Assembly (NCBI GenBank): GCA_028870845.1
Contig: JAGWOR010000016.1
Span: 1-50,295, forward strand
From: Gammaproteobacteria bacterium
GTDB taxonomy: Bacteria; Pseudomonadota; Gammaproteobacteria; Natronospirales; REEB76
Length of the DNA stretch: 50,295 nt
Reading direction: 5' to 3'
Shown here piece by piece: positions 1 through 50,295 of this stretch. The notes beneath the pieces were generated by a model. The model was given only the letters and a program-made list of their open reading frames with translations. It was not told where the DNA came from and searched no databases. Within the stretch, counting starts at the first letter, position 1. Each line of letters begins with the position of its first letter. A program made the translations under genes and the position numbers.

Positions 1-575
1 ACAGTTACGGAAACGTGCTGCACAAGTCGTACGATAAGGATACCGCTAGTGGTATCCGTGTTAAAACCACAAATTACGAAATTTCACCACCCGACATTAA
101 GAACTGGTGGCTGGATAAGGTTGATGCGAAGGAAGTATGGGTTGCATCCACCCATGAAACATCATCTGCAAGCAAGCATGCAAGTGATGAAGGTGTGGGT
201 TCTTCGCTCACAGATACCTATTATAAATACAACCAGTACCGTCAGGTCACCAGCAAGGCGGTAAATGGCCCGGACCCATATATTGAAGTGACACTCTATA
301 CATATGAAAAAAACCCGAAGCTGGCGGATTATGGGGAATTGGTAAAAATACAATATGCGGCGGTGCGCAAAAGCGATAATGCGGAATTCATGCTGGATAC
401 TCGCACAGTCGGGTATACGCCGGATGGATATTTTATTTCTTCAGTTAAGGATGCAAATGACGGCGCCACGACGTACCGCGTGGATCCAGCCACCGGCAAC
501 AATCTTTCAAAGACATCTCCGAACGGTGCGGTGACCAAATATAAATACGACGTTTTCGGTAACCCAGTACAGTAG
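1..575 (+). CDS. RHS/YD-repeat protein, 3' fragment
   Basis: The frame is open from the left edge (first full codon at base 3), so the gene starts outside the window. The translation shows YD-repeat signatures of the RHS family: YGNVLHKSYDKDT at the edge, GYFISSVKDANDG in the middle and YKYDVFGNPVQ just before the TAG. RHS proteins form secreted shells around C-terminal toxins. Here the frame stops inside what should be one more repeat. No RHS core end and no toxin tip follow, and the next 115 bases do not continue the family in the frames I read. The stretch is visibly AT-richer than the following genes. It is probably a truncated remnant of a polymorphic-toxin locus, though an unusual natural end cannot be excluded. 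Confidence 0.7.
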   Translation, partial: SYGNVLHKSYDKDTASGIRVKTTNYEISPPDIKNWWLDKVDAKEVWVASTHETSSASKHASDEGVGSSLTDTYYKYNQYRQVTSKAVNGPDPYIEVTLYTYEKNPKLADYGELVKIQYAAVRKSDNAEFMLDTRTVGYTPDGYFISSVKDANDGATTYRVDPATGNNLSKTSPNGAVTKYKYDVFGNPVQ

Positions 576-692
576 TGCAACAGGAAACAAGCACGCGTAT
601 ATCACATGAGCGGTAATCACGCTGTTTAATCCGCTACCACCAGCATAATCGATAATGGGGCTGCGACAGGCATAAGCCATTCACCGATTAAG

Positions 693-1217
693 TCAGTCAC
701 CCTGCTTTTGGCGGATAGTAAACACGTGATAGGCGATGGCATCCCAGGCATTGTGGATGCCGGTGAACAGCAGGATCAGGGCCACGGCGCCCGCGCCGAA
801 CAGCGCGTCACCCAGGTTGATGAAGGCCGCTGGCGCCGAACTCGCCAGTGCCAGGTAGGCCAGAGCCGGCAGCCAGATGTGGAACAGCTGGTCCTCGAAC
901 ACCGGTTGGTAGGCGGTCTGCCGGCGCATGCGCCGGGCCACCACCACCACATAGATCAGTCCCGCCAGACCCATCAGCCCCCAGAGCATGGTCAGCGGGA
1001 TGATGGTGTGCCAGGGCACGCGCAGCAGCGCCGCCAGCAGCAACACCGCAGAGAAGTGCACGATGGTCGGGTTCGCAAAAGCACTGCCGGCTTCGGCGGC
1101 GCCCTTGGGCGGGTGTTCGGCGATGAGGGTCAGGACCACAAACTGTAAACCGATCAGGGCGCCGGCCGCCGGCCCGACGATCAGGTAAAAGCTCTCCCAT
1201 TCCGTGAGTGCATGCAT
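693..1217 (-). CDS. Small integral membrane protein, unknown function
   Basis: 174 residues with about five hydrophobic helices (near 10-33, 52-67, 71-94, 112-130 and 137-156) and a basic loop RRMRRQ around residue 95, so it is an inner-membrane protein. The ATG at 1217 has a strong ribosome site (GGAGG, 8 bases upstream). I do not recognise a named family and see no catalytic motif. The acidic residues near the N-terminus and the charged tail RQKQGD are probably cytoplasmic or loop segments. It stands alone: the gene to its right on the same strand ends 84 bases upstream, so co-transcription with the methyltransferase is possible but not shown. Confidence 0.75.
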   Translation of the reverse strand: MHALTEWESFYLIVGPAAGALIGLQFVVLTLIAEHPPKGAAEAGSAFANPTIVHFSAVLLLAALLRVPWHTIIPLTMLWGLMGLAGLIYVVVVARRMRRQTAYQPVFEDQLFHIWLPALAYLALASSAPAAFINLGDALFGAGAVALILLFTGIHNAWDAIAYHVFTIRQKQGD

Positions 1218-1301
1218 GTGGTTATCCTCCCTGGCCGGCTAGCGTGATTATCACCCTGATTGGCCCGCAATAGCCAAGTCATGCCATCGTCCCAGCTTGT
1301 T

Positions 1302-1916
1302 TCAGGGCCGGAATTCAAACATCGAGTACTGGAACTGCTGGATCCGGCCGGCTGGCGTTTGATGCGCCTCGCTGCGTTGGCGACTCAAACGGAATCCGGA
1401 TCCCAGTTCCGCGGCCAGGCTTTCGGGTGAATAACGCTGTACCGGCAGGCCGCTGCAGCGTTCCGGGCCGTGCAAATCAAAGCTCGCGAGGATGGCGCTG
1501 CCGCCGGATGCCAGTGCTGCCTGCAGATTTTCACGATAGGCCTTGCGGTCGGACGCCTCGGTGAGAAAGTGGAACACCGCCCGGTCGTGCCACAGCCGGT
1601 ATTGGCGCGCGGGTTTCCAGATTGTGACGTCGTCAACGATCCAATGTACCCGGCTGGCCGCAGCACCAAGACGCATGCGTGTGATTTGCAGTGCCGGTTC
1701 AGCGATGTCCAGTAGCGTGAGATCGCTGAAACCTTCCGCCAGCAGCTGATCCGCCAGACGCGAAACACCGGCGCCCACGTCCATGATGGCGTCGGTCTTC
1801 GAAAGCCCCGCCGCGTGGATCAGTTGCAGGGAAATTTCCGGCTGCGGCTGGAACCAGCTCAGGCTGTGTTCCGGCTTGTGCCGGTAGACGTCTTCCCAAT
1901 GCTGTTTACGGTCCAC
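1302..1916 (-). CDS. Class I SAM-dependent methyltransferase
   Basis: Cytosolic Rossmann-fold methyltransferase. After the N-terminal DRKQHWEDVY come motif I (AIMDVGAGVSRLADQL), the acidic end of strand 2 (LTLLDIAEPAL) and the motif IV region (YRLWHDRAVFHFLTE). This pattern is shared with a common family of roughly 200-residue methyltransferases whose substrate is unknown to me. I place the start at the GTG at 1916 because family members usually begin right before DRKxHWE. The same frame is open to a TTG at 1949. An ATG with a better ribosome site lies near 1959 but in another frame. The gene is divergent from the SOS polymerase gene. Confidence 0.8.
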   Translation of the reverse strand: MDRKQHWEDVYRHKPEHSLSWFQPQPEISLQLIHAAGLSKTDAIMDVGAGVSRLADQLLAEGFSDLTLLDIAEPALQITRMRLGAAASRVHWIVDDVTIWKPARQYRLWHDRAVFHFLTEASDRKAYRENLQAALASGGSAILASFDLHGPERCSGLPVQRYSPESLAAELGSGFRLSRQRSEAHQTPAGRIQQFQYSMFEFRP

Positions 1917-2078
1917 GTGCGGCCTGGTGTTTTTGCGGCAGCGGTGCAAGATAAGCCATCAAAATCTCCCGGGTCGAACCCCATAGGGTTGGACGATTCC
2001 CGCATTCTATTCCCCACCCGCCGGCACCCGCAGCGCGCCTGCATGACCCATATGCGGCAAGTGTTCCACGGCCGAGCC

Positions 2079-2113
2079 TTGACCTGTCCCAATAACTGTA
2101 TAAATATCCAGTC
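2079..2113 (+). promoter_or_regulatory. LexA (SOS) box overlapping a sigma-70 promoter
   Basis: AACTGTATAAATATCCAGT contains CTG-N10-CAG (2096-2111) with an AT-alternating centre, very close to the E. coli LexA consensus (known: TACTG-TATATATATA-CAGTA). A TTGACC -35 hexamer at 2079-2084 and TAAATA at about 2101-2106 (16-base spacer) would place the -10 inside the box, so LexA binding would block the polymerase. The box ends 29 bases before the ATG at 2141 of the Y-family DNA polymerase. The position and the downstream gene support a genuine SOS operator. Confidence 0.8.
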
Positions 2114-2140
2114 TCCTCGTACACTGCCTGAGCCGGTTGC

Positions 2141-3376
2141 ATGTCTGCTTTTAGCCCACTCCGCTGGCCCCGCGCCGTCGCCCTCATCGACATGAACGCC
2201 TTCTTCGCCAGCATCGAACAGCGGGATTTCCCGGAACTCCAGGGCCGTCCCGTGGGCGTCACCAACGGCATGACCGGCACCTGCATCATCACCAGCTCCT
2301 ACGAGGCCCGCCGCCGCGGCATCCAGACCGGCATGCGCGTGAAACAGGCCCGGCGCCTGTGCCCGGAGTTCGTGCAGCGTCCGGCCCGCCCCGAGCGCTA
2401 TGCCCAGGTTTCCACCGCCATCATGCAGGCGCTGCAGGAAATCACCCCGCAGGTGGAAGTGTTTTCCGTGGACGAGGCCTTCCTGGAACTGACCGACTGC
2501 CAGGATGCCTTCGGCACTCCGGTGGCCATGGCGCGCCGCGCCCGCAACGTGGTGTTCCGGGTCTCGGGCCTGCAGTGCAGCATCGGCGTATCGGGTGACA
2601 AGACCACCGCCAAGCATGCTGCCAAGCTGCACAAGCCCGACGGCTTCACGGTGATCCCGCCGTGGGAAGCGCGCGCGCGCTTGCATCATGTGCCGCTCAC
2701 GCAGCTGTGCGGCATCAAGCAGGGCATCGGTGGATTCCTGGCGCAACGCGGCATCCATACCTGCGGCGACATGCAGCGCCTGCCCATCAGCGTGCTGGCG
2801 CAGCGCTTCGGCAATCCCGGCCGGCGCATCTGGCTCATGGCCCAGGGGCTGGATCCGGAACCGGTGCACACCACAGTGCCGCCGCCCAAGAGCATCGGCC
2901 ACGGCAAGATCATGCCGCCGGCCACCCGCGACCGGCGGGTGCTGGCCACCTACCTGCTGCACATGGCGCAAAAAGTCGGCGCGCGGTTGCGCCAGCATCA
3001 GCTGCAGGCCCAGACGTTCTTCATCGGCTTGTTGAGCGACGGCGGCTATGTGGCGCATAAATTCAGGAGCGTGCGCGCCACCGACGACAGCCGCGAAATC
3101 TACGCACTCTGCAAGGACTATCTGGCGCGTTACTGGAGCGGCTGGGGTGCGCACCAGGTGCAGGTCACCGCCCTGGATCCGCGTCCGGCCGATGTCCAGC
3201 AAGACCTGTTCTTCCACAGGGATGAGCGGCTCGCACGGTTGAACACGGTGATGGACGCCGTCAACGCGCGATACGGCGAGTTCACCCTGGCACCCGCGCC
3301 GTTGCTGCTGCGCAGCAACATGCCCAACGTGATCGCGCCGGCCTGGAAACCCTACGGCCACCGCCAGACCATCTGA
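2141..3376 (+). CDS. Y-family (DinB/UmuC-type) translesion DNA polymerase
   Basis: 411 residues. The N-terminus ALIDMNAFFASIEQRD (residues 14-29) gives the first catalytic Asp (D17). FSVDEAFLEL (109-117) gives the invariant D111-E112 pair, and CSIGVSGDKTTAKHAAKLHK is the palm/fingers signature. A helix-hairpin-helix region and a little-finger domain follow (KIMPPATRDRRVL onward). The family copies damaged DNA with low fidelity after replication blocks. The sequence is Pol IV-like, but it is longer than E. coli DinB (351) and divergent, so I give no symbol. The LexA box directly upstream indicates induction by DNA damage. The stop is only 2 bases from the next gene, which implies one transcript with the SRAP-like protein. 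Confidence 0.92.
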   Translation: MSAFSPLRWPRAVALIDMNAFFASIEQRDFPELQGRPVGVTNGMTGTCIITSSYEARRRGIQTGMRVKQARRLCPEFVQRPARPERYAQVSTAIMQALQEITPQVEVFSVDEAFLELTDCQDAFGTPVAMARRARNVVFRVSGLQCSIGVSGDKTTAKHAAKLHKPDGFTVIPPWEARARLHHVPLTQLCGIKQGIGGFLAQRGIHTCGDMQRLPISVLAQRFGNPGRRIWLMAQGLDPEPVHTTVPPPKSIGHGKIMPPATRDRRVLATYLLHMAQKVGARLRQHQLQAQTFFIGLLSDGGYVAHKFRSVRATDDSREIYALCKDYLARYWSGWGAHQVQVTALDPRPADVQQDLFFHRDERLARLNTVMDAVNARYGEFTLAPAPLLLRSNMPNVIAPAWKPYGHRQTI

Positions 3377-3378
3377 AC

Positions 3379-3786
3379 ATGTGCGTGGGCGTGCACTACA
3401 CCCTCGGCAGCCGCGAGCTGCGGGTGCTGTTTGCCGACCGCAACGCCCAGCTGCCGGTGTCCACCCGCGACGGCATGGTGCTGATGCCCTGGGGGCGCCG
3501 GCCGCGGCAGGCCGGCCGGCTGCCGCTGGGCGGCTGTGCCTTTCTGGACGCCGTCCACGCCGGCAACTGGGACCGCTACCGGCCCAAGGCAGTGCGCCTG
3601 TGGGTGCGGAGTTTCGCCGAGCAGGACGTGGAAGGCCGGGTGCACTGGCATGAGCTCACCGCCGGCAAATGGATCAAGGGGCTGGTGGCCCGGGACGCAG
3701 CCGAACGCCGGGTGTACGTGGTCACGCTCACACCGGTGCTGGCGGAAACCCCCTACGAACGCTGGCCCTGCATCCACAGCGGCTAG
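3379..3786 (+). CDS. Small SRAP-like (YedK/HMCES-type) protein in SOS operon
   Basis: 135 residues beginning M-C2, as SRAP proteins do; in that family Cys2 forms a crosslink to abasic sites in single-stranded DNA. MVLMPWGRRPRQ resembles the WGLxP segment, and VYVVTLTPVLAETPYERWP resembles the final TTxAN...IHxRMP strand. Two things are odd. It is much shorter than usual (about 220), and the position I align with the catalytic His of IHxRMP reads Tyr (PYERWP). It follows the Y-family polymerase by 2 bases and should share its LexA-controlled promoter, which fits a DNA-damage role. The assignment rests on motif reading only. An unrelated small Cys2 protein is the main alternative. Confidence 0.55.
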   Translation: MCVGVHYTLGSRELRVLFADRNAQLPVSTRDGMVLMPWGRRPRQAGRLPLGGCAFLDAVHAGNWDRYRPKAVRLWVRSFAEQDVEGRVHWHELTAGKWIKGLVARDAAERRVYVVTLTPVLAETPYERWPCIHSG

Positions 3787-3832
3787 CGGCGTCCGTCAAA
3801 TCGACGCCCAGGTCACCCGCCGCGTACTGAAC

Positions 3833-4135
3833 TTATGACCCCGGATGCAACAGGTTTGGCATGGGATGTATTTCGAAACGGAAACCGGCGTTTGCCCTGA
3901 TTACCGGATCATTGTCGGCAAGCGGCCGGGCATCGGCGCCGTCTGCCAGGCGCACCACGGCGATACCGAAGCCTCCCTTGGGATCGGCCACCGGTCCGAA
4001 AGCCAGCACCAGGCCCTTGGCCATCAAGCCGCGCCAGTACAGGGAATGCGCCTGCATGAGTTCGGTTTCCGCCGCAGTGATGTCCGACATGAAATTGGGG
4101 CGTGGCGGGTGGAGTTTGCAAAAGAAATAGCGCAT
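3833..4135 (-). CDS. YciI-like protein
   Basis: 100 residues from the ATG at 4135, which has GAGGAG 8 bases upstream; a TTG at 4156 in the same frame is less likely. MRYFFCKLHPPRP begins the typical ferredoxin-like YciI fold, followed by the family His and Asp region (MQAHSLYWRGLMAKGLVLAF) and FGIAVVRLADGAD. Family members are small cytosolic dimers, some with dehydrochlorinase-like active sites, but most have no known substrate. The gene starts 10 bases after the GNAT gene stop on the same strand, and its ribosome site lies in the end of that gene, so the two are probably translated from one message. Confidence 0.75.
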   Translation of the reverse strand: MRYFFCKLHPPRPNFMSDITAAETELMQAHSLYWRGLMAKGLVLAFGPVADPKGGFGIAVVRLADGADARPLADNDPVIRANAGFRFEIHPMPNLLHPGS

Positions 4136-4145
4136 GCGGTTCTCC

Positions 4146-4769
4146 TCAATAGCCAAGCAATTGCAGCAGGTGGATTTTTACTGCCGGCCATTCCGATTCC
4201 ACGATTGAATAGCGGGCTGAATCCCGTGCAATGTGATCAGTGGCCAGCCGGTGTCCGCGTAAAATCCCCTCGAAGCTTGCACCGATGCGCGCGAGTGCCT
4301 TGCGCGACCGCTGGTTGCGGGCATCGGTGTGGAAGCAGACGCGCAGCATCCGCCAGGTTTCGAATGCATGGCTCAGCAACAGCAGTTTGGCTTCGGTGTT
4401 GGCGGCGGTGCAGATGGCTTGGCGTGTGAGCCAGGTGTAGCCGATTTCGCCGGCATCTGGCGCGGCCCGATGGCGGCGCGCATGGCCTTGCGGCCAGTTC
4501 CAGTACTCCAGGTCGAAGCAGCGCGTGGAGCCGATGACCGTACCGTCGGCTGTGCGCACGATGGCGAACGCCAGGGCGCTGCCCGCTTCACACCACGACC
4601 GGGCGGTCTCGATGTAGTCCAGGACCTGGATTCGGCCCTGCGGCACCATGCTCCATTGATAGAGACCGGGGTCAGCAGCTGCAGCGGCTATCAAGCCATC
4701 CGCATGCGCCGGCGCGAGCGGCTCGAGGCGCACCTGCCGGCCGCTGAGCACGGGATGGTCGGACTGCAT
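4146..4769 (-). CDS. GNAT-family N-acetyltransferase (RimJ/RimL type)
   Basis: 207 residues. The start MQSDHPVLSGRQVRLEPLAP, the strand WSMVPQG, the long helix before ALAFAIVRTADGTVIGSTRC and the late TEAKLLLLSHAFETWRMLRV match the RimJ/RimL-like acetyltransferase layout. NQRSRKALARIGASFEGIL corresponds to the conserved N-x-(R/A)S-x-x-(L/A)-x-x-x-G-F/A-x-x-E-G element. The role is acetyl transfer from acetyl-CoA to a protein N-terminus or small amine; the substrate cannot be told. It is first of a two-gene unit with the YciI-like gene, and its own promoter would lie in the 100 bases between it and fabB. Confidence 0.85.
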   Translation of the reverse strand: MQSDHPVLSGRQVRLEPLAPAHADGLIAAAAADPGLYQWSMVPQGRIQVLDYIETARSWCEAGSALAFAIVRTADGTVIGSTRCFDLEYWNWPQGHARRHRAAPDAGEIGYTWLTRQAICTAANTEAKLLLLSHAFETWRMLRVCFHTDARNQRSRKALARIGASFEGILRGHRLATDHIARDSARYSIVESEWPAVKIHLLQLLGY

Positions 4770-4816
4770 GGCTTAAGAATATACACCGGCGAGTGCGCTG
4801 TCATTACAGGACTTGC

Positions 4817-4838
4817 CGGAGGGCGGCGCCGCCCTCCG
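4817..4838 (-). terminator. 22-bp perfect palindrome after fabB
   Basis: A perfect inverted repeat with 11-base arms and no spacer (left arm CGGAGGGCGGC) lies 32 bases after the fabB stop, between two minus-strand transcription units. In RNA it would fold as a GC-rich hairpin with a tight loop. No T-run follows on the minus strand, so it may be a 3' end stabiliser or a factor-assisted terminator rather than a canonical intrinsic one. Confidence 0.5.
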
Positions 4839-4869
4839 AAACCATGACATGGTCAGTGCAACGTGGGTT

Positions 4870-6081
4870 TCAAACCGGGCGTTGGAATACCAGCGTGGCG
4901 TTGGTGCCGCCAAAACCGAAACTGTTGGACATCACGCAATTCAATGGCATGTATTCAGTCTGCTGCACGATATGCAGTCCCTTCGATTCGGGACACGGAT
5001 TTTCGATATTGATGGATGGCGCCATGAAACCCTTTTCCATCATCAACAGGCAGTAAATGGCCTCGTGCGCACCCGCCGCGCCCAGGGAATGTCCCGACAT
5101 GGATTTGGTGGAAGACACCGGCGGCGCCCGCTCGCCGAATACGTTTTTGATCGCCAGCAGTTCGACGGCATCCCCCGCCTGGGTTGAGGTACCGTGGGCA
5201 TTCAGGTAATCAACCGGCACCTGGACATGTTCAAGGGCCATGCGCATGCAGCGTTCCGCGCCCTCGCCCGAGGGCGTCACCATTTCACAACCGTCCGAGG
5301 TTGCGCCATAGCCGACGAGTTCCGCATAGATGTGCGCCCCCCGTTGGCGGGCCGCCTGCAGTTCCTCGAGCACCAGGATGCCGGCACCGCCGGCGATCAC
5401 GAAGCCGTCGCGCTGCACGTCAAACGGGCGTGAAGCCTGTGCCGGAGTCTGGTTGTAGCCCGAGGACAGCGCCCCCATGGCATCAAACAGGCAGCTCAGG
5501 CCCCAGTGCAGCTCTTCGCCGCCGCCGGCGAACATCACATCCTGGGCGCCCGAACGGATCAGGTCGGCCGCCGCGCCGATGCAGTGCGCGGATGTGGCGC
5601 AGGCGGAAGAAATTGAATAACTGATGCCCTTGATTTGAAACGCGGTGGCCAGTGTCGCCGAAACCGTGGAACACATGCAGCGCGAGACCATGTACGGGCC
5701 GATACGGCGTACCCCGCGGGATCGCAAGGTGTCGGCCGCCTCGATCTGGTTGGCGACTGAACCTCCGCCTGAACCCGCGATCACGCCCACCCGTGGCGTG
5801 TGAATCAAATCCGGAGTCAGCTTGGCATCATCGATTGCGTCACGCATGGCGACGTACGCGTAGGCAGCCGCATCTCCCATGAACCGCTTGAGCTTGCGAT
5901 CGATGACATTTTCCAGATCGATTTCCGGCCATCCCGCCAGCTGGCTGCGCAGGCCCAGGTCGGCGTACTCCTGCACATAGCGAATTCCTGAGCGCCCCTC
6001 GCGCAAAGCCGCTTCGACTTCTGCCTTGGAATTTCCCAGACACGAGACGATGCCCATGCCGGTCACTGCCACACGCCGCAT
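4870..6081 (-). CDS. fabB: 3-oxoacyl-ACP synthase I
   Basis: 403 residues, the usual length for KAS I (about 406). The Cys-His-His triad is visible: C161 in [12 protein letters not shown]296 in [10 protein letters not shown] and H331 in [14 protein letters not shown], with K326 and the glycine-rich end [14 protein letters not shown]. FabB condenses malonyl-ACP with acyl-ACP and is the isozyme needed to elongate the cis-3-decenoyl intermediate made by FabA. Its pairing with fabA 9 bases upstream supports KAS I over KAS II. The ribosome site TAGGGAA overlaps the fabA stop. It should be cytosolic and supply unsaturated fatty acids. Confidence 0.93.
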
Positions 6082-6090
6082 ATTCGTTCC

Positions 6091-6627
6091 CTACAGTGCG
6101 CCGGTATCGGTGAACAGCCCGACCCGCAGAGTGTTGGCTGTATATATCAGAGTTCCGTCGACCAGGACACGCCCATCGCCGACCCCCATGATGAGTTTGC
6201 GCTCGATGACGCGCGTGACATCGATTTGGTAGCAGACTTTGTGTGCCGTGGGCAGCACCTGGCCGGTGAAGCGGACTTCGCCGACGCCCAACGCACGGCC
6301 GCGGCCCGGATTGCCGCGCCAGCTCAGATAGAAGCCTAACAGCTGCCACAATGCATCCAGTCCCAGGCATCCCGGCATCACCGGGTCTGATTCGAAGTGA
6401 CAGGCAAAGAACCACAGATCAGGTGTGATATCCAGCTCGGCTTCGACGATGCCCTTTGAGTGACTGCCGCCATCCGCAGCAATCTGGGTGATGCGGTCAA
6501 ACATCAGCAGGTTAGGCAGGGGCAGCCGGCCGTTGCCAGGTCCGAACAGCTCACCATGGGCGCAGGCGATCAGCTCGTCGCGCGTATAGCTGGATTGTCT
6601 GGTTTCCTGAGCAGCAAGAGGTTGCAT
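6091..6627 (-). CDS. fabA: 3-hydroxydecanoyl-ACP dehydratase/isomerase
   Basis: 178 residues from the ATG at 6627 ([19 protein letters not shown]). The active-site stretch [20 protein letters not shown] carries His77 and Asp91, equivalent to the E. coli H70/D84 pair, followed by [13 protein letters not shown]. The enzyme dehydrates 3-hydroxydecanoyl-ACP and isomerises the trans-2 product to cis-3, the branch point to unsaturated fatty acids. The frame extends upstream but that extension overlaps the preceding gene and lacks family similarity. The ATG is 7 bases after the stop of the chorismate-mutase-like gene, and fabB follows by 9 bases, so this is the middle of a three-gene operon. Confidence 0.94.
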
Positions 6628-6634
6628 GCCGAGT

Positions 6635-7042
6635 TTACTTGGGGCGTGCCAATGGCAGCACAATGGCATTGTCGCCGGGCTCCACGTACTGGCGCAATAG
6701 CAGCAGGAACATATTCCGTACCAGCGCGGCATCCAAGCCGTTGTGCTGCGCCAGGCTGGCGGTCCGTTCCAGGATTTCCTGTTCCCGCTCTGGCGAATGC
6801 AGCGCCATTCCCTGTCCGGCCTTCAGCGCCAGCGCCTGCCGGCTCAGATGCATGCGTTTACCCATAAGCCTAACCATGGCGGCGTCGAGCGCGTCGATCT
6901 GGCTGCGGATTTGCGTCAAAGTCTGATCACATGGCGGCTGATGGGGCGGCTGGCCGCCGGCGCCGGCCCCGCCATGACCTGCGTCAACCCCATCATCGCG
7001 GGATTGCCGTATGTTTGCGTTTTCCGGTTTCTGGATGTGCAT
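6635..7042 (-). CDS. AroQ-fold chorismate-mutase-like protein
   Basis: An AroQ helical domain covers the C-terminal 90 residues: [20 protein letters not shown], then [34 protein letters not shown] and FLLLLRQY. Arg, Arg, Lys and Glu align with E. coli chorismate mutase R11, R28, K39 and E52. The Gln88 position appears to be Leu in FLLLLRQ, so catalysis is uncertain. Chorismate mutase makes prephenate; the same fold serves isochorismate-pyruvate lyases. The start is unclear: the ATG at 7042 lies base-to-base against the ubiT ATG and has no ribosome site. A TTG nearer the domain is possible, since residues before LTQIR are Gly/Pro-rich and unlike the family. First gene of the fabA-fabB unit. 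Confidence 0.75.
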
Positions 7043-7564
7043 ATGCCGAAACAGATGGTTCAAAGTTCACCCGCCGCGGCTCAGCAACCCGCGGCTTTGA
7101 GGCTGGCGCGCCTGTTGGCGGGAGTTACCCGCAACGGTCCGGCCGCGGCCTGGTTTGACAGGCTGCTGGCGATGTTGGCGAACCGGGTATTTGCCCTGCC
7201 GCTGGCAAGCGGCGAGCTGGATTTCCTGAGCGAGCGCCGCCTGGCCGTGGAATTTGAGGACCTGGCGGTGTGCTGGGTGTTCAGCCTGCATGCCGGCAGC
7301 TTGCGGGTGCTCGACCGCCGCGCCCGTCCCGAAGTCAGCATCCGGGCGCGGCTCGCCGATTTCACGGCACTGGCCTTGCGGCGCGTGGACGCCGACAGCC
7401 TGTTTTTCCAGCAGCGGCTGGCAATCGACGGCGACGTGGCCCTGGGACTGATGCTGAAGAATTTTCTCGACGCCCTGGAACTGGACCAGCTTGCTTGGCC
7501 GGCGAAGTTCGCGCTGCTCGCGGGCGAGCGGCTGCTGTCCGACGCCCGGCGCACATCGGCCTGA
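7043..7564 (+). CDS. ubiT: Ubiquinone biosynthesis accessory factor UbiT (SCP2 domain)
   Basis: 173 residues, as E. coli UbiT (YhbT, 174). The core is an SCP2-type lipid-binding domain: ELDFLSERRLAVEFEDLAV, then VSIRARLADFTALALRRVDA and the most diagnostic part DSLFFQQRLAIDGDVALGL followed by KNFLDALELDQL. UbiT is needed with UbiU and UbiV for oxygen-independent ubiquinone synthesis and probably holds the prenylated precursor. It converges on ubiV, the two stops being 11 bases apart. I chose the ATG at 7043, which forms a CATATG with the ATG of the opposite gene. The frame is open further upstream, but that part lacks similarity. Confidence 0.9.
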   Translation: MPKQMVQSSPAAAQQPAALRLARLLAGVTRNGPAAAWFDRLLAMLANRVFALPLASGELDFLSERRLAVEFEDLAVCWVFSLHAGSLRVLDRRARPEVSIRARLADFTALALRRVDADSLFFQQRLAIDGDVALGLMLKNFLDALELDQLAWPAKFALLAGERLLSDARRTSA

Positions 7565-7575
7565 AGCGCCGGCAT

Positions 7576-8484
7576 TCATGAACCGGAACCCATGGATTCA
7601 ACCCACTGGTGTCCCGCCTGCCCAAACCAGTAGCCGTTGCAACTCTCGCCGTCGATGAGACCGGTCAATTCCGGCATCCGTCCCTCGTGGATGGCGGTGT
7701 GGGTGTGTTCGATGATTGTCTCCAGATGTTTTGATAGCGGGCTGATGCGCACCAGCCGCACGCCCAGCTGCTGCATGTCCTGCCATTCGGTGAGCAGGTT
7801 AAGCACCTGCCCGGACTGGCTCTGGATACCGTTGAGTGTCAGCAGCCGCTTGTCATCTTGTGTATACACTGGCAGACCATCCGGATACTTGAGGCATTCG
7901 AATTCACAGCTGTCTTTCTGCAGATTGCTGGCGCGCGCGGTAAAACAGCGGGCCGAGTAGGCCAGTGGCATGTGACCGAAGGCGAAGACCTCGGTTTCGA
8001 GACGCTCGCCGAATCCCAATTCAGCCGCCTCGCCGAGAACCGCCGCCAATGTTGCGCGCGGCAGTTCCACCGGCGGCGTCCAACGGATCATGCCCTGACG
8101 CTGCAGGTAGTTCAGGCTGCGGCTGTTGTAGATGTTGAGCGCATGGCCGCCGGCGAAAGGCAGGTGCTTTTCATTTAGCAGGTGCACCGCCGCCATGTCG
8201 TTGGCTTCCACCAGCAGTTCGCCGTTGTCACACAGGCGCGCCAGGGTGCTCAATTCCGACTCGGCTTCGATGAGCGAGAGCGTGGACAGCACCGCCTGCT
8301 TGCCGCTTCTGGAAATCTCCCGTGCCAGTTCGATCCACTCGGCGGTGCGCAGGGCGCGGCGCTTGGAACACACGGTTTCACCCAGATAAATCGTGTCCAC
8401 CGGCCAGCCGGCGGCGCGCGCGTAAAAATCCAGCAGCAGTTCGCGCGGCCAGTAATACAGCACCGGCCCCAGGGAGATTTTCAT
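7576..8484 (-). CDS. ubiV: O2-independent ubiquinone hydroxylase subunit UbiV
   Basis: 302 residues from the ATG at 8484 (MKISLGPVLYYWPRELLLDF). It is a U32-peptidase-like TIM barrel with the four 4Fe-4S cysteines C39 (GETVCSKRR), C180 (SARCFTAR), C193 and C197 (DSCEFEC), matching the E. coli UbiV numbering I recall. UbiV forms a heterodimer with UbiU and hydroxylates the ubiquinone ring without oxygen, using prephenate as oxygen donor according to published work. The gene lies 16 bases after ubiU, in one operon. It implies that this organism makes ubiquinone under anoxia, for example for nitrate respiration or microaerobic growth. Confidence 0.95.
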   Translation of the reverse strand: MKISLGPVLYYWPRELLLDFYARAAGWPVDTIYLGETVCSKRRALRTAEWIELAREISRSGKQAVLSTLSLIEAESELSTLARLCDNGELLVEANDMAAVHLLNEKHLPFAGGHALNIYNSRSLNYLQRQGMIRWTPPVELPRATLAAVLGEAAELGFGERLETEVFAFGHMPLAYSARCFTARASNLQKDSCEFECLKYPDGLPVYTQDDKRLLTLNGIQSQSGQVLNLLTEWQDMQQLGVRLVRISPLSKHLETIIEHTHTAIHEGRMPELTGLIDGESCNGYWFGQAGHQWVESMGSGS

Positions 8485-8500
8485 GGCGGCGGCCACGGGA

Positions 8501-9496
8501 TTACTGCCAGGCGCGCTGATAGGCGCCGAGCGTGGTTTGTGCGCCTTCCGCGACGCTGGCCAGGGAATGCAGCCATTCATGCTGCACCGCGAAGGCATCC
8601 GAGTGTTTATGCAGCGCGTCCAGAGCCGCGCGCCACACGCTGGTCACCTGCGCCACATAGGCGGTGCCGCGTTGCCGGCCTTCGATCTTGATGGCCTTGA
8701 TGCCGGCCCTGGCCAACGCCGGCAGCAGGGCGATGGTGTTCAGGCTGGTGGGTTCCTCCAGCACGTGGTACACGGCACCGGCGGCCCGGAATCTGCCCTT
8801 GCAAATGACCGGATAGCCGGCGGCGCTGTCGGCGGGAAAGCGGTCCACCAGCAGGCCGTTGAGGCGTGATTCCAGTCCGGACGGGTGTTTTTGCCAGGTC
8901 ACGAATTCCGCCGGAGAACAGGCGCCGCTCAAGTTGGGAGACTTGCCGGTGGCGTAGGAAGACAGCTGGCAGCGGCCTTCCACCATGATGCACAGGCTGC
9001 CGAAGGCGAAAACCTCCAGGTCCACCGGGCTGTTGGCCGCCAGCCGCACCACCTGATTCAGGGATAACACCCGCGGCAGCACCGCGCGCCGGATACCGAA
9101 CGCCTGCCGATACCAGCTGAGCGCGTTACGGTTGGTGGCCGAGGCCTGTACCGACAGGTGCAGGCGCATGCCCGGATAGCGGGCCTGTGCGTACTCCATG
9201 ACGCCGATGTCGGCCACGATCAGCGCATCCAGGCCGGCGTCAGCCGCCAGGTCCACGGCCCGCGTCCAGCGCTGCCAGCCCTGCGGTTGCGGATAGGTGT
9301 TGATGGCCAGGAACACCTTGGCACCGTTCACGTGTGCGTAGAACACTGCCTTGGCGAGATTGCCTGCATCGAAATTCAGACCGGGGAAGTGCCGGGCATT
9401 GGTGTCGTCGCGCATCCCTATATATACGGCGTCCGCGCCGTGATCGACCGCCGCCTTCAGCGAAGGCAGGTTTCCTGCAGGGGCAACAAGCTCCAC
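8501..9496 (-). CDS. ubiU: O2-independent ubiquinone hydroxylase subunit UbiU
   Basis: 331 residues, the same length as E. coli UbiU (YhbU). It starts at a GTG (9496) with GAGG 8 bases upstream and reads MELVAPAGNLPSLKAAVDHG. DADAVYIG-like and DDTNARHFPGLNF motifs, SVQASATN and EVFAFGSLCIMVEGRCQLSS follow. Cysteines C169, C176, C193 and C232 match the four iron-sulfur ligands of the E. coli protein at the same positions. The EGRQRGTAYVAQVTSVWR end is typical of U32 proteins. It works as a complex with UbiV. It is first gene of the ubiUV operon; see the candidate FNR/ANR box upstream. Confidence 0.95.
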   Translation of the reverse strand: MELVAPAGNLPSLKAAVDHGADAVYIGMRDDTNARHFPGLNFDAGNLAKAVFYAHVNGAKVFLAINTYPQPQGWQRWTRAVDLAADAGLDALIVADIGVMEYAQARYPGMRLHLSVQASATNRNALSWYRQAFGIRRAVLPRVLSLNQVVRLAANSPVDLEVFAFGSLCIMVEGRCQLSSYATGKSPNLSGACSPAEFVTWQKHPSGLESRLNGLLVDRFPADSAAGYPVICKGRFRAAGAVYHVLEEPTSLNTIALLPALARAGIKAIKIEGRQRGTAYVAQVTSVWRAALDALHKHSDAFAVQHEWLHSLASVAEGAQTTLGAYQRAWQ

Positions 9497-9564
9497 GCCA
9501 ACAGCCTCACGAAATATCCAACCGGGATGAGGCGGCAGTCTATGGGCTGACAGCCATGGGTTAC

Positions 9565-9578
9565 ATGACTTAGATCAT
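9565..9578 (-). promoter_or_regulatory. Candidate FNR/ANR box upstream of ubiUV
   Basis: On the minus strand the sequence is ATGATCTAAGTCAT, that is TGAT-N4-GTCA, compared with the FNR/ANR consensus TTGAT-N4-ATCAA. It is centred about 75 bases upstream of the ubiU GTG. That fits a class II activator site if transcription starts about 34 bases before the start codon. Known biology supports it, since E. coli ubiUV is reported to be activated by FNR under anoxia. The match is imperfect (7 of 10 conserved bases), so this is a candidate only. Confidence 0.45.
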
Positions 9579-9648
9579 TGCTGGCGGACAATCGGCAAAA
9601 CGTACAAGCGATAGACTTGGACTAATTCAAGCTCGGCGCTTGCCTGTC

Positions 9649-10155
9649 TCATTGCATGTGCGTAAACAGTTTGCTGGCGTTCGACTGGCCCGGCAGGGTC
9701 AGGTTTTGTTCATAGACAAAGCCGATGTTTTGCAGCAGCTGGATGGAGCGCTGGTTATCCGGCGCGGTGATGGCCAGGATGCGTTTCAGTCCGAGTTTAT
9801 TGCGGCCATATTCCAGTACGGCAGCCGCGGCTTCGCGCGCGTAGCCCCGCCCGCGGTAGCGCTCATGCAGGGCAAAGCCCAGATCCACGTGCTCCAGTCC
9901 ATCGCGCTTGATCAGCCCGCACAGGCCGATGCGGATGCCGGTTTTGAGGGTCACCATGTACAAGCCGAATCCGAGCCGCGCATACATATCCAGCGGGCCC
10001 TTGCGGATGTAATCACGCGCGTCCTGCAGTGAGTGCACGTTCTTGTCCCCGATGTAATGCAGCCAGGCCGGATCGTTCACCAGCTCCAGGATGAACGGCG
10101 CATCCTCCAGAACCAGCCGGCGCACCACCAGGCGCGGAGTCTTCAGGATTTTCAT
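9649..10155 (-). CDS. GNAT-family N-acetyltransferase (RimL-like)
   Basis: 168 residues. The opening MKILKTPRLVVRRLVLEDAP is the classic RimL-like strand (L-x-T-x-R-L-x-L-R). The acetyl-CoA pyrophosphate loop is recognisable in ERYRGRGYAREAAAAVLEYG, and NQRSIQLLQNIGFVYEQNL is the C-terminal conserved element. It transfers acetyl from acetyl-CoA to an amine acceptor not predictable here. It is monocistronic, starting at the ATG at 10155 with only a weak ribosome site. It ends 70 bases from the candidate FNR box, on the same strand as ubiUV and upstream of it, so read-through into ubiUV is possible. Confidence 0.85.
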   Translation of the reverse strand: MKILKTPRLVVRRLVLEDAPFILELVNDPAWLHYIGDKNVHSLQDARDYIRKGPLDMYARLGFGLYMVTLKTGIRIGLCGLIKRDGLEHVDLGFALHERYRGRGYAREAAAAVLEYGRNKLGLKRILAITAPDNQRSIQLLQNIGFVYEQNLTLPGQSNASKLFTHMQ

Positions 10156-10279
10156 GCCTGGATTGTAGCCCAGGGGGGCTGTTATGCGACGGGCCGGTTA
10201 CAAAGTGCGGCATGGCGCAAGCGCTTACCGGCCACGTGGCAGAGGCTGCCGCAGCCCTTATCCGGCCGCCAATGATCAT

Positions 10280-10879
10280 TCATCCGCCCGTGTGGGTCTC
10301 GGATTTGGCCGCAGGCTGCCTGGGATCCTGGATTTTGCTCAGCAGCGTCTGCAACGTGGCACCATCCACTGTGACTTGCAGGTAATGGCCCGGTAAAAGT
10401 CCCAGGGTTTCATCCATCGGCGACAGCATCCGATCGTAACAGCTGCTGGTGGTGCATCCCGTGGTGTCCTCGGATCCAAGACGGTTGTGGGGCAACCCTT
10501 CCTTGACGTTGGTGGACTGCTGCGCATACGTCATGTCCGCCTGCACGCCGTCGCGTTGCCGAATCCAGCTGCGATTGGTGGCGCAGGACAAGCGCTTCAT
10601 GATGTGGCTGCCGGCCTGGGTTTCCAGAGTACAGACCACCACGTCCGCTAATTTTGGATCATTGGAAAAATGCTGCTGTAATGCCAGTTTTATGGCCTGC
10701 AGTTCCCTGATTACCGTGTGTTTACCCTGCACGTCAATTTTCCCCAGGTGCAGGACCATGCCGTTGTTGTCGCCGGTTACGAGCTTGTCCGCAGCCGCCG
10801 GTCCACTGAGCATGCCCATGGTTATCAACACGGTCGGTACCAGGGCGCAATTCCGCAAAAATTTTCTACGCGCCGGCAT
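10280..10879 (-). CDS. Exported protein with Tat-like signal, unknown function
   Basis: 199 residues from the ATG at 10879, which has AGGAG 6 bases upstream. The N-terminus MPARRKFLRN followed by a hydrophobic stretch (CALVPTVLITMGMLSG) and an AAADK cleavage region fits a twin-arginine signal (RRKFL). That suggests export of a folded, perhaps cofactor-bound or oligomeric, periplasmic protein. The mature part contains four Cys (CTLETQ, LSCATN, GCTTSSCYD) and no family I recognise. DKLVTGDNNGMVLHLGKIDV starts the mature chain. It is divergent from the ArsR-type gene across 155 bases, which could make it a target of that regulator; this is inference only. Confidence 0.7.
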   Translation of the reverse strand: MPARRKFLRNCALVPTVLITMGMLSGPAAADKLVTGDNNGMVLHLGKIDVQGKHTVIRELQAIKLALQQHFSNDPKLADVVVCTLETQAGSHIMKRLSCATNRSWIRQRDGVQADMTYAQQSTNVKEGLPHNRLGSEDTTGCTTSSCYDRMLSPMDETLGLLPGHYLQVTVDGATLQTLLSKIQDPRQPAAKSETHTGG

Positions 10880-11034
10880 ATCGAACTCCTGCGTGGGCAG
10901 AGAAGACCTGCGGAAGGAAGCATTCATAGCACTTCCGGACTTTAACTGGGCGCACGGCTCATTGGTGGATTACTCAGGCGTGCATAAGCAGTTTCCACAT
11001 TGCCGTACATAGATACTTCGTTTACGATGAAATT

Positions 11035-11739
11035 ATGAATGTAGCGGCACCTGAAACTCTGGTCTCCGAAATCTCCGCGGCCATCGCCGAACCGGCCCGC
11101 ACCTGCATGCTGTACTGCCTGCTGGATGGCCATTCGCGCACCGCCACGGAACTGGGGGTGGTCGCGGGGGTGAGCCCGTCCACGGCCAGCGTGCATCTCG
11201 CCCGCCTCCGGGCGCAGCAACTGGTGAAAGTGATGACCCAGGGCAAGTACCGCTACTACAGCCTGGCGGGTACGGACGTGGCCAGCCTGCTGGAGGCACT
11301 GGCAGTCATGGCCGGTGGTGCGCGCCATGTGTTCGAGCCCAGCACGCCTGTGTCGTTGCGTGCGGCCCGCAGCTGTTATGACCATCTGGCCGGCGCCCTG
11401 GGCGTTGCCTTGCATCAGCGGCTGCTAGAACTGCACTGGCTGTCGCCGGACACCTCCACCGGCAACTCATACGTTGTTACCTCCACAGGTGAACAGGCGT
11501 TGGCAGCCCTGGGCCTGGATTTCGTTGAACTGCATGCCCAACGGCGGCGCTTCGCCTATGCCTGTCTGGACTGGAGCGAACGCCAACCGCATCTGGCGGG
11601 CGCGCTGGGCGCCGCGCTTTTGCAGGCCGCATTGCGCAGAAAATGGCTGGTCAGAGAACTGGACAGCCGTGTCCTACGCTTGACGCCGGCCGGCAAGCGC
11701 GAATTTAAGGTCAGGTTCGGGGTGCAGGTTTTATTCTGA
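11035..11739 (+). CDS. ArsR-type winged-helix regulator with C-terminal domain
   Basis: 234 residues. The N-terminal 90 form an ArsR-type winged helix: EPARTCMLYCLLDGHSRTAT, recognition helix VSPSTASVHLARLRAQQLVK and wing KYRYYSLAGTDVA. Instead of ending near 110 residues, it carries a second domain with RFAYACLDWSERQPHLAGAL and LRLTPAGKREFKVRFG, seen in a subset of long ArsR proteins. Residues able to bind metal or a small ligand (Cys in YACLDW) are present but not proof of function. It faces the Tat-exported gene divergently and is followed by a 287-base gap. Confidence 0.8.
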   Translation: MNVAAPETLVSEISAAIAEPARTCMLYCLLDGHSRTATELGVVAGVSPSTASVHLARLRAQQLVKVMTQGKYRYYSLAGTDVASLLEALAVMAGGARHVFEPSTPVSLRAARSCYDHLAGALGVALHQRLLELHWLSPDTSTGNSYVVTSTGEQALAALGLDFVELHAQRRRFAYACLDWSERQPHLAGALGAALLQAALRRKWLVRELDSRVLRLTPAGKREFKVRFGVQVLF

Positions 11740-12026
11740 GCCAATGACTCCGCATGCCTGTGCGCCAGTATGGATGTGCGGCGCCGGCTTTGATCATCAG
11801 CGAATATAACATCGCCAAAATTCATCACGCCTTGATTTCACAAATTTGTAAACCGATTGTCATGTTTAGTTTTTAGTCTGGCGCCAGTGGTTGGTTTTCA
11901 ACACACCTGCAAACAGGCTGAATCCCGATTCAAAACATGTATTTGGAGATTCTCCATCACGGCGCCGTAGTTCATGCCTCGTTGCGCCATTGTGTCAATT
12001 TTCGAAACATCTTGGTTCGTTTCGAG
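11740..12026. other. Intergenic gap before the iron locus regulator
   Basis: About 290 AT-richer bases between the ArsR-type gene and the winged-helix regulator. The frame of the regulator is open from 11937, so a longer protein is formally possible, but those residues look unlike a receiver domain. The stretch holds an AT-rich segment with CAAATTTG near 11840-11850. I see no gene, clear terminator or Fur-like box. Confidence 0.4.
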
Positions 12027-12770
12027 ATGTTTTATGTATCGTTAGGTTTTGACGCTGATTATTGCAATCTCAACAAGTTCGTACGCCGTCAAAAGACCTT
12101 AATTGCACTGAAATGCCCTAATTCCGAATTATCCCAATGGGGGTCCAGGTTGCTGGCTGAAGCCGGTTATGCCGTCAGCATTATCGATGCGCCCGATGCC
12201 GTTGCTCGCAACAACGCTGTGGAACACATCCGCCTGGTTGTCATGCTGCAATCCGTCTTGAATGACGAGGCCATTGAGTGGTGCAGGAACTATTGTGCGG
12301 TCAACACCGGCGTGCCATTGCTGGTGATCTCCAAGCGCAGGGATTCGGAGTTCGAGCTGAACATCCTGAAGACCGGCGCTGATCGCTACCTGAGCTATCC
12401 GCTGATCCCTGAGTTACTGGCGGCACACATTGAAACATTGACGCGGCGGAGCGTGGCTTTGAAGCAAACCAGCACCGCAGTGCTGCTCGCGGACCCTGTG
12501 AGCCGCCGAGTCAAAATTGGTAATTCAGAACTGCAGCTGGCGCCGGTGTTATTCAGACTACTGGATGAATTCTTGTCTCATCCGGGTGAAGTGTTAACTC
12601 TCGAAGTACTTTTGGCCACGATCGAAACGCAGCGCAAGCCACTGCAACGTAACGTGGTTAAGGCGTATGTGCATCAGCTGCGCAAGGTATTGAATTCCTG
12701 CGGTTATCCTGACGTCATTAAAACATTGCACCGTGTTGGGTACCGATACGATCCTCCGGCAATTCACTAG
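12027..12770 (+). CDS. OmpR/PhoB-type regulator with degenerate receiver
   Basis: 247 residues from the ATG at 12027. The C-terminal 100 residues are an OmpR-type winged helix: LADPVSRRVKIGNSELQLAP, LLDEFLSHPGEVLTLEVLL, then RNVVKAYVHQLRKVLNSCGY and IKTLHRVGYRYDPP. The N-terminal 120 have a receiver-like layout (KTLIALKCPNSELSQWGSRL; VPLLVISKRRDSEFELNILK; GADRYLSYPLIPELLAAHI). However, the strand that should carry the phospho-Asp reads RLVVMLQSVLN, and the conserved Lys before Pro is missing (LSYP). It is therefore probably not phosphorylated and has no kinase gene nearby. It lies 98 bases before exbB on the same strand and is the obvious candidate regulator of the iron locus. Confidence 0.85.
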   Translation: MFYVSLGFDADYCNLNKFVRRQKTLIALKCPNSELSQWGSRLLAEAGYAVSIIDAPDAVARNNAVEHIRLVVMLQSVLNDEAIEWCRNYCAVNTGVPLLVISKRRDSEFELNILKTGADRYLSYPLIPELLAAHIETLTRRSVALKQTSTAVLLADPVSRRVKIGNSELQLAPVLFRLLDEFLSHPGEVLTLEVLLATIETQRKPLQRNVVKAYVHQLRKVLNSCGYPDVIKTLHRVGYRYDPPAIH

Positions 12771-12868
12771 GTACACCATTACCTTTTAATGACCGTTTCT
12801 TCAACGCCCTGACACATAGCCTGTATAGGCTGCTCACTCTTACGCAAAATCCTCTGCTGGAGTGATCT

Positions 12869-13573
12869 ATGTCATGGCAATACGTTGGCATGCTGGTAGC
12901 TGATTCGTATGGAGTACTGTACGTGATGGCGGCGTTGCTGCTGATCGCACTGGCCGTCATCATCGACCGCGGCTGGCAACTGCGCCAGACCATCCTCAAG
13001 GGCGGCGCCTTCGTTCAGGAGCTGTCCAACACACCGCAACTGGACCGCAAGCACCTGGCTGCCCTGGTGGAACATGCCGGCAACCTGCCTGAAGCCGCAC
13101 TGGTCGACACCGCGTACCGGCATCACGGACTCACGGATGTGGAACAACTGGGAACCCGGCTGGACGAAAGCATCCAGTTGATTGCGCCGGAACTCGATCG
13201 CCGGCTGTGGATACTCGACACCATCGTGACCCTGGCGCCGCTGCTGGGCCTGTTCGGCACCATCCTTGGCATGTTCAAGGCATTCCATGTGCTGGCTGCG
13301 CCCGGACACGCGCCCACCGCGGTGACCGGTGGCGTGGCTGACGCGCTGGTGGCCACTGCCAGCGGCCTGTTCATCGCCATGGTGGGGTTGCTGGCTTTCA
13401 ATGCCTACAACAATCAGGTGCGCCTGATCCTGCATCAGCTGGATTCGGTACGCACCATGCTGCTCAACCGCCTGGATGGCGCCCCGTTGGTGCCCGAGGG
13501 TGATTCCAGCCTTCCGGATCCGGTGCAGAAAATCGACCTGAGAAAGACCGCTTCATACCGCCTGGAGAACTGA
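12869..13573 (+). CDS. exbB: ExbB-type proton channel subunit of TonB system
   Basis: 234 residues of the MotA/TolQ/ExbB family, with helices near 13-33, 115-138 and 157-179 and the large cytoplasmic loop between the first two. The conserved core ILDTIVTLAPLLGLFGTILG and ADALVATASGLFIAMVGLLA are the channel helices. With ExbD and TonB it converts the proton gradient into force for outer-membrane receptors. A ribosome site GGAG lies 7-8 bases before the ATG. It is first structural gene of the locus, with exbD starting 2 bases after the stop. Confidence 0.93.
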   Translation: MSWQYVGMLVADSYGVLYVMAALLLIALAVIIDRGWQLRQTILKGGAFVQELSNTPQLDRKHLAALVEHAGNLPEAALVDTAYRHHGLTDVEQLGTRLDESIQLIAPELDRRLWILDTIVTLAPLLGLFGTILGMFKAFHVLAAPGHAPTAVTGGVADALVATASGLFIAMVGLLAFNAYNNQVRLILHQLDSVRTMLLNRLDGAPLVPEGDSSLPDPVQKIDLRKTASYRLEN

Positions 13574-13575
13574 GC

Positions 13576-13974
13576 GTGCACCTGCGCTATTTCGAAGTCC
13601 GCAAGGGGCGCATCGAGATCATCCCTATGATCGATGTAATGTTCTTCATGCTGGTGTTTTTCATCGTCATAACCGTGCAAATGCTTCCCGATCAGGGACT
13701 GAACCTGCAATTGCCGCTGTCCAATCAGACCAAACCGCTACCGCGGCCGCAAGTGCTGATCAACATCGCCGAGAACGGCCTGGTCACGGTCAAGGGACAG
13801 GCGCTTTCCATGGATGAACTGGCACAGCTGTTGCAATCCATGGGCGCGGCACAGACCCAGGTCACCATTGCAGCTTCCAGGGCCGTGCCATTCCAGCAAT
13901 TCGTGACGGTGATGGACGCGGTGCGTCATGCGGGTGTCGTCGACATCGGCATCGCGGCGCGGCCTTCGCCTTAA
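13576..13974 (+). CDS. exbD: ExbD-type proton channel subunit
   Basis: 132 residues starting at a GTG with GGAG 9 bases upstream. One N-terminal helix, EIIPMIDVMFFMLVFFIVIT (residues 14-33), carries the proton-path Asp20 (Asp25 in E. coli ExbD). The rest is the periplasmic domain, ending TVMDAVRHAGVVDIGIAARP, typical of ExbD/TolR. It partners with ExbB 2 bases upstream; the two are surely translated from one message. The dedicated exbBD pair beside a receptor and tonB suggests this TonB complex serves mainly the receptor encoded next. Confidence 0.93.
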   Translation: MHLRYFEVRKGRIEIIPMIDVMFFMLVFFIVITVQMLPDQGLNLQLPLSNQTKPLPRPQVLINIAENGLVTVKGQALSMDELAQLLQSMGAAQTQVTIAASRAVPFQQFVTVMDAVRHAGVVDIGIAARPSP

Positions 13975-14043
13975 CGCGTTTCCACCGGATTTGCATCCCA
14001 ACACTGGCGTTTCACAAAAAACAAGTTGAGAGGAGAGTCAGTC

Positions 14044-16536
14044 ATGAATTCAAGAATATTTCTGTCACGCGCTGTCCGTGGCACCATCAGCACCACCGCC
14101 ATTGTGTTGCTGGCGGGCATTGCCATGGGTGCCAGAGCAACCCAGCCGGCACCAGTGCGCACCACCAGCGTGCGTTCAACCCGCAAGCAGAACCAGGATA
14201 CCGTCGGCGGTCTGTCCCAGAGCGGTGAGCTCGTGGCAGACAACACCACCGGCCAGGACCAGAATACCGGCAGCCAGCAGCAGACAGGCGGCGTCATCAA
14301 TGCCGGTGAAGTAAGCGCCGGCACCAAGGTGCAGCCTTCCTGGAAACGGGAGCTGCCCACCAAGAAAAAAATCTTCAAGTCCGGACAGACCGTCAAGGTT
14401 CTGAACCGCGTGCAGATCGAGGCCGCGGGCCCGGCCTCCGGCGCCGCTCAGGCGCTGGAATATGCTCCGGGTGTGCACATCAACGGTTATGGCAACACCA
14501 GCGCCACCAAATATTCCATCAGCATCAACGGTATCAAACAGGGCTGGGGCGGTGAACCGTCGGGCGCCGGCATCGACTACGGCAGCGTGGACATTAACTT
14601 CGACGATGTGCCCATGAACGAGCCGGGCACCGGCCTGTGGCAATCGCCCTACGTGAACCAGCTGGCCCTGATCCAGGGCATCAATGTCACCTATGGTCCG
14701 GGCAATCCTCTGGACCGCTGGTATAACGCGGTGGGCGGCAGCATCAATTTCGTGCCGCTGCAGCCCACCAGCAAGACCGGCGGCGAAATGGGTGCCACCT
14801 ATGGCAGCTATAACACCCGCGGCTTGTACGGATATGCACAGACCGGCAGCCTCGATGGCTGGAGCACGGTGTTCGCGGCGGGCGGCACCTGGGCACACAG
14901 CTATCGCACCAATCCTGACGGCTTCGATGCGCCTTCCCGTGCCTACACCGGCTTCGTGAAAACCCGCAAAACCCTGGATTACGGCACTTTTAGTTTCGGT
15001 GTTTACTCAGCCAAGGGCGTTGGTTTCCGGCCCACCGGCATTCCGGTCTCGACCATTCAGGGCGTCACCATGAATGGCGTTGATGTGAACGGCAATACCA
15101 TTCCGGGACCCTTGTATAGCCAGCCCGCCAGCGGTTACTACAGCGAGCTGCCCTACGATGTGTGGCGCAAGGAGGACAGCGACACCATCGGGCTGACCTA
15201 CAGCAAGCTCAATCTCAAGCTGTCGGACATGACCACGCTGCATAACCTCATGTGGTATGAGCTGTGGCACCGGCTGCACATCCACTACAACGACTTCCAG
15301 CAGGGGCAGAACAACCTGTATGAGTACAACAACCCGTTTACCCGCCAGTTCGGCGACCGTCTGTATGAAGACGTGACCCTGCCCTACAACACCATATCGT
15401 ACGGCGGCTCCTACATGTGGTCGGTGTACAACTCGCACCAATCGTTTTACAACCCCAATCCGCCGTACAACGCCAGCCAGTGGGTGCCCAGCGGTCACTA
15501 CCGCAGTGATTACTGGTATCTGCGCAACTTCGCGTTTTTCCTGCAGGATGCCATCAAGCCGACGGACACCCTGAGCATCACGCCTGGACTGCGTTTCATC
15601 AATTACCAGACTGATTACGTGAACAATGGTGCGGTTGATTTCGCCGGCGCGGATCCGGCCCACAACCAAGGCACGCTGCCCAATGCCATGACGGAATTCA
15701 GCAAGACGGAACCATCCATCGATTTGAACTGGCAGACCACACCATCCGTGGCGCTGTACGCCAACTGGGCCCAAACGTACCGCCAGCCGGGTAACGGCGG
15801 TGGCGGCGGTCCCTACCAGAGCATCCTGGCCTCATCGCTGCAGTTGGAAGAAGGCACCGATTTGCAGGCGGGCGTAAAGGTGCATATCCAAAACCAGGGA
15901 ATGCTGCAGGATTTCTTCATGCAGTTGAACGGCTACGACCTGAGGTTCGGCAACCAGATCATCGGCATCACCAGCCAGGCGGGCAATTACCAGACCTCGG
16001 CTTTCGGCAGCTCCACCTACACCGGCATGAACCTTTATATAGACAACGCCTTTGCCTATAACATCCACGGCTTCCTGAACCTGAGTCTGGAGAACGCCCA
16101 CTTCGACAGTTACGATTTGGGCGGCGGTCTGGACTATCAAGGTTTACCCGTGTCCTATGTGCCTCACACGCTGTTCAACATAGGACTGTATGCCGACTAT
16201 GCCGCGGACAACGTGGACTGGGAACCACGCATCTGGTACCAGTACACCGGTTCGCAACACATGTTCGACGACAATCTCAACATTCCCAGCAGCCAGGAAA
16301 TGCCGTCCTATGGATTGTTGAACGCCTCATTTCAGGCCCGCATACCCATGACCAGCGGCGCAGTACGTGAATGGGATATCGGCCTGACGGCGCTTAACCT
16401 GCTGAACAAGGAATACAACAATTTCGAATGGATCTCCGCCGGCGGCTACTTTGTGGTACCGCAGAGCGTGGGAGCAGTGATCGGCTATCCGGGTTCGCCG
16501 CGCACCGTATTTCTCACCGCCTCGGCCAAATTCTGA
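14044..16536 (+). CDS. TonB-dependent outer-membrane receptor
   Basis: 830 residues from the ATG at 14044 with AGGAG about 8 bases upstream. A signal peptide (ISTTAIVLLAGIAMGARA) is followed by a Gln/Thr/Gly-rich segment of about 70 residues. The plug domain comes next (VKVLNRVQIEAAGPASGAA; ALEYAPGVHINGYGNTSATK; YGPGNPLDRWYNAVGGSINF) and then a beta barrel rich in aromatic alternation. It ends in Phe (VFLTASAKF), as outer-membrane barrels do. I do not find a clear TonB box, and the ligand cannot be read. The FbpABC-like and FTR1-like genes downstream point to ferric iron, a siderophore or a related metal chelate. Confidence 0.92.
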   Translation: MNSRIFLSRAVRGTISTTAIVLLAGIAMGARATQPAPVRTTSVRSTRKQNQDTVGGLSQSGELVADNTTGQDQNTGSQQQTGGVINAGEVSAGTKVQPSWKRELPTKKKIFKSGQTVKVLNRVQIEAAGPASGAAQALEYAPGVHINGYGNTSATKYSISINGIKQGWGGEPSGAGIDYGSVDINFDDVPMNEPGTGLWQSPYVNQLALIQGINVTYGPGNPLDRWYNAVGGSINFVPLQPTSKTGGEMGATYGSYNTRGLYGYAQTGSLDGWSTVFAAGGTWAHSYRTNPDGFDAPSRAYTGFVKTRKTLDYGTFSFGVYSAKGVGFRPTGIPVSTIQGVTMNGVDVNGNTIPGPLYSQPASGYYSELPYDVWRKEDSDTIGLTYSKLNLKLSDMTTLHNLMWYELWHRLHIHYNDFQQGQNNLYEYNNPFTRQFGDRLYEDVTLPYNTISYGGSYMWSVYNSHQSFYNPNPPYNASQWVPSGHYRSDYWYLRNFAFFLQDAIKPTDTLSITPGLRFINYQTDYVNNGAVDFAGADPAHNQGTLPNAMTEFSKTEPSIDLNWQTTPSVALYANWAQTYRQPGNGGGGGPYQSILASSLQLEEGTDLQAGVKVHIQNQGMLQDFFMQLNGYDLRFGNQIIGITSQAGNYQTSAFGSSTYTGMNLYIDNAFAYNIHGFLNLSLENAHFDSYDLGGGLDYQGLPVSYVPHTLFNIGLYADYAADNVDWEPRIWYQYTGSQHMFDDNLNIPSSQEMPSYGLLNASFQARIPMTSGAVREWDIGLTALNLLNKEYNNFEWISAGGYFVVPQSVGAVIGYPGSPRTVFLTASAKF

Positions 16537-16550
16537 GTGGCAGTCGGCGT

Positions 16551-17324
16551 ATGGCGTTGGCGCAGACATCCATGCAACCGGCAGGGCGGAAAGGAAACCG
16601 CCCCCCGGGACCCGCTGCCATCATGCCGGTAACACCGGTAGTGGAGGAAGCCGGCGAATCACCGGAACCCAGGCTGACCTGGAGGCACCGGCGCACGCCG
16701 TTTTCCCGTTCCCTGGGCAGCGCGCTGGTGTTTGAAGCGCTGTTGGTGATCGGCATGATCTGGTTGGCCAACAACCGGCATGCATCACCGCCGCCGACGC
16801 TGACGAAGCGCGTCGCGGTTCACGTGGTAGAACCTCCACCGCCGCCCAAACCACAGCCGGTCCCGGACATTACGCAATCCGCGGTGGCATCCCCCACACA
16901 GCAAGTGTACAGCCCGCCGGTCATCGCGATTTCAAGCGCCGTGCATCTGCAACGCCCGACTTTCCAGGTTCCGAGTCTGCCGCCACCGCCACCAGTGAGC
17001 GCGCCGGTTGTACAAAACGATGCCAGTATCCTGGCCCAATACACCAGCATGCTCAGGGCCGCCACCCAGGCGGGTCTCAAGGTGCCGGGCATGGTGCAGG
17101 CCATGCGGCTGCAGGGAATCGCAACCGTGGTTTTCAAACTGGCGCCTGCCGGCGGCCGGGTGCTGTGGGCGCAACTGGTGCATTCCAGCGGCATTCCCAT
17201 GATCGATACGGCGGCACTCGCCAAAGTGAAGTCCACCGTTTACCCGCCGTTTTTGCCCGGCCTACCGCAGCGCGATTCGACCTTCAAAATCGCCGTGCGT
17301 CTCAGCGGCGTAGCCCAGCAGTAA
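16551..17324 (+). CDS. tonB: TonB-family energy transducer
   Basis: 257 residues from the ATG at 16551. One transmembrane helix (LGSALVFEALLVIGMIWLAN, about 55-74) is followed by a proline-rich periplasmic stretch (EPPPPPKPQPVPD; SLPPPPPVSAPV). The C-terminal TonB domain carries GIATVVFKLAPAGGRVLWAQ, the SSG-IPMIDTAALAKV element and YPPFLPGLPQRDSTFKIAV. The N-terminal tail before the helix is unusually long (about 50 residues), and a later start (for example 16572 or 16623) is possible. It lies 14 bases after the receptor stop and 3 bases before the binding-protein gene. Confidence 0.9.
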   Translation: MALAQTSMQPAGRKGNRPPGPAAIMPVTPVVEEAGESPEPRLTWRHRRTPFSRSLGSALVFEALLVIGMIWLANNRHASPPPTLTKRVAVHVVEPPPPPKPQPVPDITQSAVASPTQQVYSPPVIAISSAVHLQRPTFQVPSLPPPPPVSAPVVQNDASILAQYTSMLRAATQAGLKVPGMVQAMRLQGIATVVFKLAPAGGRVLWAQLVHSSGIPMIDTAALAKVKSTVYPPFLPGLPQRDSTFKIAVRLSGVAQQ

Positions 17325-17327
17325 TCC

Positions 17328-18347
17328 ATGCGGCGTTTGATCTGGGCAGGGGTGATCGTGATCGGCCTGGCGCTTGCGGCCGTGGTGTATCTGTGGCCGC
17401 GGCCGCAAAACCATTCGCTGGTGTTGTATTGCGCACTGGATTATTGCGTGGATGTGGCGCATGCCTATACACGCGCCAGTGGTATTCCGGTGGAAGTGGT
17501 GCGTCTCAGCACTGGACCGATGCTGGCGCGCATCACCGCCGAGGGTCACAACCCGCATTGGAACCTGGCCTGGTTTGACGGTTCCGAAGCCGCCGAAGGC
17601 CTGGCGAAGGCCGGACTGGCGGCCAAGGGACTGAGCCTGCCGGTGCACTGGAACAAACTCGGCCAGCAGGAGCTGTCTCCTGATGGCGCTTATATTCCCA
17701 CCGGCTTGACTCTGGCGGGTGTGTTCGTGGTGCCGCGCAGTTTTGCCGCGGGACCGACGCTTACCTGGAAGGATCTGTTGAAACCGGAACTGCACGGACG
17801 CTTTGGCATGAACAATCCGGCGATTTCCGGCCCCGCTTTGCCGGTGCTGGCGGGATTGCTTACCCAGGGTGGCGGCTGGCCGGCCGGTCAGGGGTTCGTG
17901 GAGGCGTTGCAGCACAACGGCATGCATGTGTATGCCAAGAACAACGTCACGCTCACGGCACTCAAAAACGGCGAGATCGAAATTGCCATCGTGCAATCCT
18001 CGGCAGCGTACTACTGGCAGCGGCATGATCCTGGGTTACGCGTGATTCTGCCGAAACCCGCCTTTGACCTGCCCAGTATTATGGTGGAATCGGCAGCATT
18101 GGATGCACAGCAACGTGCAGCTGCGGAAATTTTCATGGGTTTCGTGCTCAGTGCCACCGGCAACCGTTTGCGTGTCAACCAGGGATCGGCGGACAGCCTG
18201 TACTGGCCCCTGATTCAGTCAGCACAGCCAAACCCGCTGTTGCCGGACATCCACCCGCTCACCGTCCAGCATCTGGATCCGGTGTATTGGGGCGGGCTGG
18301 ACCGGCGGCTCAGTCCCTGGTTCAGCAAGGTCATGGGCCTGAATTGA
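17328..18347 (+). CDS. FbpA-like iron-binding protein of ABC importer
   Basis: 339 residues. The N-terminal hydrophobic segment LIWAGVIVIGLALAAVVYLW is either a signal peptide or an uncleaved anchor; no lipobox follows. The fold is that of family 1 solute-binding proteins: LVLYCALDYCVDVAHAYTRA, LSTGPMLARITAEGHNPHWN and WKDLLKPELHGRFGMNNPA. AAYYWQRHDPGLRV carries Tyr228-Tyr229-Trp230, matching the di-tyrosine iron ligands of ferric-binding proteins (YYW in FbpA/FutA). It should capture ferric iron delivered by the receptor and present it to the permease gene that follows 12 bases later. Confidence 0.85.
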   Translation: MRRLIWAGVIVIGLALAAVVYLWPRPQNHSLVLYCALDYCVDVAHAYTRASGIPVEVVRLSTGPMLARITAEGHNPHWNLAWFDGSEAAEGLAKAGLAAKGLSLPVHWNKLGQQELSPDGAYIPTGLTLAGVFVVPRSFAAGPTLTWKDLLKPELHGRFGMNNPAISGPALPVLAGLLTQGGGWPAGQGFVEALQHNGMHVYAKNNVTLTALKNGEIEIAIVQSSAAYYWQRHDPGLRVILPKPAFDLPSIMVESAALDAQQRAAAEIFMGFVLSATGNRLRVNQGSADSLYWPLIQSAQPNPLLPDIHPLTVQHLDPVYWGGLDRRLSPWFSKVMGLN

Positions 18348-18359
18348 AGACCAGCCGGC

Positions 18360-19926
18360 ATGCTTAGTCGCCGCCTGCGCCCTACCGCTTTGTTCGGTTT
18401 GCTTCTATTCACGGCTTTGTTCGTGATTCCGGTAGCCTGGTTTCTGCTGGGCGCATTCTGGAGCCGCACGGCAGCGGCGGTTACTTACCAGGCGGTGCGC
18501 AACAGTGTGCTGATCGGCATCGCGGTCTCGCTGTTGAGCGTTGGACCCGGACTGGCACTGGGCTGGCTGTCGGAGCGTCGCAATTTCCCGTTGCGCCGTC
18601 TGATCACGCCGCTGATCTGGATGCTGTTTTTGTTCCCCAGCTATCTGCTGACCACCGGCTGGCAGATCGTCATGGATACGTCATGGTTGCGTCACAGTGT
18701 GATTGCCCATTACTTCAATGGTGTGGCAGGCATCGTGTTTCTGCTCACCATGAAAGGCCTGCCGTTTGCCTATTTCACCGGCCTCGCGGTGTGGCGCATG
18801 CTGGGTGACAACCTGTTCGATGCGCTGGCCGCGCTGGCGGTGCCGAAGTTGCGCGCCCTGCGCATGGTAACCGGCCTGTTGCTGCCGGCCGCGGCCGCCG
18901 CCGGTGTGGTGGTATTCATCGAAACCATCCAGGAATTCGGCATACCCGCAACTCTGGGGGCGTCCATACATCTGCCGATCGTCACCTATGCCATCTATAC
19001 GCAACTCACCAGTGCGCCTCCGGATTTCCGCTCCGCTGCGCTGCTCAGCCTGCCGTTGGTAGGGTTGGCGGTGCTGGCGGCCACCGCCCAAGCCTGGATG
19101 CATCATCGTCATGGGGTGGCGTTGCTGCAGGCACGGGGATCGCATACCTCGGCGCACCATGTACTAAGCCGTGCCGCCAGCGGCGGCGCACGGTTCAGTG
19201 TTGGTACGCTGGCGGTTATTGGAGTCCTGGTACCGCTGGCCGGTATTACCTATGCGGCCATCGGTGGCGCCGCCGGCACCTCCGGCGACATTGCTGACTG
19301 GTCCAGCCTGTTGAACTCCCTGGTATACGCCATGCTGGGCGCAGGCTTGTCGCTGTTGGCGGTATCCGCCATCTGGCCGGCTTTGCGGGCCCGCGGCACC
19401 TGGTACGGGCAGGCGGTGGACGCCCTCACCTTGATCAACATGGCGATACCGGGCGTGGTACTGGGTGCCGCCTACCTGATTGTATTCAACGGCACATGGC
19501 TGCCGCTGTACGGCACGCCCCTGTTGCTGGTACTGGCCTATGGCGCCGCCCAGGTGCCGATGCTGTTGCGGCTGCTGCAGGCGCCGCTATCACAGGTACC
19601 GCGAGCCCTGCACGAGGCCGCCGTGGTGCACGTGGTCCGGCATGACACCCGCCTGCTGGATGTGCGTCTGCCATTGGTGCTGGGCCCCCTGTGCTGGGGC
19701 TATGCGTTGGCATTCGGCGCCATCTTTTTCGAGCTGCCTATTTCCGAACTTTTGTATCCACCCGGTCGTCCGCCTTTCGGGGTCGCCATCGTGACCTTCA
19801 ACCAGGCCCTGGATTACACCCAGGCAGCGCGTCTCGGTCTGGTGGCCATGGTTATGCTGTTCCTACTTGGCGCCGTGGCGGCGACCCTCATGCGTTTATC
19901 CCGCACATTCAACCGGAAGTACAACG

Positions 19927-19946
<20 letters not shown>
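18360..19946 (+). CDS. FbpB-like ABC iron permease (two fused BPD domains)
   Basis: 528 residues with about 12 helices in two halves, as in FbpB/SfuB permeases. Each half has an EAA-like loop for contact with the ATPase: LFDALAALAVPKLRALRMVT in the first and ALHEAAVVHVVRHDTRLLDV in the second. Both are degenerate at the usual Gly, so contact geometry may differ from textbook members. Helices such as LFGLLLFTALFVIPVAWFLL and VVVFIETIQEFGIPATLGA are clear. The gene overlaps the ATPase gene by 20 bases, which indicates translational coupling. It is the inner-membrane channel of the importer made of the preceding binding protein and the following ATPase. Confidence 0.9.
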
Positions 19947-20969
<1,023 letters not shown>

Positions 20970-20973
<4 letters not shown>

Positions 20974-21716
20974 TGATGCATGTGAACTGGGGAATGTTTA
21001 GCGCGGTGTTTCTGGCCGCCGGTGTGGAATGGGTGGAAGCGTTCACCATCGTGCTCGCCGTGGGTATCACGGCAAGCTGGCGCACCGCCATGGGCGGCGC
21101 CCTGACGGCCATGCTGCTGCTCAGTATCTGCGCCCTGGCCGGCGGCGGATTGCTGATCAGGCTGGGTGACCACATCGGCTGGCTGCGCGGTATAGTCGGC
21201 GCGTTCCTGATCCTGTTCGGCCTGCGTTGGCTCGCCAAGGCGATTGCACGTCATGCGGGTCTCAAGGATCTGCATGATGAAGCCAAGGAGTTCAGCGAGA
21301 CACGCGAAGTGCTCGCCCACGCCAACCGGCGCGCCTCCTGGCTGATTGCCTTCAAAGGCGTGCTGCTGGAAGGCCTTGAGGTATGCCTGATCGTGATCGC
21401 CCTGGGCATGAAGGATAAACAGCTGGCCGGCGCCGGCATTGCCGCACTCGCGGCGCTGGCGGTGGTGGCCTGCGCGGGCTTGTTGGTGAAGGCACCCTTA
21501 AGCCGGGTGCCGGAAAACACCATCAAGTTCGTGGTGGGCAGCATGTTGCTGTCCTTCGGAACTTTGTGGAGCATGGAAGCCATGGCCGGTACCGGCGTGT
21601 GGTGGGATGGTGATCTCAGCCTGTTGCCATTGTTAGGCATTTTTCTGGGCGGCGGGCTGCTGACGGGCCAGTGGCTGCGCGTAAGCGTCAGGAAAACCGT
21701 GGAGGCACAGCCATGA
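20970..21716 (+). CDS. FTR1-like membrane protein with two ExxE motifs (COG4280-like)
   Basis: 248 residues with about seven helices. Two similar segments stand out: AAGVEWVEAFTIVLAVG with E20/E23 and LLEGLEVCLIVIALG with E134/E137. The second closely resembles the REGLE iron-ligand motif of FTR1/EfeU permeases, and the two halves look like an internal duplication. A His/Glu-rich loop (KDLHDEAKEFSETREV) lies between them. I recall this type as an uncharacterised membrane protein group (COG4280). The ATGA overlap with the iron ATPase and with the next small gene suggests a part in iron or another divalent metal passage. Several ATGs in a row (20970, 20973, 20976) leave the exact start open. 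Confidence 0.75.
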
Positions 21717-21892
21717 AGACATTGCTCAAGGCCTTGTTCGGCGATTGGGCCAATTGCGCCGTGGCCGTACTCGCGCTTGCGGTGGCCGCAGCCGTGCGTT
21801 ATCTGGGGGATCCGCATCTGGCAAGCTGGTTGCTGCCGGTGGTGTTGATGCTGGGTGCCGGTTATCTCGCCAGCCGTTACGGACGGGCCTGA
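21713..21892 (+). CDS. 59-residue membrane protein, last gene of iron locus
   Basis: Starts at the ATG at 21713, overlapping the stop of the FTR1-like gene (ATGA) and preceded by GGAGG. It has two hydrophobic helices, CAVAVLALAVAAAVRYLG and LASWLLPVVLMLGAGYLASR, separated by a short loop, with a basic C-terminus RYGRA. No family is known to me. Strict coupling to the FTR1-like gene suggests a small subunit or assembly partner of that protein, similar in idea to other small transporter-associated proteins. A shorter or longer start is unlikely because of the ribosome site. Confidence 0.7.
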   Translation: MKTLLKALFGDWANCAVAVLALAVAAAVRYLGDPHLASWLLPVVLMLGAGYLASRYGRA

Positions 21893-21976
21893 ACTGTTTA
21901 AGGTTTCGGTTCGAAATTCTGCAGGTATATTAAGCCTGGCTGAATAAAAACCGGCGCCATTGGCAACCGATGGTCA

Positions 21977-22243
21977 TCAACGCAATTGGCTGTCCTTGCT
22001 GCCGCGGCGGTTGTACAGGCTGTGGGTTCTGATTTCCCGGTCCGCTTCGGTCTGACAGGCGAGGCACATCCGCACCCCCGGCATGGCTTTGCGCCGCGCC
22101 GCAGGAATTTCCTCGCCGCAGTGTTGGCAGTGTTTCAGGCTCTGGCCCGCCGGCAGGCGGCGCCGCACGTTTTTGAGCGCGTCCTCGATGCTGGCGTCAA
22201 TCTGTTCCTGTACTGCACCGTCTTTCGCCCAGCCGGTAGCCAT
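21977..22243 (-). CDS. DksA/TraR-type C4 zinc-finger protein
   Basis: 88 residues. The zinc finger is C39-x2-C42 (KHCQHCGEEIPAARRKAMPG) and C60-x2-C63 (RMCLACQTEADRE). It is preceded by a short helical part (VQEQIDASIEDALKNVRRRL) rather than the long coiled coil of DksA. Small proteins of this type resemble E. coli YbiI and TraR, and TraR-like ones can bind the RNA polymerase secondary channel. It is monocistronic and convergent with the iron locus, across 84 bases in which I see no clear terminator. The C-terminus RTHSLYNRRGSKDSQLR is basic. Confidence 0.9.
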   Translation of the reverse strand: MATGWAKDGAVQEQIDASIEDALKNVRRRLPAGQSLKHCQHCGEEIPAARRKAMPGVRMCLACQTEADREIRTHSLYNRRGSKDSQLR

Positions 22244-22285
22244 GTCAACCTCCTTTAAATTCAGATATACATTCTACGCCAGTAC

Positions 22286-22870
22286 TTACTGCCGGCTTTC
22301 TGACAGCGCCCGCTCGATGCGCCGGTCCGGGATCAGCCATGAAAGCGCTACCAACACATAAAGCGCCTGAGATATCCAGACGTGGAGAAACGCCGCAGGT
22401 ACCGCCAGTGCATACACCAGCGGCGACAGCTTGCCCTTCAGGTCCCTGCCCACTGCGTGCGCCAGCAGCGATCCCGCACCCTGTGAACGGATGATGCTGC
22501 GCTGCAGCAGCCAGTAGGCCAGCGCCGCCAGCAGCAACACAGTGCCATACAGCGCGGTGGGCAGCGCGGCGAAATGGTTTTCACCCATCCAGCCGGTGGC
22601 AAACGGAAACAGCGACAGCCAGAACAACAGATGCAGATTGGCCCACAGCATGCCGCCGCTGATACGGCTGACGGTGTGCAGCATATGGTGATGGTTGTTC
22701 CAGTAAATGCCGATATACACGAAGCTCAGCACGTAGCTCAGAAATACCGGCAGCAACGGAGCCAAGGCTGCATAGCCGGTGGTGTGCGGAACTTTCAGTT
22801 CCAACACCATGATGGTGATGATGATGGCAATCACACCGTCGCTGAAGGCTTCCAGCCGGTTTTTGTTCAT
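22286..22870 (-). CDS. TMEM175-type (DUF1211) potassium channel protein
   Basis: 194 residues from the ATG at 22870, with GGAG about 9 bases upstream. It opens with MNKNRLEAFSDGVIAIIITI, which holds the family signature R-x-x-x-F-S-D on helix 1, the part that lines the pore in bacterial TMEM175 channels. About six helices follow, including YVLSFVYIGIYWNNHHHMLH and LHLLFWLSLFPFATGWMG. Bacterial members are tetrameric, weakly selective potassium channels. A palindrome GTTTGC-GTAT-GCAAAC lies 42 bases upstream of the start and may be an operator. Confidence 0.9.
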   Translation of the reverse strand: MNKNRLEAFSDGVIAIIITIMVLELKVPHTTGYAALAPLLPVFLSYVLSFVYIGIYWNNHHHMLHTVSRISGGMLWANLHLLFWLSLFPFATGWMGENHFAALPTALYGTVLLLAALAYWLLQRSIIRSQGAGSLLAHAVGRDLKGKLSPLVYALAVPAAFLHVWISQALYVLVALSWLIPDRRIERALSESRQ

Positions 22871-23179
22871 GCATGCTCTCCACAATGCCTCCGATAGTGT
22901 GCCCCGCGATAGTTTGCGTATGCAAACAATGTTCACCCGTACTGACACGGACTGTCGGCGCACGGGCCGTTTTTAGTACCCAGCTGACATTCCTTGTCCA
23001 CGGATTTCTGGAGCCTTGCCTGCCGATGCCCGGAAAACGGGGGGGTCCGCAGCTTGGTATCAGATTTGCTCCTATATGGATGAAGGAGAAAGTTGCAGCG
23101 GTCCCGAAGGCTCACCACCCCTTGTGCCGGGACCCGCTGCCGGCTTTCGCCACTGGCAACATGCGCAGGAGGACATCCC
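22871..23179. other. 309-base divergent region: operator-like palindrome and leader hairpin
   Basis: Lies between the divergent channel gene and the Cys4 protein gene. It contains GTTTGC-GTAT-GCAAAC (22912-22927), an operator-like inverted repeat next to the channel gene. It also has a run of seven G near 23041 and, just before the plus-strand gene, an imperfect stem-loop: AGCGGTCCCG (about 23096-23105) can pair with CGGGACCCGCT (about 23127-23137). I see no coding region. Both elements are read by eye and their function is unknown. Confidence 0.45.
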
Positions 23180-23530
23180 ATGGTTCAACAGAAAATTGTC
23201 AAGACCAAATATGCACTGGAGGATGAGGCAGGACTTGAGCCGGATGACCCGCAAGCTGCCAAACCGGTGCGCATTTCCAACAGCCTGACAGCGGCAGAAG
23301 CTTCGCGGCGCTGGTGTCCGTTCGCACGCATCCGCGAGTACCAGGATGGCCACATCGAAGGCACGGCCGTGAATCGTTCATTCGACAGCGAGGACAGCGC
23401 CGCCCGCGGCAGTCTGTGCCTGGCCGGGGGTTGCATGGCCTGGCGCTGGGACATCGGCCACGCCTGGGACGATACCGAACGGCGCAAGGAACCGCGCGGA
23501 TATTGTGGCCTCGCCGGCCAGCCGTTCTAG
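23180..23530 (+). CDS. Small Cys4 protein with CMAWRW motif, unknown function
   Basis: 116 residues from the ATG at 23180, preceded by AGGAGG. Four cysteines are placed as in a metal or iron-sulfur binder: C46 (RRWCPFARI), C80 and C85 (SLCLAGGCMAWRW) and C109 (RGYCGLAGQPF). The C-x4-C-MAWRW pattern with a preceding CP and a following GYCG is one I associate with small uncharacterised proteins of phage and environmental bacteria. The first 30 residues are charged and probably disordered. An intrinsic terminator follows directly, so it is a single-gene unit. Confidence 0.7.
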   Translation: MVQQKIVKTKYALEDEAGLEPDDPQAAKPVRISNSLTAAEASRRWCPFARIREYQDGHIEGTAVNRSFDSEDSAARGSLCLAGGCMAWRWDIGHAWDDTERRKEPRGYCGLAGQPF

Positions 23531-23554
23531 ACCGCAGCGCGCTTTATCGGCTTC

Positions 23555-23592
23555 GCCGGCGGCTGTTCCCCGTCCAGCCCGCCGGCATTTTG
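23555..23592 (+). terminator. Intrinsic terminator after the Cys4 gene
   Basis: GCCGGCGGCTG (23555-23565) pairs with CAGCCCGCCGGC (23575-23586), with one bulged C and a 9-base loop, followed by ATTTTGTTG. The hairpin starts 25 bases after the TAG stop and has the GC-rich stem and T-rich tail expected of an intrinsic terminator. Confidence 0.7.
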
Positions 23593-23745
23593 TTGTGCAG
23601 CATTTCATGCTTGTGCGCCGCGCCGTAACACTACCGCAATTTTTTAAATTTCCCGCCTCGGGCTAAGATGCCACTGCTGACCGATGTTCGGTCAAGCCCG
23701 GTATCTGGACTCATAATATATATTCAGTTAGCCGCGGAACGCTGC

Positions 23746-24855
23746 ATGAGCAATCGACTGGATAAAGTGCACGAGGTGCTGCTGATGGGCCCGGGGCCCT
23801 CGTGTGTCTACCCGGAAGTCTACCGGGCACTGGCCCGGCCCACCATCGGACATCTGGATCCGCTGTTCATCGACATCATGGACGAAGTCAAATCAGGTCT
23901 GCGCACGCTCATGCAGACCGCCAATACGGCGACCCTGCCCATGAGCGGCACCGGTTCGGCCGGCATGGAAGCCGGGTTCGCGAATCTGTTGGAAGCCGGC
24001 GATGCGGTGCTGGTGCTGGTCAATGGTGTGTTCGGCAAGCGCATGGCCGATGTGGCGGGGCGGCTGCAAGCCCGGGTGGATACGCTGGAATTCGATTGGG
24101 GCACGCCGGTGGCCGTGGAAGCGGTGGCCGAAAAGCTGGCCGACAAGCGCTACACACTGGTGGCCGTGGTGCACGCCGAGACTTCCACCGGCGTCTGCAA
24201 CCCGGTGGCCGGGATCGGCGCGCAGGTGAACCCCACGGGCGCTCTCTACCTGGTGGATGCGGTTACCAGCCTGGGCGGCATGCCGGTGTGCATGGATGAC
24301 TGGGGCGTGGATCTGCTGTACTCCGGCAGCCAGAAATGCCTGTCCTGCCCGCCGGGTCTGGCGCCGCTCAGCGCCTCGGAGCGCGCCCTGGCAAAACTCA
24401 AGGCGCGCCAGACCCGGGTGCCGAACTGGTATCTGGACCTGTCGCTGCTGTTGAGTTACTGGGATGGCGCGCGCCGCGCTTATCACCACACCGCGCCCAT
24501 CAACATGATCTACGCACTGCACCAGGCGCTGCAGTGCCTGTTGGACGAGGGCCTGGAGCAAGTGTTCGAGCGCCACCGCCGGGTGCACAGGCTGCTGGTG
24601 GCGGAACTCGGCAAGCTGGGACTGGAGATGCTGGTGGCCGCGGAGTACCGGCTGCCGATGCTGAATGCGGTGAAAGTGCCGCTGGGGGTGGATGAGGCCG
24701 GGGTGCGCGCGCGCCTGCTGGCCAGGCATCGCATCGAGATCGGCGCCGGACTCGGACCGCTGGCTGGCAAAATCTGGCGTATCGGTCTTATGGGGCACAC
24801 GGCGCGTGAACACAATGTGCATCGCCTGGTGGAAGCACTGCACGCCGAGCTGTGA
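23746..24855 (+). CDS. Class V aminotransferase (alanine-glyoxylate type)
   Basis: 369 residues from the ATG at 23746 (MSNRLDKVHEVLLMGPGPSC). The PLP fold shows MSGTGSAGMEAGFANLLEAG, VVHAETSTGVCNPV, the PLP Asp in LYLVDAVTSLGGMPV and the Schiff-base lysine K197 in YSGSQKCLSCPPGL. PAPINM-like HHTAPINMIYALHQAL and the late IWRIGLMGHTA are typical of the serine/alanine-glyoxylate aminotransferase group. It transfers an amino group between small 2-oxo acids such as glyoxylate or pyruvate; which one is not decided by sequence alone. It stands alone, with 243 bases to the next gene. Confidence 0.9.
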   Translation: MSNRLDKVHEVLLMGPGPSCVYPEVYRALARPTIGHLDPLFIDIMDEVKSGLRTLMQTANTATLPMSGTGSAGMEAGFANLLEAGDAVLVLVNGVFGKRMADVAGRLQARVDTLEFDWGTPVAVEAVAEKLADKRYTLVAVVHAETSTGVCNPVAGIGAQVNPTGALYLVDAVTSLGGMPVCMDDWGVDLLYSGSQKCLSCPPGLAPLSASERALAKLKARQTRVPNWYLDLSLLLSYWDGARRAYHHTAPINMIYALHQALQCLLDEGLEQVFERHRRVHRLLVAELGKLGLEMLVAAEYRLPMLNAVKVPLGVDEAGVRARLLARHRIEIGAGLGPLAGKIWRIGLMGHTAREHNVHRLVEALHAEL

Positions 24856-25098
24856 AATCCATACGCCTGGTGCGTAAATCATCCGCTGGGGATGCAAGCC
24901 CAGCCCGGCATGTGACAAGACTGCAATCCAGCTGTCGCCATTCTGTCCGCGTCGCGGACGAAGACCTGTGCAATCATGCTCGAGTACTGTGTATGCTTTC
25001 TGCAGCCGTCCGCGTCGAATCATGTTCGGACGCGCTGAAAGCCGTTGGCACCGGTTGCCAGCTGAATGCAAACCATGCAACTCTTGGATCACACGCGC

Positions 25099-27021
25099 AT
25101 GAAAATATCCAGAAACAGCACAGCAACCCGCGGCAAAATCGCGGTATTCGCCATGGCCATGGCGCTGCTGCATGCAGCGCCGGCTTTCGCGGAGGCACAA
25201 GCCACCGCTACGCCCATCCGGCATGTGATCCTGATCATCGGCGAGAACCGGACCTTCGACAACCTGTTCGCCACTTTCGTGCCGGCCAAAGGCCAGCGGG
25301 TGTGGAACCTGTTATCCGAGGGAATTATCACCGCCGATGGCGCCCCGGGTCCCAACTTCGATCGCGCCCGCCAGTGGCAGGCCAGCGCGACTTCGGCATA
25401 TTCGATCCATCCGCAGAAGGCCACGGCCTTTGCCCAACTGGGCCCCATTAGCACCTCTGGCACGCGTACCCATGCGCCGTTCGCCGGTAGCCGCGAAGCC
25501 GCCGCCGTGGAGCCGGGCTTGCCGCCGCACGATTACTGGCGGCTCACCGTGGGCGGCAGCGGCCTACCGGACGGTACGCGCATCGACCCGCGTTTTCCGG
25601 CGACCCTGCCGGCCGGGCCCTTCGCAATCAGCCGCTATCTGGGCGATCACGACTACAGCGGCGACCCGGTGCACCGCTTTTTCCAGATGTGGCAGCAAGC
25701 GGATTGCGATGCCGCCGCGGCCACATCCCGCAATCCCAGCGGCTGCCGTAACGATCTATTTGCCTGGGTGGAAGCCACGGTGGGCGCCGGTAGCAATGGA
25801 CGCCCGCAGCCGCCGCGGTATGCCGAACCCGGCAACCATGAAGGTGCCGTGGCCCTGGGTTTTTACAATATGCACAAGGGCGAGGTGCCGTACTTCGATG
25901 CCCTGGCGCATACCTATGCTCTCAACGACAACTACCACCAGGCGGTGATGGGCGGCACCGGCGCGAACCACATCGCCATCGGTTTCGGCACAGCCATCTA
26001 CTACGCCGGCGCTCACGGCGCGCCCGCCGTGCCGCCCGCGAACCAGATCGAAAATCCCAATCCGCAGCCGGGCAGCAACAATTTCTACACCCAGGATGGA
26101 TACGGCGGCGGTTCCTACGTGGAGTGTGCCGACCACAAACAGCCGGGAGTTGCCGCCATCAGCAAGTATCTCGCCGCGCTGCACTACCGTGTATTCCGCA
26201 GCGGCGATTGCCGGCCGGGCGCTTATTACATCGTCAACAATTACAGCCCGGGCTACCGGGGCGATGGCAGACCAGCGCCGCTGGGCGCGGATCATTTCAC
26301 GGTGCCGCCCAGCAGCCAGCAGAATCTCGGCCTGCTGCTGAGCCGCCACCAAATTTCCTGGCATTACTACGGCGAGGGCTGGGGCCAGGGCCGCGAACGC
26401 GGTGAAGGCGGAATGAACAATTTCTGCGATATCTGCAATCCGTTCCTATATTCGAAACAGATCATGACCAATGCGCGCCTGCGCAAGAATCTGCAGGGCA
26501 TCCGGGCCCTGTACCGCGACATCCAGCAAGCTACGCTGCCGGCGGTTGCCATCGTCAAACCGGATGGTTTCCTGGACGGCCACCCGGCCACCTCCAGGCC
26601 GGACTTGCTGGAAGGTTTCTGCCGCAAGATCATCGGCCTGGTGCAGGCCAATCCCGCCCTGTGGAAACACACCGCCATCCTGATCACCATGGACGAAGGC
26701 GGCGGCTACTATGACTCGGGCTACATCCAGCCGCTGGATTTCTTCGGCGACGGTACGCGTGTGCCGCTGATCGTGGTCTCGCCCTATTCACGCGGCGTGG
26801 GCATGGTGCATACCTACAGCGATCATGTCTCCTTCGATAAATTCGTGGAAGCCAACTGGAAACTGGCAAGCATTTCCCGTTGGAGCCGCGACAATCTTCC
26901 CAACCCGGTTTCCAGCCCCGCTAACCCGTATGTGCCGCTCAACACTCCCGCCATCGGCGACCTGATGGACATGTTCCGGTTTCCCCGCCGCCCATCCGCC
27001 CGCAACCAAAAGCACATCTAA
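25099..27021 (+). CDS. Secreted phosphoesterase (acid phosphatase/phospholipase C family)
   Basis: 640 residues from the ATG at 25099. A Sec signal (AVFAMAMALLHAAPAFAEAQ) is followed by the active-site opening VILIIGENRTFDNLFATF, in which Glu-Asn and the Thr nucleophile position are conserved in the AcpA/PLC branch of the alkaline phosphatase superfamily. The C-terminal metal-binding part is clear: ILITMDEGGGYYDSGY, TRVPLIVVSPYSRGVGMV and HTYSDHVSFDKFVEANWKL. A middle insertion holds a Cys pair (FCDICNPFLYSK). It probably hydrolyses phosphate esters or phospholipids in the periplasm or outside. It converges on the next gene, with a single base between stops. Confidence 0.9.
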   Translation: MKISRNSTATRGKIAVFAMAMALLHAAPAFAEAQATATPIRHVILIIGENRTFDNLFATFVPAKGQRVWNLLSEGIITADGAPGPNFDRARQWQASATSAYSIHPQKATAFAQLGPISTSGTRTHAPFAGSREAAAVEPGLPPHDYWRLTVGGSGLPDGTRIDPRFPATLPAGPFAISRYLGDHDYSGDPVHRFFQMWQQADCDAAAATSRNPSGCRNDLFAWVEATVGAGSNGRPQPPRYAEPGNHEGAVALGFYNMHKGEVPYFDALAHTYALNDNYHQAVMGGTGANHIAIGFGTAIYYAGAHGAPAVPPANQIENPNPQPGSNNFYTQDGYGGGSYVECADHKQPGVAAISKYLAALHYRVFRSGDCRPGAYYIVNNYSPGYRGDGRPAPLGADHFTVPPSSQQNLGLLLSRHQISWHYYGEGWGQGRERGEGGMNNFCDICNPFLYSKQIMTNARLRKNLQGIRALYRDIQQATLPAVAIVKPDGFLDGHPATSRPDLLEGFCRKIIGLVQANPALWKHTAILITMDEGGGYYDSGYIQPLDFFGDGTRVPLIVVSPYSRGVGMVHTYSDHVSFDKFVEANWKLASISRWSRDNLPNPVSSPANPYVPLNTPAIGDLMDMFRFPRRPSARNQKHI

Positions 27022-27022
27022 G

Positions 27023-27475
27023 TCACAGCTTGTGAAGCCCGTCGGCATACCTGGCTGTCAATACATTGACGTGGGAGAACCACGAGCCGCGCCAGCGCGC
27101 GGTTTTTTCATCGGCTGTCAGCAGCCTGAGCGAGATGCTCTGCTGCGCCGTGAAATTTTTTGCGCCGCGCACGCAATGTGCATTGATGGCGGCATATAAC
27201 CGCCCGCCATCGGCGTAAAACGCGCCGATGAGCACGCCGCATCTGCGGCACGACAGGAATTCGGCCTGGCTGCTGCCCTGGCGGTAACTGCCACGCAGGC
27301 CGGCATCCTGGATCCAGACAGCCACCGAGCCTTGCGGATCGGAGACATAGGCTGCATTGTGCCTGCGGCAAAAATCACAGTCGCAGGCGCGCGGCGCGTA
27401 GCTAGCCGGCGTCACGGAAAGCTCCAGGTCCACGAGGATATTGCCGCAATGGCAGCCGCCATTGATTCTGTTCAT
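27023..27475 (-). CDS. GFA/CENP-V family zinc protein
   Basis: 150 residues from the ATG at 27475 (MNRINGGCHCGNILVDLEL). GGCHCG, then ACDCDFCRRH and later SCRRCGVLIGAFY give the Cys set of the GFA fold, which binds two zinc ions. Some members were proposed to speed glutathione-formaldehyde adduct formation, others are uncharacterised, so only the fold is firm. The frame is open to 27631, but that extension has no similarity. It is divergent from the DoxX gene across 245 bases. Confidence 0.85.
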   Translation of the reverse strand: MNRINGGCHCGNILVDLELSVTPASYAPRACDCDFCRRHNAAYVSDPQGSVAVWIQDAGLRGSYRQGSSQAEFLSCRRCGVLIGAFYADGGRLYAAINAHCVRGAKNFTAQQSISLRLLTADEKTARWRGSWFSHVNVLTARYADGLHKL

Positions 27476-27636
27476 GAACCGACTGCTCCCTGTCTGGTAC
27501 CGGCATTCGCCAGTACCATGGCGTGCAACGCCGTCCTGCGCCGGATACCCTGTATTGCAGCCGGCGCTGCCAGTGAAATAATCGCATGGTTGGCGTCCGG
27601 CCGTCCATATGCAGACCGGAATGTCTCTCAATATCC

Positions 27637-27656
27637 CTGACTGGTAAACTGGTCAG
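27637..27656 (+). promoter_or_regulatory. Operator-like repeat upstream of the doxX-like gene
   Basis: CTGACTGGTAAACTGGTCAG combines an inverted repeat (CTGAC/GTCAG, ten bases apart) with a direct repeat ACTGGT-AA-ACTGGT. It lies 65 bases before the DoxX ATG, where a regulator could act. There is no known regulator gene next to it; this is a pattern observation only. Confidence 0.3.
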
Positions 27657-27720
27657 AGCGGTCTGGCTCAGCCGGCCGGAATCCGGCTGCAAATACTGCT
27701 TCTTAACCAAGGGAATAATC

Positions 27721-28122
27721 ATGAAAAACCCTGTGCATGCTTTTTTTACGTTGCTAGGCCGTCTGTGTGTTGCCGCCATTTTCCTGTATGGCGGTAGTGA
27801 CAAAATCGCGAACTACAGGCTGATATCGAAGCTTATGGACGCCCACCATGTCAGCGGTCATTTGCTGCCCTTGGTGATCGCACTGGAACTGGGCGGCGGG
27901 CTGGCGCTGGCGCTGGGCGCCTTCACGCGGGTGATGGCGCTCGCGCTCGCGGTGTTTTCCGTGGCTGCCATCAGTATCTTTCTTCTGCCGCCCGCGAACT
28001 CCACCATGCTGGTGGTGGTACTGGCGGAGTTGGGTATGTTGGGCGGACTGCTGGGCTGCGCGGCCTGGGGACCTGGTGCCTGGAGCCTCGACCACCTGTG
28101 GTTCCGTAAAACCGGACAATGA
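27721..28122 (+). CDS. DoxX-family inner-membrane protein
   Basis: 133 residues with four helices. The DoxX hallmarks are LLGRLCVAAIFLYGGSDKIA at the N-terminus, ALELGGGLALALGAFTRVMA in helix 2-3 and LGMLGGLLGCAAWGPGAWSL near the end. The ATG at 27721 has AAGGGA upstream. DoxX proteins are membrane subunits linked to redox stress or quinone-linked oxidoreductases; the partner here is unknown. It probably leads a unit with the DinB-fold gene 28 bases downstream and the small membrane gene after that. Confidence 0.88.
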   Translation: MKNPVHAFFTLLGRLCVAAIFLYGGSDKIANYRLISKLMDAHHVSGHLLPLVIALELGGGLALALGAFTRVMALALAVFSVAAISIFLLPPANSTMLVVVLAELGMLGGLLGCAAWGPGAWSLDHLWFRKTGQ

Positions 28123-28150
28123 ACGCACTGCTGTCATAGAGAATAGGTTC

Positions 28151-28693
28151 ATGCAGATGCGCGACTATGTGGTACTCATGTCCCGCTACAACCAGTGGAT
28201 GAACGAAAAGCTATACGCGGCGGCCGGATGCCTGAACCCGGTGGATTTCACCGCGCAACGGGGCGCGTTCTTCGGTTCGGTGTGCGGCACCTTGAATCAC
28301 ATCCAGGTGGCGGACATCATCTGGTTGAAACGCTTTGCGGGGCATCCGTCCGGACACGCCGCCCTGGAACCGGCGTGCGCGCTTCCCATGCCCTTGGCTC
28401 TCGACCAGGTGCTGCACGAGCAACTGGTGCCGCTTACTGAACAACGCAGGCTGCTGGACACTATCATCCGGCAATGGGCGGACTCGCTTTCCGATCAGGA
28501 CCTGGAGCAAGTGCTGCACTATGCCAATACCAAGGGCTTGGAATTAGACCGGCCCATGGCCGGCCTGGTCATACACTTTTTCAACCACCAGACCCATCAC
28601 CGGGGCCAGGCCTCCAGCTTGCTCATCCAGCTGGGCCAGGATGTGGGCGTGACCGACCTGGTGGCGATGCTTGCCGAACAACATCCCCGATAA
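28151..28693 (+). CDS. DinB-family (DUF664-like) metal-binding four-helix protein
   Basis: 180 residues. The opening MRDYVVLMSRYNQWMNEKLY, the first metal His in CGTLNHIQVADIIWLKR and the pair in VIHFFNHQTHHRGQASSLLI give the three-His site of the DinB/YfiT fold. The family name is unrelated to DNA polymerase IV. Known relatives are thiol-dependent transferases using bacillithiol, mycothiol or glutathione, but most are uncharacterised. It sits 28 bases after the DoxX-like gene and 11 bases before the small membrane gene, all in one direction. Confidence 0.87.
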   Translation: MQMRDYVVLMSRYNQWMNEKLYAAAGCLNPVDFTAQRGAFFGSVCGTLNHIQVADIIWLKRFAGHPSGHAALEPACALPMPLALDQVLHEQLVPLTEQRRLLDTIIRQWADSLSDQDLEQVLHYANTKGLELDRPMAGLVIHFFNHQTHHRGQASSLLIQLGQDVGVTDLVAMLAEQHPR

Positions 28694-28704
28694 CCGCTTG
28701 CTGC

Positions 28705-29100
28705 ATGGCCTATCGCCCCACTTCCATCACTGTAATCGGCTGGTTCGAGACCGTCATCGGCCTGCTGGGTGCATTGACCCTGACGATCAGGCCGGGGGAG
28801 GAATCCATGACCGGCATGCTGCAATCAATGCTGCGCTTTCATCCGCCCACGGCCGCCGTGTATGTCGGAAACCTCCTCGGTGTGTGCGTGACTCTGGCCT
28901 GCGGCATCGGACTGTTGAAGCGCCAGAACTGGGCGCGTTATCTGTACCTGGGCTGGTCGTTGCTGAGCGATGTCTATTTTGTGATTGTTTTCCAGACTTA
29001 CGTATTATTCTTTTTCATCCCTTCTTTTTTGCTCACCCTGGTGATTATCTTTTTTCTGTTTACCCCGACAGCCAGGAAATATTTTACCGCTCACGAATGA
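28705..29100 (+). CDS. Small four-helix membrane protein, unknown function
   Basis: 131 residues from the ATG at 28705. Hydrophobic helices are ITVIGWFETVIGLLGALTL, VGNLLGVCVTLACGIGLLK, LYLGWSLLSDVYFVIVF and FIPSFLLTLVIIFFLF. The tail TPTARKYFTAHE is a form I associate with small membrane proteins whose C-terminal part resembles a DUF2127-like segment, but I cannot place it firmly. It begins 11 bases after the DinB-family gene and likely shares its message with the DoxX-like gene. It converges on the protease gene, which ends 23 bases away. Confidence 0.7.
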   Translation: MAYRPTSITVIGWFETVIGLLGALTLTIRPGEESMTGMLQSMLRFHPPTAAVYVGNLLGVCVTLACGIGLLKRQNWARYLYLGWSLLSDVYFVIVFQTYVLFFFIPSFLLTLVIIFFLFTPTARKYFTAHE

Positions 29101-29123
29101 CGGCTTCGGCGCACGGCTGCGTC

Positions 29124-30125
29124 TCAGGTTGGATGGGCAACCGTTTGCGGCCTGCAGGCGGGCCGGTGCTCGGGATAGCCGCTGTCCTTGAGGAAGGCCT
29201 TGAAATCCGTCACTCGCAGCATGGCTTTAAGCGCCGCCAGCTTGTTGTTTGCCCGGTCGTAGAAAGTCTGGTCAATGCGGTAACCCAGCCAGTAGCCCAT
29301 GTCCGGCGGCCAGCCGGTGTCGGGGTGGTGGTTGTACATCCACGGCCCGGTGGTGGTCATGGCCAGCTCACTGGCGAAGCGGGCCGCCAGCTCATCCTCG
29401 TGCGGGCAGCCATAGCGCCAGCGGTCGGTGTACTGGCGCAGGTCGGGTTCTGGCAGGGTCAGGGAGGCGATGAAATCAGCCGTGCCCTCGGTGATCACGT
29501 CCTGCAGCAGGCTGGCGTGTTCGCCTGGCTGGAAGGTTTGATTGAAATGGATGGTTTCGTGCACCACCGCGAACGGCACGAAGCTGGGATAGGTCTTGTT
29601 GTAGCTGTAGGGCGTGCCGGGCGGGGTGGCGAACATTTCGGCCGCCAGGATGATGCCGTGATCGGAGTTCATGCCGGCGCCGCGCTGGGGCCCCACCACG
29701 AAATACACGTGATTCGGAAAGCGGATGTCCGGGTATAGGGCCTTGAGCCGGTGGAAGGCCGCCTCGATCACCGGTTTCTGGTCCACCACTTGCCCGATAT
29801 AAGGCCGTACTTTTTCGTAATAGTCGCGGTTCTGTTCCACATGCTGCGCCAGGCTGGCCGCAGTCACATGCCGCTGGGCAAGAAAATCCCTGAGACCCTG
29901 GCTGGCGCGATCAACGTATTCCCGCTGGTAGACCGTGGTGCGCTTTGCCAGCGGCAACTTGGCGGCAGCGTCGAACGCCTGCCAGAAGTGACTCACATCG
30001 GAGGTCACCACCAGCGCCTGGCTGGGATTGGTGGTCATGGCGGTGAAGCCGCAGAGCGGCAGCACCAGTCCGGGAATGGCGCTGAACATAAACAATACGA
30101 TCGCGATTTTTCTTGCGGTTTTCAT
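29124..30125 (-). CDS. DUF2268-like secreted zinc protease
   Basis: 333 residues. An N-terminal signal or anchor (IAIVLFMFSAIPGLVLPLCG) is followed by VVVHET-type motif FVPFAVVHETIHFNQTF, with H189-E190-H193 forming an HExxH site, and a downstream acidic partner E213 in DVITEGTADFIASL. This spacing is typical of DUF2268-type predicted zinc proteases related to gluzincins. The C-terminus contains PWMYNHHPDTGWPPDMGYWL. It should act in the periplasm or on the outer face of the inner membrane. The substrate is unknown. GGAGAG lies about 7 bases before the ATG. Confidence 0.8.
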   Translation of the reverse strand: MKTARKIAIVLFMFSAIPGLVLPLCGFTAMTTNPSQALVVTSDVSHFWQAFDAAAKLPLAKRTTVYQREYVDRASQGLRDFLAQRHVTAASLAQHVEQNRDYYEKVRPYIGQVVDQKPVIEAAFHRLKALYPDIRFPNHVYFVVGPQRGAGMNSDHGIILAAEMFATPPGTPYSYNKTYPSFVPFAVVHETIHFNQTFQPGEHASLLQDVITEGTADFIASLTLPEPDLRQYTDRWRYGCPHEDELAARFASELAMTTTGPWMYNHHPDTGWPPDMGYWLGYRIDQTFYDRANNKLAALKAMLRVTDFKAFLKDSGYPEHRPACRPQTVAHPT

Positions 30126-30184
30126 GCTGCTCTCCAGTCAATCGTCAACACGCTGGCAGGATCGTGAACTTCCGGTAAATTCAG

Positions 30185-31939
30185 CTAGGCAATTTGCCCG
30201 TTCATGAACAGTTTACGCGCCTGCTCGCGCGCTTCCTGGGGTTCCAGCGCGCCGCTGGCCAGCGCATCTACTAATCTCGCCTTGTCGCGCATTCTCAGCG
30301 TCTGCCAGGCGGCTGCCACCTGCCGTGCCAGCTGCTGCAGCAGCCGGCGTTCGTCGGCGGTGTATTGCTCGGCGGGTCGCGGGCCGCAGACCAGCAAGCC
30401 CAGCAGATTGTTGTGCACCATGAGTGGGAAGGCATAACCATCGCCGCCCAGCGAGCTGTGGACTTTGTGGAGATCCACCTCCGCATCGCCGGCCCGCAAT
30501 TGCACCGCTGCGGGATCGTCATTGTGCATGCGTGCGGGGAACTCCCGCCGGCCCGCTGCGCGCACGCGCATACAGTCTGTGGCTGCGCACTCGTATAGCG
30601 CCACGCCCTCGGCGCCGGTATGCCGCTGCGCATTGTCCACTGCCTGGTCGAGCAGTTGTGCAAGATTTTCGATGAAGCCGCAGGTGCGGGCAAAGTCGCC
30701 AAGCGCGGCTTCGGCGCGGTATTTGCGCCGGAACACGAAGCGGTTGATCCAGCCCTCGACGCGCGTGCGCAGCGTGTGGATGGCGATGCCCAGCAGCAAC
30801 GGGATAACCAATTCCAGAAACAGGTTGGCGTTGCGCCCCAGGGCGGCGCGCTCCACAAAGGCGCTGAGGGCGGCAAATATGCCCACCACCAGGGCGATGA
30901 GCACGCCGTACACCAGCGTGCGGTTCACCGCCACGCGCACGTCCACCAGCCGCTGGCGCAGCACCGCATAGGTGTAGCTGGCGAACAGCAAAATGATGAT
31001 CACGATCTTAACTTGCTGAAGCGCCGCGGTCAGTGCCGGATCTGAAAGATAGCTCACCATTTGATTGATACCCACGATGGGTACGATCAGCGCCGTGCTC
31101 CACAGCAGCCAGCGGACCCGGGGTCGGCGGGCGGCATCCACGCGGCCGTAACCCAGCATCAGGATCAGTAGCGGTATCAGCACCATCAGCACGATGGGCA
31201 GTCGTGTGAGCAGCAGCCAGTCGCCGCTGAGCAGCGAGTCGCCGGTGAACACCATTGCCGCGTAACGGCCTAGGTCGAGAACTGCATACGCTGACAGCAC
31301 CAGCGCATACACCAGGTGTATGCCCTGTCGTAGCCCTGGCTGCAGGCTGCTGCCGGTCAGGGCGTTAGCCATCAGATAGAAGCCGGAAAATCCCACGGCT
31401 CCATCCAGCAGCGTCTGCTGCAGGCCCAGTATGAAACCTGGCCAGGGCGCGGCGGGTATGAAGGAGAAACTGTCGCCGATGAGGATGGCGAACGTGAACA
31501 GGCTCAGTCCCCAGGCGGTCCAGTCCCGGCCGCGCCACAAGGTCAGCAAGCCCAGTAGCAGCTCGCTCAGCATCACCAGCACAAACAGTACCCGGCCCAG
31601 ATTCGAAGAAAACTGCGCTTGCGGCACGCTGTGCACGGGCACGGTAAAACGTTTACCGTCACGTTCCACCACCAGTTCGAGAATATGATCCGGCAGCGGG
31701 TTGGAGGTCACCAGCCAGGCACGGGTGGTGGCGGATTGCAGCCTGCCGTCCAGGACGTCGCCGGCCTGCAGGCCGGCCGGCAGCGGCACTTGCTGCAGCT
31801 GCGAGATGCGCCAGGTGCTGGCGCTGATCCGGGTAGTTTGAAATGGAATTGCATAGCTGTGGTTGAGCGATCGCAGCGCGCTTGCGCAAGTCAGCAGGGC
31901 CACCAGCGTCAGCAGGGAAAACCAGAAGTATTTACGCAT
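30185..31939 (-). CDS. Polytopic membrane protein with C-terminal GAF domain, no output domain
   Basis: 584 residues from the ATG at 31939. An N-terminal periplasmic part contains a PDZ-like turn (LPAGLQAGDVLDGRL). About eight helices follow, then the linker AVLRQRLVDVRVAVNRTLVY and RFVFRRKYRAEAALGDFART that typically lead into a GAF domain (about residues 410-560: GVALYECAATDCMRV to AFPLMVHNNLLGLLVCG). Such architectures usually continue into a histidine kinase or cyclase. Here the chain ends after the helix RLLQQLARQVAAAWQTLRM and a short tail, so it is a sensor without visible output. It may act through a partner. No cognate regulator gene is adjacent. Confidence 0.8.
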   Translation of the reverse strand: MRKYFWFSLLTLVALLTCASALRSLNHSYAIPFQTTRISASTWRISQLQQVPLPAGLQAGDVLDGRLQSATTRAWLVTSNPLPDHILELVVERDGKRFTVPVHSVPQAQFSSNLGRVLFVLVMLSELLLGLLTLWRGRDWTAWGLSLFTFAILIGDSFSFIPAAPWPGFILGLQQTLLDGAVGFSGFYLMANALTGSSLQPGLRQGIHLVYALVLSAYAVLDLGRYAAMVFTGDSLLSGDWLLLTRLPIVLMVLIPLLILMLGYGRVDAARRPRVRWLLWSTALIVPIVGINQMVSYLSDPALTAALQQVKIVIIILLFASYTYAVLRQRLVDVRVAVNRTLVYGVLIALVVGIFAALSAFVERAALGRNANLFLELVIPLLLGIAIHTLRTRVEGWINRFVFRRKYRAEAALGDFARTCGFIENLAQLLDQAVDNAQRHTGAEGVALYECAATDCMRVRAAGRREFPARMHNDDPAAVQLRAGDAEVDLHKVHSSLGGDGYAFPLMVHNNLLGLLVCGPRPAEQYTADERRLLQQLARQVAAAWQTLRMRDKARLVDALASGALEPQEAREQARKLFMNGQIA

Positions 31940-32235
31940 GCAGCATTCTCCGGCCGGCATTGCAGAACATCCAACCAGAACTCCGTTTCAATGATCGGTA
32001 TTATCCTTGGGTGTGAAACCTGTGGTTAGTGAGCATAGCATCCGCCGGCGTCGTTCCAAATGCCAGTGCATTGTGACGAACCGTGGCATTGAGGGGATGA
32101 AGCGCCGGCCGGCGGCATGATGCAGTTGTCATCCCTGTTTGCACAAGGAATCCGGTTAAATGCACTCAGACCAGTGGCGTTGCTGGACGGATTTCAAGGC
32201 AGTCGTGTTACGATCAATCAGAGGTATGAATTTTT

Positions 32236-32703
32236 ATGATGCACTTATTTCCCAATGGTTGGATCCACTACTTGCTGGGCGGACTGCTGATCGGCGCCGG
32301 TGTGTCCCTGAACTTCGTGTTCACCGGGCGGGTCACCGGCATGAGTTCGGTGTTCAGCGCCGGCTGGTCGTTTGTTTCGCAGCGCGCCTTTTTCCAGCAG
32401 GCCCGTTTCCTGGCCACGCGTTATTGGCGGCTGCTGCTGGCCTTGGGGGTGGTGCTCGGCGCGTTGCTGTGGCGCAGTTGGCTGGGGCCGTCCGCGGATA
32501 TCGCCACCGGTTTGCCCTGGTGGCGGTTGCTGGCCGGCGGCCTGCTCATTGGCTTCGGGGCGCGGCTTTCCGACGGCTGCACTTCCGGCCACGGCATCTG
32601 CGGGCTGGCTTCCCTGAGTCTGTCGTCGCTGCTGGCGGTCATAATCTTCCTGGCCACCGCCATCGTCAGCGTGCACCTGCTGATGAGCTTGGGGATGCGC
32701 TGA
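32236..32703 (+). CDS. YeeE/YedE-family sulfur transport protein, first half
   Basis: 155 residues and about four helices. GGLLIGAGVSLNFVFTGRVTGMSS and GFGARLSDGCTSGHGICG carry the Cys of the YeeE/YedE (TsuA-like) family, in which paired Cys residues pass thiosulfate or other sulfur compounds. The family often occurs as a split pair, as here, with the next gene supplying the second half. The TGA stop overlaps the next ATG (TGATG). GAGG lies 11 bases before the first of two consecutive ATGs. Related pairs are also linked to persulfide handling and detoxification. Confidence 0.88.
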   Translation: MMHLFPNGWIHYLLGGLLIGAGVSLNFVFTGRVTGMSSVFSAGWSFVSQRAFFQQARFLATRYWRLLLALGVVLGALLWRSWLGPSADIATGLPWWRLLAGGLLIGFGARLSDGCTSGHGICGLASLSLSSLLAVIIFLATAIVSVHLLMSLGMR

Positions 32704-33116
32704 TGAAGCCCGCGTCGTTCCTGGTGATATTTATCGGCGGCCTGCTGTTCGGATTCGGCCTGGCCCTGTCGCGCATGATCCAGCCGGAGGTGGTATTGAG
32801 TTTCCTGGAGTTCAGGGATTTCGGCCTGCTGCTGGTGCTGGGCGGCGCTGTGCTGGTGACCTTCACCACCTACCAGCTGGTGCCGCGGCTGCGCAAGCAG
32901 CCGCTGCTGGAAACCACGGGCTTTGAAACCAAGCGCCCGCCGCTCAACCGTCGCACCCTCGCTGGCGCGGCGATTTTCGGCGTGGGCTGGGGGCTGTGCG
33001 GCGTGTGTCCGGGGCCGGCCATCGCCGGACTGGGCGCCGGCAACTGGCTGCTGGCGTTCGCGGTACTGGGCATCGCCATCGGCGCCTACCTGCAGGGGCG
33101 CATCGCGCCTGGATAA
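32703..33116 (+). CDS. YeeE/YedE-family (DUF6691-like) second half
   Basis: 137 residues starting at the ATG of the TGATG overlap. It has about four helices: FLVIFIGGLLFGFGLALSRM, LVLGGAVLVTFTTYQLVP, and the Cys-bearing GWGLCGVCPGPAIAGLGAG, equivalent to the sulfur-relay Cys motif of the other half. ETKRPPLNRRTLAGAAIFG is a linker in the cytoplasm. Together the two half-proteins probably form one pseudo-symmetric pore for a reduced sulfur compound. A strong hairpin terminator follows 33 bases after the stop. Confidence 0.87.
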   Translation: MKPASFLVIFIGGLLFGFGLALSRMIQPEVVLSFLEFRDFGLLLVLGGAVLVTFTTYQLVPRLRKQPLLETTGFETKRPPLNRRTLAGAAIFGVGWGLCGVCPGPAIAGLGAGNWLLAFAVLGIAIGAYLQGRIAPG

Positions 33117-33148
33117 ATCTGGCTCAAGCTGACTGCATGTGAACAAGA

Positions 33149-33171
33149 ACGGGGCAGCCATGCTGCCCCGT
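33149..33171. terminator. Bidirectional terminator between convergent genes
   Basis: ACGGGGCAGC (33149-33158) and GCTGCCCCGT (33162-33171) form a perfect 10-base stem with a 3-base loop between the convergent YeeE pair and outer-membrane barrel genes. On the minus strand it is followed by GTTCTTGTTC, a T-rich tail, so it is best suited to the barrel gene, but it can serve both. Confidence 0.75.
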
Positions 33172-33191
33172 GTGCCGGTCATTCAATACGG

Positions 33192-33845
33192 CTAGCCGCC
33201 GAAGTGATATTCAACGTTGAGGGAATACAGGTCGATCCATTCGCCGCTGATGCGGAAGCGTTCCCATTCACCGCGCAGGTTGACGCGGTTTTGGTACACG
33301 GGAAGCATGGCGCCGGCACTGTAGTGCAGGCCCGTACCCCACTGACTGCGGTCGGCGTTGATGCCGCTGTTGACTTCGTAGACCTTCACGTCCGCCTTGT
33401 AGTGCACCCCGCCCAGCTTGGCGAACAGTGCCACCGGACCGGTGTGCACCATGCCCATGAGATCCAGGGTAACGCCGTTGGCGGAAAAGTCGTGGGCATC
33501 CAATGCATCCTGCACGAACTGGTTGACATCAAGCACACCGCTGGCAGTCACATGGGAGGTGACTTCGCCCAGTTCGGCGTAGCCCAGTTCCACCGCCCAG
33601 TTGGGGTGAAACTGAAAGCCGGCATACAGCTTCCAGCCGGTGTTGGGCTTGTCCAGGGTTACCGAAGTGACGTTGTATCCCTGGTTGACCAGGGCCTGCT
33701 GCAGCTGGGATGCGCTGGCATCGGTATTGACGATGCCGTAGCCTCCGCCCACGTACCAGGGATCAGCCGGCACCGCCGCCGTGACGCTGCCGGCGGCGCA
33801 GGCCGCGAGTAGCGCGAAAAACATCATGAGAAGTCTGGTATTCAT
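33192..33845 (-). CDS. Outer-membrane beta-barrel protein (OmpA/OmpW-like)
   Basis: 217 residues from the ATG at 33845 with GGAGG 8 bases upstream. A signal peptide (LLMMFFALLAACAAGSVTAA) precedes a mature chain that begins DPWYVGGGYGIVNTDASASQ, a typical first barrel strand. Alternating strands continue (GWKLYAGFQFHPNWAVELGY; VALFAKLGGVHYKADVKVYE) and the chain ends VNLRGEWERF then LYSLNVEYHFGG, with the aromatic near the end. It is an eight-stranded small barrel of the outer-membrane porin-like fold. Ligand unknown. Confidence 0.85.
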   Translation of the reverse strand: MNTRLLMMFFALLAACAAGSVTAAVPADPWYVGGGYGIVNTDASASQLQQALVNQGYNVTSVTLDKPNTGWKLYAGFQFHPNWAVELGYAELGEVTSHVTASGVLDVNQFVQDALDAHDFSANGVTLDLMGMVHTGPVALFAKLGGVHYKADVKVYEVNSGINADRSQWGTGLHYSAGAMLPVYQNRVNLRGEWERFRISGEWIDLYSLNVEYHFGG

Positions 33846-33875
33846 GTGGATAACCTCCGTGTCCAAGTTCCCTGA

Positions 33876-35174
33876 CTATTTCCTACGGCGGCGCAGCCCG
33901 AACCACGACAGACCTGCCAGCAAGGACAGCAGTTCCAACGGACCTGCGGCGCCTGAGCCCGAAAGCGCAACATCCTGGCCGGGAGTCGGCGGCGGTGTGG
34001 TGCTGCGGGTCCATTCCACAGTCACCACTTGCGAGCACTGGGTCTGTTCGCTGCTGTCCATGTAACAGGCCTGGATCTCGTCGGTGCCGATTTTGCCGTT
34101 GCTGGTGTAGGTGAAGTTGACTTCGCCGTTGATGTTGCTGGCGCAGGTGCTGCCCGTGTCGCACACGCCGGCGACGCCCGCGTTGGGGCCGGTCAAAACG
34201 CTAAAGGTCACGGGAATGCCCGCCTGGGGATTGTTCAGCAGATCCTTGAGCGTGGCGGTTACCGTATGCTGCGTCGGCCCGACTGCCAAATCGTAGCTCG
34301 CGGTCGCCGGGCCGAGAACGATGCCCACTACCGTGGCGCCGCAGGGCAGATCGCTGACCGGCGTTGGGTTGAAGGGCGCCTGCAGGTCCTGCAGCCACAC
34401 CTTGGCGAGGTTGCCATAGCCGCTGGCGGTTTCCGGCGTGGTGCCGGCAGCCATCACGTCCACGTCCATGCCGTTGTAGATCAGCAGTCCGGAGCCGTAA
34501 CGCGCATAGGTCTGCACCGGACCGGTGACTGAAATGGCATTAGTGCCGGACATGTCCAGGCACCAGTTGGCGTCCTGGGTAGTCATCACGTTCATGTCAC
34601 CGATGGCATCGGTCTGGCTGGCGAGCACATTGGCGTCGATATAGGAAGCGTCCGCCGTATTGTCGGAGGACAGCACGTTGTTTTCCACGATGGTCAGGGT
34701 GCCGCTGGCTCCCAGGGCGCCCGGATTGGCGGTGGTAAAGGGATAGGGCAGCCAGCTGTAATCCTGCGGCGGGCACTCGCTGTCATAGATGATGAGCTTG
34801 CCGCCGCTGTCCAAGAAATTGAGCAGCACGCTCTCCTCGGTGGAACTCAGAGCCGTGGATACATTGCAGGCCATGCCGCTGCTGGCTACGTTCAATAAAA
34901 TCGTGTCGCAGCCATCGGCGCCGCAAATGCCGCCCGGGCCGATATTGGCGGCCGTGATATTGGCGATCGTCAACTGGTAAAAGTTATAGCCTGAGAAGGC
35001 CGGGTCGGTGGTGGCAAACGTGCCGCCGTTGATCACCGTCAGGGTGTCGATGTAGGCGAGATTCTTGGTCTGGGTGGCACCCAGTGTAGATTGGCTGACT
35101 GCAGCAAGCGCCGCAAGCAGCACAATCGTGAGTGCCAGGTTGATACCTGTCCTGTAATAACGAATGGATTGCAT
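33876..35174 (-). CDS. Exported Ig-like protein with GlyGly-CTERM-like tail
   Basis: 432 residues from the ATG at 35174 with AGGAGG 10 bases upstream. A signal (ALTIVLLAALAAVSQSTLGA) is followed by a DUF4350/ThuA-like region (TLTVINGGTFATTDPAFSGY; VLLNFLDSGGKLIIYDSECP; YGSGLLIYNGMD). An Ig-like Big domain comes next (HTVTATLKDLLNNPQAGIPV; TFSVLTGPNAGVAGVC) and then a Pro/Thr linker. The end LLSLLAGLSWFGLRRRRK is a hydrophobic helix plus basic tail with Gly/Ser before it, like GlyGly-CTERM sorting signals processed by rhombosortase. It is probably surface-exposed. A near-perfect FNR-type box lies 146 bases upstream. Confidence 0.8.
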   Translation of the reverse strand: MQSIRYYRTGINLALTIVLLAALAAVSQSTLGATQTKNLAYIDTLTVINGGTFATTDPAFSGYNFYQLTIANITAANIGPGGICGADGCDTILLNVASSGMACNVSTALSSTEESVLLNFLDSGGKLIIYDSECPPQDYSWLPYPFTTANPGALGASGTLTIVENNVLSSDNTADASYIDANVLASQTDAIGDMNVMTTQDANWCLDMSGTNAISVTGPVQTYARYGSGLLIYNGMDVDVMAAGTTPETASGYGNLAKVWLQDLQAPFNPTPVSDLPCGATVVGIVLGPATASYDLAVGPTQHTVTATLKDLLNNPQAGIPVTFSVLTGPNAGVAGVCDTGSTCASNINGEVNFTYTSNGKIGTDEIQACYMDSSEQTQCSQVVTVEWTRSTTPPPTPGQDVALSGSGAAGPLELLSLLAGLSWFGLRRRRK

Positions 35175-35319
35175 GGCGGCAGCCCTCCTGGCTGTGCTTT
35201 GAAGGTCACGCCTGCAATCCTGTGAGGGACTCAAAGCCTCGCGCCATCCTGGCTGGTTCGCAGACGTGACCGCGTCCTTGTTGCAGAATGAAGATTGGCA
35301 CACGGTTACATACCGCGCA

Positions 35320-35333
35320 TTGATCCAGGTCAA
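35320..35333 (-). promoter_or_regulatory. FNR/ANR-type box upstream of the GlyGly-CTERM gene
   Basis: The plus strand reads TTGATCCAGGTCAA, which is TTGAT-N4-GTCAA and differs from the FNR/ANR consensus TTGAT-N4-ATCAA at one conserved base. It ends 146 bases before the ATG of the minus-strand surface protein. It is thus farther than usual, unless the transcript has a leader of about 110 bases. The sequence match is good; the function is a candidate. Confidence 0.5.
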
Positions 35334-35359
35334 CCAGGTTCCGTCAGGGGCCCGCGTCA

Positions 35360-35392
35360 GCCGGCGTTTTACCGCGGCAAAAAAACGCCGGC
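35360..35392. terminator. Bidirectional intrinsic terminator
   Basis: GCCGGCGTTTT (35360-35370) and AAAACGCCGGC (35382-35392) form an 11-base stem with an 11-base loop and A/T tracts on both sides, a textbook bidirectional intrinsic terminator. It lies 42 bases after the stop of the secreted EXORDIUM-like gene (minus strand). A further palindromic CGCCGGCG copy follows at about 35387 and 35405. Confidence 0.75.
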
Positions 35393-35434
35393 GGTGTTTT
35401 ACGCGCCGGCGCATGTTGGACTTGGACTAAATCT

Positions 35435-36430
35435 TCAGTAGGACAGTACGCAGCCACCATTGTTGTTATTGAAGACATTGCTCCACAAGGACTGCACCGG
35501 GAAGGTATAACCATCCGGGAAAGTCACGTCCGCCGAGGCCCCCTGACCGGTGGAAATCCAGGCGCACTTGTCGCCGGTCTCCGAACCGCCGCCGTCCAGC
35601 CAGCCGCTGCTGGGGAACTGGTCGGTGACGGTCTCGGCCGCTTCGTGGCCCTCGACGATGGTGATGCCGGCATTGGGACCCAGGTTGTTAAAGTTGGCGC
35701 CGCAGCTGGCGCCCGCATCAGTGATATACGGCAGGTTGGTGTAGGCCACCTTGCCGTAGCTGGAACTGGTGGAACTGTGCCAGGCGCAGTACTGGGTGCC
35801 GAAGCCGCGCGAATTGTTGCCGGTGGCGGTGGCGATCACGTACTGGGTGGAGTTGTTACTGCCGGCCGCGGTGTTGCCGAAATACAGGGCGGCGTTTACC
35901 GCCTCGGCGGCCAGCTGCGACTGGCTCGGATGCCGCGGCGCGGCTGCGGAATTGTCATACCAGTAGCCCATCAGCATGCCTGACTGGTTGCCCGCCGGGT
36001 AGCCGGCGCCATTACAGAAATAGGTACCGCTGGGTACGCCCTGGCAGTATTGGGTGTTGTCGTTGAACCAGGCACTGCCGCCAATGCTGGCAAGGAAATT
36101 TTCCAGGATGGAGGCTTCGCCGCTGGGATCGTTGTTGGTCCACTGGGATCCCCAGAACACCAGATAGATTTGCGGCTGGGTTTCCACGCCAATGCCGCCG
36201 GTGCCGCCGTGGTAGTACAGGTTGTTGGAACCGCCGCCGCCACCGCCGCGCCGGTGCGAACCGGGATGGCTCTGCACCTCCTCGACGGTGCGGTGTATGA
36301 CCACCGGCGGCTGTCCCGCTTCGATGATCCGCACTACCCCGGAATTGCTCGGTGCCACAGGCTGCGCAAAGGCCAGGCCCGCCGGCAGCCAGAGGAAAAT
36401 TCCGGTTAAAAACATGCTTAAACGCTGCAT
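35435..36430 (-). CDS. Secreted EXORDIUM/PHI-1-like protein, possible metallopeptidase
   Basis: 331 residues from the ATG at 36430, with GGAGAG close upstream. A signal (MFLTGIFLWLPAGLAFA) is followed by a Gly-rich spacer (HRRGGGGGGSNN). The chain resumes with TQPQIYLVFWGSQWTNNDPS, a strand typical of the family. The region TIVEGHEAAETVTDQFPSSG followed by GSETGDKCAW is the strongest mark. Bacterial homologues I recall carry HExxE-TVTDP and an E-x-GD-C-A-W motif, possibly a metal site, and are distant relatives of plant EXORDIUM (PHI-1). Function not established. The cysteines suggest disulfides outside the cytoplasm. Confidence 0.65.
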   Translation of the reverse strand: MQRLSMFLTGIFLWLPAGLAFAQPVAPSNSGVVRIIEAGQPPVVIHRTVEEVQSHPGSHRRGGGGGGSNNLYYHGGTGGIGVETQPQIYLVFWGSQWTNNDPSGEASILENFLASIGGSAWFNDNTQYCQGVPSGTYFCNGAGYPAGNQSGMLMGYWYDNSAAAPRHPSQSQLAAEAVNAALYFGNTAAGSNNSTQYVIATATGNNSRGFGTQYCAWHSSTSSSYGKVAYTNLPYITDAGASCGANFNNLGPNAGITIVEGHEAAETVTDQFPSSGWLDGGGSETGDKCAWISTGQGASADVTFPDGYTFPVQSLWSNVFNNNNGGCVLSY

Positions 36431-36901
36431 ATATCTCTCCTCTGTATCTGGTGTATCTGGATGTTTCGCATCCAGGCAGACCGCGGGTAGGGCGGCGCTG
36501 TGGCCGTCACCCACAGTGTTCAAGTGCGATCAGATGATGGATCAACCCCAGTGTATGAATCGAACCGGCCGGCTAAGCCAGATTCGTGCCGCATCCCATC
36601 CTGGATTTTGTTCAACCGGTTTTGCCACGGCACACATGCATGGATATAGCAAATTTACCGGCGCTTGCAAGGGGGGCGGTGACTGGCTGCGGAATTCGGC
36701 CTCCGGGAAGCGGCGGGCTTGGCGGGCAGGTACGGCTTTCGAAATACAACCTAGGAAAAATACCCAGCCATGGCCATGAACGCATGCCAGCTGGACACCC
36801 GGTTCATGCTTGCTGGACTGCAGTATGTGGCGTGAAAATCAGCCCCGTGGGACCGCTCCGGAAAAAGCCTGCGCAGTCTTTAACCGCTGATGAATAGGCT
36901 T
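36431..36901. other. 471-base intergenic region with leader repeats and hairpin
   Basis: No gene is apparent; frames here are short or cross without family similarity. Near the minus-strand gene there is a direct repeat GTATCTGG (36444-36451 and 36453-36460) and a perfect hairpin CTGGATG-TTTCG-CATCCAG (36457-36475), about 27 bases before the ATG at 36430. These lie in the probable 5' leader and could be regulatory. The rest, up to the Cys-rich gene, shows nothing I can interpret. Confidence 0.4.
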
Positions 36902-37243
36902 TCAGGCGCGCGGCGGTGGGCTGGTTTGCGAATTCGCTGTTTTTTCCTTCTCATGCATCTGCTTGAGTTTTTCGCAGCGTGCATCATGAGGATTCCGCTC
37001 ACAATAGAGTTTAATGTTAGGTTCATTTAATTGTACCAAGCTGCGGCAATTCTCATGCTGTTGTTTGCACAGCTCGGCGTTTTTCTGCATGCGCTCCTGG
37101 CATTGCTTCTGATGCTGCGCACACCAGTCGCTGCTGGCAGCTGTTGGGTGGGTGGCAGCCGCGGGTGGATTGCCGGCCAGTGCGTAACCGCCCAGCGTCG
37201 CCAGTCCCAACAGGCAGGTAAATATCAAGATTTGAATTTTCAT
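36902..37243 (-). CDS. Small secreted Cys- and Lys-rich protein, unknown function
   Basis: 113 residues. A Sec signal (IQILIFTCLLGLATLGGYALAG) is followed by an Ala/Thr/Pro stretch. The mature part is rich in Cys, His and Gln: WCAQHQKQCQERMQKNAELC, then KQQHENCRSL and LYCERNPHDARCEKL. The regular C-x6-C spacings suggest disulfides or metal binding in the periplasm. The tail is basic and hydrophilic (KEKTANSQTSPPPRA). GGAG lies about 9 bases before the ATG. I know no named family. The gene lies 55 bases downstream of the zinc-ribbon gene and could share its transcript. Confidence 0.7.
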   Translation of the reverse strand: MKIQILIFTCLLGLATLGGYALAGNPPAAATHPTAASSDWCAQHQKQCQERMQKNAELCKQQHENCRSLVQLNEPNIKLYCERNPHDARCEKLKQMHEKEKTANSQTSPPPRA

Positions 37244-37298
37244 TGATGCATTCTCCGCAAGGATTGATAGTTGCCGGTCGAAGCGCAGCCGCGGCCGC

Positions 37299-37760
37299 TC
37301 AGCGGAACAGGTTCCGCAGTTTACTAAGGAATGAGCCCGAGCGCAGGCGGTTCAGGGTGCGATTCCACTGATCTTCCGCCAGTACCTTCCTTTTTACGTC
37401 TTTTTCTTCCTGCTTCATGAGCTCCAGCACCCGGTTGTCCTCGTCCTCATCCAGCCAGTAGCCGTGCTGGTTGGGGCAAAGTTCCATTTCCAGGTCATAG
37501 AAGCGGTAATTGAACTTCTGCAGTGGCGAGTTGCATTCTGGGCACTTGGTGGATGTGGGTGTGGTGCTGAAGGCCAGGGTGCCCTTGGCATCGTCGCCGA
37601 TATCGAAGGCCTCGTCTTCCAGCTCACCCAGTTCCTGCTGCTCCAGCCACATGCCCTTGCAGCTTGGGCAATAGTTCATGTTGAGCTTGTGCCGGACCAC
37701 CGAGGTCAGGTCCGAGTTGCATTTAGGACATTTCAATGGGATCCCCCTGGGTGTTTGCAT
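37299..37760 (-). CDS. Zinc-ribbon (zf-TFIIB-like) protein
   Basis: 153 residues with two zinc ribbons. The first is C11-x2-C14 (KCPKCNSDL) with C31-x2-C34 (YCPSCKGMWLEQQEL). The second is C73-x2-C76 (KCPECNSPL) with C95 and H99 (ELCPNQHGYWLDEDED), the W-L-D/E motif after each being typical. The C-terminal helix (ELMKQEEKDVKRKVLAEDQW) is charged. Family members are cytosolic, often near membrane or stress genes, and of unknown function. It starts at an ATG (37760) just within the 336-base gap before the ABC exporter. Confidence 0.85.
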   Translation of the reverse strand: MQTPRGIPLKCPKCNSDLTSVVRHKLNMNYCPSCKGMWLEQQELGELEDEAFDIGDDAKGTLAFSTTPTSTKCPECNSPLQKFNYRFYDLEMELCPNQHGYWLDEDEDNRVLELMKQEEKDVKRKVLAEDQWNRTLNRLRSGSFLSKLRNLFR

Positions 37761-38096
37761 GTTAAAGATAGACCGTTATACGGCCAATGGGTTCAGCCGG
37801 CTGCGCGCGCCCAGTCTCAAGCACACCAGCATCCAAATCGTATAACTGATTTTAGAGGAAAATGTGCACAGTGTCCGTTGGCCATACAATAAACGCCAAG
37901 TGACACGTTGCCAACCATCCGGGAAATTTGGCCGAAGCTTGCTTGGCCTGCTGCTTGGCAGTTTGTTGCTGGCTGCGGCGGGTGCGGCCCGGGCTGCGTC
38001 CGAAACACGCCTGGCGGCGCGCTGGTAACTGCGTAAACATGTTGATAGGTTATTGCTCGATGCCGGCATCCCCAACCAACATCCGCGGATGAGACC
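37761..38096. other. 336-base gap before yadG-like gene
   Basis: Divergent region between the zinc-ribbon gene and the ABC ATPase gene. It contains a possible tiny reading frame (37900-38028) described separately. The AT-rich stretch around 37845-37860 (ATAACTGATTTTAGAGG) could hold a promoter, but no convincing pair of hexamers is evident. The 70 bases before the TTG start of the ATPase gene have no clear structure. Confidence 0.35.
37900..38028 (+). CDS. Possible tiny exported ORF (signal-peptide-like, 42 residues)
   Basis: From a GTG at 37900 to TAA at 38026-38028 the frame reads MTRCQPSGKFGRSLLGLLLG, then SLLLAAAGAARAASETRLAA and RW. This is a near-ideal Sec signal (basic start, Leu-rich core, ARAAS cleavage region) followed by only about eight residues. 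It may be a remnant of a secreted protein cut short, a leader ORF for the ABC operon, or chance. There is no good ribosome site before the GTG, so support is weak. Confidence 0.25.
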   Translation: MTRCQPSGKFGRSLLGLLLGSLLLAAAGAARAASETRLAARW

Positions 38097-39083
38097 TTGA
38101 GTGAAACCCTGCAGGCCGGAACATCCGGCAGTCTGGCCCCGGCGATGGAAGCGCGCGGTGATGTGGTCATCTCTGTCTCCAACCTGTCCAAGACCTACGC
38201 CACCGGCTTCCAGGCGCTGAAAAACATCAACCTGGATATCCGCCGCGGCGAGATCTTCGGGCTGCTGGGCCCCAACGGCGCCGGCAAGACCACCCTCATC
38301 AGCATCATCTGCGGCATCGTGAATCCCGGCGCCGGCCGGGTGCTGGTGGACGGTTACGACATCGTGCGCGACTACCGCAAAACCCGTGCCATCATCGGCC
38401 TGGTGCCGCAGGAACTCACCACCGATGCCTTCACCACGGTATGCAGCGCCGCCAGCCTGAGCCGCGGGCTGTTCGGCAAACCCAGCAACCCGCAGCACAT
38501 CGAAAAGGTGTTGCGCGAGCTGTCGCTGTGGGAGCGCCGCAACAGCATGATCATGACCCTGTCCGGAGGCATGAAACGCCGGGTATTGATCGCCAAGGCC
38601 CTGGCCCACGAACCGACCGTGCTGTTCCTGGACGAGCCCAGCGCCGGCGTGGACGTGGAGCTCAGGCGCGACATGTGGCAGCTGATCCGCAAGCTGCGCG
38701 ACGCCGGTGTCACCATCATATTGACCACGCACTACATCGAGGAAGCCGAAGACATGGCCGACCGCATCGGCGTCATCCACAAGGGCGAACTCATCGTGGT
38801 GGAAGACAAGGTGGAACTGATGCGCAAGCTGGGCAAGAAACAGCTGGTCTTGCACCTGCTGGAACCGGTCGAGCGTCTGCCTGGTGAACTTTCGGGCTAC
38901 AGTCTGGCGCTGAACAATCATGGCAACGAGCTGGTGTACACCTACGACACCCAGGCCGGGCGCACCGGCATCACCGCACTGCTTACCGATCTCAGCCGGC
39001 TCGGCATCCGCTTCAACGACCTGCATACCAAACAAAGCTCGCTGGAGGAAATTTTCGTGAAGCTGGTGGGAGACAGGCAATGA
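38097..39083 (+). CDS. yadG: ABC-2 exporter ATPase (YadG-like)
   Basis: 328 residues starting at a TTG (38097), with the ATG at 38145 as alternative. Walker A GPNGAGKT (58-65), signature LSGGMKRR (155-162), Walker B VLFLDE (175-180) and switch [18 protein letters not shown] are intact. The overall pattern, including [15 protein letters not shown] and the end [15 protein letters not shown], closely follows E. coli YadG. It energises export by the adjacent permease; the substrate is unknown. The TGA stop overlaps the permease ATG (ATGA at 39080). Confidence 0.9.
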
Positions 39084-39841
39084 ACCTGTATGCGGTGCGG
39101 GCCCTCTACGATTATGAAATGGCGCGCATGCGCCGCACCCTGGTGCAGAGCATCATCGCGCCGGTGATTTCCACCTCGCTGTATTTCGTGGTATTCGGCT
39201 CGGCCATCGGTTCGCGCATCACCCAGGTGGACGGCATCAGCTACGGGGCGTTCATCGTGCCCGGCCTGATCATGCTGTCGCTGTTGACCCAGAGCGTGTC
39301 CAACGCCTCCTTCGGCATCTATTTCCCCAAATTCGTCGGCACCATTTACGAACTGCTGTCGGCGCCGGTGTCGCCGTTCGAGGCGGTGCTGAGCTACGTG
39401 GGCGCCGCCGCCACCAAGTCCGTGATCCTGGGGACCATCATCCTGGCCACCGCCGCGCTGTTCGTGCACCTGCAGATCCATCACCCGGTGTGGATGCTGC
39501 TGTTCCTGGTGCTGACCTCGGTGACCTTCAGCCTGCTGGGCTTCATCATCGGCATCTGGGCCGACAATTTCGAGAAGCTGTCGCTGGTGCCGATGCTGAT
39601 CCTGACGCCGCTGACCTTCCTGGGCGGAAGTTTCTACACCATCAAGATGCTGCCGCCGGTGTGGCAGAGCATCTCGCTGTTCAACCCGGTGGTGTACCTG
39701 GTAAGTGGTTTCCGCTGGAGCTTTTACAGCTCCGGCGACGTGAGCCTGGCGGCCAGCCTCGGCATGACCCTGCTGTTCATGCTTTTGTGCCTGGCGGTGG
39801 TCTACTGGATTTTCCGCAGCGGCTACCGGCTCAAGAACTGA
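39080..39841 (+). CDS. yadH: ABC-2 type permease (YadH-like)
   Basis: 253 residues and six helices of the ABC-2 family. It reads [20 protein letters not shown], then [40 protein letters not shown] and the conserved [20 protein letters not shown] plus [15 protein letters not shown], as in YadH. It forms the membrane part of an exporter with the preceding ATPase, with which it overlaps by four bases. The operon seems to contain only these two genes. The 249 bases beyond hold hairpins that belong to the next gene's leader. Confidence 0.9.
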
Positions 39842-39957
39842 ACTGCCGCCGCCAACAGGCGTGCATGGTTACCGGCCGCCGCAGGCCGTCGTACAGCCTG
39901 AGTCTCGGATATTACCCGCGTCTGAAATAACCCGGATTTATATCTGATATTCACCGG

Positions 39958-39981
39958 CGTGTAACTCCGCGGTTACGCGCA
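39958..39981 (+). terminator. Hairpin downstream of yadH
   Basis: GCGTGTAAC and GTTACGCGC can pair around the centre TCCGCG (about 39958-39981), a GC/AT mixed stem with one mismatch, 117 bases after the yadH stop. No T-run follows, so termination is only possible, not shown. Confidence 0.3.
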
Positions 39982-40025
39982 GCGTCTACTCTTTAGGCGG
40001 GACTGGTTCGTCCATCAGCGGTTTT

Positions 40026-40070
40026 CGGTCCGCAGCTTGAGAACGGACCGGACCACGGCATCCGGTTTTT
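40026..40070 (+). promoter_or_regulatory. Attenuator-like overlapping hairpins before DUF4440 gene
   Basis: Two mutually exclusive hairpins are visible. CGGTCCG (40026-40032) pairs with CGGACCG (40044-40050). ACCGGA (40047-40052) pairs with TCCGGT (40061-40066), followed directly by TTTT. The second looks like a short intrinsic terminator, and the first would prevent it. They lie 21 to 65 bases before the ATG at 40091. No leader peptide or known riboswitch consensus is visible, so the trigger is unknown. Confidence 0.45.
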
Positions 40071-40090
40071 CGAACCTACGGAGGTTGGAG

Positions 40091-40522
40091 ATGCGCAAAA
40101 ATTTTGCCGGGCTCATGATCGCCGCGTCGTGGCTGTGCCTCACGCCGGCGTTCGCCGACGGCTCCAGCCGTGCGCAGTTGCTGCAATTGGAGCAAACCTG
40201 GATGCAGGCTGCGCAGCACCGGGATGTGCCGGTGCTGCAGCACATCCTTGCCATTGATTATCTGGACATCAACTACCGGGGCGAATTGCGCGACCGCTCC
40301 GATACGCTGCGGGTCCCGAACCTCAGGATGCGGCACCTGACCCAATCACTCAGCGATGAGAAGGTGCGGGTCTACGCCGACACCGCCGTGGTCACCGGAC
40401 GCGGCACGCTCACGGACGGCGGGCACATGCACGCCGCCTGGCGGTTTACCGATGTGTTCGTGAAACACCGCGGCGTATGGCGCGCAGTGTCCTCGCAGGA
40501 GACCGTCGAGCAAAATCACTGA
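40091..40522 (+). CDS. Secreted DUF4440/SnoaL-like protein
   Basis: 143 residues from the ATG at 40091, with GGAGG 8-12 bases upstream. A signal peptide (FAGLMIAASWLCLTPAFADG) is followed by an NTF2-like cone fold: QLLQLEQTWMQAAQHRDVPV, LQHILAIDYLDINYRGELRD, TAVVTGRGTLTDGGHMHAAW and RFTDVFVKHRGVWRAVSSQE. That pattern (L-x-x-E-x-x-W, D-x-x-x-L, V-x-x-G-x-x, R-x-T-D-V-x-V-x-x-x-G-x-W-x-x-V) is the DUF4440 family. It should be periplasmic, binding a small hydrophobic molecule or acting as an enzyme of unknown reaction. The leader carries attenuator-like hairpins. Confidence 0.87.
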   Translation: MRKNFAGLMIAASWLCLTPAFADGSSRAQLLQLEQTWMQAAQHRDVPVLQHILAIDYLDINYRGELRDRSDTLRVPNLRMRHLTQSLSDEKVRVYADTAVVTGRGTLTDGGHMHAAWRFTDVFVKHRGVWRAVSSQETVEQNH

Positions 40523-40580
40523 ATAAGGAATTTGTTGACCGCGGTTTTAGATCCGGTGCACTTACTATTCGGGAGATGTC

Positions 40581-41348
40581 ATGAAACTGGGAAGACATGT
40601 ATTCGGAGTGGCGGCCATGGGTTTCGGCGTCATCGCCCTGTTCGGGCACGACTTCATGATCTGGCAGCAGCTGAGCACGCTGTGGAGCACGCCGCAGGGC
40701 ACGGTCCTGGGCTATCTGGTGGCGGCGGCAGAGATTTTGGGCGGCGCCGCCATCCAGTTCCGACGCAGCGCGGGTTACGCCGCGCTGCTGCTGGCGCTGG
40801 TGTACCTGTTCTTTGCCTGCCGCTGGATTCCGCAGATCGTCGCGGCCCCGGGGGTCTATGATCACTGGGGGAATTTTTTCGAACAGTTTTCCCTGGTGGT
40901 GGGGGGCTTGCTGGTGTACGCCTGCACCGCGCCGGCCGCGCCGCTGGCTGCCGGCATCCGCAACAACGGCCGGCTGCTGTACGGCCTGTGCGTGGTCTCG
41001 TTCACGCTGGAACAGCTGATCTATCTTTCCGGCACCGCCAGTCTGGTGCCCAAGTGGCTGCCGCCGGGGCCCATGTTATGGGCCGTGCTCACCACCATCG
41101 CCATGGCCCTGGCCGCGGTGGCGCTGCTCACCGGACGCCGGGCGCTACTGGCGGCGCGGCTGCTGACCGTCATGTTCCTGGTCTTCGGCGTGCTCATCTG
41201 GCTGCCGCGGCTGATCCTGCATCCCGGCAACCACGTGGATTGGGGTGCTAACGCCCAGAACCTGCTGCTCACCGGCGCCGCCTGGATTGTGGCCGACTGG
41301 CTCGGCGGCACCAGCACACCGGAGACAACCGACGCCGCCACCCACTAA
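40581..41348 (+). CDS. Polytopic membrane protein, unknown function
   Basis: 255 residues with about seven helices, for example FGVAAMGFGVIALFGHDFMI, LGYLVAAAEILGGAAIQFRR and YAALLLALVYLFFACRWIPQ. A similar repeat appears in the second half (LWAVLTTIAMALAAVALLTG; LLTVMFLVFGVLIWLPRLIL). This two-unit, DoxX-like layout suggests duplication of a four-helix unit, but I do not recognise the family. It ends in a soluble Thr-rich tail (STPETTDAATH). GGGAG lies about 8 bases before the ATG. It probably is transcribed with the DUF4440 gene 58 bases upstream. Confidence 0.75.
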   Translation: MKLGRHVFGVAAMGFGVIALFGHDFMIWQQLSTLWSTPQGTVLGYLVAAAEILGGAAIQFRRSAGYAALLLALVYLFFACRWIPQIVAAPGVYDHWGNFFEQFSLVVGGLLVYACTAPAAPLAAGIRNNGRLLYGLCVVSFTLEQLIYLSGTASLVPKWLPPGPMLWAVLTTIAMALAAVALLTGRRALLAARLLTVMFLVFGVLIWLPRLILHPGNHVDWGANAQNLLLTGAAWIVADWLGGTSTPETTDAATH

Positions 41349-41443
41349 GCCACACGCAGCATGCGCTTGCTGCATTCACGATGCCTGCGCACATCTGCCG
41401 TTGTGCCAGACTCATATCAATGAACAGTACAGAGGTAACCCTC

Positions 41444-41848
41444 ATGAACAAGCAACTTAGAGGTTACTCTCCGTTGCTGCTGTGGCTGATGCTCGCGACC
41501 GGCTGCGGCATGTTCAGCAACCCGGCCACGCGCCTGGCGAACCGCATTGAAATGGGCGCCGAGGCGTTGGGCGTGAAGGATGGCTCCGCTTACATGCTCA
41601 TGAACCTTTCACCTTCAGGCTCCGGAGAATGTCGCGGCCCCTATAGCGTCAGATTGGATCCGGCGGGGACGCTCACCGTCGTGTGCAAGAACGCCTCTGG
41701 CCAAGTCACATCCAGTGTCAGCACCACCGCGTATGCACGCATGCTGCTCACGCCGCACAGTTATATGGTGAACAAAGCCGCCGGCTCGGATCTCAGCATC
41801 AATTTGCAGCGACAGCACGGCCGGGCGGTTATCGTCGGTGTGCAATAA
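41444..41848 (+). CDS. Small lipoprotein, unknown function
   Basis: 134 residues from the ATG at 41444 with AGAGG upstream. The signal MNKQLRGYSPLLLWLMLATGC ends in a lipobox (LATG-C), so the mature protein would be lipidated at Cys21 and, with Gly/Met following, probably carried to the outer membrane. The rest (ANRIEMGAEALGVKDGSAYM; CRGPYSVRLDPAGTLTVVCK; HGRAVIVGVQ) looks like a compact beta fold with two Cys that may bond. No named family. It lies 95 bases downstream of the polytopic membrane gene. Confidence 0.8.
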   Translation: MNKQLRGYSPLLLWLMLATGCGMFSNPATRLANRIEMGAEALGVKDGSAYMLMNLSPSGSGECRGPYSVRLDPAGTLTVVCKNASGQVTSSVSTTAYARMLLTPHSYMVNKAAGSDLSINLQRQHGRAVIVGVQ

Positions 41849-41926
41849 GCCGGCTGCCCGGAGTACAGGCTGCGAACCGCTCCGGTGTTGCCAGTTCAGA
41901 CGGCCAACAACGATAAGGTGAAAACA

Positions 41927-42256
41927 ATGACCCAACTGGATCATGGAAAACTGCTGACACTGTGCTGCGATGATCTGTCCTGGAAAGCATCCACATTTGC
42001 CGCCGGCGTGTTCGTCAAGGACGTGGCGGTGAGCGGCGGCCTGGAAATGCAGCTGGTGCGTTTCGAGGCCGGTGCCCGGCTGCCGCTGCATGAACACGAG
42101 CTCCCGGAATTCATCTATGTGCTGGAAGGCGAACTCAGCATCGGCGACCAGGGTTTGCGCCGCGGCTGGGCCAGCGTAGCCAGCCCGGGTTCCGTGCATA
42201 CCGACGTACACTCCGATACGGGCTGCATTTTTGTACTGGTGGACCGCCCGTTGTAG
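41927..42256 (+). CDS. Cupin-domain protein
   Basis: 109 residues from the ATG at 41927, preceded by AAGGTG. A single cupin barrel is visible: motif 1 ARLPLHEHELPEFIYVLEGE (G-x-H-x-H-x4-E-x-x-x-V-x-x-G), then LSIGDQGLRRGWASVASPGS and motif 2 VHTDVHSDTGCIFVLVDRPL. The metal ligands His, His, Glu and a later His are present, so it is likely metal-binding. The short length and ChrR-like arrangement suggest a sensor or isomerase; the substrate is not predictable. A broken gene follows, so no intact partner lies immediately downstream. Confidence 0.85.
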   Translation: MTQLDHGKLLTLCCDDLSWKASTFAAGVFVKDVAVSGGLEMQLVRFEAGARLPLHEHELPEFIYVLEGELSIGDQGLRRGWASVASPGSVHTDVHSDTGCIFVLVDRPL

Positions 42257-42331
42257 ACGCCGGATGCTTCCGGGCCGGAAACTTGTGCCCAGGGCTGCAG
42301 CTGGATATCTTTCTCGAGTAAAGCGCTGCCC

Positions 42332-42657
42332 ATGAGCGATCAAATTCCCGTGAGTTTGCATACCGCCAACGACATCGGCGGCGCACTGTCCGCGAGTCTC
42401 GAATAGGGCGGGCTGATCCTCACGGCACAGCAGCTGGGGGAGGATTTTTTCAATCTGCGCACCGGGCTGGCCTGCGAACTGTTTCAGAAGTGCGTCAACT
42501 ACCGTGCACGCCTGGCCATCGTGATCCCGGACCCTGGGAAATACGGGCAGCGTTTCGCTGAGCTGGCCTACAACATCGCCGCCATGCGGCCGTGCGGTTT
42601 TTCACCAGCGAGGAAGACGCGCAGCGCTGGATACAAATTGAAATACCGCAGGCATGA
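42332..42657 (+). pseudogene. Broken DUF4180 gene (in-frame stop and frameshift)
   Basis: Reading from the ATG at 42332 gives MSDQIPVSLHTANDIGGALS, then ASLE and a TAG at 42404-42406. The frame then continues as GGLILTAQQLGEDFFNLRTG and LACELFQKCVNYRARLAIVI, which is the DUF4180 core (family form: FFDLRTGxAGExxQKxxNYRxxLAIV). After AELAYNIAAMRP (about 42593) the reading must shift by one base to VRFFTSEEDAQRWIQIE and stop at 42655-42657. One premature stop and one frameshift in otherwise clear family similarity mark it as a pseudogene. Sequencing error could explain one of them, less likely both. Confidence 0.75.
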
Positions 42658-42782
42658 CCAAGGTCCGGCGAATGCTCCACTACCCTGACCGTTTGAATGT
42701 TCCAGACCAGTAGCGTACGGATAGCGGTGACATGTGGGTTGTTCACGAGTTTCAATAAACAGTTAGGAGAAAGGCATCCATT

Positions 42783-43484
42783 TTGAGTACTGCCAGACCA
42801 GCCATCTATTGCCTGTTGCAGGCGCTACTTGCCCTGGTGGCCGTGTACCTGCCAACGTTTTTGATCACTTCGCTGCTGATTGCTTCCGGTGTGTTTGGCA
42901 AGCTCAGCAAACCACAGGCGCAACTGGTATCCATCCCCATCATCATCATCGTCAGCCTGGGCATTGCCCTGGCAATCATGGCCTGGCTGGCGTGGCGGCG
43001 CGGACAAAACTTTGCCGACTACGGCTTACGGTCCGTGTCCTGGCGCAGGCTGATTGCGGCCGCGGTGCCGGGTTTGCTGTTCGGGTCAGCGCTGTACGGC
43101 CTGCACAGGCTATTGCCGCTGGGCGCCTCTCCGGATTTAGGTGAATTGAGTCGCTGGCAGGTTGTGTTGTTCTTTTGGATCGGCGCACCGATTCAGGAAG
43201 AGACCATCTTCCGTGGATTGATTCAGACCGTGGCCCAGACCCGGTATGCGAAGCCATTGCAGATCGGCCGGTTGAAACTGCCGGTTTCCGCCCTGATTTC
43301 GGCCGCGCTGTTTGCACTGGTGCATTTGGCTACCCTGAGTCTGGGCGCTTCGCCGGGCGATGTGCTGTTCATTGTATGTGGTGCGTTGCTGTTGGGGCTG
43401 GTGGCGGGGTGGTTGCGCGCCCGGACCGGCAGCGTGTTACCGGGCATGGTGGTGCATGCGCTGTTTAATATTATTGTGGGTTGA
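42783..43484 (+). CDS. CPBP-family intramembrane metalloprotease
   Basis: 233 residues starting at a TTG (42783) with AGGAGAAAGG upstream. Of about seven to eight helices, the protease motifs are APIQEETIFRGLIQT with E139, E140 and R144, FALVHLATLSLG with H181, and a late MVVHALFNIIVG with H224. The family (CPBP/Rce1/Abi) cleaves in membranes and includes bacteriocin self-immunity and prenyl-protein processing enzymes. The function here is open. It follows the broken DUF4180 gene by 125 bases and precedes the split DUF302 gene by 63 bases. Confidence 0.88.
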   Translation: MSTARPAIYCLLQALLALVAVYLPTFLITSLLIASGVFGKLSKPQAQLVSIPIIIIVSLGIALAIMAWLAWRRGQNFADYGLRSVSWRRLIAAAVPGLLFGSALYGLHRLLPLGASPDLGELSRWQVVLFFWIGAPIQEETIFRGLIQTVAQTRYAKPLQIGRLKLPVSALISAALFALVHLATLSLGASPGDVLFIVCGALLLGLVAGWLRARTGSVLPGMVVHALFNIIVG

Positions 43485-43547
43485 ACTCCGTCACCGCCTG
43501 CGCGTGGACAATCCCGATAAATACCCAATAATTCCGCAAGCTGGCTC

Positions 43548-43823
43548 ATGTACTACCTCGTAGAATCCGGCAAATCCTTCAAACAGGCCGCCATGAAACG
43601 CCACGCTTTCGGCGTGCTGCAGGTGCACGACCTGGGCGCCACCTTGCGCGGCAAGGGCGTGGATTTTCCCGAGCAATGCAAGGTCTTCGAAGTCTGCAAT
43701 CCCACGCAGGCGGCCAGGGTCCTTTCCGCGGACATGCGTCTCAACATGGCGCTGGGTTTGGTGATTTATGTCCTGGTGGAAGCCGAGAAATATCTGCTGC
43801 GAGGCAGGAGTTCCGTGGTATGA
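43548..43823 (+). pseudogene. DUF302 gene, N-terminal fragment (interrupted)
   Basis: From the ATG at 43548 the reading MYYLVESGKSFKQAAMKRHA and FGVLQVHDLGATLRGKGVDF is the N-terminal half of a DUF302 protein, continuing CKVFEVCNPTQAARVLSADM and RLNMAL. Family members continue LPCRISVYT..., but after the CTG at 43752-43754 the frame becomes LVIYVLVEAEKYLLRGRSS and stops. The missing C-terminal half is found in the same orientation at 47580-47741. The usual helix before KRHxFGV also seems about eight residues short here. See the finding on the split gene. Confidence 0.7.
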
Positions 43824-43833
43824 ATTCTGCAGA

Positions 43834-43851
43834 CCCCGCCGTTTGGCGGGG
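43834..43851 (+). terminator. Short GC hairpin after DUF302 fragment
   Basis: CCCCGCC (43834-43840) and GGCGGGG (43845-43851) with loop GTTT form a perfect 7-base stem 10 bases after the TGA at 43821-43823. No T-run follows, so it is a stem-loop with possible terminator or stabiliser role only. Confidence 0.4.
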
Positions 43852-44014
43852 AGGAGACCATCGCCTCAACCTGCGCTTGCAGATCCGGCCTGACCCGCAG
43901 CAATGCCCGCGAAAAAATCTGTGTTTGGCCGGGTCTGGATCGATATGGAACCTGGCGGTCAATATGCCCGGAACGGTCTGCTTCCATCGCCTGGGCTTGA
44001 GCACCGGATTGAAC

Positions 44015-44020
44015 TATAAT
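44015..44020 (+). promoter_or_regulatory. Possible -10 promoter element before tauE-like gene
   Basis: A consensus TATAAT lies 79 bases before the ATG at 44100. The -35 position (17-base spacer, 43992-43997) reads TGGGCT, a poor match, so an activator or another sigma factor would be needed. It is the best promoter-like element in the 276-base gap between the DUF302 fragment and the TauE-like gene, which otherwise shows no gene. Confidence 0.35.
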
Positions 44021-44099
44021 ACGCACCGCGCCGCGGCTTACACACTGGCACACCATCCGGTTCATTAAGTAACTCACAGACACTTGCCTGCGGCGCTGC

Positions 44100-44939
44100 A
44101 TGCATCCACTACTACCCGAATTCCTCTTCGCCGTGTCGATCGTGGCCGGCTTCATCGGCGCCATGAGCGGCATGGGCGGAGGGGTTGTGCTCATTCCGGT
44201 GCTGACGCTCATCGGCGTCGACATCAAGCACGCCATTGCCATCAGCATGGTGTCCGTGATTGCCACTTCCAGTGGCGCGGCTTCCGCCTACGTGCGCGAA
44301 CACATCACCAACCTCAAAGTCGGCATGTTCCTGGAAATGTTCACCATCCTGGGGGCGATCGTCGGTGCCGCGGTCACGCTCGCCTCCGGCGACCGCCTGC
44401 TGTTCATCGCCTTCGGCATCGTGCTGCTGCTTTCCTGGGGGACCTTGTTCCTGCGTCCGCACGAGGCGCAGGGCTACCTGCACAAACAGGACCGCTTCAG
44501 CCGCTGGCTGGAACTGCAGGGCTCCTACTTCGACCATGCGCAAGGTGAAACCATCGAATACCGCGCGCGTCATGCCTACCTCGGTGGGCCCATGATGTTC
44601 GGCGCCGGTTTCATTGCCGGCCTGCTCGGCATCGGGGCCGGCGCCCTCAAGGTATTAACGCTGGATCTGGTCATGGGACTGCCGGCCAAGGTTTCCACCA
44701 CCACCAGCAACCTGATCATCGGGGTGACCGCGCTCGCGGGCACCAGCGTGTACCTGGCGGCCGGGCTGATCAACCCGGGAATCGTCGCTCCGGTGGTGCT
44801 GGGCGTGGTGGCCGGCGCCTTCCTCGGCACCCGCGTGCTGAAATGGATGACCAACCTGACCGTGCGGCGCTTGTTCCTGGTGGTGCTGCTGCTGCTCGGC
44901 GTGGAAATGCTGCTGCGCGGCTTCGGACTGTTTGCCTGA
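44100..44939 (+). CDS. TauE/SafE-family sulfite/sulfonate exporter
   Basis: 279 residues and about eight helices with the paired glycine-rich TauE/SafE signatures: VAGFIGAMSGMGGGVVLIPV near the N-terminus and IAGLLGIGAGALKVLTLDLV in the middle, followed by AKVSTTTSNLIIGVTALAG. The long cytoplasmic loop (HEAQGYLHKQDRFSRWLELQ; YRARHAYLGGPM) separates the halves. Members export sulfite, sulfonates or related anions. The stop overlaps the ATG of the DUF1634 gene (TGATG at 44937-44941), a partnership known from other genomes. Confidence 0.9.
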   Translation: MHPLLPEFLFAVSIVAGFIGAMSGMGGGVVLIPVLTLIGVDIKHAIAISMVSVIATSSGAASAYVREHITNLKVGMFLEMFTILGAIVGAAVTLASGDRLLFIAFGIVLLLSWGTLFLRPHEAQGYLHKQDRFSRWLELQGSYFDHAQGETIEYRARHAYLGGPMMFGAGFIAGLLGIGAGALKVLTLDLVMGLPAKVSTTTSNLIIGVTALAGTSVYLAAGLINPGIVAPVVLGVVAGAFLGTRVLKWMTNLTVRRLFLVVLLLLGVEMLLRGFGLFA

Positions 44940-45349
44940 TGTCAACCGAACCGGAACCTATGCCTGGGTCGCCATTAGGGCGGCAGGAATCCCGCATGGA
45001 AGCCGTGATCGGGTACCTGCTGCTGGCCGGAGTTATCGCCAGCAGCGTCATGCTGGGCGCAGGCATGCTCTGGGACAAACTGGCCACCGGCCACGTCCGG
45101 CTCAGTTATCTGATTTCCGGCATGAACTTCTTTCAATTTCTATTCTCCGATATGCATGCGCTGCTGAGTGGCTCACACTTGGGACCCCACTTGCTCGTAA
45201 ACTTCGGCATCGCGCTGTTGCTGCTGACTCCCTATATCCGGGTGCTGGCGTCGGTGGCCTTCTTTGCCTTGGTCGAGCGCAACGCAAAATATGCACTGTT
45301 CACCCTGTTCGTGGCCATGGTGCTGACTTTCAGCTTATTCTTGCGCTGA
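44939..45349 (+). CDS. DUF1634-family membrane protein
   Basis: 136 residues from the ATG in the TGATG overlap. After a hydrophilic start (EPEPMPGSPLGRQESRMEAV) come three helices: IGYLLLAGVIASSVMLGAGM, LVNFGIALLLLTPYIRVLAS and YALFTLFVAMVLTFSLFL. The motif H-V-R-LSYLISGMNFFQF and LSGSHLGPHLLVN lies between them. DUF1634 genes are regularly next to TauE/SafE exporters and probably act with them, by inference. A later ATG near 44996 is possible but the overlap supports this one. Confidence 0.87.
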   Translation: MSTEPEPMPGSPLGRQESRMEAVIGYLLLAGVIASSVMLGAGMLWDKLATGHVRLSYLISGMNFFQFLFSDMHALLSGSHLGPHLLVNFGIALLLLTPYIRVLASVAFFALVERNAKYALFTLFVAMVLTFSLFLR

Positions 45350-45423
45350 GTTTCAGACAGTCGGCCGAATCCCCGGACGCGGTGGCTGCCAGTCTAGCCG
45401 GAAGCTTAACCACAGGTTTGACG

Positions 45424-46461
45424 ATGCCCGCTCAAGACACACCGCCGCCTGCATCGACATCCCGCCGCACCGGCACGGGACGTCGGCAGATTCTCACACT
45501 GATCGTGCTGTTCGTTCTCGGCGACTGGCTCGGAGCCGGCTTGGCGGTTTATTTCGCCGTCGCCGCCAGGCGTGGCCAGTCGCTTGAGCATCTGTTTTCG
45601 GGCTGGACCTGGTGGGTAATCGCCCTTACGGTGCTGGTGGTGCTGTGGTACGGCCGCGGCGTGCGCCGCCTGGCGCGCGAATTCCGAGGCGTTCCCTTGA
45701 CGGCGCAGTTTTTGGTGTATCTGGGAATATTCACGGCTTTCGTGGCGGTGGTGCCGCCGTTGGATACGCTGGCGCGGGACCTGTACTTCGTGCACCAGAT
45801 CCAGCACATGCTGCTGCACATGATTGCGCCGCTGCTGCTCGCGCTCGGGGTGCCGCTGGCCCCGCTGATTGCCGGGCTGCCCAGTGTTTTACGCCGGAAT
45901 GTCTTGAAGCCGCTGGTGCGCAACCGCGCGCTGCAATGGCTGTGGCGGCTGCTGGTGCACCCGTTGGCGGCGAGCCTGTTATTTACCTTCGCGCTTTATT
46001 TCTGGCAGATTCCACATTTCATGGACTTGATTGCGTTGAGTGATCCGCTGGATGAATTTGCACATGCCACCATGTTAGTCAGCGGCCTGTTTTTCTGGTG
46101 GATGCTGTTCGATCCACGGCCGCGACCGAATGCAGTCTCGTATCCCACCCGGCTGCTGTGCGTTACCGTCACCATGTTCGCCTGTATCCTTGCGGATGCC
46201 TACGTGGTGTTCACCCAGCGGCAGCTCTATCCGGTCTATGCAAATCTGGCCTCCGCCTGGGGTTTCAGCCCGCGTCTGGACCAGACCCTCGGCGGCCTCA
46301 TCACCTGGATAGACGGTTCCATGACCCTGGTCATCGGCGCGCTCATCGTGTTCCACCGCTGGGTGCGCGACGAAACCCTGCGGCCCCTGTCCAGAAGGCG
46401 GCGCCTGCTGCGCATGCAGTTGCCGGATCCGATGCTGGAGTCCGCCGCCCAGCCGCAATGA
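45424..46461 (+). CDS. Caa3-type CtaG-family membrane protein
   Basis: 345 residues from the ATG at 45424. About eight helices include LTLIVLFVLGDWLGAGLAVY, LVYLGIFTAFVAVVPPLDTL and LLFTFALYFWQIPHF. The family His signatures are FVHQIQHMLLHMIAPLLLAL and DEFAHATMLVSGLFFWWMLF. It belongs to the caa3_CtaG family, named for a copper-dependent assembly role in Bacillus cytochrome caa3; it is not Cox11, which shares the name. No oxidase genes are in the window. The upstream frame open from 44932 belongs to another frame of DUF1634. It may act as a copper or haem-copper oxidase assembly factor. Confidence 0.88.
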   Translation: MPAQDTPPPASTSRRTGTGRRQILTLIVLFVLGDWLGAGLAVYFAVAARRGQSLEHLFSGWTWWVIALTVLVVLWYGRGVRRLAREFRGVPLTAQFLVYLGIFTAFVAVVPPLDTLARDLYFVHQIQHMLLHMIAPLLLALGVPLAPLIAGLPSVLRRNVLKPLVRNRALQWLWRLLVHPLAASLLFTFALYFWQIPHFMDLIALSDPLDEFAHATMLVSGLFFWWMLFDPRPRPNAVSYPTRLLCVTVTMFACILADAYVVFTQRQLYPVYANLASAWGFSPRLDQTLGGLITWIDGSMTLVIGALIVFHRWVRDETLRPLSRRRRLLRMQLPDPMLESAAQPQ

Positions 46462-46565
46462 CCCGGAGCCGGTGCGCGGCGCACTGCGCACTGCTATCAC
46501 CACCCTGGCCCATCATCCCGCAGACACCAGCCGGTAAACACCCATGGCCGGAGCCCGGCCTCCGC

Positions 46566-46616
46566 TTGACATGCAGGTATTTGCCTGCCTATTATACAGG
46601 CAGGTAAATACCTGCA
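46566..46616 (+). promoter_or_regulatory. Sigma-70 promoter embedded in ArsR palindromic operator
   Basis: TTGACA (46566-46571) and TATTAT (46590-46595), with an 18-base spacer, form a strong promoter. A 19-base inverted repeat surrounds the -10: TGCAGGTATTTGCCTGCCT (46572-46590) and its near-exact complement at 46598-46616 (one mismatch, 7-base spacer). Each arm is itself palindromic (CAGGTATTTGCCTG 46574-46587; CAGGTAAATACCTG 46601-46614), and the centre CCTGCCT/AGGCAGG makes a third. The operator ends 10 bases before the ArsR ATG, indicating tight autoregulation. Confidence 0.8.
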
Positions 46617-46626
46617 TTTTGTAAAC

Positions 46627-46962
46627 ATGCCGGCGCAGTACCGCGAAACCGATCGGTTGTTTAAGGCGCTGGCTGATCCCAGCCGCCGCAAACTGCTCGA
46701 CCTGCTGCATGCGCACGACGGCCGCAGCCTCAACGACTTGTGCGAACACCTGGAGATGACACGCCAGGCCGTGACCCAGCACCTGGCCCTGCTGGAGGCC
46801 GTCAACCTGGTGGCCACGCTGCGCGTGGGCCGCGAAAAGCTGCACTTCCTCAACCCGGTGCCGCTGCAGGAAATCTATGAACGCTGGATCGCCAAATTCG
46901 AAAAACCGCGACTCAAGGCGCTCGCCCAACTGAAACGCAAATTGGAGAAAACCCATGGCTAA
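46627..46962 (+). CDS. ArsR-family winged-helix repressor
   Basis: 111 residues. FKALADPSRRKLLDLLHAHD is the classic ArsR opening, and LNDLCEHLEMTRQAVTQHLA is the helix-turn-helix, with recognition helix TRQAVTQHLALLEAVNLV and wing RVGREKLHFLNPVPLQ. The Cys motif ELCVC typical of metal sensors is absent; this subgroup, paired with an SRPBCC gene, is thought to sense small molecules. It starts 10 bases after a large palindromic operator and overlaps the SRPBCC gene by 8 bases, so both are repressed together. Confidence 0.92.
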   Translation: MPAQYRETDRLFKALADPSRRKLLDLLHAHDGRSLNDLCEHLEMTRQAVTQHLALLEAVNLVATLRVGREKLHFLNPVPLQEIYERWIAKFEKPRLKALAQLKRKLEKTHG

Positions 46963-47431
46963 AACGACCTTTGTGTACGTGACCTACATCCGCACCACGC
47001 CGGAAAAGCTGTGGTCGGCGCTCACCAAGCGGGAATTCCAGGAGCAGTACTGGTTCGGCATGCATTGCGAAAGCCGCTGGACGGCGGGATCCCCGTGGCA
47101 ACTGGTGTCGGGCGACGGCCAGGTTTTCGATGCGGGAGAAATCGTCGAGGCTCTGCCGCCCAAGCGCCTGGTGATCCGTTGGCAACACCAGAACAAGCCC
47201 GAGCTCAAGGCCGAAGGTGCATCGCTGTGCCGCATGGAACTGGAAACCACCAATTCTGCGGTCAAGCTCACCATCACCCATAGCATCGAGCGCGAGCCCT
47301 CCAGGCTCATCGAAGCGGTGTCGGGCGGCTGGCCCAAGGTGCTTTCCAACCTCAAGTCGCTGCTGGAGACTGGCGCTGTTGTACTGGCTGATCCGTACCC
47401 GACGGCTGGTTCCCGGGCGGGAAACAAGTAG
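46955..47431 (+). CDS. SRPBCC (AHSA1-type) domain protein
   Basis: 158 residues from the ATG at 46955, overlapping the ArsR gene by 8 bases. The fold signs are TTFVYVTYIRTTPEKLWSAL, then LTKREFQEQYWFGMHCESRW, GSPWQLVSGDGQVFDAGEI and VIRWQHQNKPELKAEGASLC. The C-terminal helix includes SGGWPKVLSNLKSLLETG. AHSA1-type bacterial proteins have a hydrophobic pocket for small ligands and are regularly encoded with ArsR-like repressors. The natural ligand may be the inducer of the repressor; this is inference. Confidence 0.9.
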   Translation: MAKTTFVYVTYIRTTPEKLWSALTKREFQEQYWFGMHCESRWTAGSPWQLVSGDGQVFDAGEIVEALPPKRLVIRWQHQNKPELKAEGASLCRMELETTNSAVKLTITHSIEREPSRLIEAVSGGWPKVLSNLKSLLETGAVVLADPYPTAGSRAGNK

Positions 47432-47579
47432 TCAGGTCTGCAATTAAAATTCTGTCTAGGCCTGATCGCTGCCTATGGCCTATTCTCAACGGATGATTTG
47501 CTACAGTGGCCGGAAAACCGCGCACCGGCATGTACTGGGCCAATAATAAGCAGATATACAAAGGATCCATTTTGGGCGG

Positions 47580-47741
47580 CTGCCCTGCAGGATTTCCGTG
47601 TTTACCCAGCAGGGCCGCACGAAAATCGGCCTGATCCGGCCGGCACAAATGCTCGCGGCACTTTCACCGGACCCGGCCCTGTCGACGGTGGCAGCTGAGG
47701 TGGAACGCAAGACCATACAGATGATCGACGAGGCAAAGTAA
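47580..47741 (+). pseudogene. DUF302 gene, C-terminal fragment (interrupted)
   Basis: The frame from the CTG at 47580 reads LPCRISVFTQQGRTKIGLIR, PAQMLAALSPDPALSTVAAE and VERKTIQMIDEAK, then TAA at 47739-47741. This is the C-terminal half of a DUF302 protein and begins exactly where the N-terminal fragment at 43548-43754 breaks off (RLNMAL joined to LPCRISV). The fragment has no start codon or ribosome site of its own and is preceded by unrelated sequence from the SRPBCC stop onward (47432-47579). It is most likely one half of a single disrupted gene. Confidence 0.7.
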
Positions 47742-47790
47742 ATGCCTGAAAATAGAAATGGAATAACACGGACTAAGGTGATTGCGTTCC

Positions 47791-48261
47791 TCAGGACAGG
47801 ATTTTTTGCATTTGCATGCAATCCAGGATAACTCCCGAGACAGGCGATTGATATGTTGCCGCCTGCTCGCCGCTGAATCCGCAGGCGCGGTAGAACGGCA
47901 CCGCATTCAGTGACGCATCCAGGTGCAATTTTCCCACGCCTTGCTCGCGTGCCAGCTTCTCCAGAAGGGTGAGAATTTGTTTGCCAATTCCCCGCCCCAT
48001 GTGTTGCGGACCCACGAACATGGCATCCACCTTGCCGGATTGCAGATTCAGCATGCCCATGCCTGCAATGCAGGCATCCATAATCGCGACGTAGCAGTCG
48101 CTTGCCAGTGTTTGTTTGAATTGATCGCTGGGCGGCGTTTCCGCCCAAATTTTCAGGGTTTCGTCTGGATAAAAACCCGCACAGCCCTTATAGATGGCCG
48201 CCCGGCGTAATGACCAGATGGCACTTGCTTCGTGTATCAAAGCCATGCGAATGGAGATCAT
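47791..48261 (-). CDS. GNAT-family N-acetyltransferase
   Basis: 156 residues. The fold is clear from IRMALIHEASAIWSLRRAAI, YVAIMDACIAGMGMLNLQSG and the CoA loop VGPQHMGRGIGKQILTLLEK, followed by LHLDASLNAVPFYRACGFSG, the typical N-x-x-x-x-x-FY-x-x-x-GF motif. The acceptor is unknown. Start at 48261 or at a second Met five codons later. It stands alone on the minus strand, between the DUF302 C-terminal fragment and the RRM gene, which lies upstream on the same strand beyond a 12-base hairpin. Confidence 0.88.
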   Translation of the reverse strand: MISIRMALIHEASAIWSLRRAAIYKGCAGFYPDETLKIWAETPPSDQFKQTLASDCYVAIMDACIAGMGMLNLQSGKVDAMFVGPQHMGRGIGKQILTLLEKLAREQGVGKLHLDASLNAVPFYRACGFSGEQAATYQSPVSGVILDCMQMQKILS

Positions 48262-48339
48262 GAATCTGCCCTGCCGGTTATTTCTGGAAAAACACCGGTG
48301 TGAAGCGGCGATTGCCCCGACAGGAATATGCCTGAATGC

Positions 48340-48368
48340 CCTTCGCCAGCCGGGGTGGCTGGCGAAGG
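48340..48368. terminator. Perfect 12-base hairpin downstream of RRM gene
   Basis: CCTTCGCCAGCC (48340-48351) and GGCTGGCGAAGG (48357-48368) pair perfectly around GGGGT. It begins 37 bases after the RRM stop on the minus strand. No T-run follows in that direction; on the plus strand ATTTCGTCTTT follows. It probably ends or protects the RRM mRNA. Confidence 0.6.
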
Positions 48369-48405
48369 ATTTCGTCTTTAGAAATGAGGCTGATCCGGTG
48401 CCGGC

Positions 48406-48705
48406 TTACCAGCGCGGACGATTGCCGCCCCTGGATCCGCCGCCGCCGCCGCTACGCGGTTTGTCGGTGGCGATATTCACTTTCAACGGGCGTCCGCCAA
48501 GATCGCGGCCGTTCAGCTCCAGGGCTTTCTCCGCCGCCGACTGGTTGGCAAAAGTGATGAAACCGAAACCCTTGGGCCGGCCGGTGTCACGGTCGGTGAT
48601 CAGGGCCAGTTCCGATATCTCGCCGTATTCAGCGAACATCGCGCGTAACTGCGATTCATCCACTGAGTAGGGGAAATTGCCTACATAAAGTTTGTTCTGC
48701 TGCAT
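48406..48705 (-). CDS. RRM-domain RNA-binding protein
   Basis: 98 residues from the ATG at 48705. A single RNA recognition motif fills the protein: RNP2 KLYVGNFPYSV, LRAMFAEYGEISELALITDR, RNP1 PKGFGFITFANQSAAEKALE and GRPLKVNIATDKP. A short Gly/Arg-rich tail follows (SGGGGGSRGGNRPRW). Such small bacterial RRM proteins bind single-stranded RNA and are often cold-induced. The 217-base region upstream and the hairpin downstream suggest post-transcriptional control, but I see no cold-shock box I can name. GAGAG precedes the ATG. Confidence 0.94.
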   Translation of the reverse strand: MQQNKLYVGNFPYSVDESQLRAMFAEYGEISELALITDRDTGRPKGFGFITFANQSAAEKALELNGRDLGGRPLKVNIATDKPRSGGGGGSRGGNRPRW

Positions 48706-48749
48706 TGTGATAACTCTCTCATATAGATAAAACATCAACACACTGAGCC

Positions 48750-48765
48750 GGCTCCAATTGGAACC
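48750..48765 (-). terminator. Palindrome between DUF4386 and RRM genes
   Basis: GGCTCCAATTGGAACC contains the perfect palindrome TCCAATTGGA with outer GG/CC pairing. It lies after the DUF4386 stop and before the RRM gene on the minus strand, in the 217-base gap. It could be a weak terminator of the DUF4386 transcript or an operator for the RRM gene; no T-run follows. Confidence 0.3.
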
Positions 48766-48922
48766 AGCCCGCTCTCGTTATCGCTACAGTCTAGGGAAGG
48801 CAATTCGATGGGAATCTGAATGACTAGCACAGGCGGTCGCACATAACGCGGCGTCCTTATAGCACGTCCGGCGCAGGAAAGATACAAAGCGGTTTGTAAA
48901 CGGGTACCTTGGGGTGAGCTCC

Positions 48923-49648
48923 TCAAGCCGCGAGACCCGCCCGCTCGAGCCACTTGGCCGCGTTGACCCCGGCTATCAGCAGCCACAAGCACAGGACGAG
49001 TTCGCAAAGCCCGGCCGGCAGCAGCAGCCAGGGAAACCCGGCTGGACCCAGGTGGATGGCCATGAAAGTTATGAGGCTGTTGGCGGCATAGCAAACACCG
49101 GCCACGGCCATGAGGATGCCGAGGAATCGTGGCAAAAAACCCGATTTGAAAATCAAGTAGCCGTACAGCAGGCAGACACAGCCGAAAAACAGGAAACTGA
49201 TGTTGACCGCCTGATCGTGCAGCTCGATGGCCAGCGAAGCCCAGGCCTGCAGTTGATGCGGATTGACTGCGCTCAGGGAGTCCCGGCCCTTGAGAATAAA
49301 CAAGGCGCCTATAAAACCAATGTTGGAAAGACTCTCTATGGTGAGGCTGATCAGATTGAAGAATACCGCCAGCAGCGCCAGGTTGCGCTGCACCGGCCGC
49401 AACAACAGGTACTCACACAACAATTGCGGAATGCCGCAAACCACCACCAGCAGCGCGGCCACCACGCCGATACGCCACAGGGTTTCATGGGTCAGGATGG
49501 CGCTGCCGGTGGTCACCACGCTGGCTGAAACCAGCCGCCCCGGCACGTAGCCATAGGCGAAGCCGCCCAGGATGATCACCAGCAGATAGAGAAAGCCCGC
49601 GGTGCGGGCATAGAGTTGCGGCGAGAGCTTGGCGTTGGGGTTGTGCAT
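48923..49648 (-). CDS. DUF4386-family membrane protein
   Basis: 241 residues from the ATG at 49648. About six helices: LYARTAGFLYLLVIILGGFA, GVVAALLVVVCGIPQLLCEY, LALLAVFFNLISLTIES, FLFFGCVCLLYGYLIFKSG, PRFLGILMAVAGVCYAANSL and LCELVLCLWLLIAGV. The typical DUF4386 pattern of R-x-x-G-x-L-Y-L at the start and LP-R-x-LG-x-L near the end is present. Function unknown. It is the last gene before a partial serine hydrolase on the same strand, 117 bases away. Confidence 0.85.
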   Translation of the reverse strand: MHNPNAKLSPQLYARTAGFLYLLVIILGGFAYGYVPGRLVSASVVTTGSAILTHETLWRIGVVAALLVVVCGIPQLLCEYLLLRPVQRNLALLAVFFNLISLTIESLSNIGFIGALFILKGRDSLSAVNPHQLQAWASLAIELHDQAVNISFLFFGCVCLLYGYLIFKSGFLPRFLGILMAVAGVCYAANSLITFMAIHLGPAGFPWLLLPAGLCELVLCLWLLIAGVNAAKWLERAGLAA

Positions 49649-49765
49649 GTTGAAATCTCGCGATGAAACCGGCGGCCTTGGTTGAATCACGGCTGTCAGC
49701 GGGAAATCCAGTTCTAACCGTGATTACTCCACCCACAGGTTTTTTACCTGGATCACGATTCAGCT

Positions 49766-50295
49766 TTAATGCGGTTTAACAGCAGGAGAAATCGGTGCTT
49801 TGATTATACTTTTACCCATGCCACTGCCGGCAAACACCGGATGGCCTTCCAGCTCCGCGGCCTTGGCCATGCGGATCAGCAGGCGTTCGCCCACGGAAAA
49901 ATCCCAGTTGAAGCTGTTGCGGAATACCACCACGGCGGTGTCATGGCTGCGGTCCAGCCCCAGGTAGCTGCTGAAGCCGCCAATCAGGCCCTCCTGATAG
50001 GTGATGACCTCGCCGTCCACATGATCCACGAACCAGGCGATACCGGTGGCGCCCAGGGTCTGCGGCACGCGCACCCGCATGGTGTCGTCGAGTATCCGCG
50101 ACAGCGGCGCGCCGTCGTTTCGCAGGCAGGCGGCCGCGTAGCTGAGCATGTCCCGGGCGGTGGAATACAGGCCGCCGGTGGCTTGCATGAAGTGCGAAAG
50201 GTGGAAATCGGGGGTCGGCGTGCCGCGGCGCATGAACAGGGGATGGTCTCCGGCATAGCCCAGCGCCCGCTGCTCGTGGCCGGGCAGCGCATCCA
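49766..50295 (-). CDS. Serine hydrolase (beta-lactamase-related), C-terminal part
   Basis: The frame runs off the right edge, so only the last 176 codons are here. It opens LPGHEQRALGYAGDHPLFMR, then FHLSHFMQATGGLYSTARDM and LSYAAACLRN, the part after the catalytic domain centre where class C beta-lactamase-like proteins have the GGLxSTxxDM motif. It ends with GEVITYQEGLIGGFSSYLGL and DTAVVVFRNSFNWDFSVGER, where the HxGxxxGF-like third motif is replaced by QEGLIGGFSS. The nucleophile SxxK lies outside. Probably a periplasmic esterase or peptidase-like enzyme. Confidence 0.85.
   Translation of the reverse strand, partial: DALPGHEQRALGYAGDHPLFMRRGTPTPDFHLSHFMQATGGLYSTARDMLSYAAACLRNDGAPLSRILDDTMRVRVPQTLGATGIAWFVDHVDGEVITYQEGLIGGFSSYLGLDRSHDTAVVVFRNSFNWDFSVGERLLIRMAKAAELEGHPVFAGSGMGKSIIKAPISPAVKPH

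Follow-up and report, generated by a model that had tools for sequence, protein, structure and literature searches.

Why does a gene of the chorismate mutase fold lie directly beside the genes of oxygen-independent ubiquinone synthesis? The question is raised by a 50,295-nucleotide stretch of gammaproteobacterial DNA (contig JAGWOR010000016.1; hereafter the window), and bears on the oxygen donor of the hydroxylase UbiUV. In the portions of these sources available to us, prephenate was proposed for UbiUV in 2023 (PMC10470549) and is given as its oxygen source by a 2024 review citing Ferizhendi et al. 2024, which also states that the U32 chemical transformation and direct enzyme evidence are still to be demonstrated (PMC11574389). 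The locus comprises the following genes:

4870..6081, minus strand: fabB (NCBIfam NF005935, 652.3 bits, cut-off 630)
6091..6627, minus strand: fabA (TIGR01749, 285.4 bits, cut-off 238.15)
6635..6919 (approximately 6920), minus strand: aroQ core, a CM_2 protein (Pfam CM_2, 65.2 bits, E 6e-18)
7043..7564, plus strand: ubiT, SCP2-domain accessory factor of O2-independent ubiquinone synthesis (NF047962, 114.8 bits, cut-off 46.9)
7576..8484, minus strand: ubiV, U32 iron-sulfur protein (NF047965, 375.4 bits, cut-off 275)
8501..9496, minus strand: ubiU, U32 iron-sulfur protein (NF047963, 538.2 bits, cut-off 440)

An earlier, sequence-only reading had placed ubiT, ubiU, ubiV and an AroQ-fold gene at one locus, with ubiUV convergent to ubiT. 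Both statements are borne out, the first by NCBIfam and Pfam scores over cut-off and the second by stop codons that lie 11 bases apart. FabB, FabA, UbiT, UbiV and UbiU each pass the cut-off of an NCBIfam equivalog model, which AroQ does not. The window proteins keep four cysteines each, Cys 169, 176, 193 and 232 in UbiU and Cys 39, 180, 193 and 197 in UbiV, with the spacing expected from the E. coli positions. The locus thus resembles UbiTUV (YhbTUV) of E. coli in the three models passed, in the ubiU-ubiV order and possibly in an FNR-like site before ubiT, and differs from it by including AroQ as a further gene or domain; the E. coli pathway works without such an arrangement.

The AroQ protein exceeds the Pfam PF01817 gathering score of 27 and scores over cut-off in no NCBIfam mutase or lyase model. 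Its AlphaFold-predicted core superimposes on E. coli chorismate mutase (1ecm) with Z 10.7 and rmsd 2.0 over 86 residues, and structure comparison returned, beyond chorismate mutases and PchB, only helical matches of low Z. AroQ chorismate mutases, whether free or fused to PheA, TyrA or DAHP synthase, share with the window protein the three-helix fold and Arg11, Arg28, Lys39, Arg51 and Glu52. PchB is its closest PDB sequence (E 3e-9) and a structural match (Z 9.7), as expected if the protein were an isochorismate-pyruvate lyase making salicylate. We regard this as extremely unlikely and reject it, since the lyase model NF005475 gives 51.5 bits against a cut-off of 126, none of the seven scanned neighboring proteins is a salicylate or siderophore protein, and the link to the ubi genes would be left unexplained. 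Residue Gln90 of PchB is likewise not kept.

The sequence-only reading had proposed counting AroQ genes beside ubiTUV in other genomes, and giving up a link if relatives kept the gene beside fabAB alone. When 39 relatives were searched with the window AroQ, 24 matches were obtained; for each of the 10 best (E at most 2.6e-8), ubiT lies within the same 3 kb, and this is also true of 1 of the other 14. Of 369 genomes sampled evenly across the class, 93 had UbiV over cut-off, at 94 places, and the 93 places apart from that of the window were fetched with up to 9 kb on each side where contigs allowed. Eight of these loci, from seven families, hold an AroQ-family open reading frame, in every case beside or fused to a ubi gene: three belong to the genus or order of the window (L065, L087, L114) and five to other families (L094, L102, L108, L109, L110). 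No AroQ was found within ~9 kb in the remaining 85, some on short contigs, and the arrangement is therefore a minority one. Seven further loci were added because of their AroQ match. The stand-alone set used below comprises 14 loci including the window; L109 is counted among the eight and left out of the 14. Also left out of the 14 is L125, which is the same 9,734-base contig as the locus of genus member G010.

The same loci bear on the reading that aroQ belongs with fabA and fabB, its proximity to ubi genes being secondary. The three genes run on one strand of the window with gaps of 7 (aroQ/fabA) and 9 bases (fabA/fabB), and fabAB directly adjoins aroQ in L119, L121 and L094 as well, the last with the order ubiT-aroQ-fabA-fabB on one strand. 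These are just 4 of the 14 stand-alone loci, and fabAB is thus not a constant partner. In L120 and L122, from the genus of the window, aroQ-ubiT and the neighboring GNAT gene are kept with no fabAB between them, L117 has ubiUVT with fabAB and lacks aroQ, and the fusions described below join AroQ with UbiT, not with a Fab protein. The pattern in relatives is hence the opposite of an exclusive fabAB association, which we consider largely refuted and very improbable. A consecutive, one-strand array of ubiT, aroQ, ubiV and a ubiD-family gene in a metagenome-assembled genome (MAG; L152) further ties aroQ to the ubi genes.

AroQ also occurs fused to UbiT. L108 and L110 each have one uninterrupted frame with an AroQ part ahead of a UbiT part, the CM_2, SCP2 and UbiT domains all scoring over Pfam or NCBIfam cut-offs, and each of the seven fusions scanned exceeds both Pfam cut-offs, that of CM_2 and that of SCP2. 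When UbiT was sought in named genomes, 80 loci were kept, of which 16 encode a fusion and two have a separate, adjacent AroQ. Fusion-bearing organisms are Rhodanobacter, Dyella, Frateuria, Dokdonella, Arenimonas, Rehaibacterium and MAGs; the named genera we take to be Xanthomonadales. UbiV is convergent with the fusion in the retrieved stretch of 14 of the 16 loci; both UbiU and UbiV lie in it in 11, UbiV only in L164, L175 and L177, and neither in L159 and L172. Among 200 genomes of the order of G182 at least 22 intact fusions were found, all from families f16, f182, f184 and f185; among the matches listed, every UbiT of these four families is fused, and the UbiT proteins of f189, f190, f191 and f193 are unfused. 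Two apparent broken fusions (G564, G382) are not included in the 22. Across 398 genomes of the phylum, three fusions, all from f16, are among the matches listed. An AlphaFold model of one fusion, of moderate confidence (mean pLDDT 72.6, pTM 0.45), shows an AroQ helical domain, a low-confidence linker (97–121) and an SCP2-like domain. Loci L175 and L177 are near-identical; both are counted among the 16 and in the FNR-site count below, and L175 is in the 17-row fusion alignment, whereas the tree and the position-88 comparison kept L177 only. AroQ domains are known to occur fused to proteins of their pathway; in the present case the domain is joined to the lipid-binding accessory protein UbiT.

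Collectively, the conserved neighborhood, the ubiT-aroQ-ubiV order, the fusion to UbiT and the shared absence of aroQ and ubiU described below support the functional link between the AroQ-fold gene and anaerobic ubiquinone synthesis that had been suggested from the window; as far as genome comparison goes, the link is well supported. The literature searched contained no report of an AroQ-UbiT link or fusion, the text of Ferizhendi et al. 2024 (PNAS) lying outside its coverage, and the available portions of two papers on ubi genes hold no AroQ context or fusion that we could find (PMC6747719, PMC11707229).

What AroQ contributes depends on its active site. Arg11, Arg28, Lys39, Arg51, Glu52 and Gln/Glu88 (E. 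coli numbering) have catalytic roles in AroQ mutases. In our alignment, all 14 stand-alone ubi-linked AroQs, that of the window among them, and all 17 fusions share the ligand-binding residues R11, R28, K39, R51 and E52, the fusions additionally keeping D48 and Q88 throughout. D48 was dropped as a discriminating residue because many PheA-type domains have Arg there. Position 88 does separate the two forms: it is Gln in 17 of 17 fusions, Gln or Glu in the 16 other chorismate mutase domains of the same alignment, and G, D, P, A, V or T, never Gln or Glu, in the 14 stand-alone proteins, with Gly in the window. Helix 3 of the modeled window protein ends at about residue 117, just ahead of this position. 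The AroQ-like protein beside ubiV in L109 has Gln at 88. The fused domain thus looks like a complete mutase by its residues, and to this extent the idea that AroQ is the prephenate-making enzyme stands; it does not carry over to the window, where Gly88 makes mutase activity uncertain. Stand-alone ubi-linked members differ from known AroQ mutases in this respect, and catalysis by the window protein is doubtful: mutase activity in its lineage may be weak or gone, and the stand-alone proteins may still bind chorismate or prephenate, with catalysis lost or changed.

Taken to its end, this pattern would make the stand-alone AroQ a non-catalytic sensor or carrier of prephenate or chorismate, the prephenate being made elsewhere or spontaneously. 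The replacement of Gln/Glu88 in 14 of 14 proteins that keep the five other residues agrees with such a role, as does the modeled end of helix 3. We nevertheless consider it rather unlikely, given the complete active site of the fused relatives and given that G000 and the 98%-complete G007, two genomes of the genus of the window, yielded no further mutase.

This genus was sampled with 11 related genomes, mostly partial MAGs (52–99% complete). Seven of the 11 have both the ubi-linked aroQ (CM_2) and ubiU, and the other four lack both. No CM_2 besides the ubi-linked AroQ was found in G000, G006, G007, G009 and G010, and G001 and G008 have a second one, on a DAHP synthase next to TyrA. Chorismate synthase was identified in 10 of the 11 genomes, and no prephenate dehydratase (PDT), AroH or CmoA over cut-off in any of them; nor did the UbiU model find a second U32 protein in the 11. 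TyrA is strong only in G001 and G008, with a weak match over cut-off in G010 (35 bits) and scores below cut-off elsewhere in the genus. That UbiUV is the sole prephenate user found by these searches in most genus members is a strong hint, but not an independent one, as the genomes are related and mostly partial.

These data also weigh on an alternative in which the protein is a housekeeping chorismate mutase serving phenylalanine and tyrosine synthesis and its gene lies near ubi genes by chance. The Pfam assignment and the five genomes with no second CM_2 would fit it. Against it stand the absence of any prephenate dehydratase match over cut-off in the 11 genomes, the restriction of strong TyrA to the two genomes that have a second mutase on DAHP synthase, the absence of aroQ wherever ubiU is absent, and the missing Gln/Glu88; moreover, the fusion-bearing species of L174 has a separate TyrA-type mutase. 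On the PDT and TyrA results, the shared absence with ubiU and position 88, we set this alternative aside as improbable.

We consider it probable that the AroQ-fold gene encodes a dedicated accessory of UbiTUV that makes prephenate, or binds it and hands it over, and prephenate supply or delivery is the most economical mechanism. UbiT would bring the lipid intermediates of ubiquinone synthesis to the iron-sulfur hydroxylase UbiU-UbiV. The oxygen atom that this enzyme inserts would, following the literature, come from prephenate, and an AroQ domain adjoining or fused to UbiT would turn chorismate into prephenate on site. A stand-alone AroQ devoid of Gln/Glu88 would instead bind prephenate and hand it over, or make it slowly. 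Complex formation and prephenate delivery by AroQ are what we infer from these arrangements. The prephenate-dependent hydroxylases TrhP and RlhA are of the same U32 family as UbiU and UbiV and, unlike UbiUV, act on RNA substrates; the need of TrhP tRNA hydroxylation for prephenate was shown genetically, and the part of that source available to us mentions no dedicated mutase (PMC6599085). A natural fusion of what appears to be a complete chorismate mutase to UbiT provides independent genomic support for prephenate as the donor and suggests that delivery takes place at the UbiT-UbiUV complex. Such a fusion also offers a one-protein reagent for rebuilding the hydroxylation reaction, and the genus of the window, most members of which yielded no prephenate user other than UbiUV, lends itself naturally as a test case.

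The two forms of AroQ may have separate origins. In a tree of 47 AroQ domains, weak with its 79 columns and with L109 omitted because of its odd frame, the 17 fused rows cluster together (support 92/93), as do 13 of the 14 stand-alone rows in a group of their own (86/95), L014 falling outside. Its topology favors two or more recruitments of AroQ. A more specific scenario can be put forward tentatively, as a possibility that falls short of being probable: AroQ would have been recruited at least twice, by fusion to UbiT and as a separate gene, to serve anaerobic ubiquinone hydroxylation as its oxygen-donor module. In the fused form, fresh prephenate would be channeled to the substrate bound by UbiT; the stand-alone protein would have given up catalysis as a mutase and would instead bind prephenate and deliver it to UbiUV.

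The junction between aroQ and ubiT had been read as two start codons abutting in a CATATG. The hexamer is present at 7040–7045, but a start of both genes there was not confirmed, as no coding signal reaches beyond approximately 6920 on the aroQ side. The aroQ open frame extends back to 7063 and includes an ATG at 7042 and a TTG at 6919, both in frame. Between L122 and L121, substitution rates at the three codon positions are 0.39, 0.39 and 0.35 in the extension, with 0 synonymous among 37 changed codons, versus 0.26, 0.24 and 0.47 in the core, a third-position excess, with 27 synonymous among 61; AlphaFold pLDDT is 53–62 in the extension versus >90 in the core. Two candidate regulatory elements were located in this interval:

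6974..6987, no strand assigned: FNR-like palindrome ATGACCTGCGTCAA, 7 of 10 consensus positions and weak alone, inside the aroQ-ubiT gap
7010..7015, plus strand: possible -10 element TATGTT for ubiT, read from the sequence, at class II FNR promoter spacing

Because the extension has no coding signal, is predicted with low confidence and holds the palindrome, ubiT very likely starts at 7043 and aroQ probably starts well within its frame, the abutting start codons being probably an annotation effect. An aroQ protein reaching up to 7042 is rejected on the same three observations.

FNR-like sites were scored against TTGAT-N4-ATCAA (10 positions). The best sites of the window reach 7 of 10 upstream of ubiT and 7 of 10 upstream of ubiU. 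Upstream of AroQ-UbiT fusions, 3 of 18 stretches have a site at ≥8, about the chance level; with no enrichment across the fusions taken together, these sites were dropped as supporting evidence. The aroQ-ubiT gap of divergent relatives carries an FNR-like site in 11 of 11 cases, two at 10 of 10, six at 9 and three at 8, compared with ≥8 in 18% and ≥9 in 3.7% of random 311-base stretches from the same loci (n = 4000). FNR sites before ubiT are known from most ubiTUV loci, according to the portion of the source available to us (PMC11707229). What would be new is that the FNR-site gap before ubiT also lies upstream of aroQ, an arrangement that suggests possible joint control of aroQ and ubiT by FNR.

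The chorismate-mutase-fold gene aroQ lies together with ubiquinone and fatty acid genes at a ubi locus retrieved from another genome of the class (L094):

L094:4741-7639, ubiT-aroQ-fabA-fabB, consecutive and on the same strand, with ubiUV divergent

Because FabAB constitutes the O2-independent route to unsaturated fatty acids, these genes may form a joint anaerobic set. At another locus (L117, genome G237), fabAB adjoins ubiUVT and aroQ is absent. Two further loci display other arrangements:

L152:4713-9361 (MAG), ubiT-aroQ-ubiV-ubiD-family decarboxylase gene, with ubiU divergent from these
L109:8384-8911 (1.5-Mb genome), AroQ-like ORF, convergent with ubiV

The L109 ORF contains the catalytic Gln88 (E. 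coli numbering), but the N-terminal arginine is missing and its C-terminal part is unusual; it may represent a separate case or one in decay. Apparent remnants of AroQ-UbiT fusions, each with an internal stop, were found in two genomes:

G564:C1:1525585-1526259
G382:C12:97473-97913

For G382, no UbiV appeared among the matches over the cut-off from an even sample of the class.

In the 11 genomes of the window's genus (G000-G010), prephenate dehydratase, AroH and CmoA yielded no match over the cut-off, and chorismate synthase is present in 10; members are therefore likely Phe auxotrophs, and most of them Tyr auxotrophs as well.

Elsewhere in the window, two successive ORFs were judged by eye alone from sequence:

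2141-3376, resembling a Y-family DNA polymerase
3379-3786, resembling an SRAP-domain protein
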